From: Planctomycetota bacterium
GTDB lineage: Bacteria > Planctomycetota > SZUA-567 > H5-PLA8
Assembly: GCA_016200135.1 (NCBI GenBank)
Contig: JACQFI010000033.1
Span: forward strand, 1-64,000
DNA: 64,000 bases
Reading direction: 5' to 3'
In this document: piece by piece, positions 1 to 64,000 of the stretch
Layout of the letters: each line of letters begins with the position of its first letter
Numbering within the stretch: the stretch's first letter is position 1
The notes under the pieces: model-generated
What the model saw: only the letters and a program-made list of their open reading frames with translations
Database searches by the model: none
What the model was told of the DNA's origin: nothing
Translations under genes and position numbers: made by a program

Positions 1-1329
1 GATGCCCACCAGGATCACCGTTCCGACCAGGCAGTTCCGCATACCGATGGGCGTGCCGGTGGGGCCCGGAAGCTTGGTGAAGAAATCGAGGCTCACGCTC
101 GAGAAACCCCGGTAGAGCACATACCCGAGGATGGCGCAGAGGAGCGTCATCGAGACCGCGAAGCTCAGGACGCACAGCCCGCGCACGAGCTTGTTCGTGA
201 ACTTGACGCGGAAGACGTGGAAGGGCGGCTCCTGCTTGAACGAGGCGGGCAGGGCGCTCTCGGGCGCCGCCGCGGGTTTCTTCGCTTCCTTTTCTTTCCG
301 GTCCAGATTGAGCTGCGACATGTCCCCATCGTCGGCGGCGGGCCGTTTCTTCTGCTTGTCCACCAGGGTGATGCACCAGCGCGCCAGGACGTTCATCAGG
401 AGCGTAAAGAGCAGCAGCGTCGCGGCCACGTACACCAGCGCCTGCAAGTACTCGGGCTTGTCGGCCTCGAGGAACTCGTTGGCCAGCAGGCTGGACATGG
501 TCTGGCCGGGCGCGAAGAGGCTGGCGTCAATCGCGTTCCGGTTGCCGATGATCATCGTAACGGCCATCGTCTCGCCCACCGCGCGGGCAAAGCCGAGCGT
601 CACCGCGCCGAGCAGGCCGAGTTTGGCGTAGATCAGAATCAGTTTGGTGGCCTGCCACCAGGTTGCGCCCAGGGCGTACGCGCCCTGCTCCAGTTCCGTA
701 GGCACGACCTTCAGGACGTCGCGCGCCACCAGCGTGATGATCGGCAGGACCATGATCGCCAGGACGAGCGACGCGGCGAGGATGCTGAACCCAAAGGCCG
801 GCCCGGAGAAGAGCTTGCCCAGGTAGGGCACCTGGCCGACGGTCCCTTTAAGGAATGGCATGCCCGTCTTCTGCAACCAGGGCACGAGCACCGCCACGCC
901 CCAGAACCCGTAGGTGATGCTGGGAATCGCGGCGAGCAGTTCGATCAAGAAGCCGGCGATGGGCTCGAGCCAACGCGGGCCGATGCGGTTGAGGAAGAGC
1001 GCCACGCCGATGCTCAGCGGAACCGCAATCACCATGGCCAGCACGGACGTGACGATGGTGCCGAAGATCATCGAGGCCGCTCCGAAGTGCATCTCCACCG
1101 GGTCCCAATCGGTCTCGATAAAGAACTTGAAGCCGAAGGTGCGGATGGCGGGCAGCGCGCCTTCCACCAGCACGTAGGTGAGCAGCAGCAGCATGAGGAT
1201 CATTGTGCCCGCGCCGGCCGCGGCCAAGCCGTGCGTAACGCGATCCCGCAAACGCCAGAAGGCGGAGCGCTTTGCCTGGGCTGCGGGATCGAGCGAGATG
1301 AGGCTGTTGACGGACTGCGCGGAGGTCAT
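1..1329 (-). CDS. pstC-pstA: Phosphate ABC transporter permease, PstC fused to PstA (3' partial)
   Basis: The minus-strand frame from the ATG at 1329 stays open for 443 codons to the window edge. Residues about 1-310 read as PstC: N-terminal membrane segment, periplasmic loop, and the permease signature EQGAYALGATWWQATK followed by GFARAVGETMAVTMIIGN. After a membrane helix ending near residue 320 comes a charged and Ala/Pro-rich linker (about 325-370). A new membrane segment then begins, followed by RGFSSVSLDFFTKLPGP and a GMRNCLVGTVILVGI-like stretch, which is how PstA proteins begin. PstC and PstA are normally separate inner-membrane subunits of the high-affinity phosphate importer PstSCAB; here they appear to be one polypeptide. 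The gene lies 87 nt downstream of pstS on the same strand. The rest of PstA, and pstB if present, lie outside the window. Confidence 0.88.
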   Translation of the reverse strand, partial: MTSAQSVNSLISLDPAAQAKRSAFWRLRDRVTHGLAAAGAGTMILMLLLLTYVLVEGALPAIRTFGFKFFIETDWDPVEMHFGAASMIFGTIVTSVLAMVIAVPLSIGVALFLNRIGPRWLEPIAGFLIELLAAIPSITYGFWGVAVLVPWLQKTGMPFLKGTVGQVPYLGKLFSGPAFGFSILAASLVLAIMVLPIITLVARDVLKVVPTELEQGAYALGATWWQATKLILIYAKLGLLGAVTLGFARAVGETMAVTMIIGNRNAIDASLFAPGQTMSSLLANEFLEADKPEYLQALVYVAATLLLFTLLMNVLARWCITLVDKQKKRPAADDGDMSQLNLDRKEKEAKKPAAAPESALPASFKQEPPFHVFRVKFTNKLVRGLCVLSFAVSMTLLCAILGYVLYRGFSSVSLDFFTKLPGPTGTPIGMRNCLVGTVILVGI

Positions 1330-1350
1330 CGATGGCGTCCTGTCTCTATG

Positions 1351-1386
1351 AAAAACAGCCTCGCTGCCCCGTTAAAGGGCAGCGAG
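1351..1386 (-). terminator. Intercistronic terminator-like hairpin between pstS and the permease gene
   Basis: On the minus strand the arms CTCGCTGCCC and GGGCAGCGAG (1377-1386 and 1360-1369) are separated by 7 nt and followed within a few bases by a run of five T (1351-1355). Placed between pstS and the permease gene, it would let most transcripts end after pstS, giving more binding protein than membrane subunit. Confidence 0.6.
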
Positions 1387-1416
1387 ACCGGACTGCTATG
1401 CTGGCCTAGTGCTCAT

Positions 1417-2481
1417 TTACTTGCTCAGTACGGCCTTCCCATCGCACACCACTTTCGCGAGCTTCTCTTCCACCTTCTTCTGCATCTCGGCGGGCAGGCG
1501 CGCGTAGTTCAGGTCTTTCGCCATCTCCTGGCCGTCGTGCACGCACCAGTCGATGTACTTCAGCAGCTCGCCCGCCTGCTTCGCATCCTTCAGGTAGGAG
1601 AGGTCGTCGTAGATCAGCAGGTAAGTGAAGCCGCAGATCGGATAGGACTCGTCGCCCGCCGCGTCGGTGATGCTGAGACGCATGTCCTCGGGAACTTGGT
1701 CCGCGGAATGCTTGGCGGCCTGGACGATGCCATCAATCGAGGCCCGGACGGCCTTGCCCGCTTTATTGATCTGCGTGGCAAAGGCCAGCTTGCCTTTTTC
1801 GGCATACGCCTGTTCGACGTACCCGATGCCGCCCTCGGTGTTCTGGACGACCTGCGAGACGCCGTCGTTGCCCTTGCCGCCAATGCCCGTGGGCCACTTT
1901 ACGGAAGTCGCATTGCCTGCTTCCTTCTTCCACGTCTCGGAAACTTTGCTGAGGTAGTTGGTAAAAATCCAGGTAGTGCCCGAGCCGTCCGAGCGGTGCG
2001 CGACGATGATGTCCTTATCCGGCAGGGTCACGCCCGGGTTGAGCGCGGTGAGAATCGGATCGTTCCACTTGGTGATCTTGCCGAGGTAGATGCCGGCGAC
2101 GGCGTTGCCGTCCAGCTTCAGGTTATCGACGCCCTTCAGGTTGTAGCTCATAACGACCGCGCCCGAGACGGTGGGGATGTGCAGGATCTTGGCGGGCGCC
2201 GCCTTGAGTTGCTCGTCGCTCATCGGCGCGTCGGAACCGCCGAACTGCACGGTCCGGTCCGTGATGCCCTTGATGCCGCCGCCCGAGCCGATCGGCTGAT
2301 AGTCCACTTTCGCGTCCGTCTGCTTCGCGTTATACGCGGCGATCCACTTGGCATAAATCGGCGCGGGGAACGTGGCGCCGGAGCCCTGAACCGTCACGGC
2401 TTCGGCCTTGACCGTGTTCTGCACCCCAAACAGCGCCACGACCAGCGCGGCCAGAACCCAACTCCTGTTACCCACCTTCAT
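1417..2481 (-). CDS. pstS: Phosphate-binding protein PstS
   Basis: Periplasmic phosphate-binding component of the Pst importer, about 354 aa. The start at 2481 is chosen because GGGAGG lies 7-8 nt upstream and the protein then opens with a clean signal peptide (MKVGNRSWVLAALVVALFG, cleavage near KAEA). The mature protein begins with the PstS hallmark VQGSGATFPAPIYAKW. It also contains QPIGSGGGIKGI, FGGSDAPMSDEQL, IVAHRSDGSGTTWIFTNYL and SVKWPTGIGGKGNDGV, which form the phosphate site in the family. An upstream in-frame ATG at 2520 would add 13 residues before the signal peptide and is less likely. First gene of the pst transcript; the upstream region carries Pho-box-like repeats. Confidence 0.95.
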   Translation of the reverse strand: MKVGNRSWVLAALVVALFGVQNTVKAEAVTVQGSGATFPAPIYAKWIAAYNAKQTDAKVDYQPIGSGGGIKGITDRTVQFGGSDAPMSDEQLKAAPAKILHIPTVSGAVVMSYNLKGVDNLKLDGNAVAGIYLGKITKWNDPILTALNPGVTLPDKDIIVAHRSDGSGTTWIFTNYLSKVSETWKKEAGNATSVKWPTGIGGKGNDGVSQVVQNTEGGIGYVEQAYAEKGKLAFATQINKAGKAVRASIDGIVQAAKHSADQVPEDMRLSITDAAGDESYPICGFTYLLIYDDLSYLKDAKQAGELLKYIDWCVHDGQEMAKDLNYARLPAEMQKKVEEKLAKVVCDGKAVLSK

Positions 2482-2622
2482 TTGATGCCCTCCCAAAGGG
2501 TAGTCTCTAAAATGGCCCAACTCAGTGGGAGCAGTAGAATCGAAGCACGTGTGATTCTTATTGCACGATTGTTAGAATTGAATGAGCTGTCAGCATTTCG
2601 TTTTTACGTAGGAGATTGAAGT

Positions 2623-2656
2623 CTTAACATATCGAAAATTAACCGTTTCTTAACAA
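2623..2656. promoter_or_regulatory. Candidate Pho box: three TTAAC repeats upstream of pstS
   Basis: Plus-strand octamers CTTAACAT (2623), ATTAACCG (2638) and CTTAACAA (2649) lie 142-175 nt upstream of the pstS start, the last two exactly 11 bp apart. They resemble the cyanobacterial Pho-box unit PyTTAAPyPy(T/A) and the 11-bp periodicity of PhoB/PhoP sites in general. The function is inferred from sequence and position. Confidence 0.45.
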
Positions 2657-2718
2657 TATCCGAGGGCGATTGTTATGGCATGCGGAGGACCGGAACGGAT
2701 CGCCAGCCCGCGGACGGG

Positions 2719-4176
2719 TCAGGCGGACCCGCTCTGCGTGGGCTCACCACCTGGCCCTTTGGCCTTCAACTGCTCCCGGACCTTCGCGAAATACTCGAGC
2801 CGTTTCTGGATATCTTTTTCAAAGCCCAGGCCGCCCGGAGAATAAAATACTTTCCCTTGGATGGCTTCGGGCATGGCCTCCATCGGCGCGATCTTATGCG
2901 CGTAGTCGTGGTCGTACTGGTAGCCCTTGCCGTAGCCCAAGGCTTTCATCAATCCCGTGGGCGCGTTGCGCAGATGCAGCGGCACCGGCAGCGGGCCGCT
3001 GCGTTTGACCTCGGCGCGCGCCTCGCCCATGGCCTGGTAGACCGCGTTCGACTTCGGCGCGCACGCCAGATAGATCGCCGCCTGCGCCAGCGCGGTGTCG
3101 CACTCCGGATAGCCGACGAATTCCACCGCTTCCTTCGCCATCTGCGCCTGCACGACGGCCTGCGGATCGGCGAGCCCGATGTCCTCGCTGGCGGCCCGCA
3201 CCAGCCGCCGCGCGATAAAGAGCGGGTCCTCGCCGCCCTCGATCATGCGCGCGAGGTAGTACAGCGCGGCGTCGGGATCCGAATGCCGGATCGACTTATG
3301 CAGCGCGCTGATCAGGTTGTAGTGCTCTTCGCCGGACTGGTCGTAGAGGATCGTGTTGCGCTGCAGGGCTTCCTTGGCGAGTTCCTCCGTGATCGTGCGC
3401 TTGCCCTCGGCGTCCGGCGTCGCCACCAGCGCGGCCAGTTCCAGACCGTTCAGGGCGCTGCGCGCGTCGCCGCCGGCCAGGCTGGCCAGCGCATCGCGGG
3501 CCTGCGGCGGGAGCGCGATCTGCTCGCCGCCCAAGCCGCGTTCGGTATCGGCCAGCGCCCGGTCGAGCAGCGCGCCCAGTTCTTCCGTGCTAAGGTGCCG
3601 CAGCACGAAGACACGGCAGCGGCTTAAGAGCGCGTTGTTCAGTTCGAAGCTTGGGTTCTCGGTCGTCGCACCTAATAAGGAGATGGTGCCGTCCTCGATC
3701 GCGGGCAAAAACGCGTCCTGCTGGCCCTTGTTGAAGCGGTGGATCTCATCCACGAACAGCACCGTCCGGCGCCGCTCGAAACTCAGGCGCTCGCGCGCGC
3801 CTTGGATCACTTCGCGCGCTTCCTTCACGCCGCTCTGGACGGCGCTGAACATGGCGAAGTAGGCGTCCGCGGCTTTCGCGATCAGGTTCGCGAGCGTGGT
3901 CTTGCCGGTCCCCGGCGGCCCCCACAGAATGAGCGAAGGCAGCGGCTTCGGCAGCGGCGCCGAATCGCCTTCTTGCGCATTGCGTTCGCGGATCGCGGCT
4001 TCCTGTTCGAGCAGCCGCCGCAGGATCTTGCCTTGGCCCAGCACCTCGCTCTGCCCGACGAACTCGTCGAGCGTGCGCGGGCGCATGCGGTCGGCCAGCG
4101 GCGCGCCGCGCGATCGCACGCCCTCCGCGGCGGCGACGAACAGGTCCTGGCCCGGCTTCGATCTCGCGTGCGCCAT
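2719..4176 (-). CDS. rarA: Replication-associated recombination protein A (RarA/MgsA), AAA+ ATPase
   Basis: Clamp-loader-like AAA+ ATPase that acts at stalled replication forks with RecA and SSB. About 485 aa from the ATG at 4176, which follows GGGAGA at about 11 nt; an upstream in-frame start would add an unconserved tail. Features in order: LADRMRPRTLDEFVGQ near residue 27, Walker A GPPGTGKTT (about 86-94), Walker B LFVDEIHRFNKGQQDAFLP, sensor 1 GATTENPSFELN, arginine finger LLSRCRVF, then the MgsA C-terminal tetramerisation region (IRHSDPDAALYYLARMIEGGEDPLFIARR..., SEDIGLADP). Length and motifs match the family. It transcribes toward pstS, but about 240 nt with Pho-like repeats separates the two genes. 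Confidence 0.95.
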   Translation of the reverse strand: MAHARSKPGQDLFVAAAEGVRSRGAPLADRMRPRTLDEFVGQSEVLGQGKILRRLLEQEAAIRERNAQEGDSAPLPKPLPSLILWGPPGTGKTTLANLIAKAADAYFAMFSAVQSGVKEAREVIQGARERLSFERRRTVLFVDEIHRFNKGQQDAFLPAIEDGTISLLGATTENPSFELNNALLSRCRVFVLRHLSTEELGALLDRALADTERGLGGEQIALPPQARDALASLAGGDARSALNGLELAALVATPDAEGKRTITEELAKEALQRNTILYDQSGEEHYNLISALHKSIRHSDPDAALYYLARMIEGGEDPLFIARRLVRAASEDIGLADPQAVVQAQMAKEAVEFVGYPECDTALAQAAIYLACAPKSNAVYQAMGEARAEVKRSGPLPVPLHLRNAPTGLMKALGYGKGYQYDHDYAHKIAPMEAMPEAIQGKVFYSPGGLGFEKDIQKRLEYFAKVREQLKAKGPGGEPTQSGSA

Positions 4177-4281
4177 AACGCCGGTAGTCTCCCGCTCACC
4201 CCAGGAATTGACAAGCGAGGAGTCTATCGTTCGAGAATACAAAAATATGCGCGTGTGCACATAATTACGTAACCACATCAA

Positions 4282-4297
4282 ATACAACTGGTTGTAT
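4282..4297. promoter_or_regulatory. Perfect palindrome overlapping a -10 box; candidate regulator operator
   Basis: ATACAAC-TG-GTTGTAT is a perfect 16-bp inverted repeat 85 nt upstream of the GntR/LacI-type regulator. It overlaps TATAAT at 4295-4300. The size, symmetry and overlap suit an autoregulatory operator for a dimeric GntR-type helix-turn-helix protein. That the neighbouring regulator binds it is inference. Confidence 0.5.
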
Positions 4298-4381
4298 AAT
4301 CGAAAGAAAAAGTGAGCATACTCTCATTCGCGGAGTCGTTAAAGGGTGTATAGCGCTTCATAGCAGTGGAGAATTGAGTTC

Positions 4382-5494
4382 ATGGTCACCGTTGACGCCG
4401 ACTCGCCTATCCCAAAGTACCGCCAGCTCGCGGAGCAGCTCGAAGAACAGATTCGCAGCGGGCGCGGCGAGATCGGGAAGCGCTTTCTCTCCGAGCGCGA
4501 GATCATCCGGCAGAGCGGCGTGAGCATCATCACGGTGCGGCAGGCGCTGGATACGCTTTCGCGCAAGGGCCTGCTGCGCCGCGAGCCCGGCATCGGGACG
4601 TTCCTGGTCCGGCGCGAACCCGCCGCGTCCGAGGTCAAGCAGGTCGGGTTGATCGTCTTCGGGCTGGCCGAAGAGATGCGCGCGGGATACGGATTCATCT
4701 ATTCCGAATGGATGAAGAGCCTGCTGGCCGAACTAAAACTCGCCGGCCACCGCCTGGAACTTTTGGACATCGTCCCCGACGAGGACCCGCGCCAACGGCT
4801 GAAGGCATACGTCGATGAAGCGCCGCGCTGGGGCGGGTTCGTCTTTGGCGCGGGCTTTCCGTACATGAAGGACGCGCTCAAGCAGATGGTCGAGCGGCGG
4901 ATCCCGCATGTCGTGCTCGACGACTTCCCTTGGGTTCCGGAAGCCAATGCGGTGTACGCCGACCACATCCGCGCGGGGGAACTCGCCGCCGAACATCTGC
5001 TCGCGCTCGGCCACCGGCGCATCGCGTTCTCCGGCAACCTGGAAGAGTTCCGCTTTCAGGGCTTCAGGAATGCACTCCAGCGCGCGGGCCTGCCGCTCGA
5101 CTCGGCACTGTACGTGGAAGACCTCTCCCGCGGCATGGTTTCGGCGTCCGAGAACGGCGCGCGCGCGGCGCAGAAGGTCTTCGGGCTTGCGGACCGGCCC
5201 ACGGCGATCTTCTGCACGAACGATGCGCGGGCGCTGGGCGTGCTGCGCGTGGCGCGCGAACACGGATTGTGCGTACCGCAAGAGCTCTCGATTGTAGGCG
5301 TGGACGAGATGCCCGAGGCCGCGGCGTCCGAGCTGCCCATGTCCACCGTGCGCTGGCCCTGGACCGAGATGGGCCGGCGCGGGGCGCAGGCGCTGCTCGA
5401 ATGGAAACGCCTGGGCGACGCGTACCAGACCGCCCAGGTCGGGCTCGCGCCCGCACTGATCGCGAAAGCCACCAGCGGACCCTCGCCGCAATAG
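4382..5494 (+). CDS. GntR-type HTH / LacI-type sensor transcriptional regulator
   Basis: 370-aa repressor of the AraR/GntR-LacI hybrid architecture. Residues about 10-75 form a GntR winged helix-turn-helix (LAEQLEEQIRSGRGEIGKRF, LSEREIIRQSGVS, TVRQALDTLSRKGLL, EPGIGTFLV). From about residue 85 to the end the protein is a periplasmic-binding-protein-like ligand domain of the LacI family (VGLIVFGLAEEMRAGYG, AAEHLLALGHRRIAFSG, TAIFCTNDARALGVLR, LSIVGVDEMPEAAAS). Proteins of this build usually sense a sugar and release DNA on binding it. The next gene downstream starts 39 nt after the stop and could be co-transcribed. No metabolic gene adjoins, so the ligand is unknown. Confidence 0.88.
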   Translation: MVTVDADSPIPKYRQLAEQLEEQIRSGRGEIGKRFLSEREIIRQSGVSIITVRQALDTLSRKGLLRREPGIGTFLVRREPAASEVKQVGLIVFGLAEEMRAGYGFIYSEWMKSLLAELKLAGHRLELLDIVPDEDPRQRLKAYVDEAPRWGGFVFGAGFPYMKDALKQMVERRIPHVVLDDFPWVPEANAVYADHIRAGELAAEHLLALGHRRIAFSGNLEEFRFQGFRNALQRAGLPLDSALYVEDLSRGMVSASENGARAAQKVFGLADRPTAIFCTNDARALGVLRVAREHGLCVPQELSIVGVDEMPEAAASELPMSTVRWPWTEMGRRGAQALLEWKRLGDAYQTAQVGLAPALIAKATSGPSPQ

Positions 5495-5533
5495 CGGGCC
5501 GCGCTCGACGCATCGAAGGAAAAGGAGAACGGT

Positions 5534-7075
5534 ATGGTTACGAACCGGCTCATTTTGAGCGCCGCGCTGCTGGCCGGGGCCGTGGGCGCCGTTTATTCCG
5601 AAGAGGAAGCGGCCGAGTCCGCCGCGGTGAAGCAGATGATCCAGACCGCCAAGAAGGCGGGGCACAGCAAGACGCTCATGCCGGACGCGTCCGGAAAACC
5701 CTACTCCGTTCAGATCGATTCCCTCACGCCGGAGGGCCTGCTGGTCGTGAAGGACGGCGGCAAGATGCAGATCGCCTGGAAGCAGGTCAAGGATCTGGAA
5801 CTCTTCTGGATGGGCCGCGGCCTGCTGGCGGACGACGACGTGGATGGATACCTCACCGTCGCGCGCCTGGGCTTGAAGATCGGCGTGGGACCCGAGATCG
5901 ACGTGGCGCTCGAGCGCCAGGAGCTCGCCGCACCCAAAGAATACGCGCGCATCGAACGCGTGCGCTCGGCCATCGCCGACCAGCTTGCCGCGACGCAAGT
6001 CAAACCGCCTCCGGCCGCCGCCAAGACGAAGGAGAACGACGTGTCCGCCGCCGAGAAGAAGGACCCGGCCTCCACGGCGAGCGCCGCGCCGCCCGCCGCG
6101 GGCTCCACGCCCGCCGCCAGCCGTTCGCCGGGCGTGAACCAGGAAGGCCGCACGCTGCCGCCGATGCCGAAGTTCGACAAACCGGTGCTCTACAACACGC
6201 CGGAAGCCGACGCGATCGCCGCGGCGCTGCAAGTCATGCCGGTGGACAACGCCTGGAACCAAGACGTCTCCAAGCTGCCCGTGCACGCGAAGTCGGACGT
6301 CTACGTCACCGCCATCGGCGCGGCCAAGCACGTCCATATCAACCGCGACATGACGTACGTGCTCGTCCCGCCCAACCAGGCGACCTCGCAATTATCCAAG
6401 ATGGAATACGCGGGCGAGTCCGACAAGGGCCCCTTCCCCATCCCGGACAACACGCCCATCGAAGGCTGGCCCTTCGACGGCGGCAAGCTCGACGATGTGC
6501 AGCGCAACGGCGACGGCGACCGCCACGCGTGCGTCGTCGATCCCTTCGCGGGCAAGTTCTACGACTTCTACATCATGCGCAAAAACGACAAGGGCTGGGA
6601 GGCGGCCTGCGAGGCCACGTTCGACATGAAGTCCAACGCGCTGCGCCCGAAGTTCTGGACCTCCTCCGACGCCGCGGGCCTGCCGATCTTCCCGTCGCTC
6701 GTGCGCTTCGACGAATGCGAGCGCGGCATGGTCGAGCACGCCCTGCGCTTCACCATCCGCCGCTCGCGCCGCGCGTTCATCCCGCCGGCCACGCACTACG
6801 CCAGCCGCAGCGACGACGAAGCGCTTGCGCCCATGGGCCTGCGCTTCCGCCTCAAAGCCGACGTGAAGATCGACGACTTGCCCAAGCACGCCAAGGCCGT
6901 CGCGCTGGCGCTGAAAAAATATGGCATGTTCGTCGCGGACAACGGCTCCGACTGGTTCCTCTCCACCTCCGGCGACGACCGCATCAAGAACCTCGAAGCG
7001 CTTCACCGCCTGAAGGGCAGCGACTTCGAGGCCGTCGAGACCGGCCAGCCGCTGGTGTTGGCGCGTGGAAAATAG
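5534..7075 (+). CDS. Secreted two-part protein of unknown function
   Basis: 513 aa with an N-terminal signal peptide (about 1-22, ending near AVYSEEE) and AAAGGAGAA upstream of the ATG. Residues about 50-130 resemble the small beta-rich SHD1-like repeats seen in planctomycetal secreted proteins (SLTPEGLLVVKDGGKMQIAW), with a C-terminal helical tail. An Ala/Pro/Lys-rich linker covers about 150-205. Residues about 215-510 form a conserved domain I have seen in uncharacterised secreted bacterial proteins; notable stretches are NAWNQDVSKLPVH, GDGDRHACVVDP, LRPKFWTSSDAAGLPIFP, ALRFTIRRSRRAFIPPATHY, FRLKADVKI and KKYGMFVADNGSDWFLS. No assigned catalytic motif is visible. It follows the GntR/LacI regulator at short distance, which may control it. 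Convergent with the AraC gene. Confidence 0.8.
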   Translation: MVTNRLILSAALLAGAVGAVYSEEEAAESAAVKQMIQTAKKAGHSKTLMPDASGKPYSVQIDSLTPEGLLVVKDGGKMQIAWKQVKDLELFWMGRGLLADDDVDGYLTVARLGLKIGVGPEIDVALERQELAAPKEYARIERVRSAIADQLAATQVKPPPAAAKTKENDVSAAEKKDPASTASAAPPAAGSTPAASRSPGVNQEGRTLPPMPKFDKPVLYNTPEADAIAAALQVMPVDNAWNQDVSKLPVHAKSDVYVTAIGAAKHVHINRDMTYVLVPPNQATSQLSKMEYAGESDKGPFPIPDNTPIEGWPFDGGKLDDVQRNGDGDRHACVVDPFAGKFYDFYIMRKNDKGWEAACEATFDMKSNALRPKFWTSSDAAGLPIFPSLVRFDECERGMVEHALRFTIRRSRRAFIPPATHYASRSDDEALAPMGLRFRLKADVKIDDLPKHAKAVALALKKYGMFVADNGSDWFLSTSGDDRIKNLEALHRLKGSDFEAVETGQPLVLARGK

Positions 7076-7103
7076 CGCTCGCGGAATTTCACTCGAACGA
7101 GCG

Positions 7104-7922
7104 TTAGCGCTCAAGACCTTTGCGAAATGTAGCCGGGCTGCGGCCCATCAGCGTCTTGAAGACGCGATGGAACTGCGGGTAGCTCCCAAAGCCCGCTTGT
7201 AGCGCCGCGTCAAGCATCGTCGTGCGCTGTCCGGTGCCGTAGGCGCGCAAGAATCGCTCCAGGCGCTGCTGATTCCGGTAGTGCGCCAGCGGCACGCCCA
7301 TCTGCTGCTTGAAGAGCCGGCTCAGGCGCGCGGGACTCAGGCCCGCGTCTTTAGCCAACTCCTCCAGGTCCTTATGTTCGTCGCGGTCGCGCAGGATGAA
7401 CGCGGCGCGTTCGACCGCGGGATGAACGTCCAGGCCCGCCGGCAGCTTCTCCGCTTCCTCAAAGGCCGCCCACGCGGCCAGCAGCGCGTAACCGATGCCG
7501 TAGTTAAAACGCGCCGGGTCGCGCTCCGCCTCCTGTAAGCCCTTCAGCAATCCATCCAGCCCCTCAACGCGCTCCGCGGAGAGCCGCCGGCAGAAATGGC
7601 CCGCGGGGTCTGGATCGAGCAATACCTTGGTCGCGGGGTTCGCGCACGCGCGCTTCACGGCCTCGGGCTTCCAGACCAGGATCCAGCACGCGAAGTCCGG
7701 CGTCGTATCCAGCAGGATGTGATCCTGGCGCGTGAAGAGCCAGACGAGCATGTGGCGCGTCAGGTCGTAACGCCGGTCGCCGAGCAGATAACGCCCGCGC
7801 CCGCGCATCACCAGGTTGAGCTCCAACTCATCATGGTGGTGCATGGGATGGATGCGGCCTTTGGGCACGTAGAGCCACGCCAATCCGTCGCGCGCTTCGG
7901 GCATCGTAAGGATTTCACGCAT
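7104..7922 (-). CDS. AraC-family transcriptional regulator with N-terminal cupin sensor
   Basis: 272 aa. The N-terminal part (about 15-150) is a cupin-like ligand pocket (IHPMHHHDELELNLVMRGRGRYLLGDRRYDL, written here as two joined strands around the HHHDE metal/ligand loop). The C-terminal 90 residues hold the two AraC helix-turn-helix motifs: LEELAKDAGLSPARLSRLFK and MLDAALQAGFGSYPQFHRVF, followed by MGRSPATFRKG. The gene is divergent from the dioxygenase-family gene at 8031, with 108 bp between starts, so it probably controls that gene, itself, or both. The likely signal is a small sugar or metabolite; nothing in the sequence names it. Confidence 0.88.
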   Translation of the reverse strand: MREILTMPEARDGLAWLYVPKGRIHPMHHHDELELNLVMRGRGRYLLGDRRYDLTRHMLVWLFTRQDHILLDTTPDFACWILVWKPEAVKRACANPATKVLLDPDPAGHFCRRLSAERVEGLDGLLKGLQEAERDPARFNYGIGYALLAAWAAFEEAEKLPAGLDVHPAVERAAFILRDRDEHKDLEELAKDAGLSPARLSRLFKQQMGVPLAHYRNQQRLERFLRAYGTGQRTTMLDAALQAGFGSYPQFHRVFKTLMGRSPATFRKGLER

Positions 7923-8030
7923 AGCGACAAAATATGATCACTTTTTGCGTATGCCAAGAGAAGAATGCTTGGGATAGCTGGAGTATAGATAGGCGGTATC
8001 CAGAGTAGGGAACAAAAAAAGGAGAGGTCC

Positions 8031-8828
8031 ATGAGCATCGGCGCAAACGTCCGCATCACCGAAGAGCAGAAGAAGCAGTACCGCGAGGAAGGTTTTTTCA
8101 TCCTCAAGAACGTCATTCCGCCCGAGCACCTGGAAATCCTGCGCAACGAGAGCCAGTTCTTCATCGACCGCACCAACGCCGAGATGGACCGAAAAGGCGC
8201 GGACGTGGTGGGCATCAACCACCGCAACAACCGCTATTTCATTTCCCATCCGTCGCTCGAGCGCCCGCAGCTCTTCGAGTTCGCGTTCAGCGAGCTGATG
8301 GCCGAGATCTGCCGCGCGACCATCGGCGACGAGGCCTACTTCTTCTGGGAGCAGTATGTGATCAAGGCCGCGGAGAAGGGCATGAAGTTCGGCTGGCACC
8401 AGGACTCGGGCTACGTCGGCGTCGAGATTCCCCACAAACCCTACGTGACCTGCTGGTGCGCGCTGGACGACATGAGCGAAGAGAACGGCACCGCGTACAT
8501 TCTGCCGTTCTCCCGCGCGGGCACGCGCACGGTGGTGAAGCACAAGGCCGAGGAAGGCTCGAACGACCTGATCGGTTACTTCGGCGCAGATCCGGGCGAT
8601 CCGGTGCTCGTGCCGGCCGGAAGCATCGCGGTCTTCTCGAGCTTCACCTTCCACCGCAGCGGCTTCAACCGCACCAACCGCTGGCGGCGCGTGTATCTCG
8701 CGCAGTACAGCGGCGAGATCGTCCGCAAGCTCGACGGCACGCCTTGGGGCCGGCACGACGCGTTCCTCAAGCAGGGCGCGATCGCCACCGAACGGTGCAC
8801 GTACGAAGGCATCCACGTCTCGGTCTGA
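8031..8828 (+). CDS. Phytanoyl-CoA dioxygenase (PhyH) family protein
   Basis: 265-aa Fe(II)/2-oxoglutarate-dependent oxygenase of the double-stranded beta-helix type. The metal facial triad is readable as H123-x-D125 in KFGWHQDSGYVG and H208 in SSFTFHRSGFN; R216, R219 or R220 could bind 2-oxoglutarate. The N-terminus ITEEQKKQYREEGFFILKNV is typical of PhyH proteins, as are the length and the CWCALDDMSEENGTAYILPFS strand (given here with its first residue as C141). An AAAGGAGAGG ribosome-binding site precedes the ATG. It is single, divergent from the AraC gene, and ends at a clear terminator. Bacterial relatives hydroxylate diverse small molecules; the substrate cannot be read from sequence. 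Confidence 0.9.
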   Translation: MSIGANVRITEEQKKQYREEGFFILKNVIPPEHLEILRNESQFFIDRTNAEMDRKGADVVGINHRNNRYFISHPSLERPQLFEFAFSELMAEICRATIGDEAYFFWEQYVIKAAEKGMKFGWHQDSGYVGVEIPHKPYVTCWCALDDMSEENGTAYILPFSRAGTRTVVKHKAEEGSNDLIGYFGADPGDPVLVPAGSIAVFSSFTFHRSGFNRTNRWRRVYLAQYSGEIVRKLDGTPWGRHDAFLKQGAIATERCTYEGIHVSV

Positions 8829-8863
8829 CTGCCGCGCCAAGACCTGCGTTCTCAACCGCTTGC

Positions 8864-8900
8864 AAGACAGGCGGAGCGAAATGCTCCGCCTGTCTTTTAT
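8864..8900 (+). terminator. Rho-independent terminator after the PhyH-family gene
   Basis: Arms AAGACAGGCGGAGC (8864-8877) and GCTCCGCCTGTCTT (8883-8896) pair perfectly over 14 bp around the loop GAAAT and are followed by a T-rich tail (TTATT). It isolates the PhyH transcript from the operon that starts at about 9.0 kb. Confidence 0.9.
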
Positions 8901-8940
8901 TGTGCTCCGGCACAATTGAAACTTTTCGATTGACGCGCCG

Positions 8941-8984
8941 AGTTTCCTCGATAGGTTTCCTTCAAGGAAACAAAAGTTTCCTTC
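8941..8984. promoter_or_regulatory. Cluster of GTTTCCTT motifs; candidate XRE-cupin operator
   Basis: GTTTCCTT-C-AAGGAAAC (8955-8971) is a perfect 17-bp palindrome. Further AGTTTCCT half-sites sit at 8941 and 8975, so GTTTCC recurs at 8942, 8955 and 8976, the latter two 21 bp apart. The cluster directly precedes the XRE-cupin regulator gene. Autoregulation through this site is inference. Confidence 0.5.
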
Positions 8985-9011
8985 GTGGGATCCTTGAGGA
9001 TGCGCACGCGC

Positions 9012-9638
9012 ATGGTCGAAGCAAAACCCGCCGCTCTTGGCGCCCTCATCCGCAGCCTGCGCGCTCGGCGCGGCCTGCGCCTGGAAGACGTCGCCAAGCG
9101 CTCGGGCTACACCAAAGGCTTTCTCAGCAAGATCGAGAACGGCCGGGCCTCGCCGCCTATCGCGACCCTGATGCGCCTGGCGGACGCGCTAAGCGTCGAT
9201 CCCGCGGTCTTCTTTCGCGCCAACGGCAACGGTCTCGGCTCCGCCGGCTCGCGCGCCAACGTCCTCGTCAAGCCCGAGCAGCGCGCGCGAGTGGAGAACG
9301 CGGGCGCGGGGCCGGGCTATACGTACTGGTCGCTCGCCGCGCCGCGTCTGCACAAGGCCATGGAACCGTTCCTGCTCACCATCCGCCCCGGCGAGATCGA
9401 CCCGAAGAAGACCTTCCAGCATCCGGGCGAAGAGTTTCTGTTCATGCTCGAGGGCCGCATGGACTACAAGGTCGGCGGCGAGACCTTCCCCATGGGCCCG
9501 GGCGACAGCTTGTACTTCGATTCTTCGAAACCGCACGCGCCGCGCCCCAAGGGCGGGCCGGTCAAGTTCATCGCGGTCTTCTACGCGCCGCCCCGGCCCG
9601 AGCGCGGCGGCCGAAGCATTCGGCGCAAGCAGAAATAA
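9012..9638 (+). CDS. XRE-family HTH / cupin transcriptional regulator
   Basis: About 208 aa from the ATG at 9012 (alternatives GTG 8985 and ATG 9000). The chosen start puts the conserved ALGALIRSLRARRGLRLEDVA close to the N-terminus, as in relatives; the ribosome site is weak for all three. Residues about 8-62 are an XRE helix-turn-helix (LEDVAKRSGYTKGFLSKIENGR). The C-terminal 75 residues are a cupin (PGEEFLFMLEGRMDYKVGGE, PMGPGDSLYFDSSKPHAPR). Relatives such as PuuR-type regulators sense a small molecule in the cupin and control adjacent catabolic genes. Here the downstream oxidoreductase starts 11 nt after the stop, so this is probably the local regulator and first gene of an operon running to about 14.2 kb. 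Confidence 0.9.
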   Translation: MVEAKPAALGALIRSLRARRGLRLEDVAKRSGYTKGFLSKIENGRASPPIATLMRLADALSVDPAVFFRANGNGLGSAGSRANVLVKPEQRARVENAGAGPGYTYWSLAAPRLHKAMEPFLLTIRPGEIDPKKTFQHPGEEFLFMLEGRMDYKVGGETFPMGPGDSLYFDSSKPHAPRPKGGPVKFIAVFYAPPRPERGGRSIRRKQK

Positions 9639-9649
9639 AGGAGTAGCGC

Positions 9650-10774
9650 ATGCGCATCGACTTTAACGGCAGACTTTCCGAGGCGCCCGAGATCCGCGCC
9701 GGCTTTATCGGCTGCGGTTCGCACGCCTTCCGCAATGTGTATCCGACCTTCCAGTTCGCGCCGGTAAAGCTCGCCGCCACCTGCGACCTCGACCTTGCCA
9801 AGGCGCAGGCGTATGCGGACAAGTTCGGCGCGGAGCACGCCTACGCGGACCACCGCGAGATGCTCGCGCGGGAGAAGCTGGACGCGGTCTTCATCGTCAC
9901 GGGCTACAACGCCGCGGGGCGCCCCCTCTATCCGCAACTCGCCGCGGACGCCTTGGCCGCGGGCTGCCACGTCTGGATCGAGAAGCCGCCCGCCGCTTCG
10001 TGCGCAGAGATCGAGCGCATGCAGGCAGCCGCGCGCGCCGCCGGCCGGAACGTCCTCTGCGGCATGAAGAAGATGTTCTTCCCCGCCAACGAGAAGGCCA
10101 AGGAGCTGATCTCGGCGCCCGAGTTCGGCGCGCCGCGGCTCGCGATGCTGCAGTACCCGCAGTTCGTGCCCGAGGCCGCGGATTTCGCCGCGTATCGCAG
10201 CGGCAAGAAGGTCAACTCCGTGGTGGGCTTCCTCGACCACCTCTGCCATCCCGCGGCGCTGCTCGTGTACCTCTTCGGCATGCCGGAGAGCCTCTGGTAC
10301 GACCGCGCGCCCAACGGCGCGGGCGTCGCGCACTTCCGCTTCGAGCACGGCACGCTCGCGACGCTGGCGCTCACGCACGGCCAGTCGCACGAAGGCGGCA
10401 TGGAGCGGACGACGATTATCTCGGACCGCGGGCGGCATGTCGTCGTCGAGAACAACCTGCGCGTCACGCTGCATCGCGGCGCGCCCAATCCGCCCGGCCA
10501 GGGCTACGGCACGACGCCGGATTACTTCCACGGCAAACCCGAGGAGACGACCGCCTCGTGGGAGCCCGAGTTCTCGCTGGGCCAGCTCTACAACAAAGGT
10601 CTCTTTCTGCTCGGCTACTACAACGAAGTGAACGAGTTCGCCCGCTCGATCCTGGAGAAGCGCGCGCCCGCGAAAGGCACGCTCGAACAGGCCTGGCAGA
10701 TCACGCGCATCTTCGAGGCCTTCGCCGAGGGTCCGCGCAAAGAGATCGCGCTCGCGCGGCCGTGCGCGGTCTAA
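9650..10774 (+). CDS. Gfo/Idh/MocA family oxidoreductase (first of three in cluster)
   Basis: 374-aa NAD(P)-dependent sugar or sugar-acid dehydrogenase-like protein. The Rossmann motif is GFIGCGSHAFRNVYPTF near residue 22. The cofactor/catalytic loop reads HVWIEKPPA, so the usual EKP is followed by an extra P. The C-terminal alpha/beta domain carries VGFLDHLCHPAALLVYLFG and a distinctive GQSHEGGMERTTI segment that is matched by GHSQSGAMERYEI in the paralogue at 12721; both also share LYNKxxFxxG near the end. AAAGGAG precedes the ATG. It follows the XRE-cupin gene by 11 nt. The family oxidises or reduces C3/C1 hydroxyls of pyranoses and inositols; the particular substrate is unknown. Confidence 0.9.
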   Translation: MRIDFNGRLSEAPEIRAGFIGCGSHAFRNVYPTFQFAPVKLAATCDLDLAKAQAYADKFGAEHAYADHREMLAREKLDAVFIVTGYNAAGRPLYPQLAADALAAGCHVWIEKPPAASCAEIERMQAAARAAGRNVLCGMKKMFFPANEKAKELISAPEFGAPRLAMLQYPQFVPEAADFAAYRSGKKVNSVVGFLDHLCHPAALLVYLFGMPESLWYDRAPNGAGVAHFRFEHGTLATLALTHGQSHEGGMERTTIISDRGRHVVVENNLRVTLHRGAPNPPGQGYGTTPDYFHGKPEETTASWEPEFSLGQLYNKGLFLLGYYNEVNEFARSILEKRAPAKGTLEQAWQITRIFEAFAEGPRKEIALARPCAV

Positions 10775-10795
10775 CCCAGTAAAAGGATGCAACGC

Positions 10796-11521
10796 GTGCC
10801 CATCGAACTCGCCACCAGCGCCTGCTGCCTGCCGGAACTCACGCGCGGCGAACTCTTCGCCGCCGCGTCCCGGGCGGGCTACCGCGGCGTGGAACTCTTC
10901 TGCTCCTGGACCAATTCAAAGGCCGAGCTCGCGGGCGAACCCGCGAGCCGTTTCTCCGGCAGCGGCGTGAACGTCAGCGCGATCCATCTGCCAGGGAAGC
11001 TCGACGAGGGCTTGAAGGCTGTGGATCTCGCCGCAAGCGCCGGCGTGCCGCAACTCGTCGCACACGGCAACGGCAAGCCCGAAGATGCGGGCGCGTGGCT
11101 CCTGCCGCTCGTGCGCGAGGCGCGGAAGCGCGGCGTGCAGGTGGTGGTCACGAACCACAAAGGCCAGAGCATCGAGACGCCGGAGCACGTTCAGTCGGTG
11201 CTTGAAGCGTGCGGCGACGAGCGTCCCTTTGTGCTGCTGGAAGCGGGCCAATATTGGGCCGCGGGTCTCGACGCTTCCGCCGCGCTGCGCCGCTTCCGCG
11301 ATCTCGTGCGGCTCGTCCACATCAAGGACCTCGACCCGCAGGGCCACTCCGTGGCGTTCGGCGCGGGCGTCTCGCCGTGGCGCGAGTTCCTGCGCGAGCT
11401 CGCGCGCGGCGGCTACGCCGGCCGCGTCGTCGTGGAGCTCGAGCTGAAGTCCACGCCCGCGGCCGAAGTTGAACGGCTGCTCGGCGAAGCGCGCGTGAAA
11501 CTGGAAGCGTGCATTCAATAA
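10796..11521 (+). CDS. Sugar phosphate isomerase/epimerase-like TIM barrel
   Basis: About 241 aa, xylose isomerase-like/AP endonuclease 2 fold. The GTG at 10796 is preferred: AAAAGGA lies 8 nt before it, whereas the ATG at 10787 directly abuts that site. Family features are ELATSACCLPELTRGELFAA, a beta-strand series ending in conserved metal-ligand positions (GVQVVVTNHKG, PFVLLEAGQYWAAG, RLVHIKDLDPQG) and a C-terminal VVVELELKSTPAAEVER strand with Glu. The H in VHIKD and the final E are typical divalent-metal ligands. It lies between two Gfo/Idh/MocA genes, 21 nt after the first, a pairing common in inositol and keto-sugar pathways. It is short for the family (usually 260-290). Confidence 0.85.
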   Translation: MPIELATSACCLPELTRGELFAAASRAGYRGVELFCSWTNSKAELAGEPASRFSGSGVNVSAIHLPGKLDEGLKAVDLAASAGVPQLVAHGNGKPEDAGAWLLPLVREARKRGVQVVVTNHKGQSIETPEHVQSVLEACGDERPFVLLEAGQYWAAGLDASAALRRFRDLVRLVHIKDLDPQGHSVAFGAGVSPWREFLRELARGGYAGRVVVELELKSTPAAEVERLLGEARVKLEACIQ

Positions 11522-11539
11522 TTGAAGAGGAGTCGATTC

Positions 11540-12556
11540 ATGAGTGCCGTAACGCCAGAAGAAGAAAAACTCACGCGCCTGGCCGTGGTCGGATGCGGCC
11601 GGCTGGCGACCGCGCGCATTTTTCCGTGCTTCCCGCGCATGCCGGTGCGGCTCGTCGGCGTCTGCGACCTCGACGGGGCCAAGGCGCGGCAGAACGCGCG
11701 GCGGCACGGCGGCGAGAAGGTCTACACCGCGGTCTCGAAGATGCTCGACGAGACCAAGCCCGACGGGCTCGTCGTCTGCATCGGGCCCGAGCAGCACGCG
11801 GCGATCGCGAAGCAGGCGCTTAGTCTCGGCATTCCCGTCTACACCGAGAAGCCGCCCGCGCCGACGGCCGCGGAAGCGTGGGCGGTCGCGCTGGCCTCCC
11901 GCAAGGCCGGCAAGCTGTGCATGTCAGCCTTCAAGTACCGCTACGCGCCCGCGCAGGTGAAGACCCGCGCGCTCGTGCGCGCGCCGGAGTTCGGCAAACT
12001 GACCGCGCTCAATCTCGTGCGCGCCTGCGGCCCTTACAAAAATACGCCGGGCGATGCGCGCAGCGAGTTCCTGCTCGACTTCTGCATTCATCCGATCGAC
12101 CAGGTCCTCTTCTTGGCCGGCGAAGTGGACGAGGTCTTCGCCGCCGCGCCGACGCCTGCGAACTACGCGATCAGCGTGCGCTTTGCCGGCGGCGCGGTCG
12201 GTTCGCTTAGCCTCTCCTGCCACGGCTCGTGGAAGCAGCCGCTGGACCGGCTGGAACTCTTCGGCGCGCCGGGGCGGCAGATCACGATCGAAGACCAGAT
12301 CTTCATGCGCTACCACGCGGACGGCATCCAAAAGGATGGCAACGAGCCGCGCTTCTGCACCGCGGGCGGCGACAGCCTCGCCGAGACCGGCTTCCTGCCG
12401 GAGCTCGAGGCGTTTGTCGGGCATCTGCGCGGCGAACGCAATGCGGACGAGATCCCCAGCCGCATCGAAGAGTCCGCGAAGTCGCTGGCGTTCTACGAGG
12501 CGATCAAGAAGTCCGCGGCTTCGGGCAAACCGGTGAAGCCGGAGCGGTTTGAATAG
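11540..12556 (+). CDS. Gfo/Idh/MocA family oxidoreductase (second in cluster)
   Basis: About 338 aa from the ATG at 11540, which has GAGGAG 7 nt upstream. The N-terminal Rossmann fold begins LAVVGCGRLATARIFPCF; the active loop is VYTEKPPAPTA, with the same EKPP variant as its neighbours. The catalytic-domain segment DFCIHPIDQVLFLAG contains the H/D pair expected in the family. Sequence outside these motifs differs from the flanking two oxidoreductases, so this is a separate subfamily rather than a recent duplicate. It follows the isomerase by 18 nt and is separated from the next gene by about 165 nt holding a C/G-rich stem-loop repeat. Confidence 0.88.
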   Translation: MSAVTPEEEKLTRLAVVGCGRLATARIFPCFPRMPVRLVGVCDLDGAKARQNARRHGGEKVYTAVSKMLDETKPDGLVVCIGPEQHAAIAKQALSLGIPVYTEKPPAPTAAEAWAVALASRKAGKLCMSAFKYRYAPAQVKTRALVRAPEFGKLTALNLVRACGPYKNTPGDARSEFLLDFCIHPIDQVLFLAGEVDEVFAAAPTPANYAISVRFAGGAVGSLSLSCHGSWKQPLDRLELFGAPGRQITIEDQIFMRYHADGIQKDGNEPRFCTAGGDSLAETGFLPELEAFVGHLRGERNADEIPSRIEESAKSLAFYEAIKKSAASGKPVKPERFE

Positions 12557-12578
12557 TTCATGGGGCGCCGGTTGAAAT

Positions 12579-12661
12579 CCCCTCCTTAAGTAAGGAGGGG
12601 TTAGGGGAGGTTCTGGAACGAAGGCGACAACCCCCCTGTATCCCCCCTTACATAAGGGGGG
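12579..12661. repeat. C/G-rich stem-loop repeat (family R2, copy 1)
   Basis: Two self-complementary blocks, CCCTCCTTAAGTAAGGAGGG (within 12579-12600) and CCCCCCTTACATAAGGGGGG (12642-12661), are joined by a TTAGGGGAGG-type linker. Similar elements occur at about 28034, 50858 and 52670. It lies between two genes of one apparent operon and could act as a processing or attenuation site. No ORF or promoter is evident in this gap. Confidence 0.8.
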
Positions 12662-12720
12662 AATTCTTAGCGTGGCCGCAGGTTTTTTCAGCGCATTTGT
12701 TCGGCAAAGAGAGGATTCGC

Positions 12721-13803
12721 ATGGCCATTCAGTTCGCGCATGAGGACGGACGCCGCTTGAAGGTCGTGGTAGTGGGCTGCGGCAATCACGCCTACCGGAG
12801 CATCTTCCCCTGCTTCGATTATCTCGCAGCCGAGATCGTCGCGGTCTGCGACCTCGATCGGGCGCGCGCGCAAAAGTACGCGCAGCACTTCGGCGCCGGC
12901 GCGGCGTACGGTTCGCTAAAAGAGGCGCTCACGGGCGCCAAGGCCGACGCGGTGGTGCTCTCCGTGGGCCCCAAGCAGCATCCCGATCTCGCGTGCGAGG
13001 CGCTCGCCGCGGGCCTGCATGTTTGGATGGAGAAGCCGCCGAGCGTCGACGTAGCCGGAATCGACCGCATGATCGCCGCAAGAAATAAGAGCGGCAAGCA
13101 GGTCGTCGTCGGCTTCAAGAAGGCGTTCATGCCCGTCACGCGGCGCATCAAAGAGGCGCTTGCAGGCGGAGCCTTCGGCCAGACGCGCACCATCTCGGGA
13201 CGCTTCCCGCTCGGTTTTCCCGAGGACGGCCCGAAGGTGCTCGCCGAGGCCAAGTACACGAACTGGCTCGGCAATGGCGTGCATCCGCTGAGTTTCTTCG
13301 TCCACTTGGCGGGCCGGCCCGAGGGGATCACCGTCCACCGTTCGAAGCACGGCGGCGCGTTCATCGTCATGAACTTTCCCAGCGGCGCGACCGGATGCCT
13401 GCACGACGCCGCGGGCCACAGCCAGAGCGGCGCGATGGAACGCTACGAGATCGTCTGCGAGAAGGGGCATCTCGTCTGCGAGAACAACGTCCGCCTGACC
13501 ATCCATCGCCCCGGCGCACCGTTCGACTACACCCGCGGCTGCGACTTCACGCTCGGCGGCGACGAGACCGCGGCGATCGTCTACGACGTCCAGCACACGC
13601 TCTCGACGCTCTACAACAAGGCCATTTTCATCCAGGGTTTTGTGCAGGAACTGGAACACTTCGTCGCCTGCGGCCTCGAGAACAAGCCGCCGGAGATCGG
13701 CACGCTCGAAGAAGCGCGCGCCGTGATGGAATGCTACGAGGCCGCGCTGCTCAGCGAGGGCAAACCGGTGCGGCTCGACGATCTGAAACAACTTCGGAAG
13801 TAA
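12721..13803 (+). CDS. Gfo/Idh/MocA family oxidoreductase (third in cluster)
   Basis: About 360 aa from the ATG at 12721, chosen over 12697 because GAGAGGA lies 6 nt upstream. Rossmann motif VVVVGCGNHAYRSIFPCF; active loop HVWMEKPPSVDVAG with the EKPP variant; catalytic domain NWLGNGVHPLSFFVHLAGRP. It is clearly paralogous to the 9650 protein (shared GHSQSGAMERYEI/GQSHEGGMERTTI, ENNLRVT/ENNVRLT, LYNKxxF), suggesting an old tandem duplication within the cluster. The cupin gene follows 22 nt downstream. The two paralogues could act on successive intermediates, or as a dehydrogenase/reductase pair around a keto-sugar elimination step. That is inference. Confidence 0.88.
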   Translation: MAIQFAHEDGRRLKVVVVGCGNHAYRSIFPCFDYLAAEIVAVCDLDRARAQKYAQHFGAGAAYGSLKEALTGAKADAVVLSVGPKQHPDLACEALAAGLHVWMEKPPSVDVAGIDRMIAARNKSGKQVVVGFKKAFMPVTRRIKEALAGGAFGQTRTISGRFPLGFPEDGPKVLAEAKYTNWLGNGVHPLSFFVHLAGRPEGITVHRSKHGGAFIVMNFPSGATGCLHDAAGHSQSGAMERYEIVCEKGHLVCENNVRLTIHRPGAPFDYTRGCDFTLGGDETAAIVYDVQHTLSTLYNKAIFIQGFVQELEHFVACGLENKPPEIGTLEEARAVMECYEAALLSEGKPVRLDDLKQLRK

Positions 13804-13825
13804 TCCAAGGAAGAGGAGCGCGGAC

Positions 13826-14197
13826 ATGAACCAACCGAAGATCGAACCGATGCGCAAGGGCGAGGCCCCCAGCGAGAAGTACGCGTGGGGCGATATCCAT
13901 TGGCTGACCAGCAAAGGCGCAAACGGGGCGCGCGAGCTGACGCTCGGCAACACCGTCGTCGAACCCGGCGGCAAGAACCCGCTGCACCGGCATCCGAACT
14001 GCGAGGAAGTGCTGTACGTCATCGCCGGCGAGATCGAGCATTACGTCGAAGGCACGCCCAGGGTCCGCATGCAGGCGGGCGAAGCGATTCTGATTCCGCG
14101 CAACCTGAAGCACCAGGCCAGCAACGTCGGCCGCGGCCCCGCGGAACTCCTCGTCGCCTTCAGCAGCGCGGAACGCGAGACGGTGATCGAAGGCTGA
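13826..14197 (+). CDS. Single-domain cupin protein
   Basis: 123 aa, one cupin barrel. Motif 1 reads NPLHRHPNCEEVLYVIAGE (His, His, Glu metal ligands) and motif 2 reads AILIPRNLKHQASNVG (His). Length and motifs suit a small mononuclear metal protein: a sugar isomerase/epimerase, dioxygenase-like enzyme or ligand-binding protein. It is the last gene of the cluster starting at 9012 (22 nt after the third oxidoreductase, AAGAGGAG upstream) and converges on the FKBP gene with 15 nt between stops. The shared context makes an enzymatic role in the same sugar pathway more likely than regulation. Confidence 0.88.
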   Translation: MNQPKIEPMRKGEAPSEKYAWGDIHWLTSKGANGARELTLGNTVVEPGGKNPLHRHPNCEEVLYVIAGEIEHYVEGTPRVRMQAGEAILIPRNLKHQASNVGRGPAELLVAFSSAERETVIEG

Positions 14198-14212
14198 GCC
14201 GCGCGGGCTGCG

Positions 14213-14551
14213 TTAACGGCCCCGCACGCCGAGCAGTTCCACTTCGAAGACGAGCACGGAGTTTGGCGGAATCACGGGCGGGTAGCCGCCGGGGCCGTAG
14301 CCCATCTCGGGCGGGATGGTCAGCTTGCGCTTGCCGCCGATCTTCATGCCGGCGAAGCCCTTGTCCCAGCCCTGGATCACCTGGCCTTTGCCGAGCGCGA
14401 ACGCGAACGGCTCCTTGCGGTCGACGCTGCTGTCGAATTTCTTCCCGTTGGTCAGCCAGCCGGTGTAGTGGACGGTGATCGTATCGCCGGCGTTCGGGGA
14501 GGCGCCGGTTCCCACCACGATGTCTTCCATCACGAAGCCTTGCGCGCTCAT
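14213..14551 (-). CDS. FKBP-type peptidyl-prolyl cis-trans isomerase
   Basis: 112-aa stand-alone FKBP domain. Readable signatures: [22 protein letters not shown], split here as the VHYTGWL strand and the preceding GD turn; [44 protein letters not shown]; and a final [16 protein letters not shown] and W positions that line the active site of the family are retained. It catalyses proline isomerisation during protein folding. With no signal peptide or membrane helix it is probably cytoplasmic. It lies 25 nt after the kinase gene on the same strand, so it is probably co-transcribed with that gene. Confidence 0.93.
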
Positions 14552-14576
14552 GCATTCTCCTCGTTAGCCGGCGTGG

Positions 14577-16754
14577 TCAGGTTTCCTTCTTTGCGACAAG
14601 AGCCAGGCGGAACCCGAAGTTGAAGAAGCGGCCGTCCGGCGGGCTCTGGTAGCGCCGCGCCGACCGGCAGTAGCGCTCACTGTAGTTCCAGCTCCCGCCG
14701 CGCAGGACGTAGAAGCCGGTCTTCTCGCTGTTCACCGGATCGATGGCCGGCTCGCGATGGTAGAATTCGGGGTGATACGCGTCCTCGCACCATTCCCACA
14801 CGTTGCCGTGCATGTCGTGAAGGCCGAACGCATTCGGCGGATACGCGCCGACCTCCAGCGTCTCGGGCCAGGAATCGCCGGGCCGCAGCGAGAGAAAGCG
14901 GCTCGACGTCGGCTTGCGGAAGATCCACGTGCCGCCTTTCCGGTTCGCAATGTCCCATTTGAACAGCGCCTGGCGATTGGTGAGTTTATCGCCAAAGCTG
15001 TACGGCGTGTCGGTGCCGGCGCGGCAGGCGTACTCCCATTCGGCTTCCGTAGGCAGGCGGAAGAACCAGCCTTGGGGCGCGAAGGGCTGCATTACGGGCA
15101 GGAACTTCTCATGCAGATCCTTCCAGGAGACGCGTTCGACCGGCCGCCGCGGGCTGTCGGAGTCGTCCTTGAAGCGGCTGGGGTTAGTCCCCGTCGCCGC
15201 CTGGTACTGTTCCTGCGTGATGGGCGCCACGCCGATGTAAAACGGGCGCGTGAGCGTCACGTAGTGCGAGAGTTCGTCCTTCTCGCGGCCCTCTTCCTGA
15301 TGCGGGCTGCCCATCACGAACTTGGCCGCGGGCAGCAGGGCCAAATGAATCGAGACGTTCGAGGGCAGCCCGATCGTCTTCTTCTCGGGGAGCCCCGTGG
15401 CCTGAGCGGTCTCGCGCACCCGCTGCGAGGCTTCGTCGGCCTTGAACGGCCAGCCCTCGAAGACCCGGTGCTTCCATTCGACGGGCATGACGCCGCCGCT
15501 GGGCGTCATGGCCGTGGTCGGCAGGCGCTCGGAACTTCCGCTCGCCGGCGTCTGCGTTTGCGTAGGCGGAATGTCTTGCGACGAATTCGGCGGCGTGGCC
15601 GGCAGGGGCTTCGCCGCCAGCGCCGACACCTTCTTGGCCATGATCACGGTCTTGATCACCGCGGAGCGCAGTTTCGGCGCATCGATCTTCGGCGCGGGCG
15701 GCGGGCGGTGCGGTTTCAACGCCAGCAGCGCTTCGAGCAGTTCGTCGGCGGACGGATAGCGCTTGGCCGGGTCCTTCGCGAGGCACTTGTCGACGACGCC
15801 CTCGATCTCGAGCCGGACGTCGCTCCGGACCTTGGTGAGCGGCGGGTGCGCCTGTTCGACGGTGTACATCAGAACTTCCATGGAGGTGCGCCCCGAGAAC
15901 GGCGCGCGTCCGGCCAGCAGCGCGTAGAGCGTCGCGCCCATGCCCCAGACATCGGCGGGTTTGCCCGCGCTCTTGGCGTCCTGAACCTGTTCCGGCGCCA
16001 TGTACCCCGGCGTGCCCATCACCTGGAACGACGTCGTGAGGCCCTCGCCGCCCTCGCTGCGCGCCAGGCCCAGGTCGGCGAGTTTCGCCTGGGCGAATTC
16101 GTAGCCTTCGCCATCCCGCCTGGAAGGCAGCATGATGTTCGCCGGCTTCACGTCGCGGTGGACGATGCCCTCCGCGTGTGCGGCCGCCAGGCCCTTCGTT
16201 GCGGCAATGGAGATCTCGAGCGCGTCGGTCTCGGACACGCCCGTGCCGCCCTTGGCCGCAGCCTGTTTGATCAGTTGCGCGGCGCTGATGCCCGTGACGT
16301 ACTCCATCACGATGTAGAAGAGCCCGCGGTCTTCGTCGACGTCGCTGACGTGCACCAGATGCGGCGAGCGCACCGCCGCCGCCGTCTGCGCTTCGCGGAA
16401 GAACCGCTCGATCAACACCGGATCTTTCTGCGCCATGGAGAGCGGCAGGACCTTCACGGCCACCTCGACGCGCAGGTTCGGATGGATGCCGTAGTACACG
16501 GCGCTCATGCCACCGGTGCCGAGCCGCGCCAGGAGCGGTATCTTCCCCAGGCGCGGAACCAGCCGGCCGTCCACTTCCGCGTGACCCGTGTCCTGGAGCA
16601 GTTTGTCCTGCGTGAGGTCCTGCATGGGAACGGAGAGCGCTTTGTTGACCACCATCACCGACTTGATGCCGCGGACAGCCCCGCCGCCGGGCGCCTGCGT
16701 GCCGCTGGCCGGCATGGTCGGTTCGAAGCTGCCTCGGGTGGGGTTATTGTCCAC
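14577..16754 (-). CDS. Ser/Thr protein kinase fused to an FGE-sulfatase-like domain
   Basis: 725 aa; GTG start at 16754 with GGAAGG 6 nt upstream. The Hanks-type kinase domain spans about 73-350: glycine loop LGTGGMSAVYYG, catalytic Lys in VEVAVKVL (about K101), HRDVKPANIM (about 199-208), DLG in place of DFG, and MAPE. A Pro/Ser/Thr-rich linker covers about 365-430. The C-terminal domain (about 465-722) is formylglycine-generating-enzyme-like: FVMGSPHQEEG, RLPTEAEWEYACRAGTD, GLHDMHGNVWEWCEDAY, LRGGSWNYSERYCRSARR, FGFRLA. Only one of the two active-site cysteines of true FGE enzymes is present (the YCRSARR one), so sulfatase activation is unlikely. No transmembrane helix is visible. Such fusions are frequent in Planctomycetota-like genomes. 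Confidence 0.92.
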   Translation of the reverse strand: MDNNPTRGSFEPTMPASGTQAPGGGAVRGIKSVMVVNKALSVPMQDLTQDKLLQDTGHAEVDGRLVPRLGKIPLLARLGTGGMSAVYYGIHPNLRVEVAVKVLPLSMAQKDPVLIERFFREAQTAAAVRSPHLVHVSDVDEDRGLFYIVMEYVTGISAAQLIKQAAAKGGTGVSETDALEISIAATKGLAAAHAEGIVHRDVKPANIMLPSRRDGEGYEFAQAKLADLGLARSEGGEGLTTSFQVMGTPGYMAPEQVQDAKSAGKPADVWGMGATLYALLAGRAPFSGRTSMEVLMYTVEQAHPPLTKVRSDVRLEIEGVVDKCLAKDPAKRYPSADELLEALLALKPHRPPPAPKIDAPKLRSAVIKTVIMAKKVSALAAKPLPATPPNSSQDIPPTQTQTPASGSSERLPTTAMTPSGGVMPVEWKHRVFEGWPFKADEASQRVRETAQATGLPEKKTIGLPSNVSIHLALLPAAKFVMGSPHQEEGREKDELSHYVTLTRPFYIGVAPITQEQYQAATGTNPSRFKDDSDSPRRPVERVSWKDLHEKFLPVMQPFAPQGWFFRLPTEAEWEYACRAGTDTPYSFGDKLTNRQALFKWDIANRKGGTWIFRKPTSSRFLSLRPGDSWPETLEVGAYPPNAFGLHDMHGNVWEWCEDAYHPEFYHREPAIDPVNSEKTGFYVLRGGSWNYSERYCRSARRYQSPPDGRFFNFGFRLALVAKKET

Positions 16755-16872
16755 GTCTCGCCTTCCGCTCTTGCAGGCTAAGCGCTACCGCATGCAATGC
16801 TCATATCAAAAACACCGCGCCGTGCCAAGCGGTTCCGGGATTGGGACGATGATCTTTTCGAAAAGCGTCATG

Positions 16873-16916
16873 TTAAAACAGAAGCGCCTCCATGGAGAAC
16901 GTCCAGGGAGGCGCTT
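16873..16916 (-). terminator. Terminator for the secreted peptidase-like gene
   Basis: On the minus strand, arms AAGCGCCTCC and GGAGGCGCTT (16907-16916 and 16882-16891) pair perfectly over 10 bp around a 15-nt loop and are followed by CTGTTTTAA. It lies just past the stop codon of the gene ending at 16939. Confidence 0.7.
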
Positions 16917-16938
16917 GAGGATGCGATCGTGCCCATGC

Positions 16939-18054
16939 TCATTTTCCGTTCGCGCTCTCCGCGGGAGCCGCATGCGGATTGCTGGGCGCGGGTGTGTTGG
17001 TTGTTCCGTAGGAGTAATCGCCGACAAACACGCCGGAATAGGTCGTATAGCCGAAGGTGTCGAACATATCCGTCTCCACAAAGCCGCCGCTACCTATGCC
17101 GATGACTTTCCCGTCGCCGACGCCGATCGCCGTGTGCGTGTAACCTTGCTTGTTCACCGTGCCGCGGCCGATGCCCGTGACCACCTGTCCGCGCGCAGGC
17201 TTGTCGGTGTCGCCTCGCTTGATCGGGACGTTCGTGACCTGCTTCACCTGGATGGAAACGCCGAAGCGCGTTCCGAAATTGGGATAATCGCCCTTCGAGA
17301 CGCCCGAAGTCTTGTTCCATTTGAGCAACCCGTCACCAGTCTTGGGCTGATCGCCCGCGATGTAACCGCACATATCGACAAAACCGTAGCACATGAAGGC
17401 TCGAACCTTGAACAGGTCGGCGGCCTTGTCGCAGTCCGTGTAGCTGAGTTTGTCTTTAGCATCGTCGTTGTCCTCGTAGCGGAAATAATCCACGCCGGTG
17501 GCGCTCTTGTAGTCCTCGTTCAACTGGTAGAGCGCCTTCGCCACGCCCGCGATATCGCCGGTGCCTTTAAAGCGGTCGATGAGGCCCTGCATCTTCTTCT
17601 GGTAGATGGGCACGTACTTCTTCTCCAACTCTTCCGTGGTGGGCCCAGTCACCAGCGCCCAGAACACCTTCAGGACCAGAAGGGTCGTCTCACCGTCGGC
17701 CTGCGCTTCTTTCTTCGCCTTCTCTTCTTCCTCTTCCTTATTGCCGCAAAGATTAAGCAGGATGTTCTGCGCTTCCTTCTCGATCTCGTCGTCTGCATCG
17801 CTCATCGGCTTGGGATCTTCCCGCTTGGGTTCCCGAGCCCGCGTGCCGCGTTCGCCATCGATGACCATCAGTCCGCCCGGATGCTTGATGAAGGCATCTG
17901 GATTCGTGCCCGGTAGGCCCGAGATCACAGAGACGCCCTGTTTGACGGGAATCTTCGGCATGGGCTTTGCCTGTGGGCAGTTCTGAGCCATGACGGGCGC
18001 GGCCAGAACCAGAGCCGTCAGCGCACTGCAAGAGAGGGTGCCGATGGTCTTCAT
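16939..18054 (-). CDS. Secreted protein with NlpC/P60-like cysteine peptidase motifs
   Basis: 371 aa with a signal peptide (MKTIGTLSCSALTALVLAA, cleavage near VMAQ). Residues about 75-175 are highly charged and helical. The C-terminal third carries a possible NlpC/P60 or CHAP-like core: Cys222 in FMCYGFVDMC (compare the family's CSGFV), a GD/RGQVV strand near 281-292, and His307 in GYTHTAIGVGDGKVIGIG. The Cys-His spacing (about 85 residues) is longer than usual. If active it would cut a peptidoglycan or peptide amide bond outside the cytoplasm. It could equally be a structural secreted protein; my confidence in the peptidase reading is about 0.4. The coding region itself is clear and ends at its own terminator. 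Confidence 0.82.
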   Translation of the reverse strand: MKTIGTLSCSALTALVLAAPVMAQNCPQAKPMPKIPVKQGVSVISGLPGTNPDAFIKHPGGLMVIDGERGTRAREPKREDPKPMSDADDEIEKEAQNILLNLCGNKEEEEEKAKKEAQADGETTLLVLKVFWALVTGPTTEELEKKYVPIYQKKMQGLIDRFKGTGDIAGVAKALYQLNEDYKSATGVDYFRYEDNDDAKDKLSYTDCDKAADLFKVRAFMCYGFVDMCGYIAGDQPKTGDGLLKWNKTSGVSKGDYPNFGTRFGVSIQVKQVTNVPIKRGDTDKPARGQVVTGIGRGTVNKQGYTHTAIGVGDGKVIGIGSGGFVETDMFDTFGYTTYSGVFVGDYSYGTTNTPAPSNPHAAPAESANGK

Positions 18055-18290
18055 GGTTTCGTCTCCTTATCCTGTACCGAGTTCAACCCCGAACCCGTGG
18101 ATGGAGAGCGAGCCCAAGGCCGTGAGCGACGATGGCCTGAAAATCACATAAAGTACTTATTATAAATGAGTAATGAGGATGACAGGGGGATGTGATCGTC
18201 GTTCAATTGATGAACGCCCGTTCGCTCAAGCGACGCGACGGCCGTTGTTCGCACATACGGCGGGTACTGCTACCAAAGGGTGGGAGGCAT

Positions 18291-19397
18291 TCACCGCACG
18301 CTGCGGCGGCGGTTCTTGATGTAATCGACGAGCAGGAATTGCCCCAGTTTTCCCAGGCTCGTATAGAACGCCCGGCCTTGGTTGATCTTGGTAAGGTCCT
18401 CCACGAACGAGACCAGCGTCGGGTCGTCGGTGACCATGAAGGTCGTGATGGGGATGCTCTTGCGGCGGCACTGCGCGCCTTCCTGCAGCGTCGCGTTCAC
18501 GATTTTCGGATTCAGCCACGGCCCCGAGTCCATCATGCGGCGCGGGCCGTCGTCGAGCACCGTGGGCTTGCCGTCGGTGATCAGGAAGACCTGCCGGTTC
18601 GGGCATTTCGAGCGCAGCAGGATCTTGCGCGCCATCTCAAGCGCGGCCTTCGTGTTCGTGTGATACGGGCCGTAGTTCAGGTACGGTACTTCCTTGAGCG
18701 GCACTTCGACCGCGTCGTCGCCGAAAGCGATTACGTGCAGGCGGTCCTTGGGGTAGCGCGTCTGGATCAGTTCGACCAGGCCCATCGCGACCTTGCGCGC
18801 GGGCGTCATGCGGTCTTCGCCGTAGAGCACCATCGAGTGGCTGCAATCGACGAGCAGCGCCGTCGCGAAGCTCGTGTTGTACTCGGTCTCGTAGACCGCC
18901 AGGTCTTCCTCGGTCATCGTGATGTCGGTCTGGCCGTCGGCAAGCGAGCGGCGGACCGCGTTGTTCAAGCTGTCGGTCGCGGAGATGTTCCAGAGTTCGT
19001 CGCCGAAGACATACGGCCGGACCTCGGGCTGTCGTTCGAAGCCCGGGCCCGTCGCGCGCGAACGGTGCTCGCCCGCCCCCGACTTGTCCAGGTTGCTGAA
19101 GATTTCGTTGAGGGCTTCGTGCCGCAGCGATTTCTCGCCCTTAGGCGTGAGCGTCACCTGGCCTTGCCCATCTGTGCGAACCTGCCCATCTCTTTCGAGC
19201 AGTTTCTTGAACTTCTCGAGGTCCATGTCCTCGTTCCAGAGGCCGTACTTGTTGGCGATCTGGTCGAGCCACTCGAGCGACTGCTCCACGTCGCCCGCGG
19301 TCTTGCCGAGCAGCAGCTTGAAGAGCTTGAGCAGGTCCTCAAGCAGCTTCTCGGCGCGCTCTTTCTTGTGGTCCCAGCCGGAGTATTCAAACTTCAT
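18291..19397 (-). CDS. von Willebrand factor A domain protein (CoxE/BatA-like)
   Basis: About 368 aa; the ATG at 19397 is chosen because AGGA lies 9 nt upstream and the upstream in-frame extension is AT-rich and unconserved. The N-terminal half is helical and charged (KKERAEKLLEDLLKLFKLLL). The C-terminal half is a VWA domain with an intact MIDAS: DCSHS in ALLVDCSHSMVLYG, Thr in HTNTKAALEMARK, and Asp in VFLITDGKP. Proteins of this layout often partner a MoxR-type AAA+ ATPase in assembling or remodelling complexes, but none adjoins here. No signal peptide or membrane helix, so it is probably cytoplasmic. Divergent from the AT-rich gene at 19487. Confidence 0.9.
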   Translation of the reverse strand: MKFEYSGWDHKKERAEKLLEDLLKLFKLLLGKTAGDVEQSLEWLDQIANKYGLWNEDMDLEKFKKLLERDGQVRTDGQGQVTLTPKGEKSLRHEALNEIFSNLDKSGAGEHRSRATGPGFERQPEVRPYVFGDELWNISATDSLNNAVRRSLADGQTDITMTEEDLAVYETEYNTSFATALLVDCSHSMVLYGEDRMTPARKVAMGLVELIQTRYPKDRLHVIAFGDDAVEVPLKEVPYLNYGPYHTNTKAALEMARKILLRSKCPNRQVFLITDGKPTVLDDGPRRMMDSGPWLNPKIVNATLQEGAQCRRKSIPITTFMVTDDPTLVSFVEDLTKINQGRAFYTSLGKLGQFLLVDYIKNRRRSVR

Positions 19398-19486
19398 GAT
19401 AGAGTTCCTAAAGAAAACGTATATCACTTTCGAAGATGGCGTTCCCAAGCACTCCTTGGTTAAAAGGATAAGGGAGAAGCTCAATT

Positions 19487-20344
19487 ATGGAAATATGGAT
19501 TCAGATAGTAGGCAATGTTATCCAGGTGATCAGTATTATTGTTGGTGCCTGGTTAGTCGCTATTCAAATTCGCAAGAATCATGAAAGCAGCATTGAAGTA
19601 CAACGCGAAAATGCAAGGTTAGGTCTAAAGGTGAAAGTGTACGAAGATTTCGAGTGCTTCTTAAATACTGCTCAAGAGCGGATTACAATAATTGACTCCG
19701 TTGCAAGAAGCCTTCCTTTTTCCATTTACTTTTATTGGCGTCGGAAGGAAGAATTCAAATTGAAGGAACCAACGCACATCAACCACACCTCCTATTCCAT
19801 TGCAAGACTACACAATAGAGCCATGGATAGTGCACTAAAGCTGATTATAAAACTAGAATCCTTTGAGGTAGCGCTCACTGAATCAAAGACATTTGTAAGA
19901 GCGCTTTCAATCCAAATGTCAAAATGCAGCGATGCTTTTAGGGAATTCCATGAGGCGACTCTGATGTTGCTTCCGGTTCATGTTCCAAAAGACAAGCAAG
20001 CTGCCGTAGGCAGCAAGATACTAGAGCCGCATAGACCGACAGATGATAATTTGAACCGGATCAAAAAAGCTTCAGAAGAATACAATGAAGTATTAATGGA
20101 TCTTCAAGCTTTTGTTTATGATCTTAGAGTAGAGGCACAGAATTTACTGTTAGGCGAACTCTTTCAAAAAAGAGTTCCGCCAAGAAAGCCAATCGATCCA
20201 CGGCATTTAGTGCTCTCTTCGCACCCTGAAGTTCTTGCTAAGTTGCTTGCTCATGTAGAACACGAGGAAAAAATTAGTATGGAAAAGTATCAAAACAACA
20301 CAAAGCTCCTGGAGGCTAAAGGCAAGCAGAGCCCAACAACCTAA
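19487..20344 (+). CDS. AT-rich orphan membrane-anchored coiled-coil protein
   Basis: 285 aa. An N-terminal transmembrane helix (IVGNVIQVISIIVGAWLVAI) is followed by a short basic turn and then long helical, charged stretches to the C-terminus, with no recognisable domain. I do not recognise the gene. Its composition is far more AT-rich than everything around it, with AT-ending codons (for example repeated ATT, AAA, GAA and TTA), whereas neighbours use G/C at third positions almost exclusively. This marks it as recently acquired. It sits alone between the VWA gene (divergent) and the ClpS-like gene (convergent); no integrase, tRNA or direct repeat is visible at its edges. Confidence 0.8.
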   Translation: MEIWIQIVGNVIQVISIIVGAWLVAIQIRKNHESSIEVQRENARLGLKVKVYEDFECFLNTAQERITIIDSVARSLPFSIYFYWRRKEEFKLKEPTHINHTSYSIARLHNRAMDSALKLIIKLESFEVALTESKTFVRALSIQMSKCSDAFREFHEATLMLLPVHVPKDKQAAVGSKILEPHRPTDDNLNRIKKASEEYNEVLMDLQAFVYDLRVEAQNLLLGELFQKRVPPRKPIDPRHLVLSSHPEVLAKLLAHVEHEEKISMEKYQNNTKLLEAKGKQSPTT

Positions 20345-20380
20345 ATACCAATTTGAAATTTAAGAGGTCTTAGTCACAAG

Positions 20381-20758
20381 CTACTCCGCCGGCTCGATGC
20401 TGGCCGACATCCCACCGGGGGAGCCCGGGATGCGCGGGTCGGGGCCGAAGGCGTGGATCTGGTCGGCCTTGAGTTCCGCGCGCTCGAAGGGGCACGTCTC
20501 GACGATCGTCACCCCCGTCGAATCGACTTCCTTGGCGTGCTCGAACGCGCGCTCCAGCGACTTCCCAAAGAGCTGCATCAGCATCAGGATCACGTACTCG
20601 TAGGTGTGCTTGTCGTCGTCATGCAGGATCACGTGGTAGAGTGGCGCGTGCTTCTCCACCACGTCCGTCTCGATATGCGGAGCGACCTGCGTCCCCGGCG
20701 CGCTAGCGCCGGGAGCGCCTTTCGGTCCGCTAACTATGCCGATTCGCGGCGCCTTCAT
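20381..20758 (-). CDS. ClpS-like adaptor protein with an altered recognition pocket
   Basis: About 125 aa from the ATG at 20758. Residues about 40-105 align with ClpS, the adaptor that hands N-degron substrates to ClpAP: YHVILHDDDKHTYEYV, MLMQLFGKSLERAFEHAKEV, STGVTIVETCPFERAELKAD. Set against E. coli ClpS, the substrate-pocket residues are changed: N34 to D47, M40 to Y53 and H66 to D79, while D35/D36 are kept. The N-terminal 38 residues are Pro/Ala/Gly-rich. It may therefore bind a different degron or partner. A TATACT -10 box lies 6 nt before the ATG, suggesting a leaderless mRNA. No clpA adjoins. Longer in-frame starts run through repeat R1 and are rejected. Confidence 0.8.
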   Translation of the reverse strand: MKAPRIGIVSGPKGAPGASAPGTQVAPHIETDVVEKHAPLYHVILHDDDKHTYEYVILMLMQLFGKSLERAFEHAKEVDSTGVTIVETCPFERAELKADQIHAFGPDPRIPGSPGGMSASIEPAE

Positions 20759-20764
20759 GCCAAT

Positions 20765-20770
20765 AGTATA
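20765..20770 (-). promoter_or_regulatory. -10 box (TATACT) immediately upstream of the ClpS-like gene
   Basis: TATACT on the minus strand ends 6 nt before the start codon, so transcription should begin at or next to the A of ATG. No Shine-Dalgarno sequence fits between the two. The -35 match is poor. Confidence 0.45.
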
Positions 20771-20855
20771 GGAGAGAATGAATGAATTGGAAGCGGTCAT
20801 GATCCAGGGGCTTGCAATTCTCGTAGCATCGGCGTCCTCGCCGGTGGGCGCAAGA

Positions 20856-20903
20856 GCAGCGGCGGGACGCCGCTGAGACCTCCGCCGAGACGGCGGAGCC
20901 ACG
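20856..20903 (-). repeat. 48-bp double-palindrome repeat (family R1, copy A)
   Basis: In reverse orientation this matches the copies at 41491-41538 and 47053-47100 with only a few differences. It contains two palindromes: GCTCCGCCGTCTCGGCGGAG and GCGGCGTCCCGCCGC. It is positioned between the divergent ClpS-like and small basic genes. Confidence 0.9.
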
Positions 20904-20945
20904 CTGGTGGCGAATTGGAAAGCCATGGGTCACGCTCCACGCATA

Positions 20946-20973
20946 TTGATTGCGTCCGACGTTCGCCTAAGAT
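20946..20973 (+). promoter_or_regulatory. Promoter for a leaderless small-protein mRNA
   Basis: TTGATT (20946-20951), a 16-bp spacer and TAAGAT (20968-20973), followed by 6 nt and the ATG at 20980. Transcription would start at the initiation codon. There is no ribosome-binding site. Confidence 0.5.
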
Positions 20974-20979
20974 GCCCGC

Positions 20980-21162
20980 ATGGCCCGCAAACCGCGCATC
21001 CCCAAACCGAAGCCGCGCAAGTCGCTCTTCTCCGGCTTGCGCCGCGAATGGACCCGCAACCCGGCGTCCCAGGTGATGAAGTCGCCCAAGGACTACGACC
21101 GCCAGAAGGAAAAGAAGTCGCTGCGGGAAGCCAAGAAAGAAGACCGTGGCGAGCCTTCTTGA
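20980..21162 (+). CDS. Small basic protein
   Basis: 60 aa, very rich in Lys and Arg (opens MARKPRIPKPKPRKSLFSG; later SPKDYDRQKEKKSL), with no membrane segment, Cys or known motif. I do not recognise it. Support for a real gene: a good -35/-10 promoter placed exactly for leaderless initiation, G/C-biased third positions, and a position between two terminally defined genes. It could bind nucleic acid or the ribosome, but composition is the only ground for that. It is followed by repeat and terminator sequence. Confidence 0.55.
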   Translation: MARKPRIPKPKPRKSLFSGLRREWTRNPASQVMKSPKDYDRQKEKKSLREAKKEDRGEPS

Positions 21163-21210
21163 CGCTCGCTATACCGCAAAACCTCAACACTACGCAAGCG
21201 GCCAGCACTC

Positions 21211-21311
21211 GGAGCGCCGGCGTCCTCGCCGGCAGGGCCGCCGGCATCTTGCCGGCTAAAAAAAAGCCGCCGAGGACGGCGGCGGCGTGAGCCGGCCGGA
21301 GGCCGGCGCTC
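21211..21311. repeat. GC-rich palindromic repeat block downstream of the SGNH hydrolase
   Basis: Nested palindromes GCGCCGGCGTCCTCGCCGGC, GCCGGCATCTTGCCGGC and GCCGGCCGGAGGCCGGC. It is related in style to family R1 (GGCGTCC words) but not a full copy. It contains the minus-strand terminator at 21258-21283. Confidence 0.7.
21258..21283 (-). terminator. Terminator for the SGNH hydrolase gene
   Basis: On the minus strand GCCGCCG-TCCT-CGGCGGC is followed by eight T (21258-21265), 50 nt past the stop codon of the gene ending at 21333. Confidence 0.85.
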
Positions 21312-21332
21312 CAAATTACACCCGCTGCGCCG

Positions 21333-22601
21333 TCACTCCGGATACGTTTGGTGCTTGCCGGTCAGGATCGGCGCGATCATCTCGCCGATGGTGATGTGGC
21401 CCATGAAGTCCGGATGGTAGCCGTTCGCGAGCAGCGCGCTCGCGTAGGCGGGGCCGCGGTACATGAACAGCTTGGTCACGTCCGCGCCGGCCACCTTCTC
21501 TTCGGCGGACAGGTCTTTCAGCCCTTTGCTCAGCGCGTCCGTCACCTTCATCACCGGCCCGCCCAACGTGATCGTCGTGTCCAGGATCAGAATCTGGTCG
21601 GTCTTGGTGCGGACCTTCGCGATCAGTTCCTTCGTGTCCGCCTTCCACTGCTCCACCGTGGCCCCGGCCGCAATGTCGTTCCCGCCCGACTGCAGGATCA
21701 CCAGGTCGTCCGGCCCGCACTGGCTGAGCACGTCCTTCTCGACCACGCCTAAAAGTTGCTTCGTCGTCCAGCCGCCGTGCCCGCAGGCCACGGGCGTGAT
21801 GCCTTTGTAGCCGAACTCTTCTTCCCAGATCCGCGCCATCGTCCCGAAGTACCGGAACGGCACCCCGTCCTCCACTTTGACGCCCCACGTCCCGCGCATG
21901 GTCTGCGCGCCGGCGGTGATCGAGTCGCCCAGCGCAATGAGTTTGAACGGCTTCTTCGCTTTCAGGCGCTCCAGCGTCTTCGCGAGGAACTCGGCGCCAT
22001 AAAGCATGTCCTGCGACGAGAGCTTCTCGTCGGGGCCGGTCTTCGGATCGATCTTCGGGTCTTTGATGAACGCGGGGGCTTCCGTGCCGACGCGGTCGAG
22101 GATCAGCCAGGTGTGTTCTTCGACCGGGTCGAGCACCTGAAAAAGGATCTGCCACCATTCGTTGGTGAAGCCGATCTCGGAGTAAGGGATGTCGTATTTC
22201 TTCCACTCGGTGCCGATCTCGACGCCCTTCTTCGGTTCCGCCGCCGCGTTGGGGCAGATGCGGAATTTGAGGGGCTTCGAGGCCTTCGCGTAAAAGGTGA
22301 ACCCGGCGGCGTTCATGTCGAGCTTGCCCTTCTCGAAGGTGATCAGACCTTTGCTGCCCTTCTCGAAGATCCATTTCATCGCCACGCCGCCGGTGACGGA
22401 CTCCTTGGTCGCGTAGACGCGCGTCTTTAACGGGATGATGTCCGCCGCCGTGCCGAGGTCCGGGCGGAACCACTCGCCGGTGTTGTCCTCGCTGTTGCAT
22501 TCGCCGGTGGGATGCGTGAGCGGAGTAAAAGTGGACTCGGCGGCGCAGGCCGATGCGCTCACGATCCATACGGCAACGGCGATCCGATACGTCATGCTCA
22601 T
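21333..22601 (-). CDS. Secreted SGNH/GDSL-type hydrolase with N-terminal accessory domain
   Basis: 422 aa with a signal peptide (about 1-21, ending near SACAAES). Residues about 25-195 form a beta-rich accessory domain, probably a carbohydrate-binding type. The SGNH hydrolase spans about 217-415: block I GDSITAG with Ser227, block III SGGNDIAAG with Asn308, and a final block reading N393-G-Y-H396 in place of the usual DxxH, with a second D-F-M-G-H just after. A Gly for block II is plausible in VACGHGGWTT. The family deacetylates or deacylates carbohydrates. The missing Asp would leave a Ser-His dyad, which some members use. It is monocistronic, bounded by its own terminator. Confidence 0.88.
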   Translation of the reverse strand: MSMTYRIAVAVWIVSASACAAESTFTPLTHPTGECNSEDNTGEWFRPDLGTAADIIPLKTRVYATKESVTGGVAMKWIFEKGSKGLITFEKGKLDMNAAGFTFYAKASKPLKFRICPNAAAEPKKGVEIGTEWKKYDIPYSEIGFTNEWWQILFQVLDPVEEHTWLILDRVGTEAPAFIKDPKIDPKTGPDEKLSSQDMLYGAEFLAKTLERLKAKKPFKLIALGDSITAGAQTMRGTWGVKVEDGVPFRYFGTMARIWEEEFGYKGITPVACGHGGWTTKQLLGVVEKDVLSQCGPDDLVILQSGGNDIAAGATVEQWKADTKELIAKVRTKTDQILILDTTITLGGPVMKVTDALSKGLKDLSAEEKVAGADVTKLFMYRGPAYASALLANGYHPDFMGHITIGEMIAPILTGKHQTYPE

Positions 22602-22736
22602 GCTTACGCTCCTTGGTATTTCCAGGCGGCTATGCGGTGACGACCAAGTACGTAAAGGATAGGGAACGAGAAGCAGGTTGCAACACCCGCCGGAAGGACC
22701 ATCGCTGGTTTGAGCGGAATGGCTTATCGGAAGGTC

Positions 22737-24701
22737 TTACTTCGCGGCGCCCGCTTCGGCCGGCTTCTTGGCCGGCGAGGCCTGCAGCGCGCGGAGCACT
22801 TTGCCGGCGGGACCGTCGAGTTCGAGCGGATAGCGCATCGCGAACTCAGCGGCGACGCGGGCCAGGGCCTCGGCGTTGCCCGCGGCGGCATGCAGCCGGG
22901 CGCGCTCGACATGCGCGGCCTGGCGCAGGCCTTCGGCCTGGGCGCGCGCCTCGTCGTTCATTCCCGCGATGGGCGTGACGCAGATCTCGTCCAGCGCGGC
23001 CAGACCTTCGCCCTTGCGGCCGGCCTGCTGCAACGCGCGGGCCTTGCCCAAGCGCGCGGCCATGCCTTCGACCGAGCGGCCCAGCAGGTCGCACGTGGCG
23101 TCGAAGAGGCCCGGCAGATTCTCGTCCGCGGTGGCGGCGGCGTCCGCGGCTTCGCCGCTCGCGGGCAGTTCGCGCATCTGGTAGAGCGCCCACGGCCGGT
23201 AGAACTGGGTCAGCAGCAGCGCGGCTTCGTCGGGGGAGAAGTCCTTCAGGCGCATCGCAGCCACGACCTTCGGCGCGAGCTTGAGTTCGGCGAGGCCCGG
23301 CGCGTGCGGCGCGGCGGGATCGTCCAGGCCGCCTTCCAGCGCTTCGCGGAAGGCCACCGTCGCAGCCAGGAACGCAGCCTGCGCGCCCGACTGCGCCTGC
23401 GGCGTGCCGATGGCGAGCAGGACGCGGCCGCGCTCGTAATGCGCCAGGCCTTCAAGCACGCGGGCGCGGCGGCGGCCTTCGAAGCTCAAGGGGAAGCCCT
23501 GGGTGATCTCGCGCAAGCCCTGCTGGCCCAAACTGAGCCGCGCGGCGCGCTGATCGAGGTTCTCCACGCCGTTGGCTTCGGTGAGCGTCTGCAGCGCGTC
23601 GCGCATGCCCGCGTCCGCGGCGGTGCCGCCGGGAAGCTGCTCGGTCAGCACGAAGCGGCGGCCCAGTGCGTTGAAATCGAAGGGCGGGAAGAGGCCCAGC
23701 GTGGCGCAGTCCTGCGGGCCGTTACCGTCGTTGGCTGCCCATGCTTCGTTGCGGCTGTCGAGGGCCTGCGGCGCGGTGAACGCGCTCAGAACGGCATCGG
23801 TCGAACCGGAGGGCGCGGCCGACGGGGCGAGGCGCGCGCAGTGCATCCGTTCCACGGCCAGCCCGTCCACGTAGGCCGTGCCTTCCTTTACTGTCAGCAG
23901 CACGACGCCCGCCGGAGCTTCCGGCTTGGCGGCTGGTTCGGGCGCCGACCAGGGACCCAGGCCCTGCGGCGCGCGAGCGCGGCTGGACACCGGAATCCAC
24001 AGGTCGATCACCGAACCCGGCAGAAGCCGCAGTTGCCCGCGGGCCGTATTCATAATGAAGCCGAGATTCTCGCGGCCCACCACGATGCCGGCGCGGCCGC
24101 TCTCGAGCCCAAGCGTGACCGCGCGGTCGCGAACCTTCTCGATGCGCACCCGGCTGTCTTCGTCGATGTCGAGCGCCGAACCGTCGGCCAGCACCAGCCG
24201 CGCGAACTCGCCGCGCTGCGTCGCCAGCACGTCGCCGTCGAAGAGCTTGGCGCCCTTGGTCAGCGTCTCCTGCGCGCCGTCGGCGTGCACGATATGCGCG
24301 CGGTTGCCCGACGCGATCTGGCCCGCCGGTTCGCGCGGATGAATCATGTAGAAGGCGACCATCAAGAGGGCCACCGCGGAGAGCGCCACCGCGAAGCGGT
24401 TGCGAATGCGCTTGGCTCGCAGCACGGTCATCCGCTTGCGGTAGTCCGTGTAGATGCCCGCCATCACCTTGTCGGCGATTTTGTACGGCGGTTCGCTCAG
24501 GTTCTCGAGGCCTTCGCGCAGCAGCCGCGCCTCTTCACGCATGGCGTCCAGCGTCCGGCGCGCGGCGGGGTTGGCCTTCAAGCGCTCTTCGATCTGGGTC
24601 TGTTCTTCGGGGGCGAACCGGCCGTCCATATAGCGCTGCAGTTCGATCTCGGAGATCGGCGGCGCCGCGGGGTCCATAAAGTTGTTCACGTTCTCGCTCA
24701 T
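22737..24701 (-). CDS. FecR-domain anti-sigma factor with long C-terminal extension
   Basis: About 654 aa from the ATG at 24701 (24713 and 24707 are also possible). Residues about 10-85 look like an anti-sigma helical domain (IELQRYMDGRFAPEEQTQIE, NPAARRTLDAMREE) without the HxxxCxxC zinc motif. One transmembrane helix follows (FAVALSAVALLMVAFYMI, about 97-115). Residues about 125-235 are a FecR domain (GAKLFDGDVLATQRGEFARL, VRIEKVRDRAVTLGLESGRA). The C-terminal 400 residues are mostly Ala-rich helices that could be TPR-like. It lies 21 nt downstream of the ECF sigma gene, so the pair probably forms a sigma/anti-sigma switch with an exported sensor. The trigger is unknown. Confidence 0.85.
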   Translation of the reverse strand: MSENVNNFMDPAAPPISEIELQRYMDGRFAPEEQTQIEERLKANPAARRTLDAMREEARLLREGLENLSEPPYKIADKVMAGIYTDYRKRMTVLRAKRIRNRFAVALSAVALLMVAFYMIHPREPAGQIASGNRAHIVHADGAQETLTKGAKLFDGDVLATQRGEFARLVLADGSALDIDEDSRVRIEKVRDRAVTLGLESGRAGIVVGRENLGFIMNTARGQLRLLPGSVIDLWIPVSSRARAPQGLGPWSAPEPAAKPEAPAGVVLLTVKEGTAYVDGLAVERMHCARLAPSAAPSGSTDAVLSAFTAPQALDSRNEAWAANDGNGPQDCATLGLFPPFDFNALGRRFVLTEQLPGGTAADAGMRDALQTLTEANGVENLDQRAARLSLGQQGLREITQGFPLSFEGRRRARVLEGLAHYERGRVLLAIGTPQAQSGAQAAFLAATVAFREALEGGLDDPAAPHAPGLAELKLAPKVVAAMRLKDFSPDEAALLLTQFYRPWALYQMRELPASGEAADAAATADENLPGLFDATCDLLGRSVEGMAARLGKARALQQAGRKGEGLAALDEICVTPIAGMNDEARAQAEGLRQAAHVERARLHAAAGNAEALARVAAEFAMRYPLELDGPAGKVLRALQASPAKKPAEAGAAK

Positions 24702-24722
24702 AGCCATCCCCATCTATTCAAC

Positions 24723-25259
24723 CTACACGTGGCGTTTAAGTTTCGCCTGCAGCATCTTTTTTGCCCGGTGGATGCGCGTCTCAACCGTCGTGATCGGCAC
24801 CTCCAGAATGTCCGCGATCTCCTCGTAACTCTTCTCTTCCTGAAACCGCAGCAGCAAGACCTCGCAGTACTTGTCGTCCAGGCTCAGCATCGCTTCCCGG
24901 ACCTGCCCCGATGTCACCCGGTTCTCGTATACTTCCTCGGGCCGCGGCGCACTCTTATCGACCGCCCGTTCCAGCTCTTCGTCTTCCGCCGTTCTCGGGC
25001 GCTTCTTGCGGCGGTAGTCGATGCACAGGTTGCGCAGAATCCTGTAACACCACTTCGCATATCCGCCCGCGCTGGGATCGACCTGCGAGATCGTCCGCCA
25101 GGTCTGCGTCAGCGCGTCCTGCACCAGATCCGCCGCGTCTTCCCGGTTACCGATCCGGCGCAGCGCGAACGTGAACAGCGCCGCCTCGTGCTCGTGGCAG
25201 AACTGGTCGAACAGGCGCGGATCGCCGTTCCCGGGCTCGAACGTTCGCTCTTCAGCCAA
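24723..25259 (-). CDS. ECF RNA polymerase sigma factor
   Basis: 178 aa with the two ECF regions. Sigma-2 (about 20-88): FCHEHEAALFTFALRRIGNR, EDAADLVQDALTQTWRTI, WCYRILRNLCIDYRRK. Sigma-4 (about 118-175): MLSLDDKYCEVLLLRFQEEK, SYEEIADILEVPITTVETRI, HRAKKML. A short acidic linker separates them. It would direct polymerase to a small regulon and is presumably held by the FecR protein encoded next. The genes are ordered sigma then anti-sigma with 21 nt between. First gene of the pair; the 185 nt upstream to the GNAT gene has no other feature I can support. Confidence 0.92.
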   Translation of the reverse strand: MAEERTFEPGNGDPRLFDQFCHEHEAALFTFALRRIGNREDAADLVQDALTQTWRTISQVDPSAGGYAKWCYRILRNLCIDYRRKKRPRTAEDEELERAVDKSAPRPEEVYENRVTSGQVREAMLSLDDKYCEVLLLRFQEEKSYEEIADILEVPITTVETRIHRAKKMLQAKLKRHV

Positions 25260-25444
25260 GGCCGCTATCTTTCGCCGGGAACTCGGTATACAGCGCCCAA
25301 GTTCTCACTGGACTTAACGGGGAACCCTGCGGAAACTTGCGCGAGAACAGCACGTGTGCGCGACCATTTATAGTTAACTCGATATCCAGCCATAGGTTAA
25401 ATAACCCCAATGTACACCAAAACGCACCCCGTGCGCCCATAGGC

Positions 25445-26350
25445 TTAGCCGATCTCGGGGCAGCAGACGGCCAGCACATTTTTCGTCTTTCCGGGAGACG
25501 CGTTCTTTCCCAGCGCCATGCGGATGAAGGGACGCTGGTGGCGCAGGGCGCAGCGCGTGGCCATAGGAATGGCCCAATCGTTCGCGGTCACCAGGTCGAT
25601 AATGACGCGCTGGCCCGCGAGCCGCTCCAGTTGCCACATCGCCAGCGCTTCGCAGATGCCCGGATCGTCGCCGCACACGGGCCCGAGCTGGTGAAAGTTC
25701 ACGCCGCGCCGCGCCAGCGCGTAGCCGTAGATTTTCTTCGCGTCGCGAGCCACCACCGCGAGTTCGGGCCAGCCTTTCAGCCACGCGGCGAGGATCTCCT
25801 TGCGGTTCGCGCCGAAGAGCGGGGTGTCGTAAGCCACAAGGGCGTCGAGGTCCTGCTCCTTTAAAGGATCCATGGACCACGGTCCGCGCACGCCGCCCGG
25901 CACCTTCTGCGCGGTGCCTTCCCAGCGTTCGAGCGTGTATTCGTCCACAAAGCCGAGCTGGTCGTAGACTTTCTTGCCCATGAGCGTGGCGTCGAGCCGG
26001 ACGGACTCGACCCCGACGCCCTGCAGATACGCGATGCACTTCTTAAGCAGCGACGAACCGATGCCGTGGCGGCGGTATTCGGGATCGACGAGCACCATGC
26101 CGATCCAGCCGAACGAGCCCGTGCCGGTTTTGGGCTCGAAGCGCGTCGTGGTCGCGGTGCCCACCAGTTTCCCGTCCATATCGACGCCGAAGCAGCCTTG
26201 GGGCTCGAAGGCGAGCAGGTTCTTCCAGTCCTCGTCGGTCTGGTTCCACTTGGCGATCTCGCGCAGGCGCTGCGCGCCGGGGATATCGGCGGGCGTGAGA
26301 ACCCGGCAGGGCACGGGAGGCTTCTCTTCGCGTTTAGGCGCGTCGCTCAT
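25445..26350 (-). CDS. Double GNAT acetyltransferase (YitH-like)
   Basis: 301 aa. The N-terminal GNAT domain (about 15-150) has the acetyl-CoA loop in GMVLVDPEYRRHGIGSSLLK, where RRHGIG is the pyrophosphate-binding motif, and a C-terminal VYDQLGFVDEYTLERWEG strand. The second domain (about 170-300) fits the Acetyltransf_18 group: DTPLFGANRKEILAAWLKG, YALARRGVNFHQLGPVCGDD and a matching final strand. Proteins of this build acetylate small molecules or amines; the acceptor is unknown. GGAG lies 8 nt before the ATG. It is divergent from the sulfatase gene, with 135 bp between starts. Confidence 0.88.
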   Translation of the reverse strand: MSDAPKREEKPPVPCRVLTPADIPGAQRLREIAKWNQTDEDWKNLLAFEPQGCFGVDMDGKLVGTATTTRFEPKTGTGSFGWIGMVLVDPEYRRHGIGSSLLKKCIAYLQGVGVESVRLDATLMGKKVYDQLGFVDEYTLERWEGTAQKVPGGVRGPWSMDPLKEQDLDALVAYDTPLFGANRKEILAAWLKGWPELAVVARDAKKIYGYALARRGVNFHQLGPVCGDDPGICEALAMWQLERLAGQRVIIDLVTANDWAIPMATRCALRHQRPFIRMALGKNASPGKTKNVLAVCCPEIG

Positions 26351-26485
26351 GACGGGGCTCCGTTGCAGGAAGGCCCCTTATGTATCGCGCTTCTGGAGAA
26401 GCATCAAGGCACAGAGCTGGGAACAGAGGCCGTCTTGACCCCTTGCAGCATCCCGGTAAAGACGAACATATAAAAGGAGCCGCCC

Positions 26486-28015
26486 ATGTCCGCCGCCGCA
26501 TCCCGGCCCCATATCCTTCTGATCCACACCGACCAGCAGCGCTACCGGAGCCTCGGCTGCACGGGCAATCCGTTTGCGGTAACGCCGCACCTGGACGCGT
26601 TCGCGCAGGAGGCCTGTAACTTCCAGCGCCATATCGCGGCCAATCCCGTCTGCATGCCCTCGCGGGCCTCGCTCTTCTCGGGCCGGCTGCCGCACGCGCA
26701 CGGCGTATGGACCAACGGCATTCCCTTGCCCCGCCGAGAACTGACCGCGCACGAACCCGAGAAAGACGAGAAGTGCGTCAGCCATGTGCCGCTCATTACC
26801 GACCACTTGGTCGCGGAGGGCTACCGGACCGCGTCCGTCGGCAAGCTGCACCTGACGCCGACGCGCGCGCCGGGGAGCTACGGCTACCCCGAGTCCAGCG
26901 CGCGCTGGGAAGACCCCAAGATGGCGGATTGGCACGGTCCCTACTGCGGCTTCGAGCACGTCGATATGAGTCTCGGCCACGGCGAAGGCACCGCCGGGCA
27001 CTACGGCCACTGGCGGGAGCGGAACTTCCCCGAAATTGCCAAGGCCGTGCGTTCGGGCGCGCACCGCAAGTCGGCGCCTTTCCCGCAGGCGGGGGACCTC
27101 CACCCCAGCGTGATCCCGGTCGAGGCGCATCATTCGACGTGGGTCGCGGAGCGCACGATCGCGTACCTGGAATCGAGCGCGCAGTCCGAGCGCCCGTTCT
27201 TCCTCTTTGCCGGCTTCCCCGATCCCCACCATCCGTACACGCCGCCGGCGGACCTGGCCGCGGAGTTCGCGCGCCGGGAGGTCCTCCCGGCTCAGAGCGC
27301 CGACGACGAGGCCGCGACGAAACCCGAAGGCTTCGCCCGCCTGCTGCGGGACGCCAAGGAAGCCGCGCACGCGAAGCACATGCCCCCCGCATGCATTCGG
27401 CTCATGCGCCAGTATTATGAGGCCATGGTGCACCTGATCGACCTGAGCGTAGGAAAGATTTTCGCGGCGCTCAGGCGTCTGGGTTTGTGGGAGAAGACGA
27501 TCGTCGTCTTCACCAGCGATCACGGCGACTGGCTCGGCGACCACGGTCTGCGCAAGAAAGACTGCGTCTGCAGCGAACAGCTCGTGCATGTGCCCTTCCT
27601 GCTGCGCGCGCCGGGCGTCGTGTTGCCGCCGGAATGTTCCGCGCCGATGAGCAACGTGGATGTCTTCCCCACGCTCTGCGAACTCGCCGGCGTTTCCATG
27701 CCCGCCGGAGTGCAGGGGCACAGCGTCCTGCCGGTGCTGCGCGGGACCTCCGCGGCGGAGCCCGCGGCCGTGGTCTCCTATCACGGCGATCCCCGCTACC
27801 ACAACCTCTCGCTCTACGACGAGCGCTACCGCTTCACCTGGTACCCCGCGCTCAATGCCCGCGAACTCTACGATCACCGCGCAGACCCGCACGAACTCCG
27901 CAATCTCGCGGGGGCGACCGGCCTGGCGGACATCGAAGAGCAGCTCTATCGCGCGCTGATCGAGAAAGTAGCGCGTACCAACGAGCCGTGCAGTGGGCGG
28001 CTCTGTCCCTGGTAG
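26486..28015 (+). CDS. Type I sulfatase (alkaline phosphatase superfamily)
   Basis: 509 aa. The formylglycine site is C56-M-P-S-R60 in NPVCMPSRASLFSGRLPHAHG, of which only the CMPSR core is essential. Early metal ligands lie in LLIHTDQQRYRSLGC (D16, Q17); later ones in FTSDHGDWLGDHGL (DH pair). DPHHPYTPP and the C-terminal ELYDHRADPHELRNLA are standard for the family. It hydrolyses sulfate esters, or possibly phosphonate or phosphate monoesters, since some relatives do that. There is no signal peptide, so it acts in the cytoplasm or is exported by unseen means. Cys56 needs oxidation to formylglycine; the kinase-fused FGE-like domain at 14577 is a poor candidate for this. AAAAGGAG precedes the ATG. 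Confidence 0.92.
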   Translation: MSAAASRPHILLIHTDQQRYRSLGCTGNPFAVTPHLDAFAQEACNFQRHIAANPVCMPSRASLFSGRLPHAHGVWTNGIPLPRRELTAHEPEKDEKCVSHVPLITDHLVAEGYRTASVGKLHLTPTRAPGSYGYPESSARWEDPKMADWHGPYCGFEHVDMSLGHGEGTAGHYGHWRERNFPEIAKAVRSGAHRKSAPFPQAGDLHPSVIPVEAHHSTWVAERTIAYLESSAQSERPFFLFAGFPDPHHPYTPPADLAAEFARREVLPAQSADDEAATKPEGFARLLRDAKEAAHAKHMPPACIRLMRQYYEAMVHLIDLSVGKIFAALRRLGLWEKTIVVFTSDHGDWLGDHGLRKKDCVCSEQLVHVPFLLRAPGVVLPPECSAPMSNVDVFPTLCELAGVSMPAGVQGHSVLPVLRGTSAAEPAAVVSYHGDPRYHNLSLYDERYRFTWYPALNARELYDHRADPHELRNLAGATGLADIEEQLYRALIEKVARTNEPCSGRLCPW

Positions 28016-28033
28016 CCGGAACCGGCTAAATAA

Positions 28034-28105
28034 ATTCCTTCCTTAATAGGGGGATCCGCGTATTTAAGCACGCACGACTCCCCCTCCCCCTTCATAAGGG
28101 GGGAG
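28034..28105. repeat. C/G-rich stem-loop repeat (family R2, copy 2, degraded)
   Basis: CCTTCCTTAATAGGGGG at the left and CCCCCTCCCCCTTCATAAGGGGGG-type arms at the right resemble the R2 copy at 12579. It sits between the sulfatase and the phosphatase gene. A small hairpin at the sulfatase stop (TAGCCGGAACCGGCTA, 28013-28028) may act as its terminator. Confidence 0.6.
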
Positions 28106-28244
28106 AAATGACCCAAAGCCTATCTTATTGTGTTGAGCTCCGGCGCGGGCTAGACTCTCTTTCGCCTAAGCCGTGTATCAGGCATCCGGGCCTGCAAATC
28201 CGGAAGACCGCCGCGTCCCGGCGCGGCGCATGCGCGGGTGTCTT

Positions 28245-30026
28245 ATGGCCGAATGGATGGACCAGCTCTCCTCGCAGATCCAGGATCCGTTGCGGCGGCG
28301 TCTGCTCAAGAGCCTGCAGGAGCGCATGACCGAGTGGGTCGCGAGCGGCGATCCGCGCTTCACCCTGCGCCCGCTGCCCGGCCTGGACTGGCTCTGCCCC
28401 TTCTGCTCCGCGCACGTCAAGACTCCGCACTGGGACGGCCGCGACCAGACGCTCTTCGGTGACAACGACGTCCTGCTGCATCTCGACGCCTGCCCGGCGA
28501 TCAAGGTGGGCTTCAAGCAGCCGCAGATGCTCCCCTGGAACCAGCTCGTCAACGTGCTGATCAACATCCGCCTGCGCCACTGGCCCAACTACCAGGTGGG
28601 CAACATCGAGGGCCACTGGATCTGCCCCTACTGCATCGGCGACACCGGCATCATCCGCTACCACTGGGACGGCAGCGACGCCAACCTGGACTGGTTCATC
28701 CCCGAAGCGCTCAAGCACCTCGAACACTGCACCGAATTCAAGACCAATCCCATGTTCGCGCGCACCGAGAGCGAGCTGCTGGCGCAGCACGAACCGTACG
28801 CGCTGCGCAAGAACCTGCGCGAGCGGGTGGAACGCGAGGAGATCTTCCAGGTCTTCGACGACACCGGGAGCTGGATCGATCCGTTCACCATGCAGCCGGC
28901 GGCGCACATCAACCAGTTCCAGACGCCCTGGGGCGAGGGCCTGCAGGAACTGATCGTCGAGCACCTGATCTCGCCGGGTTGTTCCGGGCGCCAGAGCAAA
29001 TGGCGCACGGACGTAACGGTGGCCGAACTGCAACGCGTCGCGGGCAAGCAGTCGATCACGCGGCTGCTGAACCGGAGTTTCCAAGGCGGGGAGGCGCCGA
29101 AAGACGGCGCCGCGATCGACCTCGACGCGCTGGGCCTGCGCGCGGCCCCCGCGGCGCAGGCACCGCCGCGCGCGGCCGCCCGCGCCGCAGCCCGGCCGGC
29201 CCAGGCCGTTCAGGCCGCGCCCGCTCACGAGCAGGTCTTTACCGACGTCGGCGGACCTCCGGCTGAGCACGCAGCGCTTCCGGACGCACTCCATAGCGAA
29301 ATGGTGGCGGCGCGCGAGTTGCAGATCCAGCTCCTGCCTTCGCAGCCGCCCCAAGTGCCCGGCTACGAAGTCTCCGCCTTTTACGATGCCTGCGAGATGC
29401 TCGCCGGCGACCTCTTCCAGTTCACCACGCCGCTGCCGGGGTACACGGGCTTTTTCATCGCCGATGTGGCCGGCCACGGGCTCGACGCCGCGCTGATGAT
29501 GGCCATGACGCTGAAGACGTTCTCGATGCACGCGCGCGGCCGGGCCTCGCCCGCCGAAGTGCTCTCGCTCGTCTGCCACGAACTCACCAACGATCTGCCC
29601 AAGGGCAAGTTCATCACCGCGCTGTACGCGATCCTGCATGAAGAGACGGGCGAGATTCGTTTCGCGCGGGCCGGGCACAACCCCGCGTTTCTGGCCGAAC
29701 CCGCGCGCGGCAAGGTCACGCCCATGCGCGAAGGCGGCCTCGCGCTGGGCGTCGGCAGCCCGCAACTTTTCACCTCGCGGCTGAAAGAAGGCCGCGCGCA
29801 GATGACGCCCGGCGCGGCGATCCTCTTCTATACGGATGGCCTGGTGGAAGCCCACAGCCCCGACGGCACGCCTTTTGGCGAAGGCCGCCTCTGCGCGACG
29901 TTCATGCAGCGTTCGCCGCAGCGCAGCCGGCTGATCATCGAAGGCATTGTGGACGAACTGCGCCAGCACGTCGCCAGCGATCAGAACCAGGACGACCTGA
30001 CGCTGATCGTGCTCAAGCGGCACTGA
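28245..30026 (+). CDS. PP2C/SpoIIE-type phosphatase with tandem zinc-ribbon-like N-terminal modules
   Basis: About 593 aa from the ATG at 28245. Two N-terminal modules share one pattern: C51-P-F-C54 ... H79-x3-C83 and C127-P-Y-C130 ... H158-x3-C162, each followed or preceded by a HWDG motif. They look like duplicated C2HC zinc ribbons. After a helical middle and an Ala/Pro-rich linker (about 295-345) comes the SpoIIE/RsbU phosphatase domain (about 350-590): ELQIQLLPSQPPQVPGYEV, DLFQF, ADVAGHGLDAALMMAMT, FARAGHNPAFL, and the metal site FYTDGLVEAHSPDG. RsbU-type phosphatases act on anti-sigma-factor antagonists in stress signalling; no partner kinase or antagonist adjoins. I know no named family for the zinc-ribbon pair. 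Confidence 0.88.
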   Translation: MAEWMDQLSSQIQDPLRRRLLKSLQERMTEWVASGDPRFTLRPLPGLDWLCPFCSAHVKTPHWDGRDQTLFGDNDVLLHLDACPAIKVGFKQPQMLPWNQLVNVLINIRLRHWPNYQVGNIEGHWICPYCIGDTGIIRYHWDGSDANLDWFIPEALKHLEHCTEFKTNPMFARTESELLAQHEPYALRKNLRERVEREEIFQVFDDTGSWIDPFTMQPAAHINQFQTPWGEGLQELIVEHLISPGCSGRQSKWRTDVTVAELQRVAGKQSITRLLNRSFQGGEAPKDGAAIDLDALGLRAAPAAQAPPRAAARAAARPAQAVQAAPAHEQVFTDVGGPPAEHAALPDALHSEMVAARELQIQLLPSQPPQVPGYEVSAFYDACEMLAGDLFQFTTPLPGYTGFFIADVAGHGLDAALMMAMTLKTFSMHARGRASPAEVLSLVCHELTNDLPKGKFITALYAILHEETGEIRFARAGHNPAFLAEPARGKVTPMREGGLALGVGSPQLFTSRLKEGRAQMTPGAAILFYTDGLVEAHSPDGTPFGEGRLCATFMQRSPQRSRLIIEGIVDELRQHVASDQNQDDLTLIVLKRH

Positions 30027-30110
30027 GCGCGCGCCGATTGTCCGTTTCCAGCCAATTCCGGCGGACGTTCGGCCAACCATTGCAGCGGGCATGAGTCGGT
30101 CCGATAATTA

Positions 30111-30440
30111 GCCTCGATGAGTCGCGCGGAAATAGCCAGAGGCGAAGCTCCTGGAAAGGGTCTCACTCCATAGGCTATGCCCCAACGGGGAGCGCCGAGG
30201 GATAGAAGAGCTTGGATCAATTAATGATGAAAAATGGGATGCAATATACACCGTCCTGGCACGCCCTTTCAGGGCTTTAACCTAAGGTGTGGGCGCATTC
30301 CAGGGCCTCCGTCCCGATAAATCGGGACGCCGACCCTGGCTATTCCCGCGCGGCCCTTCGGGCCTGACTGCAACAGTCAACCAGCCAACCCGTCAACTCG
30401 GCACTCCGCCGTTCAATCGAAAATCCAAAATCGAAAATGC
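30111..30440. repeat. Intergenic repeat region with long hairpin (family R4)
   Basis: The 419-nt gap between the phosphatase and the barrel-protein gene has no credible ORF. It holds GTCCCGAT-AA-ATCGGGAC (30311-30328) nested inside CCAGGG (30300-30305) and CCCTGG (30334-30339), preceded by GCCCTTTCAGGGC and followed by GGCCCTTCGGGCC. At 30418-30438 it ends in repeated words (AATCGAAAATCCAAAATCG). Such elements recur in some Planctomycetota and Verrucomicrobiota genomes, from memory. Confidence 0.75.
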
Positions 30441-30445
30441 CTTTC

Positions 30446-32065
30446 TTACTCCTTCACGCCGGGCTCTTTCTCTTTCACGGCTTTTGCGGTGCCGCTCCAG
30501 TCGGCGTACGTGTCGACGAGTTCGAAGTAGCGCTTGAGATTCTTGTAGTCGTCGTGCCAGGTGGTGTACATGAAGCCGAGCACGCCCGGAACGCCGGTGG
30601 AGACTTTCATCCAATTGCCGATGTTATTCTTCATCGCCGCGTCGGAGCGGCCGTCGTAGTAGCCGCAGATTACTTGGGGATTGCCGCGGTCGGCGAAGAA
30701 CTTGAGGCCGTCGGTCTTGGGCGCGTACCAGTTGAGGATGATCACATCCTTGGGCACGCCTTCCCACGAACCGTCCCAAGTGCCGTTGACGAGATAGTAG
30801 TAGCCCTTGTCCGCGAACGGGCGCGCGTTGTGGAAGGGCGTGAACATGTCGGACCAGGTGTAGATCTTGGCCTCGGGCACGTTTTTGCGGACGAGGTCGT
30901 ACATGGCCTTGAAGTGCTTCGCGAGCAGTTCGCCGGGCTTGAGGGGTTTGCCGTCGGGCATGGGTTCCCAGCCGGCGACGCGGATCTCGTCGTAGTTGAG
31001 CATGAACGCGCCGGGCTTCCAGACCTTGATGCAGTTCTTCAGGTCGAGTTCGAGGATCTCCAGCGTCTTCGGGTCTTCCAGCGAGATGCCGTCCTGGTCG
31101 GTGCCGGTGCGGTAGCCGTGCCAGAAGGAGACCTTGAGCTTCTCACCGTCCTTGATGCGCGAGCCCTCGATCAGTTCGATCTCCGCGGGCTTGCGGTCAA
31201 TGGTGAACTCCCCGTCGAACGGCTTCTTGAGCATGTCCGCGTCGTGGAGCGGCTTGAAGTCCTTGCCTTCCTCGTAGACGGTCTTGCCGTCTTCAGACGC
31301 CACCGTGAGCGGGATCAGCGGGCGGCGCGCGAGCAGCAGCGTGCCGGCGAGTTCGATCTTGAGGTCCGCGACCTTCGCCGCGCCGGGGTTGATGCGGAAG
31401 CGCACTTCGTTTGAGTCCAGCGAGTTGAACGTGTAGACGACGGGCTTGCCCGAGGCCGCGCCTTCCAGGTGCGGCGTGCCGCGCGAGAGCCAGCGCTTGC
31501 TATCCACGCCGGTGGCGCGGATCAGTTCGTCGGCGTCGCCTTCGTATTTGCCTTCGAGCTTGAACGTGACTTTGTAATGCTGGAAGGGCCGGACCTTCAG
31601 CACGCCGTTGAAGCCGTTGCCTTCGGCTTTGAGCGCCGCGAGGTCGGGCGCGCCCGCGGGATCGGCGCCGGCCTTGCCGTCCTTCACGACGAAGGGCATC
31701 TCCTTCACCGGCAGGCCCGCGGTGAGGTTGGGATCGAAATGGAAGTAGCGGCCCGAATAGCCGATCGAGCAGATGCCTGGGACGAGCGCGATGCCGAGTT
31801 CTTGCGCCGCGGCCTTTACCTTATCTGCGCGCGCCTGGTATTCGGCGTCGTCGGGGAACCTGAGCCAGCGGCCTTCGACGAGCAGCGCGTGCGTGCAGCC
31901 GGTGGCCTTCGCGTCTTTGAGCAGCGCGAGGAACTTTTCGAGCCCCGCGTCGCTGCCGAGATTGGCTCGCGCGTAGATCCAGCGTTCGGGCAGTTTGTCC
32001 TCGGCGGCTCGAGCGACGACCGCCGTGAGGGCCAGCGCCGAGAGCAGAATGGTGAGCGCGCGCAT
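30446..32065 (-). CDS. Secreted glycoside-hydrolase-like TIM barrel protein
   Basis: 539 aa with a signal peptide (MRALTILLSALALTAVVAR, cleavage near ARAAED). A barrel-like start (about 25-125: WIYARANLGSDAGLEKFLAL, ATGCTHALLVEG, LGIALVPGICSIGY) is interrupted by a beta-rich accessory module (about 150-330). The barrel then appears to resume (about 345-520: IKVWKPGAFMLNYDEIRVAG, EAKIYTWSDMFTPFHNA, KDVIILNWYAPK, NPQVICGYYDG). D and E in MLNYDEIR and W/D in TWSDM are the likeliest active-site residues, as in GH20/GH84-type enzymes. The family is not one I can name, so activity is inference. AAGGAGA lies 8 nt before the ATG. Confidence 0.8.
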   Translation of the reverse strand: MRALTILLSALALTAVVARAAEDKLPERWIYARANLGSDAGLEKFLALLKDAKATGCTHALLVEGRWLRFPDDAEYQARADKVKAAAQELGIALVPGICSIGYSGRYFHFDPNLTAGLPVKEMPFVVKDGKAGADPAGAPDLAALKAEGNGFNGVLKVRPFQHYKVTFKLEGKYEGDADELIRATGVDSKRWLSRGTPHLEGAASGKPVVYTFNSLDSNEVRFRINPGAAKVADLKIELAGTLLLARRPLIPLTVASEDGKTVYEEGKDFKPLHDADMLKKPFDGEFTIDRKPAEIELIEGSRIKDGEKLKVSFWHGYRTGTDQDGISLEDPKTLEILELDLKNCIKVWKPGAFMLNYDEIRVAGWEPMPDGKPLKPGELLAKHFKAMYDLVRKNVPEAKIYTWSDMFTPFHNARPFADKGYYYLVNGTWDGSWEGVPKDVIILNWYAPKTDGLKFFADRGNPQVICGYYDGRSDAAMKNNIGNWMKVSTGVPGVLGFMYTTWHDDYKNLKRYFELVDTYADWSGTAKAVKEKEPGVKE

Positions 32066-32663
32066 GGGGTGAGGTCTCCTTACTGGTATAGGGCGTGTAC
32101 CCGCTGTGAAGCGCTAGCTAGTTGGAATACACCGGAGGGGAATGGAAGGCGATTATTTCTCGCAACTCATTATATAATAATATGTTAAAAATGTTAACTT
32201 GTGCGTGATGATTCGTCCCGTAGAGCCCCAATGCTAGTAGGTCGCCCGACCGTGAATTCCACACAGTACAGGTCTGCGCGACCCACAAGCACCGCCGCGC
32301 AGCGGATACCACAATTCCAAATTTGCCGTTCCGTGCTTCATGCGGATTTCGTGCTTCGGATTTACCGTTCGATACGTTTTCAGCGCCGCCGCACTCCCGA
32401 AATCCCAAGCAGGATTCCGCGCCTCTTTTGGGAACCTTTGCCACGACCGGAAATGCGCCCTTAATCCTAAGAAGGGCAATAACTTGCGGACGCCCATCAA
32501 CCGCCAACTTCGGTCCGAAATCCGTCCAGAAATCCGGGCTCGTGGCCGATACCTAAGCAGCAACGTGCATCCTCAGCTTTTCGAGCTGAGCTCGAAACGA
32601 AAGTCGCCCCTTGCCGGGGCATCGTGGGTCCCCGCGGTCAACGCCTGTTTGCCGGAGGTTGGG
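32066..32663. other. 598-nt intergenic region upstream of ftsK and the barrel gene
   Basis: No ORF with coding character. It contains an AT-rich block at about 32147-32205 (TTATATAATAATATGTTAAA and a TGTTAAAAATGTTAAC repeat), suitable for divergent promoters. It also has a run of repeated words around 32314-32370 (TGCTTCATGCGGATTTCGTG), of the same character as repeats elsewhere in the window. A further 190 nt of ordinary GC precedes ftsK. Confidence 0.5.
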
Positions 32664-35567
32664 ATGGAAAACGAACGCGCCAAAGAAACGACGGCCATCG
32701 TCACGGGGCTCGCCTTCGCGGGCCTCGCGGTCTTCTGCGGGCTGAGCCTGTACTCGCACGCGCCGGCCGACGTGATGGACTTCGAGGCCGCCACCGCGGG
32801 CCGCGTCGGCAACCTCTGCGGCCTCATCGGCGCGAAGGTCGCGCACCACCTCCTCTGCCTGTACGGCGCGGGCGCATGGGTGAGCGTGCTCTGCCTGCTG
32901 GCCTTCGGCGCGATGATGTGCGCGGCGCGCTCGCTGTCCGGCATCGTCCTGCGCGGCTTCGGCTCGCTCCTGCTCGTCGCCATCGTCTGTACGTGGGTCA
33001 GCGTGCCCTTCGTGGGCGCGGTCGAGAACGCCGGCCTCTACCCCGCGGGCCGCGGCGGGATCCTGGGGAGCTACTACCTCGCGCCGCCGCTCGTGAACTA
33101 CTTCGGACCCGTCGGCGTCTACCTCGTGCTCGTCACGGCGCTCATCCTCTCGGGCCTGATGATCGCGAAGGACGTCACCGAGTTCCTCCTCGGCATGGTC
33201 GGGCGCGGCTGTGTGCGCGTGGCCAAGCTCGGCTGGGACGCTGCTCTCGGCAAGCTCAAGGAACACGCCGCGCCCGCGCCGGCACTCCAGCCCGTCGCCG
33301 CCGGCAACAGCGCGCGCCTCAAGCTCGAACGCGCCGCGGTGAAAGCGCCCGTGCCGGAAGCTCCGCCGGTCCCGCAGAAGAATGACTTCATCGCCATCGC
33401 TAAGGAGAAGGACACCGTTCAGCCCGCGACCCGCAAGCTGCGCCAGGCGCTCGTGACGGCGGAGGACCTGCAGGACCTCGAGGACGACAAGCCGGAAGTC
33501 CCCGAAGCCAAGAAGCGCGCGCTGCCCAAGGTGGAAGCGAAGAAGCCCGAACCCGTCAGCGACGAGGACGAGGCCAAGGCGCGCCGCGAGGAAGCCGTGC
33601 GCCAGGCCGACATGGCCGAGAAGGAACGCATCGAGCGCGAGAAGGACGCCAAGGAGCGCTCCGAGAAGGAAGCCAAGGCGCTGGAGAAGCTCGAGAAGGA
33701 GCGCGCCGGGCAGGAGCGCGAAAAAGAGAAAGCCCGCCAGAAATTCATGGCCGCCATGCAGGAGAAACAGGACAAGGAGAAGGGCAAGCCCGGCGGCACG
33801 AAAGCCGAAGAGGGCGCAGCCGGCGAACCCGCCGCGGCCAAGCCGAAGCTCCCCGACGACTACACACTGCCGGACTACAGCTCACTCGAAGCCAAGGACA
33901 TCGCGGTCGAAGTCTCCAGCGACACGCTCAAGGACCGCGGCGCGAAGCTCATCGAGACGCTCTGGGAGTTCAAGATCGGCTCGCGGCTGGTGGGCATCCA
34001 CCACGGCCCGGCCGTGACGATGTACGAGCTCTCGCTGGACCCGGGCATCAAGGTCCAGCGCGTGATGAACCTCTCCGACAATCTTTCGATGGCCATGAAG
34101 GCCGAGAACGGTGTCCGCATCATCGCCCCGATCCCCGGCCGCGACACCATCGGCATCGAGATCCCGAACCTGGAAGACTACGTCGTCCGCATGCGCCCGA
34201 TCATGGAATCGACCCAGTTCCGCAGCGGCAACTGGACGCTCCCGCTCATCCTCGGCCGCGACGCCACCGGCAACCCGCTCGTCGCGGACCTCGCGCGCAT
34301 GCCGCACCTGCTCATCGCCGGAACCACCGGCTCCGGCAAGTCGGTCTGCGTGAACTCGATCATCCTCTCGCTGATGATCCTGCGCCGGCCGCATGAGGTG
34401 AAGCTTATCCTCGTCGACCCGAAGCAGGTCGAGATGACCGACTTCAAGGGCATCCCGCACCTGCTCAGCCCGGTCGTCAGCGACATGAAGCTTGCCGCCG
34501 GCGTGCTCACCTGGGCCGTGCAGAAGATGGAAGACCGCTACGAGCGCATGAGCAAGGTCGGCGTGCGCAACATCGCGACCTTCAACAAGCTCACTCAGGA
34601 AGAGCGCCTCGCGCGCCTGCCGCAGGACGAGTCGCCCGACAACTACGTGGACCCGATGCCGTACATTGTGATCATCGTCGACGAGTTTGCCGACCTGATG
34701 ATGACCAGCGGCAAGGAGATCGAGCAGGCCATCGCGCGGCTCGCGCAGAAGGCCCGCGCCGCCGGCATTCACGTCATCCTCGCCACGCAGCGCCCGAGCG
34801 CCGACGTCGTCACGGGCCTCATCAAGACCAACCTGCCCTGCCGCATCTGCTTCCAGGTAAAGAGCAAGATCGACAGCCGCATCGTGCTCGACACCGGCGG
34901 CGCCGACAAGCTCGCCGGCAAGGGCGACATGCTCTTCGTTCCGCCCGGAACTTCGCAGCTCATCCGCGCCAAGGGCGTCTTCATCGCCGATCACGAGACC
35001 AAGGCCGTCGTGGACTACTGCAAGAAGCAGGCCGCGCCGATCTACAGCGACGAGATCGAACGCGTCGCCGCCGCCGCCGCGCATTCGGGCGAAGGCGAAC
35101 AGGCTCCGCAGGACCAGATGCCGCTCGACGAGAAGTTCGAGGAGGGCGTGGAGTGCTTCCTCGCCGTCGGCCGCGCTTCCACGAGCCTGCTGCAGCGCCG
35201 CATGGGCCTGGGCTACACGCGCGCCGCCAAGCTCTGCGACCAGATGGAACAGCGCGGCATCGTCGGCCCCGACCGCGGCGCCAAGGGCCGCGAACTGCTC
35301 ATCACGCCCGAAGCCTGGGAGTCCTACAAGAAGGGCATGCTCGCCGATAAGAACCACGCCGCGACTTGGGGCGACCGCAAGTCCGCCGCCGGAGCCGCCG
35401 GCAGCGAACCCGCGCCGCTGCCCGCCCTCGCCGCGGTCCTCGACCCCGTGGACGGCACCCGCGGCGACGAGCACGGCGACCGCAGCGACGTCGCCGAAGA
35501 CGGCGAAGCCAAGGTAGATACGGGCTTGGTTGGCCAACTGGATCATGAGCCGACCGCGGCGGACTAG
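32664..35567 (+). CDS. ftsK: DNA translocase FtsK/SpoIIIE
   Basis: About 967 aa from the ATG at 32664, which has GGAGGT upstream; longer in-frame starts cover repeat-like DNA. The N-terminus holds four membrane helices (about 12-185). A long charged linker (about 200-400) has Lys/Glu coiled-coil character. The motor begins near residue 410: YELSLDPGIKVQRVMNLSDN, Walker A TTGSGKSVCVN (about 553), Walker B YIVIIVDEFADLMM, and KARAAGIHVILATQRPSADV. The gamma winged helix (about 805-870) reads FLAVGRASTSLLQRRMGLGY. It pumps chromosome termini through the septum and activates XerCD. An extra tail of about 80 residues, Ala/Asp-rich, follows the gamma domain. A terminator lies 28 nt after the stop. 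Confidence 0.94.
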   Translation: MENERAKETTAIVTGLAFAGLAVFCGLSLYSHAPADVMDFEAATAGRVGNLCGLIGAKVAHHLLCLYGAGAWVSVLCLLAFGAMMCAARSLSGIVLRGFGSLLLVAIVCTWVSVPFVGAVENAGLYPAGRGGILGSYYLAPPLVNYFGPVGVYLVLVTALILSGLMIAKDVTEFLLGMVGRGCVRVAKLGWDAALGKLKEHAAPAPALQPVAAGNSARLKLERAAVKAPVPEAPPVPQKNDFIAIAKEKDTVQPATRKLRQALVTAEDLQDLEDDKPEVPEAKKRALPKVEAKKPEPVSDEDEAKARREEAVRQADMAEKERIEREKDAKERSEKEAKALEKLEKERAGQEREKEKARQKFMAAMQEKQDKEKGKPGGTKAEEGAAGEPAAAKPKLPDDYTLPDYSSLEAKDIAVEVSSDTLKDRGAKLIETLWEFKIGSRLVGIHHGPAVTMYELSLDPGIKVQRVMNLSDNLSMAMKAENGVRIIAPIPGRDTIGIEIPNLEDYVVRMRPIMESTQFRSGNWTLPLILGRDATGNPLVADLARMPHLLIAGTTGSGKSVCVNSIILSLMILRRPHEVKLILVDPKQVEMTDFKGIPHLLSPVVSDMKLAAGVLTWAVQKMEDRYERMSKVGVRNIATFNKLTQEERLARLPQDESPDNYVDPMPYIVIIVDEFADLMMTSGKEIEQAIARLAQKARAAGIHVILATQRPSADVVTGLIKTNLPCRICFQVKSKIDSRIVLDTGGADKLAGKGDMLFVPPGTSQLIRAKGVFIADHETKAVVDYCKKQAAPIYSDEIERVAAAAAHSGEGEQAPQDQMPLDEKFEEGVECFLAVGRASTSLLQRRMGLGYTRAAKLCDQMEQRGIVGPDRGAKGRELLITPEAWESYKKGMLADKNHAATWGDRKSAAGAAGSEPAPLPALAAVLDPVDGTRGDEHGDRSDVAEDGEAKVDTGLVGQLDHEPTAAD

Positions 35568-35595
35568 ACGCACACGCCGTCCTGCTTGCAGCATC

Positions 35596-35627
35596 GACCC
35601 GGACCCTTGCGGTCCGGGTCTTGTTTT
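35596..35627 (+). terminator. Rho-independent terminator of ftsK
   Basis: GACCCGGACC (35596-35605), loop CTTGC, GGTCCGGGTC (35611-35620), then TTGTTTT. It has a perfect 10-bp stem and lies 28 nt past the ftsK stop. Confidence 0.93.
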
Positions 35628-35675
35628 AGGAACTCTTAGTAAGGCAAGGCTCGGAAGGTCATCGGAAGCTTCGCG

Positions 35676-37523
35676 TCACGGCGCGTTTCCCGCCGCGGCG
35701 GGGGTAAAGCGCACGCCCTGGAACTCCTTGAAGAGTTCCTCCCAGGGTTCCCCGCCGTTGTCTTTGCCTTCGGGACCAACTGAGTACAGCGTGACGCCCC
35801 GCGCGTTGGAGACGAGCCGAAGCGGCTTGCCGTCGAAAGGGTCGGCGGGCGGGATGGGCAGATACGCGGGCGTAAGATCCTCCAGCTTCGCGGGAAGCCG
35901 CCCGTGCTCGGCGCGGTACCGCGCCATCGCCACGACCGTTCGCGCCATGCGGTAGCGCGCATCGCCATACACGAACGCGTCGTACGTGTGGCCAAGAACG
36001 GAAGTCAACTCCCAAGTCACCAGACCCCGCATGCGCAGCGCCAAGGTATCGCTGGAGGGAAACAGGTCCTTCCAGGCCGAATTTATTTCATGGTAAGGCC
36101 TCCCGGCCAGTGCTCGAGCCTGATGCATAACGTCCCGGAAACTTTCCAGGTCGTCTTGGAGCAGAAAGAGGCGGATCAGCGGCGAGTACAGTTCGCTCAA
36201 CGGCAAGCGGGCATCGCGCCCCGAGTTCCAGCCTATTTGCTGCATGAGGGAAAGCGTATCGCCCTGCGCGATCGTAGCGAAGGAGGCGATGCCCATGGCC
36301 TCTTCCATCTGCAGGCAGCGCTGGAATTGGCGCTTGTAGGAGACCACATCGTCGAGTTCCAGGCCGCGCAGGTCGTCGAGCGAAGGGTGCGTCCGCTCGA
36401 CCAGTTCTGCCAGCACGCCCAAGCCGATGCTGTCTACCGCCGAGGCCACCAGGATGCAGATGAGGATGGGGTCGCGGCGCACATGCCTGGCAATCCCGAA
36501 GATGACCCCGATGTCGTCAAAGGCCGTCTTGAGATGCCCCAGCGCCGCCTCGCGACGGGCATGGATGCCCAGAAGACGCGCGGAGTTGCGCATTTTGACA
36601 AGATCCCACAGAACCATGCTGAAGCCCTGGGACCAATCCCGGTCGAACTCGCAGTCCGGCAACCGCTCCGCACGGCGCAAAAGCTTGAGGCTCTGCTCGT
36701 GGGCGGCAAGGAAAGCAGTCAGCGCCGTGTCGTTCGCCCCCATGTCCATGGGGACCATCTTCTCATCGTGGCCCCAAATCCAGCGGGTGTGTTTGGTCTT
36801 CCACTCCTGAGGCCACCGTGAACTCTCGGGCTCAGCCTCGAACGCCTGCGTGTACACGAGTGCAGCGTTCTCCTGCTCCGGCAGGCGCGGCGGCGCGATG
36901 GCCAACGCCATGGCGCCGGCCTCGGTGCGCATGTCGTTAAGGCGCGTCCGCACGCCTAAATCGAGGTTCCAGAAAGTCATCGCGCTCACCATCAGCGCGG
37001 CGGCCGCGGCCAACGCCAGCCGTTCCCGAGGCCAGCCGGCGCTTGCGCGGGCCTCGCCTTCCCTGCGCCGCCACGCCGCGCGCAGAATCCAGGCGCTTCC
37101 CACAAGATAAAGAAGGGTCCAGGAGAGGGCGTAGCCAAACCATGAATGAAGCAACTCGCTGCGGAACTTCAGCATCCCGGCCATGATCGAAATGTGGGAT
37201 GCGGGAGCCAACGGCAGCGCCGCCACCAACAGCGTGCCCGCTACGCCCGCAAAACCCGCGGGGCGTTCCCAGCCCTTGCGCCGAATCCAGATAAAGAATG
37301 CCCCGAACTCCAACACGAGCAGGCTCACGGCCACGGGGATAGCGTCCGAATAGGAGAAAAAGGCGCAGACCAGCGCGGCCACGAGCGCGGCCACGAGCGC
37401 CGAGGCAGCCCCGAACGCGAGCACCCTCTTGCCCGGCGTCAGGTGCGTCCAAAGAGCCGCCGCAAGCGCGACCAGCAACAACGCCGCCGCCAGACTCTCG
37501 ATCCAGATCAATGCGTATCCCAT
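35676..37523 (-). CDS. Polytopic membrane protein with pseudopilin-like C-terminal tail
   Basis: About 615 aa from the ATG at 37523. About five or six membrane helices occupy residues 5-195 (SLAAALLLVALAAALW, ASALVAALVAALVCAFF, IPVAVSLLVLEFGAFFIW, FAGVAGTLLVAALPLA, ALSWTLLYLVGSAWIL and ALAAAAALMVSAMTFW). A long extracytoplasmic part of mostly helices follows. The end reads RYRAEHGRLPAKLEDLTPAY, then ADPFDGKPLRLV and VTLYSVGPEGKDNGG, the pattern of the C-terminal part of GspG-type pseudopilins. It overlaps the upstream gene by 16 nt and is third in a sigma-factor operon. It probably serves as a sensor or effector under that sigma factor; I cannot name the family. Confidence 0.8.
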   Translation of the reverse strand: MGYALIWIESLAAALLLVALAAALWTHLTPGKRVLAFGAASALVAALVAALVCAFFSYSDAIPVAVSLLVLEFGAFFIWIRRKGWERPAGFAGVAGTLLVAALPLAPASHISIMAGMLKFRSELLHSWFGYALSWTLLYLVGSAWILRAAWRRREGEARASAGWPRERLALAAAAALMVSAMTFWNLDLGVRTRLNDMRTEAGAMALAIAPPRLPEQENAALVYTQAFEAEPESSRWPQEWKTKHTRWIWGHDEKMVPMDMGANDTALTAFLAAHEQSLKLLRRAERLPDCEFDRDWSQGFSMVLWDLVKMRNSARLLGIHARREAALGHLKTAFDDIGVIFGIARHVRRDPILICILVASAVDSIGLGVLAELVERTHPSLDDLRGLELDDVVSYKRQFQRCLQMEEAMGIASFATIAQGDTLSLMQQIGWNSGRDARLPLSELYSPLIRLFLLQDDLESFRDVMHQARALAGRPYHEINSAWKDLFPSSDTLALRMRGLVTWELTSVLGHTYDAFVYGDARYRMARTVVAMARYRAEHGRLPAKLEDLTPAYLPIPPADPFDGKPLRLVSNARGVTLYSVGPEGKDNGGEPWEELFKEFQGVRFTPAAAGNAP

Positions 37524-37969
37524 GGGGCCTCCGTGCGAAGATTGTCGAGAACACCGGAAGCGTGCTCCGCGCCCTGCGGCGGTACGCGCGGCGCAGGCAC
37601 GAGCCTGCATCCAGTGCGCATGCGCCAGGCCCACACGCGCGCGGTGGGCTCGTCGAGTTCCGGAAGGAGTGCGCGGAGGTCTTCGCTTGTGGCTTGGCCT
37701 TGCGCCGGACCCATCGCCGCCGCCGGCCACGGCGAATACTCCGCTGCGCTCATAGCGAGATTGAGCCAGAGGACCACCGCAGCCGCGGTCGCCGCGACAA
37801 AGCGGCCAAACCCGATGCGGCCGATCTGTTCGATGCGGCTCGAGCGCGGCTTGGCGCAGGCTGCTCGAACTTCCGCCAGAACCTTGGCGCGAAGTTCGGA
37901 CGGAAGGCCCGGCCCGGCGCGGTCTGCTAGGCGTTGTTCGAGATCTTGCGGCCCGCCGAGATCACTCAC
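37508..37969 (-). CDS. Small membrane protein, probable anti-sigma factor
   Basis: About 153 aa. The GTG start at 37969 sits in GTGAGTGA, overlapping the stop of the ECF sigma gene, so translation is coupled. The first 50 residues (VSDLGGPQDLEQRLADRAG, LPSELRAKVLAEVRAAC) resemble the cytoplasmic start of many anti-sigma proteins. One membrane helix follows (FGRFVAATAAAVVLWLNLAM, about 55-76), then a short extracytoplasmic part ending in a Pro-rich tail. No zinc motif is seen. Its place directly after the sigma gene is the main reason for the anti-sigma call. It overlaps the next gene by 16 nt. Confidence 0.72.
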   Translation of the reverse strand: MSDLGGPQDLEQRLADRAGPGLPSELRAKVLAEVRAACAKPRSSRIEQIGRIGFGRFVAATAAAVVLWLNLAMSAAEYSPWPAAAMGPAQGQATSEDLRALLPELDEPTARVWAWRMRTGCRLVPAPRVPPQGAEHASGVLDNLRTEAPWDTH

Positions 37970-38492
37970 GCGTGCGAACCTCCAGGATGCCGCGCAGTTT
38001 CTCCAACGCGTACCGATAGCGGCTGGCCGCCGTGTTCGGACTGATGGCCAGCGCATCGGCGACTTCCTCGAACGTAAGCCCGCCGTCGATCTTCAGGACA
38101 ATCACTTCGCGCTGTTCCAGCGGCAGCGCCGCCAGCGCGGCCTGGTAATCCACGGGGCTCTCGACAGTGGATCCCACGGCCTGCGCGGCGTCTGTCGAAC
38201 GCTGAACGCGTGAGCGCTGCTCCAGCATCTGCCCGCAAGCGCGGCGCAGGGACGAGAACAGGTATGCGTCCAGATTGCGAACCTCCATCAGCGATCCTCT
38301 TGCCCGCGCCAAGCCCACGAAAACCTCCTGCACCGCGTCTTCCGCTTCCTCGCGGGAGTTCAACAGTCCCCACGCGGCCCGAAAAAGCCGCGGCGCGCTG
38401 CGGTCGTAGAGTTCCGCCCACGATTCTTCGCGGCCGTCGCGGAGGTGCCTCAGCAGGGCGTCATCTGTGCCGTCCATCAACGCTTCCGTCAT
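37962..38492 (-). CDS. ECF RNA polymerase sigma factor (second in window)
   Basis: 176 aa. Sigma-2: WAELYDRSAPRLFRAAWGLL, NSREEAEDAVQEVFVGLARA, LDAYLFSSLRRACGQML. Sigma-4: LAALPLEQREVIVLKIDGGL, TFEEVADALAISPNTAASRY, RYALEKLRG. The start could be M1 (38492) or M6 (38477); neither has a clear ribosome site. It is the first gene of a three-gene operon in which each junction overlaps (8 nt, then 16 nt). This suggests stoichiometric production of the sigma factor and its membrane partners. The 116 nt upstream up to the end of mutS holds only a small TAAGAAA repeat. Confidence 0.92.
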   Translation of the reverse strand: MTEALMDGTDDALLRHLRDGREESWAELYDRSAPRLFRAAWGLLNSREEAEDAVQEVFVGLARARGSLMEVRNLDAYLFSSLRRACGQMLEQRSRVQRSTDAAQAVGSTVESPVDYQAALAALPLEQREVIVLKIDGGLTFEEVADALAISPNTAASRYRYALEKLRGILEVRTRE

Positions 38493-38608
38493 TCAAGAGG
38501 ACCGGGGAGGTTGGATTTGTCTAAGAAAGCGTAAGAAATGCCGCCATCGAGTGGATCGCTAAGGTGCTATTACGCAAAGCCCATCGAGTCATTCGGCGGC
38601 CGAGATCT

Positions 38609-41407
38609 TTAGCCTTGCCCTTTCGCCTTCTTCACCAGCGCGGCAAGTTTGGCCAGGGCTTCCATGGGCGAGAGCGCGTTCGGGTCGGTGCCGCGAATCT
38701 CGTCGAGGAGGGCCTTCACGCGCGGGTCGATCTCCTTCTCGGTGGGCTCGAAGAGCATCATCTGGCCGTCGTCGTGCTTGGGCTGAACGCGGCGGCGCTT
38801 GGGACTGGCCGAGGCCGGAACGTTCACGTTGGCGACGCGGTCCTGCGCCTCGGCTTCGAGCTCCAGCAGGATCGCGCGGGCGCGCTCGATCACCGGCGCG
38901 GGGATGCCTGCGAGCCGCGCCACATGCAGCCCGAAGCTCCGCTCGCTCGGGCCCGCGATGATGCGGTGCAGGAAGGTAATCTCGCCCTGCCACTCCTTCA
39001 CCACCGCGCTGGCGTTGCGGACGCGGGGCAGCTCCTCTTCAAGGCCGCAGAGCTCATGGTAGTGGGTCGCAAAGAGCGTCCGCGGCTTGGCCGCGCCCTG
39101 ATACAGGTGTTCCACGATGGCCCACGCCAGGCTCACGCCATCGTAGGTGCTCGTGCCGCGGCCGACCTCGTCGAGGATCACCAGCGAGCGGTCGGATGCG
39201 TGCGCGAGGATCTCGGCGACCTCGGCCATCTCCACCATAAAGGTGCTGCGCCCGCCGAAGAGGTCGTCGGCAGCGCCGATGCGCGTGAAGATGCGGTCCA
39301 CGAGCCCGACCTCCGCCGCCTGCGCGGGCACGTACGCGCCCATCTGCGCCAGGATCGTGCAGAGCGCCGCCGCGCGGATGTAGGTGCTCTTGCCCGCCAT
39401 GTTCGGGCCGGTCAGGAGCAGGATCTGCGGGGCACGCTCCTTCTCTTCCTTGGCCGTGCCGTTGGAAGGCTTGGCGTCGAGAAATAGGTCGTTGGGCACG
39501 AGTTCGCCCTTGGCCAGCGTGTCCTCGAGCACCGGGTGGCGCATCTGATCGAAGAAGAGCTTGCGCGAGAGGCTTAAGGCCGGGCGGACATGCGCCTTCT
39601 TCGCCGCGACCTCGGCCAGCGAGGCCAGCGCGTCGAGTTCCGCGAGCCCCGCGCCGGCGGCCTGGAGCTGCGGGACCGCCTGCGCCACTTCGTCCCGGAG
39701 CGCGTTGAAGAGCCGCGTCTCGAGGACGCGCAGCTTGTCCTCCGCGCCGAGCACCTCGGCCTCGTACTTCTTGAGCTCGGGCGTGACGTAGCGCTCGGCG
39801 TTGGCGAGCGTCTGGCGGCGCTCGAAGTCCTTGGGCACACTGCCCAGGTTCGCCCGCGTAACCTCTATATAGTAACCGAAGACCTGGTTGTAGCCGACCT
39901 TCAGGTTCGCGATGCCGGTCTGTTCACGCGCCTGCGTCTGGAAGTTGGCGATCCACTGCTTGCCGCCGCGGGCGATCTCGCGGAGCCGGTCGAGCTCCGC
40001 GTCCACGCCCGCGCGGATCAGCCCGCCGTCGCTCACGCTTAAGGGGCAGTCTTCGTTGAGCGCGGCCTCGATGCGCGCGGCGACGGGGCCGAGGCCGCCG
40101 CAGCGCCCGCGCAGCTCTGCCAGCACGCCCGGCTTAAAGTTGGCCAGCGCGTCGTGGAACTTCGGCAGGAGCTTGAGCGAGTTCTTGAGGCCAATCAGGT
40201 CGCGCGGCGTCGCGCGACCGGCGGAGAGCCGCGCGGCGATGCGCTCGAGGTCCACGGTCTCCTTGAGCGTCTCGCGGAGCTCCTCGCGCAGGAGCACGTC
40301 GGTCACCAGTGCCGCGACGGCGTCCTGGCGGGCCTTAAGCGGCTCGAGGCCGCGCAGCGGGCGGAGCATCCATTCGCGCAGCCGCCGCGCGCCGGCGCTG
40401 GTGCGCGTGCGGTCGATGGTCCAGAGCAGCGAGCCCTCGTACGCGCGGTCGCGCAGGGTCTCGACGAGCTCCAGGCTGCGGATCGCGACCGCGTCGAGTT
40501 CCAGAAAGGCGTCGGGGTCGAGCGCACGCGGGGCCTGCAAGTGCGCCGCGGCCCCGGCGTGCATGGCCTCGAGGTAGCCGAGCAGCGCGCCGGCGGCGCA
40601 GGCGGCGAGGGGCATGGCCTGGACGATCCTCTTGGTCTCCGCACCGGCCGCTTTGCCGGCGCCGAACCGCGCGCCCAGCCGCCCGTGCGATTCCACCGGC
40701 GCGAAGGCCTCCGGCTTTAGAAAGGAGACGGCCGCGTGGATGCCCGGCGGCAGCGGCGGCGGCGCCTTCGTCCCCGGCGGCACGGGCGCGGGCTGGGCGA
40801 GCAGGCACTCGCTCGGCGCGAGGCGCGCCAGTTCGGCGGTGAGTTCGTGCTCGTCCTTAAGTTCGCGCACGAAGATCGCTCCGCCGGCAAGGTCGACCGA
40901 GGCGAGGCCGCGCGGGGCTTGCGGGTCGCCGGGCGTCTCGCAATGAACGGCCGCGAGCCGGTTCGGCTTGCGCGCGTCCAGCAGGTTGTCCTCGACCACC
41001 GTGCCGGGAGTGACGACGCGGGTGACGTCGCGCTTGACCAGCCCCTTGGCAAGGCTCGCGTCTTCGGTCTGGTCGCAGATCGAGACGCTGAAGCCCTGGC
41101 GCAGCAGCCGCGCAAGGTAGGCCTCGGCGTTGTGCACGGGCACGCCGGCCATGGGCACCGCGTCGGGCCCTTTGCTGCGGCTGGTGAGCGTAAGGCCCAG
41201 GACGCGCGCGGCGACCTTGGCGTCCTCGAAGAAGAGCTCGTAGAAGTCGCCGAGGCGGAAGAAGAGGAGCGCGTGGGGATAGCGCTGCTTCGCGGCGTGG
41301 TACTGCCGCATCATCGGCGTGTCGTTAGCCGCGGACGCGGGGTCCTCCGCGACGGTCTCGGCGCCGCCGGCATCGGCGGTCTGCCCGGTCTTTCTTGGGG
41401 AAGCCAT
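38609..41407 (-). CDS. mutS: DNA mismatch repair protein MutS
   Basis: About 932 aa from the ATG at 41407 (a shorter start near TPMMRQYHAAKQ is possible). The mismatch-recognition domain has FFRLGDFYELFFEDA with the Phe-x-Glu contact. The connector and lever/clamp domains fill the middle (RTRTSAGARRLREWMLRPLR; GYNQVFGYYIEVTRAN). The ATPase domain has Walker A TGPNMAGKSTYIRAAAL, SLVILDEVGRGTSTYDGVSL for Walker B and signature, and TLFATHYHELCGLE. It recognises base mismatches and recruits MutL. Length is slightly above typical MutS (about 850-880), through the N-terminal tail and a Lys/Arg stretch near 865. No mutL is in the window. Confidence 0.96.
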   Translation of the reverse strand: MASPRKTGQTADAGGAETVAEDPASAANDTPMMRQYHAAKQRYPHALLFFRLGDFYELFFEDAKVAARVLGLTLTSRSKGPDAVPMAGVPVHNAEAYLARLLRQGFSVSICDQTEDASLAKGLVKRDVTRVVTPGTVVEDNLLDARKPNRLAAVHCETPGDPQAPRGLASVDLAGGAIFVRELKDEHELTAELARLAPSECLLAQPAPVPPGTKAPPPLPPGIHAAVSFLKPEAFAPVESHGRLGARFGAGKAAGAETKRIVQAMPLAACAAGALLGYLEAMHAGAAAHLQAPRALDPDAFLELDAVAIRSLELVETLRDRAYEGSLLWTIDRTRTSAGARRLREWMLRPLRGLEPLKARQDAVAALVTDVLLREELRETLKETVDLERIAARLSAGRATPRDLIGLKNSLKLLPKFHDALANFKPGVLAELRGRCGGLGPVAARIEAALNEDCPLSVSDGGLIRAGVDAELDRLREIARGGKQWIANFQTQAREQTGIANLKVGYNQVFGYYIEVTRANLGSVPKDFERRQTLANAERYVTPELKKYEAEVLGAEDKLRVLETRLFNALRDEVAQAVPQLQAAGAGLAELDALASLAEVAAKKAHVRPALSLSRKLFFDQMRHPVLEDTLAKGELVPNDLFLDAKPSNGTAKEEKERAPQILLLTGPNMAGKSTYIRAAALCTILAQMGAYVPAQAAEVGLVDRIFTRIGAADDLFGGRSTFMVEMAEVAEILAHASDRSLVILDEVGRGTSTYDGVSLAWAIVEHLYQGAAKPRTLFATHYHELCGLEEELPRVRNASAVVKEWQGEITFLHRIIAGPSERSFGLHVARLAGIPAPVIERARAILLELEAEAQDRVANVNVPASASPKRRRVQPKHDDGQMMLFEPTEKEIDPRVKALLDEIRGTDPNALSPMEALAKLAALVKKAKGQG

Positions 41408-41490
41408 GATCGGCGAGCCATTATGCGGCGCGGGCCGACGCTGGCAAGGACCGCCGTCCTGTTGGCCGGGACCTTTCGAGCGCATGCATT

Positions 41491-41538
41491 CGTGGCTCCG
41501 CCGTCCCGGCGGAGGTCGCAGCAGCGTCCCGCCGCTGC
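41491..41538 (+). repeat. 48-bp double-palindrome repeat (family R1, copy B)
   Basis: It is nearly identical to copies A and C, with GCTCCGCCGTCCCGGCGGAG and GCAGCGTCCCGCCGCTGC palindromes. It lies in the 252-nt divergent region between mutS and the hybrid kinase. A further GC-rich half-palindrome follows to about 41590. Confidence 0.9.
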
Positions 41539-41659
41539 ATGGGCCACCACCCGCCCGGATGCCGGGGAGCCACCGGTGGGACGCCGCACCCCGAGTTCGA
41601 GTCCCAAGCCCCGGTTTGGCGTTGCCCGGCACGCACGCTCTACTAGGTTGTAAAAGGAT

Positions 41660-44600
41660 ATGAACCCACGTGAGACCCAAGGACTGACGGTACGCCTGCG
41701 CGAGCCCGGCTTGCGGCCCTTAGCGTGGCCGCCGAGAGCGCTGCGCCCCGGCTCGGGCAGCCCGGCCGTTGCGCTGGGCGCCGCCTGGGCGCTCACGTTC
41801 CTCGCGGCGTGCGGACTGGGGTACCTCTCGGTCACGTACGGCTGGTACAATTATCCGGTGGGGAAATGCCGCATCGGCGTCTATCCGCCGTGGACGCTCG
41901 GGCTGCTCTGGACGCTCTGGTTCGGCTGGGCCTACGGCGCGGCCATCACCTCCCTGATCTGCCTGATCCTCGCGCTGATGGCGCCCAGCAGCATGTCGCT
42001 CTCCTCCGCACTGCTGCTCTCCTGCGCGGACGCCTTCGGCCTGTATGTCTTCTCGCGCTTCCTCTCCGGCTTCCCGCTGGACACGCGGGTGCGCACGCTC
42101 CGCGACGCGGGGCTCTTTGCCATCGCGGTTTTCCTGGCCGCCATCACCGGCGCGAACGGCAGCTTCGTGGTGGCGTACGAGCGCGGCTGGCTGCAGGCGG
42201 GCAACTTCCAGCCGGTGGTGGTGCTCTGGGAAGGCTGGTGGCTCGGGCACTTCACCGAGTGCCTCATCTTCGCGGGCCCCGTGGCCACCCTGCTGGGGCC
42301 GGCGGTGGAGCGCTGGAAGGCGCGCTCGTTCGACTGCCCGCTGCGCGAGGGCACTTTCCGCAGGCAACTGCTCGCGGCCATGCTGGGCGGACTGATGCTG
42401 ATCGTCTTCTACAGCATCCTGCTGCAGGCCCCCAGCCAGCGGGTGCTGGAGAGCGTCGGCAAGTGGGGCGAGGACGACCTGACGAAGAGCAAGCTGCGGC
42501 AGGCGATCCAGGAGGCCGATCAGCAGCGCGGCATCGTGCTGGCCACGCTCTTGGGCCTCGGCGCCGTAGGCGTCTGGCTGGCGCTGGCCCTGCGCCGCCG
42601 CAATGCCCTGCAGTTGCGCCAGGAATTCCAGCGGCACGGCGACGACCTGCGCAAGAACAGCGCCTGGATCCAGGCCCTCAGCGAGACCTCCGACGACGCG
42701 CTGCATCCTCACGACACGGAGAACTTCGCCCGGCGCCTGAGCGAGCGGCTCGTGCGGGCGCTCGGCGTGCAGACGGTGCGCGTCCTGCTGGCGCGCGAGG
42801 CCGGCCCGGCTTTGCGCATGCGTCTGGCCGCGTACGCGGGCAGCCATGCGGCGCAGGCACCCACGGACCTGCCGCTGGAAGAGAGCCTGCCGGGCCAAGC
42901 ATTCCAGAAGGCGGGGAGTTTCTACGTCGACCGGGAATCGAAGGAGGACCCGGCCGCGCAGGCGCACGCGGGTTACCTGCAGGCCCTGGGCGCGCGCGCG
43001 TACTTCTGTATTCCGCTGCCGGGCGCGCACGGCCCGGCGGGCGTGCTGGAAGCTTACGCGGACCAGCCCTTCACGTTCGACGCGGAGACCCAGCGCCACC
43101 TGCGTTTCATCGCCCGGATTGGCGGGGCGGCGCTCGAGCGCTCCCGCAGCGGCGAACGGGAGCGGCTGAACGGCGCGGAGCTCGCGGCGCTCTCCCGCCT
43201 GGCGCAAGACCTGGCCGAAGAGAACGACGCGGCGCAACTCATGCAGCGCATCGCGACCGCGGCCGTGAAGCAACTGGGGGCGAGCGCAGCCGCCGCGTAC
43301 CTCCTGGCGCACGAACCCGGCGGCGCGGTGCTGGTCGAGACTTCCGTCGCGGGAACCGCGGGGAACAAACCGGCCGCCGCGGGTTTTCGCGTCGCGTTGA
43401 AGCACGCGTGTTTGGTCGCGGAATGCGCGCGCGAAGCCCGCACGCGCTCGGTGGGCTTGGCGCCGGAGGAGCCCGCCGAGACCGAAGTGGTGCCGGGCTG
43501 GAAGGCGGAGGTGGCGCTGGCCGTCCCGTTCTCGTCCAACCCGAATGAGCCGGGCGGCGCGCTGGCCCTGGTCTTCCCGCGCGCGCGCAAGGCCGGCGCC
43601 GAAGAAGCCACGCGGGCGGAAGAGCTGGCGCGGCAGGCCGGCGTCGGCCTGCGCCGGCTGCGCCTGATCGAAGACACGCGGCGGCAGGCGGCGGAGATCG
43701 CCCTCTTCGAGCAGATCGGGCGTTCCTTCGCCGAGCACCTGCGCCTTGAAGACACCCTCAGTAACATGATCCGGAACGTGAGCAAAGTCTTCCCGACCCG
43801 CTGGGCGGCGGTCTTCGAGCTCGACGAAGCGCGGCAGGAGCTCTTTGCGCGCGCGATCACCATCCCGCACCCCGAAGCGCCGGTGATCCGCATTCCGGTG
43901 GGCGCGCGCTCCCTGGTCGCGGCGTGCTTCCGGGAGGGCCGCACCTACGTCTCGGAAGACCTGCGCACCGATCCCCGCTCCAGCCCGGAGCTCACCGAGA
44001 AGTACGGCACCCGCTGCGGCGTGGTGACGCCGCTCGGACCGCCCGGCAAGCCGTTCGGCGTGCTCTTCGCGATGGATCCCGAGGCGCAGACGTTCGACCC
44101 CGACGCGGTGCGGCGCCTGGAACAGATCGCCGTGCTCGCGACGGCCGCGCTGGAACGTTCTTACCTGCACGAGGAAGTCCAGCGGCGGGCGGACGAACTG
44201 GCGCTCCTGCACGAAGTCGGGAAAGCGCTGGTCGAAAACCCGCTGCTCGAAACCTCGCTGCAGCGCATCGCGGACATCGTCCGCAAGCACTTCCACGCGT
44301 CGGGCGCGGGTTTCCTGCTGGCCTCGCCGGACGGCACCGAACTGATCGTCCACGGCATCGCAGGCGGGAACGCGGAGAGCCTGCGCGAAGCGCGCGTCTC
44401 CCTGAGCGAACCGGGCATCATCAATCAGGCCTTTCTCGAACGAAAGACGATCGTGGTAAACGACAAGCTCACCGATCCGCGAATGGGAACCATCTTCAAC
44501 GATCAGATGCCGAACGCACGTTCCGGCATGGTCGTGCCGATACAGACCTCGCAGGCCCCCGTGGGCATCGCGGGAATCTATTTCGACCATCCGCGGCGCT

Positions 44601-46195
44601 TCGATGAACGCGAGGTCGGACGCCTGGAATCCGTGGCCCGGCTCGCCGCGTCCGCCGTGGAACGGCAGAAGCTCGGGCGCGCGCTGCTAGCCTCGGAAGC
44701 GCGCATCAACGAGATCCTCGACAGCACGCCCGCGGTCGTCATCAGCCTCGACCTGACCGGGCGCATCCTCAGTTTCAACGCCACGGCCGAACGCATCACC
44801 GGCTACCGGCGCGACGAGGCCGTCGGCCGCGACTGCCTGGAACTGCTCTATCCCGAACCCTCCGAGCGCAAGCGCGTCGCGGGACTGCTCTCCGAGACCT
44901 ACGCGAGCGACCGCACCGGCCGTAACGACATCACCTCGGTAACCACCCGCGACGGCAAGCAGCGCAAGATCCGCTGGAGCGGCGAGTTCCTGCACGGGCC
45001 CGATGGCAAAAAAGCCGGCATCGTGGGCATGGGCATCGACGTGACAGACCAGGTCCAGTTGGAAGCCCAGTTCCTGCAGGCGCAGAAGATGGAGTCCGTC
45101 GGCGCGCTGGCCGGCGGCATGGCCCACGACTTCAACAACATGCTTGGCGGCATTCTAGGCCAGGCCGCGCTGGCGCACGCCCAACTCCGGCCCGGCGATC
45201 CGCTGCATAAGGTTCTGAAGAAGATCGAATCGGCGGCGCAGCGCGGCGCGGACCTGACCTCCAAGCTGCTCGCCTTCGCCCGGCGCTCCGTGATCCAGCC
45301 GCTGCCCGTGGACCTGGGCCTGCTCACGCGCGAGACCGCCGAACTGCTCGCGGGCTCGCTGCCGCGCGAGATCACCGTCATCTCGCACGTGACGCCCAAC
45401 CTTCCGCCCATCGAAGGCGATCCCACCCAGCTCCAGCAGGTGCTCTTGAACCTCTGCGTGAACGCCCGCGACGCCATGCCCGAGGGGGGCACGCTCAACC
45501 TGCGCGTCAACCAAGGCGACGGCGGCGGCGTGCGCCTGGAGATCGCCGACACCGGCACGGGCATGACCGCAGAGGTCAAAGAGCATCTCTTCGAGCCGTT
45601 CTTCACGACCAAGGAGAAAGGCAAAGGGACCGGATTGGGGTTGGCCGTGGTCTTCGGGATTGTGCGCAGCCACGCCGGACGGATCGACCTCGAAAGCGCG
45701 CCGGGACAGGGCACGCGCTTTATCCTGAACTTCCCCGGCATGAAGGCCAAGGAGCGGACCGCCGGGCCGGAAGGCGCAACGCCCAGTGCCGACGGCCGCC
45801 CGCCGCTCGAACTGTTCACGGGCAACGAAGAGATCCTGCTGATCGACGACGAGGCGATCATGCGCGAGAGCACCCAGAAGCTCCTCGAGAGCCTCGGTTA
45901 TCGGGTGCAGGTCGCGACGGGCGGCGAGAGCGGCCTGGAGCTGCTCGACTCCGGCGAGTCCAAACCCAAAGTCATCGTCCTGGACGTGATGATGCCCGGG
46001 CTCGCGGGCGTGCCGCTCTTCCACGAACTCCGCAAGCGCCTGCCGAAGGCGCCGGTGATCCTGATCTCGGGCTTCAGCCGCGAGCGCGAGGTCCAGTTGA
46101 TGCTCGAAGCGGGCGCGCAGGAACTGATCCAGAAGCCCTTCCGGCTGGAAGAGCTGGCCACCGCCATCCGGCGCGCCCTGCAAGTACCTGTTTAG
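41660..46195 (+). CDS. Hybrid sensor histidine kinase: MASE1-like, four GAF, PAS, HisKA, HATPase, receiver
   Basis: 1511 aa; AAAAGGAT precedes the ATG. The N-terminus has a MASE1-like membrane sensor (about 30-230) plus two more helices at about 235-320. Four GAF-type modules follow at about 355-495, 515-665, 690-840 and 860-1015. A PAS domain covers about 1020-1135 (ILDSTPAVVISLDLTGRILS). The HisKA phosphoacceptor is His1156 in GGMAHDFNNML, and HATPase N and G boxes are present (LNLCVNARDAMPEGG, ADTGTGMTAEV, GTGLGLAVVFGIV). The receiver domain has Asp1442 in VIVLDVMMPG and Lys in IQKPFR. It probably relays membrane, small-molecule and redox cues to an unlinked regulator, since no partner gene adjoins. 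Confidence 0.93.
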   Translation: MNPRETQGLTVRLREPGLRPLAWPPRALRPGSGSPAVALGAAWALTFLAACGLGYLSVTYGWYNYPVGKCRIGVYPPWTLGLLWTLWFGWAYGAAITSLICLILALMAPSSMSLSSALLLSCADAFGLYVFSRFLSGFPLDTRVRTLRDAGLFAIAVFLAAITGANGSFVVAYERGWLQAGNFQPVVVLWEGWWLGHFTECLIFAGPVATLLGPAVERWKARSFDCPLREGTFRRQLLAAMLGGLMLIVFYSILLQAPSQRVLESVGKWGEDDLTKSKLRQAIQEADQQRGIVLATLLGLGAVGVWLALALRRRNALQLRQEFQRHGDDLRKNSAWIQALSETSDDALHPHDTENFARRLSERLVRALGVQTVRVLLAREAGPALRMRLAAYAGSHAAQAPTDLPLEESLPGQAFQKAGSFYVDRESKEDPAAQAHAGYLQALGARAYFCIPLPGAHGPAGVLEAYADQPFTFDAETQRHLRFIARIGGAALERSRSGERERLNGAELAALSRLAQDLAEENDAAQLMQRIATAAVKQLGASAAAAYLLAHEPGGAVLVETSVAGTAGNKPAAAGFRVALKHACLVAECAREARTRSVGLAPEEPAETEVVPGWKAEVALAVPFSSNPNEPGGALALVFPRARKAGAEEATRAEELARQAGVGLRRLRLIEDTRRQAAEIALFEQIGRSFAEHLRLEDTLSNMIRNVSKVFPTRWAAVFELDEARQELFARAITIPHPEAPVIRIPVGARSLVAACFREGRTYVSEDLRTDPRSSPELTEKYGTRCGVVTPLGPPGKPFGVLFAMDPEAQTFDPDAVRRLEQIAVLATAALERSYLHEEVQRRADELALLHEVGKALVENPLLETSLQRIADIVRKHFHASGAGFLLASPDGTELIVHGIAGGNAESLREARVSLSEPGIINQAFLERKTIVVNDKLTDPRMGTIFNDQMPNARSGMVVPIQTSQAPVGIAGIYFDHPRRFDEREVGRLESVARLAASAVERQKLGRALLASEARINEILDSTPAVVISLDLTGRILSFNATAERITGYRRDEAVGRDCLELLYPEPSERKRVAGLLSETYASDRTGRNDITSVTTRDGKQRKIRWSGEFLHGPDGKKAGIVGMGIDVTDQVQLEAQFLQAQKMESVGALAGGMAHDFNNMLGGILGQAALAHAQLRPGDPLHKVLKKIESAAQRGADLTSKLLAFARRSVIQPLPVDLGLLTRETAELLAGSLPREITVISHVTPNLPPIEGDPTQLQQVLLNLCVNARDAMPEGGTLNLRVNQGDGGGVRLEIADTGTGMTAEVKEHLFEPFFTTKEKGKGTGLGLAVVFGIVRSHAGRIDLESAPGQGTRFILNFPGMKAKERTAGPEGATPSADGRPPLELFTGNEEILLIDDEAIMRESTQKLLESLGYRVQVATGGESGLELLDSGESKPKVIVLDVMMPGLAGVPLFHELRKRLPKAPVILISGFSREREVQLMLEAGAQELIQKPFRLEELATAIRRALQVPV

Positions 46196-46280
46196 CAGGG
46201 CCTTACAGATCAGGATTCGGCAAAAAGCAGTCTAAGAAACCGGGCGCTGCGCTCCTCTTATAGGTAGCCGGAGGAGCCTC

Positions 46281-46976
46281 ATGCGATTCCCATTTGCGAT
46301 GCTGGGCGTGTTTATTTGGGCCTCGGCGCTGGCCGCCGAAGAGGCCGCTCCGACCCCGCCCGCGCAGCCCGCTGGAGCTCCAATCGGCGCCACCTTCGCG
46401 CCCGCAAATACCGAAGACACGGGCCTAGTGATTGCGCCCAAGACCGACGCGCCCGCACCCGCCAATCAGCCTGCTCAGGGTCAATCCGGTGCCCAAGTTG
46501 GGGCACAGCCCGGAGCGTGGGGCAGCGGGCCGCAGGCCGCTCCTCCGGCCGACCGCAAGCCCGGCGAGCCGATTATCTCAGGCGAAGGCCAGCTCATCAT
46601 CGGGCCTAAGATCACGGCAGCCGCCGCGCAAGGCGACGGCGCCAAGCCCGTCGTGCTGCCCGCCGCGCCGCAGAAGAACACGCCGCCCGCCAACGCCACG
46701 CAGCCGCAGCCGGCGCCGCAGACCACGGGAGGCAGCCGCCAGATGCCCGTGCTGCGCCTGCCGATCATGTTCCCGTCCACGTCGATCTCGTCGGCGGGCG
46801 GACCCAACATGAACTTCCAGGTGACGGGGGACGCGCAACTCGAGACGCGCGAGATCGTCGCGCCGCTACCCCTCGGCGCGTACGGCCCGTACCTCACGCC
46901 GTACAGCCTGCCGTATGCGTACGGTTCGGCCCGCCCGGCCGCGCCGGACAAAGCTCAAACGCCCGCGAAGAAGTAA
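46281..46976 (+). CDS. Secreted Pro/Ala-rich protein of unknown function
   Basis: 231 aa with a signal peptide (MRFPFAMLGVFIWASALAAE). The rest is Pro, Ala and Gln-rich with low sequence complexity (PTPPAQPAGAPIGATFAP, GQSGAQVGAQPGAWGSGPQA). A short more ordered end contains LRLPIMFPSTSISSAGG and LPLGAYGPYLTPYSLPYAYG. No domain recognised. A strong GGAGGAG precedes the ATG, and the window after the stop is repeat R1. It could be a cell-wall or periplasmic spacer protein. Confidence 0.72.
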   Translation: MRFPFAMLGVFIWASALAAEEAAPTPPAQPAGAPIGATFAPANTEDTGLVIAPKTDAPAPANQPAQGQSGAQVGAQPGAWGSGPQAAPPADRKPGEPIISGEGQLIIGPKITAAAAQGDGAKPVVLPAAPQKNTPPANATQPQPAPQTTGGSRQMPVLRLPIMFPSTSISSAGGPNMNFQVTGDAQLETREIVAPLPLGAYGPYLTPYSLPYAYGSARPAAPDKAQTPAKK

Positions 46977-47052
46977 CAGGGGCGTTCGGTTCTCTCCATT
47001 CGTGGTACCCACTCCAATGGTGGGACCGCGCCATTGGCGGCTCCGCCGCCTT

Positions 47053-47100
47053 CATGGCTCCGCCGTCTCGGCGGAGGTCGCAGCGGCGTCCCGCCGCTGC
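47053..47100 (+). repeat. 48-bp double-palindrome repeat (family R1, copy C)
   Basis: Same unit as copies A and B (GCTCCGCCGTCTCGGCGGAG plus GCAGCGGCGTCCCGCCGCTG). It lies in the 188-nt convergent gap between the secreted protein and the isomerase. A second palindromic arm, ATCGGCGGGACGCCGAT, follows at about 47133-47152, matching similar words beside copy A. Confidence 0.9.
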
Positions 47101-47164
47101 CTGGAAGCTCATAGGCCAGGACGCCGGTAAAACCATCGGCGGGACGCCGATGCCACGAGTATCC

Positions 47165-47935
47165 TCAGGCGCGCTGCTGGTAGAGTTCCCAGATCCTGCG
47201 ATAGCACTTCATCACGAAGACGGGGTCCGCACTGCCGGGGCCTTCGTAGCTCGTCCAGCCTTCATACCCGCTGCCTTTCAAGAGCGTGAAGATCTCCTGC
47301 CACGGGTAGCGCTTGGTGTCCCAGAGTTCCTGGATGTGCACGCAGCCGATCTTGTGCTTGAGCAGTTCGAAGTTGGCGCGGACGCTGCCCTGTGCGTCGG
47401 CTTCGCCGGAGTTGCAGTTCCAGGTGACGTAGGCGTTCGAGTGGTCGGCGTAGTCCACGATCTTGCGCATGCGGTCGGGGCGGCAGGTGTCCTTGCCGTG
47501 CACTTCCATCCAGATCTTCTGGCCGGCATCCTTGCCCGCCGCGGCCACTTCGCGGAAGCTGCGGCCGATCTGTTCCAGCGTCTTCTCCTCGGGGACTTCG
47601 GGCGGCAGCGCATTCGGGCGGATCTTGACGCCCTCGCAGCCGATATCTTTCGCGAGTTCGATGCAGCGTTTGGTGGCCTCGATGTCCGCGCGCAGTTTGA
47701 CCGCGTCGGGCGTGTGGTAGTCGAAGGCTGTGCCGAGGCCGTACGCCGTGACGCCGCCGTCCGTGAACTTCTTGCGGACCTCCGCGCGTTCGGCCTTGGT
47801 GAGGTTCTCCTCGACCTTGTGCGCGTGGGTCGTGCGTAGCTCGACGCCCTGGAATCCGGACTCGCGGCAGTTCTTGATGATCGTGTCCACGTCCCACTGC
47901 GCGGCCATCTGGTAGGTCACAAGGCCCAGCTTCAT
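47165..47935 (-). CDS. Sugar phosphate isomerase/epimerase-like TIM barrel
   Basis: About 256 aa from the ATG at 47935, which has GAGGAGT upstream. Xylose isomerase-like barrel: MKLGLVTYQMAAQWDVDTII, GFQGVELRTTHAHKVEENL, IWMEVHGKDTCRPDRM (metal-ligand Glu and His), AYVTWNCNSGEADAQGSV, VHIQELWDTKRYPW, and EGWTSYEGPGSADP with the final Glu. It probably interconverts or dehydrates a keto-sugar or inositol derivative. The gene lies immediately downstream of the AraC-type regulator, with a candidate AraC site about 90-120 nt before its start, so it is a likely target. Confidence 0.87.
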   Translation of the reverse strand: MKLGLVTYQMAAQWDVDTIIKNCRESGFQGVELRTTHAHKVEENLTKAERAEVRKKFTDGGVTAYGLGTAFDYHTPDAVKLRADIEATKRCIELAKDIGCEGVKIRPNALPPEVPEEKTLEQIGRSFREVAAAGKDAGQKIWMEVHGKDTCRPDRMRKIVDYADHSNAYVTWNCNSGEADAQGSVRANFELLKHKIGCVHIQELWDTKRYPWQEIFTLLKGSGYEGWTSYEGPGSADPVFVMKCYRRIWELYQQRA

Positions 47936-48022
47936 GGCAAGACTCCTCGTTTGAGCGCCAGCGGCACGCCGACGCATGTTCCAACCATAGTGCGGAGGGA
48001 CCCGCCAAAACATGGGCTCGCG

Positions 48023-48053
48023 TGCTGAAGGGATGTGTTTTTCTGCTGAAGGG
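48023..48053 (-). promoter_or_regulatory. Direct repeat at 21-bp spacing; candidate AraC-family site
   Basis: TGCTGAAGGG occurs at 48023-48032 and again at 48044-48053, exactly 21 bp apart (two helical turns). It is 88 nt upstream of the isomerase start and just past the AraC gene. AraC-family proteins typically bind direct repeats at this spacing. That the adjacent regulator uses it is inference. Confidence 0.5.
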
Positions 48054-48079
48054 CGGCCTAGGTAGAGAGAAAGCGGGAG

Positions 48080-48958
48080 CTAGACGCGGTCCACCGTGCG
48101 GCGGTAGTCGGTGGGGGCGAAGCGCGTGTACTTCTTGAACTGCGCGGAGAAGTGGAAGGGATCGGTGAAGCCGCAGGCCGCGGCGATCTCTTTAACGGGC
48201 AGGTTCTCGTGCGAGACCAGCAGCGCGCAGGCGCGATCCATGCGCTTGCGCAGCAGGAGTTTTCCCGGCGGCGTGCCGAGGTAGCGCCGGAACTGGTGGG
48301 CAAACTGGGACTCGGAGAGATGCGCCGAGCGCGCCAGGCGCGGGACGCTCATCTCGGGCAGCGCGAGGCCGCGGTCCATCTCTTCGAGCACGCGCCAGAG
48401 CCAGGAGGGGCCGACGCGCGAGGGATCGAAGTACAGGCGCTTCTTGCGGACTGCGGTTTCCAGCATCCGCGCGAGCAGTTCAAGCAGCAGCGCCTTGGCG
48501 TGCAGCATGGCCCACGGGTCGCCGTCGCGGTGCGCGCTGGTGGCGCGCGCGAGCCGCTTCCACAACTGCTCCGTGGCCTCGGGGTCGTCCACGCTCACTT
48601 TGAACGGCAGGTCTAGCGCCTTGAGCGGGTCCGGGCCGCCCTCCGCGGGCCGGAAGTGGCTGAAGAACAGCGCGATGCCCTTGTTCCGCCCGCGCGCCTC
48701 GCGTTGGACGAACCGCTTACCCGGCGGCAGCAGGATAAACTGTCCCTCCTCCACGCGCACGGTGCGGTCGGCGTAGACATACTCGAGCACGCCGCGCCGG
48801 ACGTAATGGATGTCGTAGTCGGTGAAGACGCGCGCGGCGGTCTCGTGGCCGGGCGCGTGGCGCGAGAGCCCCGCCTGCGAGGTCAGCTCGAGGCGCGTGG
48901 ACGCGAGGCGCTCGCAGAGCCAGCGCGCGGGATAGGGCAGGCGCGCGGGCTCAGTCAC
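48080..48958 (-). CDS. AraC-family transcriptional regulator with cupin sensor
   Basis: About 292 aa. The GTG start at 48958 overlaps the permease stop by 4 nt (GTGA), so translation is coupled. The N-terminal cupin-like part (about 20-110) includes IHYVRRGVLEYVYADRTVRV and FILLPPGKRFVQREA. The C-terminal half has two helix-turn-helix motifs: VPRLARSAHLSESQFAHQFR and PVKEIAAACGFTDPFHFSAQ, then RFAPTDYRR. It shares the operon of a peptide-type ABC transporter and lies just upstream of the isomerase. A likely role is to sense the imported compound and activate these genes. A longer reading that continues upstream in this frame is an artefact of overlap with the permease. Confidence 0.9.
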   Translation of the reverse strand: MTEPARLPYPARWLCERLASTRLELTSQAGLSRHAPGHETAARVFTDYDIHYVRRGVLEYVYADRTVRVEEGQFILLPPGKRFVQREARGRNKGIALFFSHFRPAEGGPDPLKALDLPFKVSVDDPEATEQLWKRLARATSAHRDGDPWAMLHAKALLLELLARMLETAVRKKRLYFDPSRVGPSWLWRVLEEMDRGLALPEMSVPRLARSAHLSESQFAHQFRRYLGTPPGKLLLRKRMDRACALLVSHENLPVKEIAAACGFTDPFHFSAQFKKYTRFAPTDYRRTVDRV

Positions 48959-49893
48959 TTCTGCGCTCGCGGGTCGAGGGCGTCGCGCAGGCCGTCGCCG
49001 AAGAGATTGAACGCGAGCACGGTGATCACGATGGCCAGGCCCGGGAAGACGCCGAGCCACCAGTAGTCCTGATAATGCTGGCGCGCGTTGGCCAGCATCC
49101 CGCCCCAGCTCGGATACGGTTCCTGAACGCCCAGGCCGAGGAACGAGAGCCCGGCTTCGCCCAGGATGTTGCCGCCGATGGAGAGCGTGCCTGCGACCAC
49201 GATCGGCCCTAGGCAGTTGGGCAGGATGTGCCGCCAGAGGATGCGCGCGTCGCCGCCGCCCAGGGCGCGGGCCGCGGTGATGTAATCGAGCGTGCGGACC
49301 GAGAGCACCTGCGAGCGCACCAGCCGGGCGATGCTTGTCCAGCCCACCAGCCCCAGCGCCATGAAGACGACCCAGAGGCTCGGCCGGTCGAAGACAGCGG
49401 TAATCGCGACGGCCAGCAGCACGCTGGGGAACGCGAAGACCGTATCGGTGACGCGCATGAAGACCGCGTCGATCCAGCCGCCGTAGAAACCGCTGAAGAG
49501 CCCGACCGCGATGCCGATGAGCAGGCTGATGAACGTGGCCACGACGCCCACGGTCAGGCTCACGCGCGTGCCGTACACGATGCGCGAGCACGTGTCGCGG
49601 GCGTTGGGGTCGGTGCCCATCAGGAACGAGCGCTCCGCCGCCTGCGCCTCTTCCGGGCGCCGGCAGGAGCCGCTCCAGCCCGGCGGCACGTGCTCGGCGC
49701 CGCGGAACTGGTAGCTGTACTCGTACGGCGCGAGCACCGGCGCAAGCAGCGCAACCAGGGCCAGCAGGCCGATCACGCCAAGCGCGCACAGCGCCGCTCG
49801 GTTGCGCGCGAGCCGCCGCCAGAGCATGCGCCAGGGGCCGGCGGGGGCGTGGGATGCGAGCGCGGACGCTTCGAGTGGCGCGGGGTCAGGCAT
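48955..49893 (-). CDS. Peptide/nickel-type ABC transporter permease (DppC-like)
   Basis: 312 aa, about six membrane helices. The N-terminal helix is LCALGVIGLLALVALLAPVL. The permease core begins at TRVSLTVGVVATFISLLIGI and includes the EAA-type loop (ITAARALGGGDARILWRHIL). The final segment is GGMLANARQHYQDYWWLGVFPGLAIVI, split here around the conserved WWLGVFPG motif, followed by LFGDGLRDALDPR. An unusual Cys-containing extracytoplasmic loop lies near SGSCRRPEEAQAAERSFLMG. Its ATG overlaps the DppB-like stop by 8 nt. It forms the transmembrane pore with DppB; no ATPase gene accompanies it. Confidence 0.92.
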   Translation of the reverse strand: MPDPAPLEASALASHAPAGPWRMLWRRLARNRAALCALGVIGLLALVALLAPVLAPYEYSYQFRGAEHVPPGWSGSCRRPEEAQAAERSFLMGTDPNARDTCSRIVYGTRVSLTVGVVATFISLLIGIAVGLFSGFYGGWIDAVFMRVTDTVFAFPSVLLAVAITAVFDRPSLWVVFMALGLVGWTSIARLVRSQVLSVRTLDYITAARALGGGDARILWRHILPNCLGPIVVAGTLSIGGNILGEAGLSFLGLGVQEPYPSWGGMLANARQHYQDYWWLGVFPGLAIVITVLAFNLFGDGLRDALDPRAQK

Positions 49894-50800
49894 GGCGGAT
49901 CCTCGGGTCGAGCAGCCCGTAGAGGATGTCCACCGCCAGGTTCACGGCGATGAAGACGACGGCGAACAAGAGACAGCCGCCCATGATCACCGGGTGGTCG
50001 CGCTGGCTGATCGCGGTGTAGATCACGCGCCCGAGGCCCGGCATGGAGGTGGCGGTCTCGGTGAGCACCGCGCCGGTGAGCAGGCCGGCGAGGTTCGTGC
50101 CGATGACGGTAACGATCGGGACCAGCGCATTCGGCAGCGCGTGGCCGAGGAGCATCTTCATGCGGCCGATGCCCTTCGCCTGCGCGGTCCGGACGTAGTC
50201 CTGCGTCAGCGTCTCCAGCATGCAACCGCGCGTGAGGCGCGCGATGAGCGCGGTGCTGATCAATCCGAGCGTGACGACGGGGATCACGAGGTACTGCAAC
50301 TCGCCCGGCGCGCTGGCGCTGGGCAGCGGCAGCCAGCCGAGCTTGACCGAGAAGAGCAGGATCAGCAGCATCGCGAGCCAGAAGGCGGGGATCGAGACCC
50401 CGACGCTCGCCGCGGCCGCCGCGGCGTAATCGAACGCCGAGTTCGGCCGGTAGGCGGAGACCATGCCCGCGGTGAGGCCGAGGGCGACGGCGACGATCAT
50501 CGCCCCAAGCGTAAGCCGCGCCGTGACGACGGCGGCTTCCATCACGATCTGCGCGACCGGCCGCTGCTGCTGGTAGCTCAGGCCCAGGTCGAAGCGCAGG
50601 TAGCGCCCGAGTTGCTCGTACCAGGGCCGGTCGAGGCCGAAGCGCTCGCGCACGAGCTGGCGCTCCTGCGCCGAGGCGTGGGGGCTGACCAGGAGATTCG
50701 TGGGATCGCCCGAGAGCCGCAGCAGCACGAAGCAGATCAGGATGATGCCCAGGAGCACCGGAAGCGTCTGGAGCAGTCTACGCAGGACGAACGTCAGCAT
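49886..50800 (-). CDS. Peptide/nickel-type ABC transporter permease (DppB-like)
   Basis: About 304 aa from the ATG at 50800. Family start MLTFVLRRLLQTLPVLLGI; then FGLDRPWYEQLGRYLRFDLG, LGAMIVAVALGLTAGMVSAY, TRGCMLETLTQDYVRTAQAK (EAA loop region), LGRVIYTAISQRDHPVIMGG and VAVDILYGLLDPRIRHA. The upstream in-frame codons lie in repeat R2 and are excluded. It is first of the two permease genes, overlapping the DppC-like gene. A 163-nt repeat-filled gap separates it from the binding-protein gene. Confidence 0.92.
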   Translation of the reverse strand: MLTFVLRRLLQTLPVLLGIILICFVLLRLSGDPTNLLVSPHASAQERQLVRERFGLDRPWYEQLGRYLRFDLGLSYQQQRPVAQIVMEAAVVTARLTLGAMIVAVALGLTAGMVSAYRPNSAFDYAAAAAASVGVSIPAFWLAMLLILLFSVKLGWLPLPSASAPGELQYLVIPVVTLGLISTALIARLTRGCMLETLTQDYVRTAQAKGIGRMKMLLGHALPNALVPIVTVIGTNLAGLLTGAVLTETATSMPGLGRVIYTAISQRDHPVIMGGCLLFAVVFIAVNLAVDILYGLLDPRIRHA

Positions 50801-50857
50801 GGTTTCCGATGCGGCCGGCGGCTCAAACAGGGCCCGGCGGCGACCGGGTCGTTTCCC

Positions 50858-50934
50858 CTCCCCCCTTGCGGGGGAGGGCCAGGGAGGGGGGTAGTTCGGT
50901 CCAGGGGCTTCCCCCCCCCCCAACCCCCCCCCCC
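50858..50934. repeat. C/G-rich stem-loop repeat with two C11 tracts (family R2, copy 3)
   Basis: CCCCTCCCCCCTTGCGGGGGAGG forms a hairpin at 50856-50878 and is followed by GGGAGGGGGGTAGTT and two runs of eleven C (50911-50921 and 50924-50934) separated by AA. It is the gap between the binding-protein and DppB-like genes. Copy 4 lies on the other side of the binding-protein gene. Confidence 0.85.
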
Positions 50935-50963
50935 GAAAACATCACGAAGCGCAAGGCCCTGCG

Positions 50964-52616
50964 CTAGCGCGTCATCTCCACCTTGGAGAAATCGACGTTG
51001 TTCATCAGCGGGCCCACGTCCAGCGGGCTGAGCTGCTCCTTCGCGCCCTTCACGTACGGCTGCACGAGGATGTAGTTCACGCGCCACTCGAGCAGGACCC
51101 AGTTGCAGTCCTCCAGCAGCTTCTTCTCGACCTTGTTGTAGGTCTCGAAGCGGAATTTCTGGTCCATGCTGGCTTTGGCCGCGTCGAGCAGCTTGTCCAC
51201 TTCCGGATCGCTGTAGCGCGTCTCGTTGCCGGGCTCGCCCCACTGGTTGGTGTGGAAGAGCCACTCGATGAAGTTGCAGGGATCGGGAAAGTCGGCGACC
51301 CAGCCCATGTAAAAGAGCTCCGGCGGATCGTTGTAGACCTTCTTGAGGAACGTGCCCCACTCGAGGCTGCGCAGCTCGACGTTGATGCCCACGGCCTTCA
51401 GATCGTTCTGGATCGCGAGCACGACCTTCTCGATGTCGTTGTCCTTGCGGTAATAGAGCGGGAAGGCGGGCAGGCCCTTGCCCTCGGGGTAGCCGGCCTC
51501 CGCGAGCAGCGCCTTGGCCTTCTCGGGATTGTAGGACCAGCCCACGAGCTTGGGATCGTGGCCGGGCATGCCGTGGGGCAGGATGCTCAGCGCGGGCACC
51601 GAGCGGCCTTCCAGAATCGCGTCGCACAGGTAGGCGCGGTTGATCGCGCAGTTGAGCGCCTGGCGCAGGTTCGCGTTGGAGCCCAGCAGGCCCGCGGGCA
51701 CGATCTTGCCCTTCTCGTCCTTCTTGTTCATCAGGATGCCGAGGTAGTTCGTGCGCAGCGCGGGGTTCTCGCTGACGAGTTCCGGCTTCTCGCCGCGGAT
51801 GCGCTTGAACTGGCCGAAGGGGATGTCGGTGACCTCGAACTCGCCCTTGAGGAAGCGGTCGAGGCGCGTCTGCGACTCGGGCACGACCTCGTAGAGGATG
51901 CCGTCGAGCTTGGGCTTGCCGCCGTAATAGTCGTCGAAGCGGCGCAGGACGATCTTGCGGTTGGACTGCCACGCGACGAAGCGGAACGGCCCCGTGCCGA
52001 CCGGATGCTGGCTGAACGTCGAGCGCGACTGGTCGGCCTGGTCCACGGCCTCCTTGGGGATCACCGCGGCGCAGCACATCGCGATCTTCGGCAGGAAGGT
52101 GGGCGAGGGACCCGTGAGCGTGACCTTGAAGGTGTAATCGTCGACGACCTGCAGCCCTTCGCACGCCTGCGTCTTACGCTCGAGCAGCTCCTGCGCGCCC
52201 TTCACTTCCGTGAGGATCTCGGTGCGCTTGGAGACGTCGGGGCTCAGCAGGCGCTCCCAACTGTACTTCACGTCGGCGGCCTTCATCTCGCGGCCGTTGT
52301 GAAACTTCACGCCCTTGCGCAGCTTGAAGGTGTAGCTGTTGTCGGCGGGGGTCCACTCGGGCACGGCCTCGGCCAGCCCGGGTTCAAGGACCAGCTCTTT
52401 ATTATAGTGAACCAGGGTGCTGAAGATTTTCTGGACGATGCCGTCGGAGTCCACGTCGGTGACCATCACCGGGTCGAGCGTGGGCGGGTCCTGGGTGAGC
52501 GGAAAGCGGAAGGGTTTCTCGCTGGCGGTGAAGTCGGACGACTCGTGGCTGAGCATCAGGAAGAAGATGGCGGCGAAGACCGCAAGCGCGACGACGATGG
52601 CGATCACACGGTTCAT
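50964..52616 (-). CDS. Peptide/nickel-type ABC transporter substrate-binding protein
   Basis: About 550 aa from the ATG at 52616 (GGAG 9 nt upstream). The N-terminus is a membrane anchor (IAIVVALAVFAAIFFLML) rather than a lipobox. The SBP_bac_5 fold follows: FRFPLTQDPPTLDPVMVTDV, SDGIVQKIFSTLVHYNKEL, LVLEPGLAEAVPEWTPADN, KLRKGVKFHNGREMKAADVK, STFSQHPVGTGPFRFVAWQS, RQALNCAINRAYLCDAILEG and FYMGWVADFPDPCNFIEWLF. It binds oligopeptides or another small ligand and delivers it to the DppBC-like permeases. First gene of the transporter operon. It is flanked on both sides by R2 repeats, which may shape mRNA stability or attenuation. Confidence 0.93.
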   Translation of the reverse strand: MNRVIAIVVALAVFAAIFFLMLSHESSDFTASEKPFRFPLTQDPPTLDPVMVTDVDSDGIVQKIFSTLVHYNKELVLEPGLAEAVPEWTPADNSYTFKLRKGVKFHNGREMKAADVKYSWERLLSPDVSKRTEILTEVKGAQELLERKTQACEGLQVVDDYTFKVTLTGPSPTFLPKIAMCCAAVIPKEAVDQADQSRSTFSQHPVGTGPFRFVAWQSNRKIVLRRFDDYYGGKPKLDGILYEVVPESQTRLDRFLKGEFEVTDIPFGQFKRIRGEKPELVSENPALRTNYLGILMNKKDEKGKIVPAGLLGSNANLRQALNCAINRAYLCDAILEGRSVPALSILPHGMPGHDPKLVGWSYNPEKAKALLAEAGYPEGKGLPAFPLYYRKDNDIEKVVLAIQNDLKAVGINVELRSLEWGTFLKKVYNDPPELFYMGWVADFPDPCNFIEWLFHTNQWGEPGNETRYSDPEVDKLLDAAKASMDQKFRFETYNKVEKKLLEDCNWVLLEWRVNYILVQPYVKGAKEQLSPLDVGPLMNNVDFSKVEMTR

Positions 52617-52669
52617 GCGCTCGGACTCCTTGAGAGCCTGGCAAAACATTACGCGCGTGTCCGCCCCGT

Positions 52670-52759
52670 TCCCCTCCCCACTTGAGGGGGAGGGTTAGGG
52701 AGGGGGGAAGCCCGTGGGCCAACCTCCCCCCACCCTGACCCTCCCCCGCAAGGGGGGAG
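52670..52759. repeat. C/G-rich stem-loop repeat (family R2, copy 4)
   Basis: CCCCTCCCCACTTGAGGGGGAGG (52671-52693), a GGTTAGGGAGGGGGG linker and a second hairpin CCCTCCCCCGCAAGGGGGGAG (within 52739-52759). It lies between ridA and the binding-protein gene. Confidence 0.85.
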
Positions 52760-52788
52760 AGAAAACGGCACGGCGCTCGAGCGCCGAA

Positions 52789-53184
52789 CTAACCGCCTAT
52801 GCGGCGAATCGCGACGACCTCGATCTCCACGCGCGCGCCCGCGGGCAGCTTGGCCACCTGCACGGTCGAGCGCGCCGGCTTGTGCGCGCCGAAGTGCTCC
52901 GAGTACACCGCGTTCATGCCCTGGAAATCGCCGAGGTCTTCCATGAAGACGGTGGCCTTGATCACGTCGTCGAACGTGCACCCGGCCGCGGCCAGCACGG
53001 CTCTGACATTCTGCAGCACCTGCCGCGTCGCTGCGTCGATGTTCTCGTTGCGCAATTCCTTAGTGCCCGGCACGAGGGGGATCTGCCCCGAGCAGAAGAC
53101 CAGGTTGCCGCAGGCGAGCGCCTGGTTGTACGGCCCGATGGCCTCGGGGGCGTGGGCCGTGCGGACGACTTCGAACTCGGACAT
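52789..53184 (-). CDS. ridA: RidA family enamine/imine deaminase
   Basis: 131 aa from the ATG at 53184 with GGAG upstream; the longer in-frame start is repeat-derived. RidA signatures: PEAIGPYNQALACGNLVFCSGQIPLVP (key parts IGPYNQA and SGQIPL), AATRQVLQNVRAVLAAAGC, VIKATVFMEDLGDFQGMNAVYSEHFG, and the final RSTVQVAKLPAGARVEIEVVA with the substrate-binding Arg and Glu. It hydrolyses reactive 2-aminoacrylate-type enamines from PLP enzymes. It sits upstream of the ABC operon on the same strand; co-transcription is possible but the R2 repeat lies between. Confidence 0.95.
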   Translation of the reverse strand: MSEFEVVRTAHAPEAIGPYNQALACGNLVFCSGQIPLVPGTKELRNENIDAATRQVLQNVRAVLAAAGCTFDDVIKATVFMEDLGDFQGMNAVYSEHFGAHKPARSTVQVAKLPAGARVEIEVVAIRRIGG

Positions 53185-53242
53185 ACGGGAACTCCTTGAC
53201 CTGAACGGCGAAACGGCAGAACACCGGTTTAGGCAACGCCAA

Positions 53243-53341
53243 GCGTAAGACGTAAAACGTAACGCGTAAAACGTAAAAACTACGGCGCCGAACCATTCGT
53301 GCGGCTTACTCCGGCTATCACGCATTACGTTTTACGTTTTA
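53243..53341. repeat. ACGTAAA-word inverted repeat (family R3, copy 1)
   Basis: The left part (53243-53279) holds repeated GTAAAACGTAA words; the right part (53323-53341) holds the inverted ATTACGTTTTACGTTTTA. The arms are imperfect, about 43 nt apart. The element lies between ridA and the lipoprotein gene. See the perfect copy at 62844. Confidence 0.8.
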
Positions 53342-54616
53342 CTTCTTCTCGTACTTCGCTTCCTTCAATACCGAAGGCGACATGGTGGCGAGATCGTTGG
53401 TGATCTTGGGGTTGTCGTCGTTGGTGCGCGCGAGCACCAGGATATTGCCGTTGAGCGCCGCGGCGAAGCTGCGTTCGACCTCGCCGGATTTCAGCTTGAG
53501 GACGCCGCCCTCCAGCTTCGCGGTGCCGCTCACCTTGGCGCCGTTGCTGTCGCTGTAATCGAAGGTGCCGTCGGCCTTGAGGGTCCAGTTCTCCGTTACC
53601 AGCGGGTTGGGGCGATAGCTGTAAGCGCCGGCGAGTTCATCCATGGATTTCACGCCCGCGGGTTGCGGTGGCTCGGGCGGCTTGGGTTGAGGCTTCGGCT
53701 GGACGACCTCCGGCGGCTTGGCCGGCTCCGGCGCGGGCACCGGCTTCACGTCCGGGACAACCGGCGGCGGCGCGACGGGCTGCACGGGCGGCGTGACCGC
53801 GGGGCCAGGGGCGGCGCCGCGCCGCTTGAACATCAGGGCCGTGCGTTCCTGGGGCGGCATCTCGCCCAAAAGGTCGCCGGGCTTGAGTACGTCGGTGTCG
53901 CGGCGCGAGACCTGGACGCCTCCGAGGGCCTCGGCGAGCGCGAAGTTCCTGCGATGAAAGCCGGAATCGAGGGTCAACTCGCCGTTCGCGTAGATGTACG
54001 TGCCGTTGGCCTTGCGGCCGTCCGGCGCGAAGTACTCGAAGGTGCCTCCGCCGACCAGCTTCAGCGTGTGTTCCCGGTTCTGGCTATCGCTGTAGACGTA
54101 AACCCCCGAGACCTCCGCGGCGCGCGCGAGGGGCATGGGCGGCGGGGCGGGCTGCTTGGGTTCGGGCTTCGGCAGGTCGGGCGGCGGCGCAGGCGTGGCC
54201 GACACCGGCGGCTCCGTGTCCTTGCCGGCCTTGCGCCAGTTCTGGATCGAGATGTACTTGGCCTTCTGGCCCCGGGCGCGGGGCGGAAAATCGGCGGCCA
54301 CGCCGGTGCCCGGGCCGTCCTTCTCGTCGGCGGTGAACGTGACGTTGCTGTTCTCGAACTTGTAATCGAAATGGCGGCCCGCGAACGCAACTTCCTTATC
54401 GCTGGCGACGAACTGCCCGCTTACCTTCCGGCCGTCGGGGCCAATGAGGTCGAACGTGCGGTCGGGGCGCATCAACAGGTACCAGGTGACCGCTTCGCCT
54501 TCGAGATAGAAGGTATTGAAGAGGCGCGCCTTGTCCTCGTCCTTAGCGCGCGCCGCGCAAGCGCCCAAGCCGAGGACCGCGGCAAACAGGGCGCCGAGCA
54601 TCGTGCGACGGTTCAT
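53339..54616 (-). CDS. Lipoprotein-like protein with three beta-rich repeats
   Basis: About 425 aa from the ATG at 54616. The N-terminus is MNRRTMLGALFAAVLGLGAC, a twin-Arg-like signal ending in a lipobox with Cys20. Three related modules of about 75-90 residues follow, separated by Pro-rich linkers. Each has the form G-x-Y/F ... L-x-x-D/G-G/R-T-F-D/E-x-x-x-x-x-G-x-K ... (WYLLMRPDRTFDLIGPDGRK; LKLVGGGTFEYFAPDGRKAN; WTLKADGTFDYSDSNGAKVS). I do not recognise the repeat; it could be a small lipocalin-like barrel. Long readings that extend upstream cross the BON gene antisense and are rejected. Confidence 0.78.
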   Translation of the reverse strand: MNRRTMLGALFAAVLGLGACAARAKDEDKARLFNTFYLEGEAVTWYLLMRPDRTFDLIGPDGRKVSGQFVASDKEVAFAGRHFDYKFENSNVTFTADEKDGPGTGVAADFPPRARGQKAKYISIQNWRKAGKDTEPPVSATPAPPPDLPKPEPKQPAPPPMPLARAAEVSGVYVYSDSQNREHTLKLVGGGTFEYFAPDGRKANGTYIYANGELTLDSGFHRRNFALAEALGGVQVSRRDTDVLKPGDLLGEMPPQERTALMFKRRGAAPGPAVTPPVQPVAPPPVVPDVKPVPAPEPAKPPEVVQPKPQPKPPEPPQPAGVKSMDELAGAYSYRPNPLVTENWTLKADGTFDYSDSNGAKVSGTAKLEGGVLKLKSGEVERSFAAALNGNILVLARTNDDNPKITNDLATMSPSVLKEAKYEKK

Positions 54617-54800
54617 GGCTGCCCATCCTCCGGAACAAAGCCTGCGCGCACATGATAGCAGCGGCGCGTTCGATCTCCAATGGGCTTTCAGTCGTGGCAC
54701 AGGCCACGCGGGCCGCGCGCCGCAAAGTTCTTGAGGTTGGGCGGCTTTGGGAGTATCAATGGACGCGTAACGAATGCAAACCAGCGGAAGGGAGCCCGTA

Positions 54801-55601
54801 ATGCCCGTGCTTCGACGATCGGCTCGGATCTCTTCCTTGGCCAAATCCGCCGAAACGCTCGACCGCGAACTCCGGCTGAAAATTCTCGCCCACATTCCCG
54901 CCGCTTCGCTCAACGGCCATGCGCGGGACATCGCGGTGGAAGTGAAAGACGGCTTCGTAAAGCTGAGCGGCGTCGTGCGCACGTTCCACGAGAAAGAACG
55001 CCTGCGCCGGTTCGTCATGGGGCTGCGCGGCGTGCGCGCGCTCAAGGACCTCGTGCGCGTAAATCCGCTGGAGTCGCTCGCGGACCGCCAGGTGGCGCTG
55101 CTGGTCCGGCAGGCCCTGGACGCGCGCTCCGAGCTGCCGCCGGGCACGATCACCGTGCATGTCCAAGGCGGCATCTGCACGGTACATGGGCACGTGCGGA
55201 CCGCGGAAGAGAGCATGATCACCGAGAAGGTCTCGCGCCATTGCCGCGGCGTAAAGGAAGTGCTCAACGAACTGACCGTGGACCCGCTGGACGAAGTCAG
55301 CGACGAGGCCACGGCCAAGGCGGTCAAGAGCGCGCTCTCGTACTGCTCGGACTTCGATATCGACTCGATTACGGTCTCCTGCGCCGACGGCAAGGTGGTG
55401 CTGCGCGGGATGGTGCCTTCGATCCTGGACCGCTCGCTGGCCGAAGAGGTCACCCGCATCCAGAACGGCGTGCGCGCGGTGGAGAACCACATCCAGGTCG
55501 CCACGCATGCCAAGCTCGACCCGATTACGGTCTGCGACAACACCCGCCGCAATACCCGCCGCCTCACCAAGGCGTCCGTGCGCCGTTCCCAGCGGCGCTG
55601 A
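54801..55601 (+). CDS. Triple BON-domain protein
   Basis: About 266 aa from the ATG at 54801 (AAGGGAG 7 nt upstream). Three BON domains follow a short basic N-terminus: DRELRLKILAHIPAASLNGH with VKDGFVKLSGVVRTFHEKER; ARQ-type module with GTITVHVQGGICTVHGHVRT; and VKSALSYCSDFDIDSITVSC with GKVVLRGMVPSILDRSLAEE. A conserved Gly ends each beta-turn (SGVV, HGHV, RGMV). BON domains bind phospholipid or membranes, often in the periplasm. There is no signal peptide, so its site of action is unclear. The C-terminus is Arg-rich. Divergent from the lipoprotein gene. Confidence 0.9.
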   Translation: MPVLRRSARISSLAKSAETLDRELRLKILAHIPAASLNGHARDIAVEVKDGFVKLSGVVRTFHEKERLRRFVMGLRGVRALKDLVRVNPLESLADRQVALLVRQALDARSELPPGTITVHVQGGICTVHGHVRTAEESMITEKVSRHCRGVKEVLNELTVDPLDEVSDEATAKAVKSALSYCSDFDIDSITVSCADGKVVLRGMVPSILDRSLAEEVTRIQNGVRAVENHIQVATHAKLDPITVCDNTRRNTRRLTKASVRRSQRR

Positions 55602-55710
55602 AAACAGCCCGATTCCCGCGCCGGAGGTGGCGCGGGGCCTCCCGGCGCGCTAAAAGCATCCAGGCTGTATCATTTCTTGCGTGCCCGGCACGCCCATTCA
55701 CAGGATCGCC

Positions 55711-57021
55711 ATGGCCAAGACTCTCAAGCGCCGGAAATCGGAGCCTAAAGATTCGCCCCAGGCGCTACTTAAGGCCGCGGGCCGCGCGCTGCCCGATCCG
55801 GCCAACTCGCCCTTCTCTTCCATTCCCGAGGCCCTCGAGGAACTCAAGGCCGGGCGCATGATCATTCTCGTGGACGATAAAGACCGCGAGAACGAAGGCG
55901 ACTTGGTGATGCCGGCCGAGACGGTCACGAAAGAGGCCATCGCTTTCATGGCGGTGAAAGGGCGCGGGCTGATCTGCCTGGCCATGACCGAGGACGACTG
56001 CGACCGGCTGCACTTGTCGCTCCAGACGCCGTCCAACTCGTCCAAATTCGGCACCGCGTTCACGATCTCCATCGAAGCCCGCGAAGGTGTGACGACGGGC
56101 ATCTCCGCCGCCGACCGCGCCCACACGATCCGCACCGCCATCGATCCGGCCTGCAAGCCCGAGGACCTCGCGCGCCCGGGCCACGTCTTTCCGCTGCGCG
56201 CGCGCAACGGCGGCGTGCTCGTGCGCGCCGGCCAGACCGAAGGCAGCGTGGACCTCTGCCGCATGGCGGGCCTTAAACCCGCGGCCGCGATCTGCGAGAT
56301 CATGAACGACGACGGCACCATGGCGCGCCTGAGCCAGCTCGAACTCTTTTCCGCCGAGCACAAGCTCAAGATCGCCGCGATCGCGGACCTGATCGAGTAC
56401 CGCCGCGCGCACGAACGCCTCGTCGAACACGTCGTGGACGTGGAGATGCCTACGAAGTACGGCGCGTTCCGCCTGCACGTCTACCAGTCGAAGGTGGGCG
56501 ACGAGCACCATCTCGCGCTCGCAATGGGCGACATCCGCCCGGGCGAGATTCAGGAGGAACCCGTGCTCGTGCGGGTCCACAGCGAATGCCTCACCGGCGA
56601 TGCCTTCGCCAGCATGCGCTGCGACTGCGGCGACCAGCTCCACGCCGCCATGGCCCAGATCGCCAAGGCCGGCAAAGGCGTCGTGCTGTACATGCGCCAG
56701 GAAGGCCGCGGCATCGGCCTCGTGAACAAGCTCAAGGCATACAAACTTCAAGAGAGCGGCCACGACACGGTGGAGGCGAACCAAGCCCTCGGCTTCAAGC
56801 CCGACCTGCGCAAGTATGGCATCGGCGCGCAGATTCTATTCGACCTGGGGCTGCGCAAGCTGAAGCTCCTGACCAACAATCCGCGCAAGATCGTGGGCTT
56901 GAGCTCCTTCGGCCTGGATGTCGTCGACCGCGTGAAGCTGCAGATGAAAGCCAGCGCGCAGAACAAGCGCTATCTGAAAACGAAAAAAGAGAAGCTCGGG
57001 CACTTGCTCGAAGATATTTAA
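55711..57021 (+). CDS. ribBA: Bifunctional riboflavin biosynthesis protein RibBA
   Basis: About 436 aa; ATG at 55711 with AGGA 5 nt upstream (a GTG at 55681 is possible). RibB domain (about 35-235): IPEALEELKAGRMIILVDDK, DRENEGDLVMPAETVT, FGTAFTISIEAREGVTTGIS, CEIMNDDGTMARL; it makes 3,4-dihydroxy-2-butanone 4-phosphate. RibA/GTP cyclohydrolase II (about 240-425): VRVHSECLTGDAFASMRCDC with the zinc cysteines, YMRQEGRGIGLVNKLKAY, LGFKPDLRKYGIGAQILFDL, LLTNNPRKIVGL. This gives both precursors for riboflavin. The gene stands alone; no FMN-riboswitch consensus is visible in the 109 nt upstream. Confidence 0.95.
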   Translation: MAKTLKRRKSEPKDSPQALLKAAGRALPDPANSPFSSIPEALEELKAGRMIILVDDKDRENEGDLVMPAETVTKEAIAFMAVKGRGLICLAMTEDDCDRLHLSLQTPSNSSKFGTAFTISIEAREGVTTGISAADRAHTIRTAIDPACKPEDLARPGHVFPLRARNGGVLVRAGQTEGSVDLCRMAGLKPAAAICEIMNDDGTMARLSQLELFSAEHKLKIAAIADLIEYRRAHERLVEHVVDVEMPTKYGAFRLHVYQSKVGDEHHLALAMGDIRPGEIQEEPVLVRVHSECLTGDAFASMRCDCGDQLHAAMAQIAKAGKGVVLYMRQEGRGIGLVNKLKAYKLQESGHDTVEANQALGFKPDLRKYGIGAQILFDLGLRKLKLLTNNPRKIVGLSSFGLDVVDRVKLQMKASAQNKRYLKTKKEKLGHLLEDI

Positions 57022-57151
57022 GCCATCCGCTTGCACGGTGCCGAAAAAGTCGGCAATTAGACAGCAAATTCTGTGGGTATTTTTCATAAGCTCATGGTCA
57101 TTTAATGCGCGCGACGATACTCTGGCTTAACTTCATCCATAGGCTCACGGC

Positions 57152-58888
57152 ATGGCGCACTCGAATACCGTCTGGGGAACCGCGTCGGCTTTCCTGGATC
57201 ACGCGCGGAAGATCCGCTGGATCGATCTGCTGATCGTCGCGTCGCTCGCGGGCATGTTCTACGGCCTGCTGATGCTCCAGTCCGAATGGACGTCCGCGGC
57301 ATCGCCCGCCAAAGAGCCGATCGACCTCTCGCCTTGGGCCTTGCCGAAATACACGCTCTATTCGCTGTCCCGCGGCCTGATCGCCTATCTCTTCTCGCTC
57401 GCTTTTACGCTGGCATATGGCTATTGGGCCGCGAAGGACCACATGGCCGAGCACCTGCTCGTGCCGATGCTGGATATTCTGCAGAGCATCCCGGTGCTGG
57501 GCTTTATGCCCGGCCTGGTGATCGCGCTGGTGGCGCTCTTCCCCAATAGCCACGTCGGCCTGGAACTCGCCGCCATCCTGATGATCTTCACTGGCCAGGC
57601 GTGGAACATGACGTTCAGTTTTTACCATTCGCTGCGCTCGATCCCTAAGGACATGAACGAGGTGGGCTCGGCGTACCACTTCAGCGCCTGGGAGCGGCTG
57701 AAATGGATCGAGCTGCCGTTCTCGGCCATCGGGCTGGTCTGGAACAGCATGATGAGCATGGCCGGGGGCTGGTTCTTCCTGATGATCAACGAGGCGTTCA
57801 CGCTCGGCGACCGCGACTTCCGTCTGCCCGGCATCGGCTCGTACATGAGCGTGGCCGTGGAGCAGGACGACAAGTCCGCGATGTTCTGGGCCCTCCTGGC
57901 CATGGTGCTGATGATCGTGTTCCTGGACCAGTTCCTCTGGCGTCCGCTGGTGGTCTGGTCGCGGAAGTTCCGCATCGAAGAAGGCGGCGCCCGCGACGAT
58001 ACGTCGTCCTGGGTGCTCGACCTGCTGCGCCGTTCGTGGCTGGTGGCGCGCGTGGCCGAATGGCAGGCGCGCCGGCAAAACACCCGGTTCGCTCGGTCGC
58101 AGAACGCCACCAGGCCCGTGCAACCGCCCCACGGCGGCCTGCGCACGTGGCTGGCGACGCTGGCGCTGCTGGGGTTGGTGGCCGTGCTCCTTTATGGAGC
58201 GTGGCGGCTGGCGCTCATGCTGCTCGTATTGCCCGCGGGACAATGGACCGAACTCGGAACTGCGGCGCTGCTCACCTTGGGCCGCGTGCTGCTCGCGACC
58301 GCCTTGGGGACGTTGTGGGCGCTGCCCGCGGGACTGGCCATCGGGCTCAACCCGCGCCTCTCCCGGATCCTGCAACCCGTCATCCAGGTGGTGGCCTCGT
58401 TCCCCGCGCCGATGCTCTTTCCGATTGCCATCGCGGTCTTCAATGCCTGCGGGTTGGAACTGGGCTGGGGCAGCATCGTCCTGATGCTGCTCGGCACCCA
58501 GTGGTACATCCTCTTCAACGTGGTGGCGGGCACGCTCGCGATTCCGCACGATCTTCAAGAGGCCGCGCAGAGCTACCGGCTCAGCGGCTGGATGCGCTTC
58601 AAGACCGTGTACCTGCCCGCGGTCTTCCCCTATCTGGTGACGGGCTGGGTGACGGCCGCGGGCGGCGCGTGGAACGCGAGCATCGTCTCGGAGTACGTGA
58701 CTTTTCAAAAACACACCGATGCGGCCTGGGGCCTGGGCTCGACCATCAGCATCGCCTGCGCTCAGAACAACTTTCCGTTGCTGGCCGCGAGCGTGCTCAC
58801 GATGTCTCTTGTGGTTGTGATCTTCAACCGCCTGGTCTGGCGGCGCCTTTACCATCTCGCGGAAACGCGGTATTCGCTCAGCAAGTAG
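57152..58888 (+). CDS. NitT/TauT-type ABC transporter, fused double permease
   Basis: 578 aa with two permease halves in one chain. The first (about 20-270) contains GLIAYLFSLAFTLAYGYWAA, LLVPMLDILQSIPVLGFMPG, and the EAA loop region EVGSAYHFSAWERLKWIELP. The second (about 325-575) has VLLATALGTLWALPAGLAIG, LSRILQPVIQVVASFPAPML, and EAAQSYRLSGWMRFKTVYLP. The loops and helix order match SsuC/TauC/NtrB permeases, so a homodimer-like pore is encoded by one gene. The partner ATPase follows 11 nt downstream. No substrate-binding protein gene is adjacent. Likely substrates are small oxyanions or organosulfur compounds; this is inference. Confidence 0.9.
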   Translation: MAHSNTVWGTASAFLDHARKIRWIDLLIVASLAGMFYGLLMLQSEWTSAASPAKEPIDLSPWALPKYTLYSLSRGLIAYLFSLAFTLAYGYWAAKDHMAEHLLVPMLDILQSIPVLGFMPGLVIALVALFPNSHVGLELAAILMIFTGQAWNMTFSFYHSLRSIPKDMNEVGSAYHFSAWERLKWIELPFSAIGLVWNSMMSMAGGWFFLMINEAFTLGDRDFRLPGIGSYMSVAVEQDDKSAMFWALLAMVLMIVFLDQFLWRPLVVWSRKFRIEEGGARDDTSSWVLDLLRRSWLVARVAEWQARRQNTRFARSQNATRPVQPPHGGLRTWLATLALLGLVAVLLYGAWRLALMLLVLPAGQWTELGTAALLTLGRVLLATALGTLWALPAGLAIGLNPRLSRILQPVIQVVASFPAPMLFPIAIAVFNACGLELGWGSIVLMLLGTQWYILFNVVAGTLAIPHDLQEAAQSYRLSGWMRFKTVYLPAVFPYLVTGWVTAAGGAWNASIVSEYVTFQKHTDAAWGLGSTISIACAQNNFPLLAASVLTMSLVVVIFNRLVWRRLYHLAETRYSLSK

Positions 58889-58899
58889 GAGAACGGCGT

Positions 58900-60225
58900 A
58901 TGACCGAAACCCAGGAAGCTCCGGCGGCAGGCACCAAGCCCCTCTGCGAAGTGCGCGGCGTGACGCACGACTTCGTCCTGCCCAACGGCAAGCCGCTGCG
59001 CGTGCTCGAGAACATCAACTTCGCGATCCAGCCGAACGAGGTCGTCGCGCTGCTGGGGCCTTCGGGCTGCGGCAAGTCCACGCTCCTGCGGATCCTCGCG
59101 GGACTGATCGTGCCTTCGAAGGGCGAGGTCTATTACCGCGGCGAGCTGCTGCGCGGCATGAGCCCCGGCGTGGGATTTGTTTTCCAGAGCTTCGCGCTCT
59201 ATCCGTGGCTGACGGTGCGGCAGAACGTCGAGGTCGTGCTGCGCGCCATGCACATGCCGAACGATACGCTCCGCGAACGCATCCAGCACTGCATCAAGAC
59301 CGTGGGCCTGGCGGGCTTCGAGGACGTCTTCCCGCGCGAACTCTCCGGCGGGATGAAGCAGCGCTGCGGCATCGCGCGGGCGCTGGCGGTCGATTCGGAA
59401 GTGCTCTTCCTCGACGAACCGTTCAGCGCCGTAGACGCGCTCACCGCCGAGTCCATGCGCGCCGAACTGATCGACATCTGGGCCGCTGCGGGCCGCAACC
59501 CGGAATCGATCCTGATGGTCAGCCACGACATTAAAGAAGTCGTCTACATGGCCGACCGCATCGTGGTGCTGGGTTCGAACCCCGGTCGCATCGTCAAGGT
59601 CGTCGAGAACAAGCTGCCGAGGCCGCGCGACTACCGCGCGCCGGAATTCCTCAAGCTCACCGACCAGCTCCACGACATCATCACGGGCCACGAGATCCCC
59701 GATGCGGCGCCGGGTAAAGCGCCGCAGGCGGCGGCGATCGAGCCGATCCCCAACGTGCGGCCGAATATGGTCGTGGGTCTGCTGGAATACCTCGACGCGC
59801 GCGGCGGCAGGGAGGACATCTTCCACATCGCGGCGGACACCAAGAGCGAGTTCGGCGCGGTGATCGAGACCGCCGAGGCCGCGGAGATGCTGGACTTCGT
59901 CGATACCCCCAAGCGTGCGGTCGTGCTGACCGAGGACGGCAAGCGTTTCGTGAAGGCCCACCCCAACGCGCGGCAAGCGCTCTGGCGCGAGCACATCCTG
60001 CGCCTGAAGCTCTTCAAGGACGTCCACGCGCTGCTTGAAAAACAGCCCGAGCACACCCTCGACGCCGACCATGTGCGCGAGTTGATCGTGCTGCACATGC
60101 CGCACGAAGATTACAGCCGCATGTTCCGGGACTTCATCGGCTGGGCGCGCTTCGGGCACCTGTTTACGTACAACGAGCACAAGGGCCGCCTGCGGCTTCC
60201 CGATGCACACATCGAAGAGGATTGA
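58900..60225 (+). CDS. NitT/TauT-type ABC ATPase with C-terminal AAA-associated domain
   Basis: About 441 aa from the ATG at 58900; GTAGGAGAACGGCGT precedes it. ABC domain (about 10-255): VALLGPSGCGKSTLLRILAG (Walker A), Q-loop FVFQSFALYPWLT, signature LSGGMKQRCGIARAL, Walker B VLFLDEPFSAVDAL, His switch MVSHDIKEVVYM. The C-terminal part (about 285-430) is the AAA-associated domain found on some nitrate/sulfonate ATPases (NMVVGLLEYLDARGGREDIF; RAVVLTEDGKRFVKAHP; HMPHEDYSRMFRDFIGWARF). It powers the fused permease encoded just upstream. The C-terminal domain may sense substrate or regulate. Confidence 0.92.
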   Translation: MTETQEAPAAGTKPLCEVRGVTHDFVLPNGKPLRVLENINFAIQPNEVVALLGPSGCGKSTLLRILAGLIVPSKGEVYYRGELLRGMSPGVGFVFQSFALYPWLTVRQNVEVVLRAMHMPNDTLRERIQHCIKTVGLAGFEDVFPRELSGGMKQRCGIARALAVDSEVLFLDEPFSAVDALTAESMRAELIDIWAAAGRNPESILMVSHDIKEVVYMADRIVVLGSNPGRIVKVVENKLPRPRDYRAPEFLKLTDQLHDIITGHEIPDAAPGKAPQAAAIEPIPNVRPNMVVGLLEYLDARGGREDIFHIAADTKSEFGAVIETAEAAEMLDFVDTPKRAVVLTEDGKRFVKAHPNARQALWREHILRLKLFKDVHALLEKQPEHTLDADHVRELIVLHMPHEDYSRMFRDFIGWARFGHLFTYNEHKGRLRLPDAHIEED

Positions 60226-60240
60226 ACGGACGAAGCCGCT

Positions 60241-61521
60241 CTAGGTAAACAGCGGCATCTTGCGATAGACCTGCTTGCCCCAGTCGAGGTCTTCCGGCCA
60301 GAGCAGCGACGCGCCCATCTTCCAGCGCTTGCCGGCCTGCATGTGCTGGACGAAGGCCTTCTGCACCGAACTCTTCTGCGGGTTCGCGTCGAGGTTCTTG
60401 GGATCGAACTTGCTGTCGAAGATGCGCTCGATGTGCTGGTGGTCCGACGCGTACGGATACGGGTACAGATACCACTCGCTCAGGAAGCGGACAATGTTCG
60501 CGTCGGGCGCGAGGTAGTCTTCCCAATACTGGTCCAGCAGCCACGAACTGCACGTAAACGCGCGAAACGGGCGCTCGGGGAAGTGCTTGGGAAAGAACGC
60601 GCACGCCTGCCGGAAAGATTCGCCGCAATGCGCGTGGTCCATCGGGCCCGTCGCGGCGATGTGCACGCCCAGCGTAGGTTCGTGCCGCGAGAGCACGCAG
60701 GTCCACTCGTCGGCCTTCAGGCTGAGCGGTTCGCGCCGCGCGATGCCAAGTTTCGGGTCGATTGGCGTGCCGCGGAGCGTCTGCGTGTCGCAGGTGAACG
60801 CGCTCGTCCAGGCCTGCGGGTCGTGGACGCCGTTGATGCCGTCGAAGAGCCCGTCGGCGCGGAACTTCTGGCCCGAGCCCGCGAAGAGCACCACGCGGCG
60901 GTCCTGCTTGTTCCGGAACGCCTGAAAGTTGTAACTGTACGGATGCGACTCAAACTGGAGCCGCCCGAGTTTGTACAGCCGCCCGCTGAAGTGGTTCGAG
61001 AGCCAGCCCATCTGCTTGAAGCCCCACGTGCCGCTCAAGCGCTTCTCTTCGTTCGTCCAGAGTTCCAGATCGGCGAGCGTATCGAGCGAGACCTCGTCGG
61101 AGATGCCGCGCTCCTTGTGGAATTTTCGGATCGCCGGCACGCACGAGAGAAAAACCAGCGCATAGAAGAGCCGCACTCCGTCGCCCAGCTCGTCCGGAAG
61201 TTTGGGCCACTGCCCGATGTCGCATTTGCCGCCCCAGGGCGCGGAGGACATCTGGACGTGGCAGTGCCAAGCGAGGCGCTCGAGAGCCTTGTTCTGCTTG
61301 AGCAGGCTTAACGCGTCGGCGACGACCTTGCCCGCTTCGGTCTTGTAGATGCCCGCGTCCAGCGAGGCCGCGATAGCGGCGAGCAGTTGCCGGCTCGCGT
61401 CCTCGGACCAGGACTTCTGCGTCTCCGCCCAGTCCTTCTTCTGCTCGTCCGAAGGCGCGGGCACGCCGAGCGCCGCAAACGCATGGACGGGATCGGACCA
61501 CGTGCTCTCGTTCTGGCTCAT
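60241..61521 (-). CDS. Acyltransferase-domain protein (NAT_N/GNAT_C type)
   Basis: 426 aa. It matches the two-part family in which an N-terminal helical domain (NAT_N) precedes a GNAT-like domain: IRKFHKERGISDEVSLDTLA and DLELWTNEEKRLSGTWGFKQ, then LSNHFSGRLYKLGRLQFESH. The C-terminal part shows LGVHIAATGPMDHAHCGESF, ACAFFPKHFPERPFRAFTCS and SWLLDQYWEDYLAPDANIVR, the pattern of the GNAT_C domain. Acceptor and acyl donor are unknown. No signal peptide. It converges on the ABC operon with 15 nt between stops and is followed on the other side by the Gfo/Idh/MocA gene on the same strand. Confidence 0.85.
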   Translation of the reverse strand: MSQNESTWSDPVHAFAALGVPAPSDEQKKDWAETQKSWSEDASRQLLAAIAASLDAGIYKTEAGKVVADALSLLKQNKALERLAWHCHVQMSSAPWGGKCDIGQWPKLPDELGDGVRLFYALVFLSCVPAIRKFHKERGISDEVSLDTLADLELWTNEEKRLSGTWGFKQMGWLSNHFSGRLYKLGRLQFESHPYSYNFQAFRNKQDRRVVLFAGSGQKFRADGLFDGINGVHDPQAWTSAFTCDTQTLRGTPIDPKLGIARREPLSLKADEWTCVLSRHEPTLGVHIAATGPMDHAHCGESFRQACAFFPKHFPERPFRAFTCSSWLLDQYWEDYLAPDANIVRFLSEWYLYPYPYASDHQHIERIFDSKFDPKNLDANPQKSSVQKAFVQHMQAGKRWKMGASLLWPEDLDWGKQVYRKMPLFT

Positions 61522-61612
61522 GCCAACATTGGTATCCTAAACGCGTTGGAGTTCAACCAAGAGCCGCCGCAGGGCACGCAATCTCGCGCCACTTCCTTCA
61601 GGAATTCGAACC

Positions 61613-61640
61613 AAAAGAAAAGGCCACCTCTCGGCGGCCT
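61613..61640 (-). terminator. Terminator for the Gfo/Idh/MocA gene at 61683
   Basis: On the minus strand AGGCCGCC-GAGA-GGTGGCCT is followed by TTTCTTTT (61613-61620). It has an 8-bp stem with one G-T pair and lies about 43 nt past the stop codon. The remaining gap (61641-61682) is repeated CCTGT words. Confidence 0.75.
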
Positions 61641-61682
61641 GCCCTTCTCAGAATCCTGTCCTCTGATTCCTGTCCCCTGCCG

Positions 61683-62795
61683 TTAGTCGTCCAACGCCAT
61701 CGATCCGAGCCCCGTGGGCAGCGCCGCGGGGCGCTTGTACGGCTCCTTGATCGAGACGTACTTGCCGCTCTTTGTCGAGCTGAGGAAGGCGTGCATGATC
61801 TCGAGGACGTGCAGGGCGTTCTCGCCGCTGGCGCGGTGCGCGCGTCCGCTGCGGATCGCGTAGGCCATGTCCACCACGCCGATGCCCCACTTAGCGCCGC
61901 CGTCGTGGCCGTGGGTGAGCTTGAGCTCCTGCCATTCCTTGTCGCCGGCCTTGCGCAGCTTTACCGGGCCGCCGAGGCCATTCGGGTCGGGCATGCTGAG
62001 CGTCCCGCCGGTGCCGTAGATCTCGATGCGCGGCAGATTCGCGTGCCAGACCGCGAAGCTCGTGACGATCGTCGCCACCGCGCCACTCTTGAAGTCCACC
62101 ACTCCGGTGACGTGGTCGGGCGTCTCGACCTTGATCTTCTGGCCCTTCTTGGGCTCGCTGCCGATGAGGCGCTCCGGGCGTTGGATCGTCGAAGAGCCCG
62201 CGACGCGCTTCGCGGGCCCAAGCATGTTCAGGAGCGCCGTGAGGTAGTACGGACCCATGTCGAACATCGGGCCGCCGCCGGCCTTGTAGTAGAATTCGGG
62301 GTCCGGGTGCCAGCTCTCGTGGCCGGGGCAGGTCATAAAAGCCGTGGCGCTGAGCGGCTGGCCGATCTCGCCGTCGTCGATCAGCTTGCGGCAGGTCTGC
62401 AGGCCGCCGCCGAGAAACGTGCCCGGCGCGCAGCCGGTGCGGACCTTCTGCTTCTTGGCTTCGGCGACCATCTTCTGCCCGTCTTTAAGCGCCACCGCGA
62501 GCGGCTTCTCGTTGTAAACGTGCTTCCCGGCCTTGATCGCCTGGAGCGCGACTTCGGCGTGCGCCTTGGGGATGGTGAGGTTCACGACGATCTCGATCGC
62601 GGGATCGGCCAGGAGTTCCTTCACGGAACAGGCCTTCGCAACCCAGAACTCGTCCGCGCGCGCCTGGGCGCGCTGCGGGTCGATGTCCGCGACGGCGGCG
62701 ACTTCGAGGATGGGGAACGATTGGGCGGTGGCGAGGTACGCGCGGCTGATGTTGCCGCATCCGACGATGCCGACTTTCACGCGCTGCTTGGACAT
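61683..62795 (-). CDS. Gfo/Idh/MocA family oxidoreductase (fourth in window)
   Basis: 370 aa. Rossmann motif VKVGIVGCGNISRAYLATA; active loop HVYNEKPLAVAL with the standard EKP (not the EKPP of the 9.6-13.8 kb trio). The catalytic domain has GGGPMFDMGPYYLTALLNML, with D and Y in the active-site helix. C-terminal DMAYAIRSGRAHRASGENAL and HVLEIMHAFL match the family. It is the classical NAD(P)-dependent sugar dehydrogenase form. It is separate from the other cluster, near the acyltransferase gene and a terminator. Substrate unknown. Confidence 0.9.
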   Translation of the reverse strand: MSKQRVKVGIVGCGNISRAYLATAQSFPILEVAAVADIDPQRAQARADEFWVAKACSVKELLADPAIEIVVNLTIPKAHAEVALQAIKAGKHVYNEKPLAVALKDGQKMVAEAKKQKVRTGCAPGTFLGGGLQTCRKLIDDGEIGQPLSATAFMTCPGHESWHPDPEFYYKAGGGPMFDMGPYYLTALLNMLGPAKRVAGSSTIQRPERLIGSEPKKGQKIKVETPDHVTGVVDFKSGAVATIVTSFAVWHANLPRIEIYGTGGTLSMPDPNGLGGPVKLRKAGDKEWQELKLTHGHDGGAKWGIGVVDMAYAIRSGRAHRASGENALHVLEIMHAFLSSTKSGKYVSIKEPYKRPAALPTGLGSMALDD

Positions 62796-62843
62796 GGGGA
62801 GAGCTTCTCCTCTTGGGTGTTTTGGAAGCCCAAGAGACTAGCG

Positions 62844-62931
62844 TAAAACGTAAAACGTAAAACGTAATTACCGCCTGAGAGGAGCCCGGTGCGACTCGGC
62901 GCCAAAATTACGTTTTACGTTTTACGTTTTA
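62844..62931. repeat. Perfect 26-bp inverted repeat of ACGTAAA words (family R3, copy 2)
   Basis: The arms at 62844-62869 and 62906-62931 are exact inverted copies (built of TAAAACG words and closed by AATT), 36 nt apart. The element lies between the Gfo/Idh/MocA gene and the third ECF sigma gene, just upstream of the latter's promoter region. It is the clean version of the degraded element at 53243. Confidence 0.9.
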
Positions 62932-62999
62932 GCCGCACCATATACGGGTTCCCATGCAGCAAGCATTCGGCCCCGCGTCTCCAGGATAACGTGCACACG

Positions 63000-63614
63000 A
63001 TGGCCGCCGGAGCCCATCGCGAAGAACCTTCCTCCGCCCGCGAACCCGCGGCCGCGGCGGATGTGTCGCGGCCGGACGCCGCCAGCGCGTACGCCTTCGC
63101 GGCGGATGCCGCGTGCGTGCGCGCCGTCCTGGCGGGGCAAAAAGAGCGGTTCGAGGAATTGGTCGGGCGCTACCAGAATGTCGTCTACGCGGTGGCGCTC
63201 GGCTACATGAAGGACGCCCAGCGCGCGGAGGACCTCGCGCAGGAAGTCTTCATCAACGCCTTCGCGAACCTGGCGCAGTTGCGCGAGCCCGACCGGTTTC
63301 TGCCGTGGCTCCTGCAGATCGCGCGCAACCGGAGCTACCGGGAAGCGCACAAGGCCGCCGCGCGGCCCGAGCAGGCCCTCAGCGAGGCCCACGAACCCGC
63401 GGCGCCGGGCCCGAATCAAGATGTCCAACGCGCGGCCAACGTACTGGCTTTAGTAGAGGAGTTGCCCGAGCCCTATCGCGGAACGCTGCTGATGAAGTAC
63501 CGCCAGGGGCTCAGTTGCAAGGAGATCGCCGAGAGCGAAGGTGTGCCGATCGGGACGATCACGAGCCGGCTCACGCGCGCGCTCGCGGTGCTGAGAACAG
63601 CCTTGGGACAATGA
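63000..63614 (+). CDS. ECF RNA polymerase sigma factor (third in window)
   Basis: About 204 aa from the ATG at 63000 (a GTG at 62992 is out of frame; upstream in-frame codons are repeat-derived). An Ala-rich tail of about 35 residues precedes sigma-2: FEELVGRYQNVVYAVALGYM, KDAQRAEDLAQEVFINAFAN, FLPWLLQIARNRSYREAHKA. Sigma-4: VEELPEPYRGTLLMKYRQGL, SCKEIAESEGVPIGTITSRL, TRALAVLRTA. The next gene begins 122 nt downstream and looks like its partner. It is separated by the R3 repeat from the gene before it. Confidence 0.92.
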   Translation: MAAGAHREEPSSAREPAAAADVSRPDAASAYAFAADAACVRAVLAGQKERFEELVGRYQNVVYAVALGYMKDAQRAEDLAQEVFINAFANLAQLREPDRFLPWLLQIARNRSYREAHKAAARPEQALSEAHEPAAPGPNQDVQRAANVLALVEELPEPYRGTLLMKYRQGLSCKEIAESEGVPIGTITSRLTRALAVLRTALGQ

Positions 63615-63736
63615 CGAATTATAATCACAACTCATTGTGCATTAACGAGTTCCGATTCAGTACTGGTTTGAAAATAGGTCTCGAAAGCGTGCAGCAAAGG
63701 ATAAGCAGCGGGCTCTAAATGACCGAGAGGATGAGC

Positions 63737-64000
63737 ATGAGCACTCGCGATCCCAACCTGGCCTTGCCCGAAGAATTCGCCCGCGCGGCGGAACTGCATC
63801 TGCGCTGCAAGATGGGTGAAGATCTGAGCGCGGCGGAACTCACCGAGCTGGACCAGGCCAAGAGCGACGCCGCGACGGCCGAGTTCCTGAACGGGCTCGA
63901 CGACACGGACGAGGTGCTGACCGCGGCGATGAAGAAGGCGCGGCCGGCGGCGGACTTCTCTAAGAAGGTGATGGCGCAAGTTTCCAAGCCTGCGGGTTCC
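63737..64000 (+). CDS. N-terminal part of probable anti-sigma factor (3' partial)
   Basis: 88 codons visible, open at the window edge. The ATG at 63737 is chosen because GAGAGG lies 6 nt upstream (63719 and 63731 also possible). The visible part is helical and acidic (LALPEEFARAAELHLRCKMG, LTELDQAKSDAATAEFLNGL), then turns basic near VLTAAMKKARPAADFSKKVM. The pattern of a short helical domain followed by a basic stretch suits an anti-sigma factor before its membrane helix. The position right after an ECF sigma gene is the main support. The rest lies outside the window. Confidence 0.6.
   Translation, partial: MSTRDPNLALPEEFARAAELHLRCKMGEDLSAAELTELDQAKSDAATAEFLNGLDDTDEVLTAAMKKARPAADFSKKVMAQVSKPAGS

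Follow-up and report, generated by a model that had tools for sequence, protein, structure and literature searches.

A SpoIIE-type phosphatase with an N-terminal array of putative zinc-finger-like repeats in a planctomycete genome

Our study examined a 64 000 nt stretch of planctomycete DNA (the window) and found a gene for a 593-aa protein which, as judged from its sequence, carries an intact SpoIIE-type protein phosphatase domain, preceded by an N-terminal half made up of three related repeats of ~75 aa each, two intact and one degenerate. We put a probability of roughly 0.5 on the reading that this is a cytoplasmic partner-switching serine/threonine phosphatase of the SpoIIE/RsbU kind, in which a zinc-stabilized repeat array serves as the protein-docking and regulatory region. 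The catalytic family is known; what is new is the unnamed regulatory repeat and the gene neighbourhoods in which it is found. The features of the gene are as follows.

28245..30026, + strand: putative zinc-repeat SpoIIE-type phosphatase gene, 593 aa, with a start shared with a 78 % identical genus-mate protein
28296..28511, + strand: repeat 1, residues 18-89, candidate ligands C51, C54, H79 and C83, profile E 1.5e-13
28518..28751, + strand: repeat 2, residues 92-169, candidate ligands C127, C130, H158 and C162, profile E 1.9e-19
28785..28982, + strand: repeat 3, degenerate, residues 181-246, profile E 1.7e-8, with H240 and C246 left
29061..29291, + strand: Ala/Pro-rich variable linker, residues 273-349, with the highest dN/dS in the protein (0.57)
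29292..30020, + strand: SpoIIE/PP2C (PPM) catalytic domain, residues 350-592, first helix included
29439-30020, + strand: Pfam core of the catalytic domain (PF07228)

Translation of the reading frame revealed no internal stops, and a 655-aa ORF on the opposite strand was taken to be a GC-rich shadow of the phosphatase gene. The protein matched PF07228 (SpoIIE) over residues 399-592 with an E value of 1e-44, scoring 153 bits where the cut-off is 25, and all of the acidic metal-site motifs were present: D389, D407 (in DVAGHG), D531 (in TDG) and D583/D584. A sequence-only reading of this stretch had described two CPxC...H-x3-C modules ahead of a complete PP2C/SpoIIE domain, and both the domain and the ligand spacing were as described (C51-x2-C54-x24-H79-x3-C83 in module 1 and C127-x2-C130-x27-H158-x3-C162 in module 2). 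That reading knew of no named phosphatase family with such an N-terminus; Pfam, NCBIfam and PDB sequence searches likewise named only SpoIIE-type proteins and assigned the N-terminus to no named domain family. The solved structures that best matched by sequence (PDB 3eq2/3es2 and 3ke6) did so over the catalytic domain only. Among plasmid records, 226 matched the protein, and in the best matches listed only the catalytic domain was aligned; a search of viral contigs gave no match.

A profile of 88 intact repeats, drawn from relatives and the window protein itself, served to define the repeats. When searched against the whole genome, repeats 1 and 2 were recovered at levels beyond chance, with E values of 5.6e-10 and 3.8e-18, and repeat 3 was recovered at 1.7e-6 using a profile built without it. 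The earlier description of a duplicated pair was thus correct in that both modules are real, but incomplete, as there is a third, degenerate repeat in this protein and there are up to five repeats in relatives. In repeat 3 the CPxC is replaced by D212-P-F-T215 (DPFT), and this CPxC is also broken in the sampled relatives of the taxonomic family. A match in Enterococcus (L038) was rejected, as the shared stretch, WIDPFTMQ, lies in a conjugation-type protein that is otherwise unrelated. Loss of the Cys and His residues in orthologues had been named as evidence that would count against the modules; all eight ligands of repeats 1 and 2 were unchanged in the genus-mate orthologue and the ligands were kept in 90 % or more of the proteins in an alignment of 43. 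On the whole, then, no such loss was seen, although repeat 1 has lost ligands in some relatives of the family. Comparison with the genus-mate gave dN/dS values of 0.07, 0.40 and 0.35 for repeats 1, 2 and 3, 0.57 for the linker between the array and the catalytic domain, and 0.20 for the catalytic domain. No other part of the protein is as constrained as repeat 1.

The metal site was assessed in 224 repeats, aligned by anchoring on a near-invariant Trp. CxxC and H-x3/4-C were both present in 200/224 repeats and none clearly lacked just one ligand. H-x3/4-C accompanied CxxC in 200 of 203 repeats, versus 4 of 21 in which the CxxC was broken (Fisher p 5e-19, a value inflated by relatedness). In the three CxxC repeats without the H-x3/4-C spacing, the last Cys was shifted in two and the third was interrupted. 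Of the 21 broken-CxxC repeats, 17 also lacked H-x3/4-C, and on inspection each showed two or more ligands missing or out of place. These losses were scattered over several separate families, and the affected repeats still kept the Trp and Pro. As the ligands vanish as a set while the Trp and Pro stay, the pattern points to a single zinc site in a small fold able to survive metal-free, and this all-or-none loss supports the view that each intact repeat has one zinc site. Repeats 1 and 2 therefore each probably hold one structural metal ion, presumably zinc, via C-C-H-C, whilst repeat 3 would have lost its site and kept its core.

An AlphaFold model of one repeat, built from six sequences (mean pLDDT 64), placed a helix, two strands around the CPYC and a second helix ending at the H-x3-C. 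This suggests, with modest confidence, that the repeat is an alpha-beta-beta-alpha C2HC finger-like unit. Foldseek searches with this model returned no PDB match, and a two-sequence model of the whole N-terminus reached a pLDDT of 35. The modules had been called zinc ribbons in the sequence-only reading; this was rejected, as the second CxxC knuckle is absent and ligands 3 and 4 are supplied by H-x3-C at the end of a modelled helix. A classical zinc ribbon and the window repeat thus have one CPxC knuckle in common, but differ in the second half of the site.

The genome of the window contains five SpoIIE genes. The closest relative of the window protein among them is a module-less, 368-aa protein on contig C114 (L002:1126-2232), which has probably lost the repeat array: it groups with the window protein and the genus-mate at full support in the tree, and it retains SGQQKSITR, an AGKQSITR-like remnant, before its catalytic domain. 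The gene on contig C37 is a paralogue of the same architecture as the window protein, and its neighbours are in part conserved throughout the taxonomic family. In both genus members, an HTH_17 and PTS EIIA fusion gene (L039:8303-9037 and L041:7194-7889) lies immediately downstream of the C37-type paralogue. The window copy itself was found only in its genus.

With two CPxC sites per chain, ligands strictly kept in the genus and the low dN/dS of repeat 1, the array could be imagined as a metal or redox sensor in which oxidation of the CPxC thiolates or zinc loss in repeats 1 and 2 alters the array and thereby turns phosphatase activity on or off. We regard this as unlikely, however: in several lineages individual repeats persist without their ligand set, as expected if zinc is structural, and the close paralogue has probably lost the whole array. 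No redox or metal gene recurred among the conserved neighbours, except for an uncharacterized one beside the C37-type paralogue. Zinc-less repeats that retain the Trp, together with the module-less close paralogue, favour a structural role for zinc. It is more doubtful still that the repeats act as C2HC fingers that bind DNA or RNA and so tether the phosphatase to the chromosome or to ribosomes. Tandem CCHC fingers, the basic residues that surround the helices in many of the relatives and an RsgA-like gene just upstream in one clade would fit such a tether, but the window protein had no above-cut-off match to nucleic-acid-binding finger families, with weak matches only in relatives, and the RsgA-like linkage is restricted to that clade. 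Least probable of all is that the window copy has diverged into a side branch and does little of its own, being a duplicate made within the genus whose third repeat is worn and whose linker has degenerated. Its genus-limited occurrence, diverged linker, unconserved neighbours and module-less sister copy would fit this, but repeat 1 and the catalytic domain are under purifying selection, and the catalytic residues and both putative zinc sites are fully intact.

The partner-switching reading draws upon what is known of the catalytic family. SpoIIE-type PPM phosphatases dephosphorylate STAS anti-anti-sigma factors (PMC11418112), and PPM phosphatases are switched via their N-terminal region by partner binding, as for RsbU with RsbT, where the partner induces ordering of the linker and dimerization of the phosphatase (PMC12143880). 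The window phosphatase would probably dephosphorylate an anti-sigma antagonist with a STAS domain, the gene for which lies at another place in the genome. The array of the phosphatase would serve as a protein-docking, and probably oligomerizing, platform, and a partner acting through it would switch the catalytic domain. That copy number varies and that repeats persist without zinc would both fit an array with a structural role. The linker before the PPM domain is Ala/Pro-rich in the window copy, unlike the coiled-coil-like stretch seen by eye in its paralogue and in many of the relatives, and this copy may therefore not use the linker mechanism of RsbU.

The sequence-only reading had noted that no antagonist or kinase gene adjoins, and this holds for the window: no STAS, HATPase_c_2 kinase or sigma partner was found adjoining the gene. 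Its neighbours are a sulfatase, a protein without a Pfam match and FtsK, and they are not conserved, even in the genus-mate. In the window, the reverse strand encodes a protein of 539 aa that has no Pfam match and begins with a signal-like stretch (30446-32065), a 178-aa ECF sigma factor followed by a 658-aa FecR-domain protein (22737-25259, ~3 kb from the phosphatase and on the opposite strand to it), and a second ECF sigma factor (37962-38492) on the same strand as mutS and just downstream of it. Candidate partners are present in the same genome, including a SpoIIE-HATPase_c_2-STAS operon on contig C87 and further STAS and HATPase_c_2 genes, among them those on contig C23, with 12 STAS places in total; contig C137 also encodes a STAS protein. 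Two neighbouring genes on C23 (L166:4278-6460; G000:C23:61278-63460) encode a protein with HU-like DNA-binding, weak receiver-like and HATPase_c_2 regions and a STAS and HATPase_c_2 fusion, and look like an unusual anti-sigma-kinase-like pair.

The repeat was not confined to this genome. The profile matched 64/392 Planctomycetota genomes, about one in six of the species sampled; the planctomycete label of the family reflects the phylum sampled and not a proven limit. This search for the module in other proteins, as the earlier reading had proposed, found it nearly always fused to SpoIIE: all but two of the complete genes extracted around the matches joined one to five detectable repeats to SpoIIE. 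The family signature, at least one W-x-CP[YF]C...H-x3-C repeat N-terminal to SpoIIE, is one that the window protein fits. Two genus-mate loci (L037 and L040) were one contig and were counted once. Repeat-only genes without SpoIIE were seen at L114 (7541-8389, 282 aa) and L132 (6310-7125, 271 aa), which are possible adaptors or fragments, plus a few cut by contig ends. At L044/L179/L183 (G156:C1:2721121-2721953) the repeat-1 part lay in another frame than the remainder, a possible frameshift or sequencing error.

Gene neighbourhoods in these relatives support the sigma-factor switch that the sequence-only reading had suggested, as STAS or ECF sigma genes lie beside the phosphatase in several of them. 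The proposed search for co-occurring antagonists revealed a single same-strand STAS gene adjoining the repeat phosphatase in six genomes (L045, L046, L053, L061, L065 and L112), versus ~0.3 expected by chance on our own estimate from 12 STAS places and ~60 loci. Five of these STAS genes were above the Pfam cut-off and that of L046 was below it, and all six proteins had a Ser at the phospho-site. L109 and L116 carry a weakly matching STAS-like domain fused at the N-terminus, and this domain lacks the phospho-site Ser.

A second arrangement was seen in families f24, f44 and f63, where an active phosphatase, in most cases with five repeats, precedes a paralogue that has three repeats and has lost its catalytic residues. 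The dead paralogue has one supported origin in the tree (97/87), a few separate cases aside. An ECF sigma gene lay directly 3' of it in 7/7 loci of these families where the sequence continues, and the next gene was a zf-HC2/FecR anti-sigma in the locus tested and clustered with the unit in three others. The conserved unit, (active SpoIIE)-dead SpoIIE-ECF sigma, is represented by L048, L049, L052, L054, L055, L126 and L129. Just upstream there was often an RsgA-like gene, which we take from its sequence to be the ribosome GTPase RsgA. ECF sigma factors are a class not usually under SpoIIE-type control. We tentatively suggest, as a possibility that is still rather less likely than our main reading, that the active five-repeat phosphatase and the dead three-repeat paralogue, the latter of a single ancient origin, may control the ECF sigma factor that is co-encoded with its FecR/zf-HC2-type anti-sigma, within a Planctomycetota signalling system whose SpoIIE phosphatases would be governed by C2HC-repeat arrays. 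In family f15, a PrpC-type PP2C gene directly follows the repeat phosphatase. The ECF sigma or PrpC-type neighbours of some families count against the partner-switching reading, as do the lack of an adjoining STAS, kinase or sigma gene at the window and a fold taken from a pLDDT 64 model without a Foldseek match.

The C2HC fingers of Di19 and RNF125 also have CPxC followed by H-x3-C, a likeness that need not mean homology. Weak zf-Di19 profile matches were obtained in 14/43 relatives (best E 1.3e-4) and an RNF125 chain (8gbq) matched at E 0.04, whereas the window protein had no match above the cut-off to Di19/RNF-type C2HC finger profiles; the weak zinc-finger matches found here and there among the relatives look as if short CPxC motifs had been added up. 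Compared to Di19 and RNF125, the window-family repeat has a longer loop and an extra N-terminal helix, and it is part of a bacterial phosphatase, where it occurs in tandem.

Few kinds of N-terminal sensor domain are known for SpoIIE/RsbU phosphatases. The window protein shares with the partner-switching PPM phosphatases RsbU, RsbP and SpoIIE (PF07228) the catalytic domain with its metal-site residues, an N-terminal regulatory region and, in its relatives, linkage to STAS. Members of that family have PAS, GAF, receiver, HAMP or RsbU-type N-termini (PMC12143880), in place of which the window family has a C2HC repeat array. The window copy also differs from the RsbU type in having no obvious coiled-coil linker and no adjoining STAS or kinase gene, the partner-switching components of its genome being on C87 and C23. 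RssB of P. aeruginosa and Rv1364c of M. tuberculosis, the proteins of the best-matching structures 3eq2/3es2 and 3ke6, are SpoIIE-like and matched over the catalytic domain only; they have receiver or PAS N-termini (PMC12143880) and no zinc repeats.

Our literature search found no work on sigma-factor control in Planctomycetota and, to our knowledge, the subject has been little studied there. To the known regulatory regions our study adds one of zinc-finger-like repeats, unnamed in Pfam or NCBIfam, in around a sixth of the planctomycete species sampled. Zinc-less repeats, an array-less paralogue, STAS neighbours and fusions, and a dead-phosphatase partner beside an ECF sigma factor are natural experiments within the family, which offers testable entry points into planctomycete sigma-factor control.
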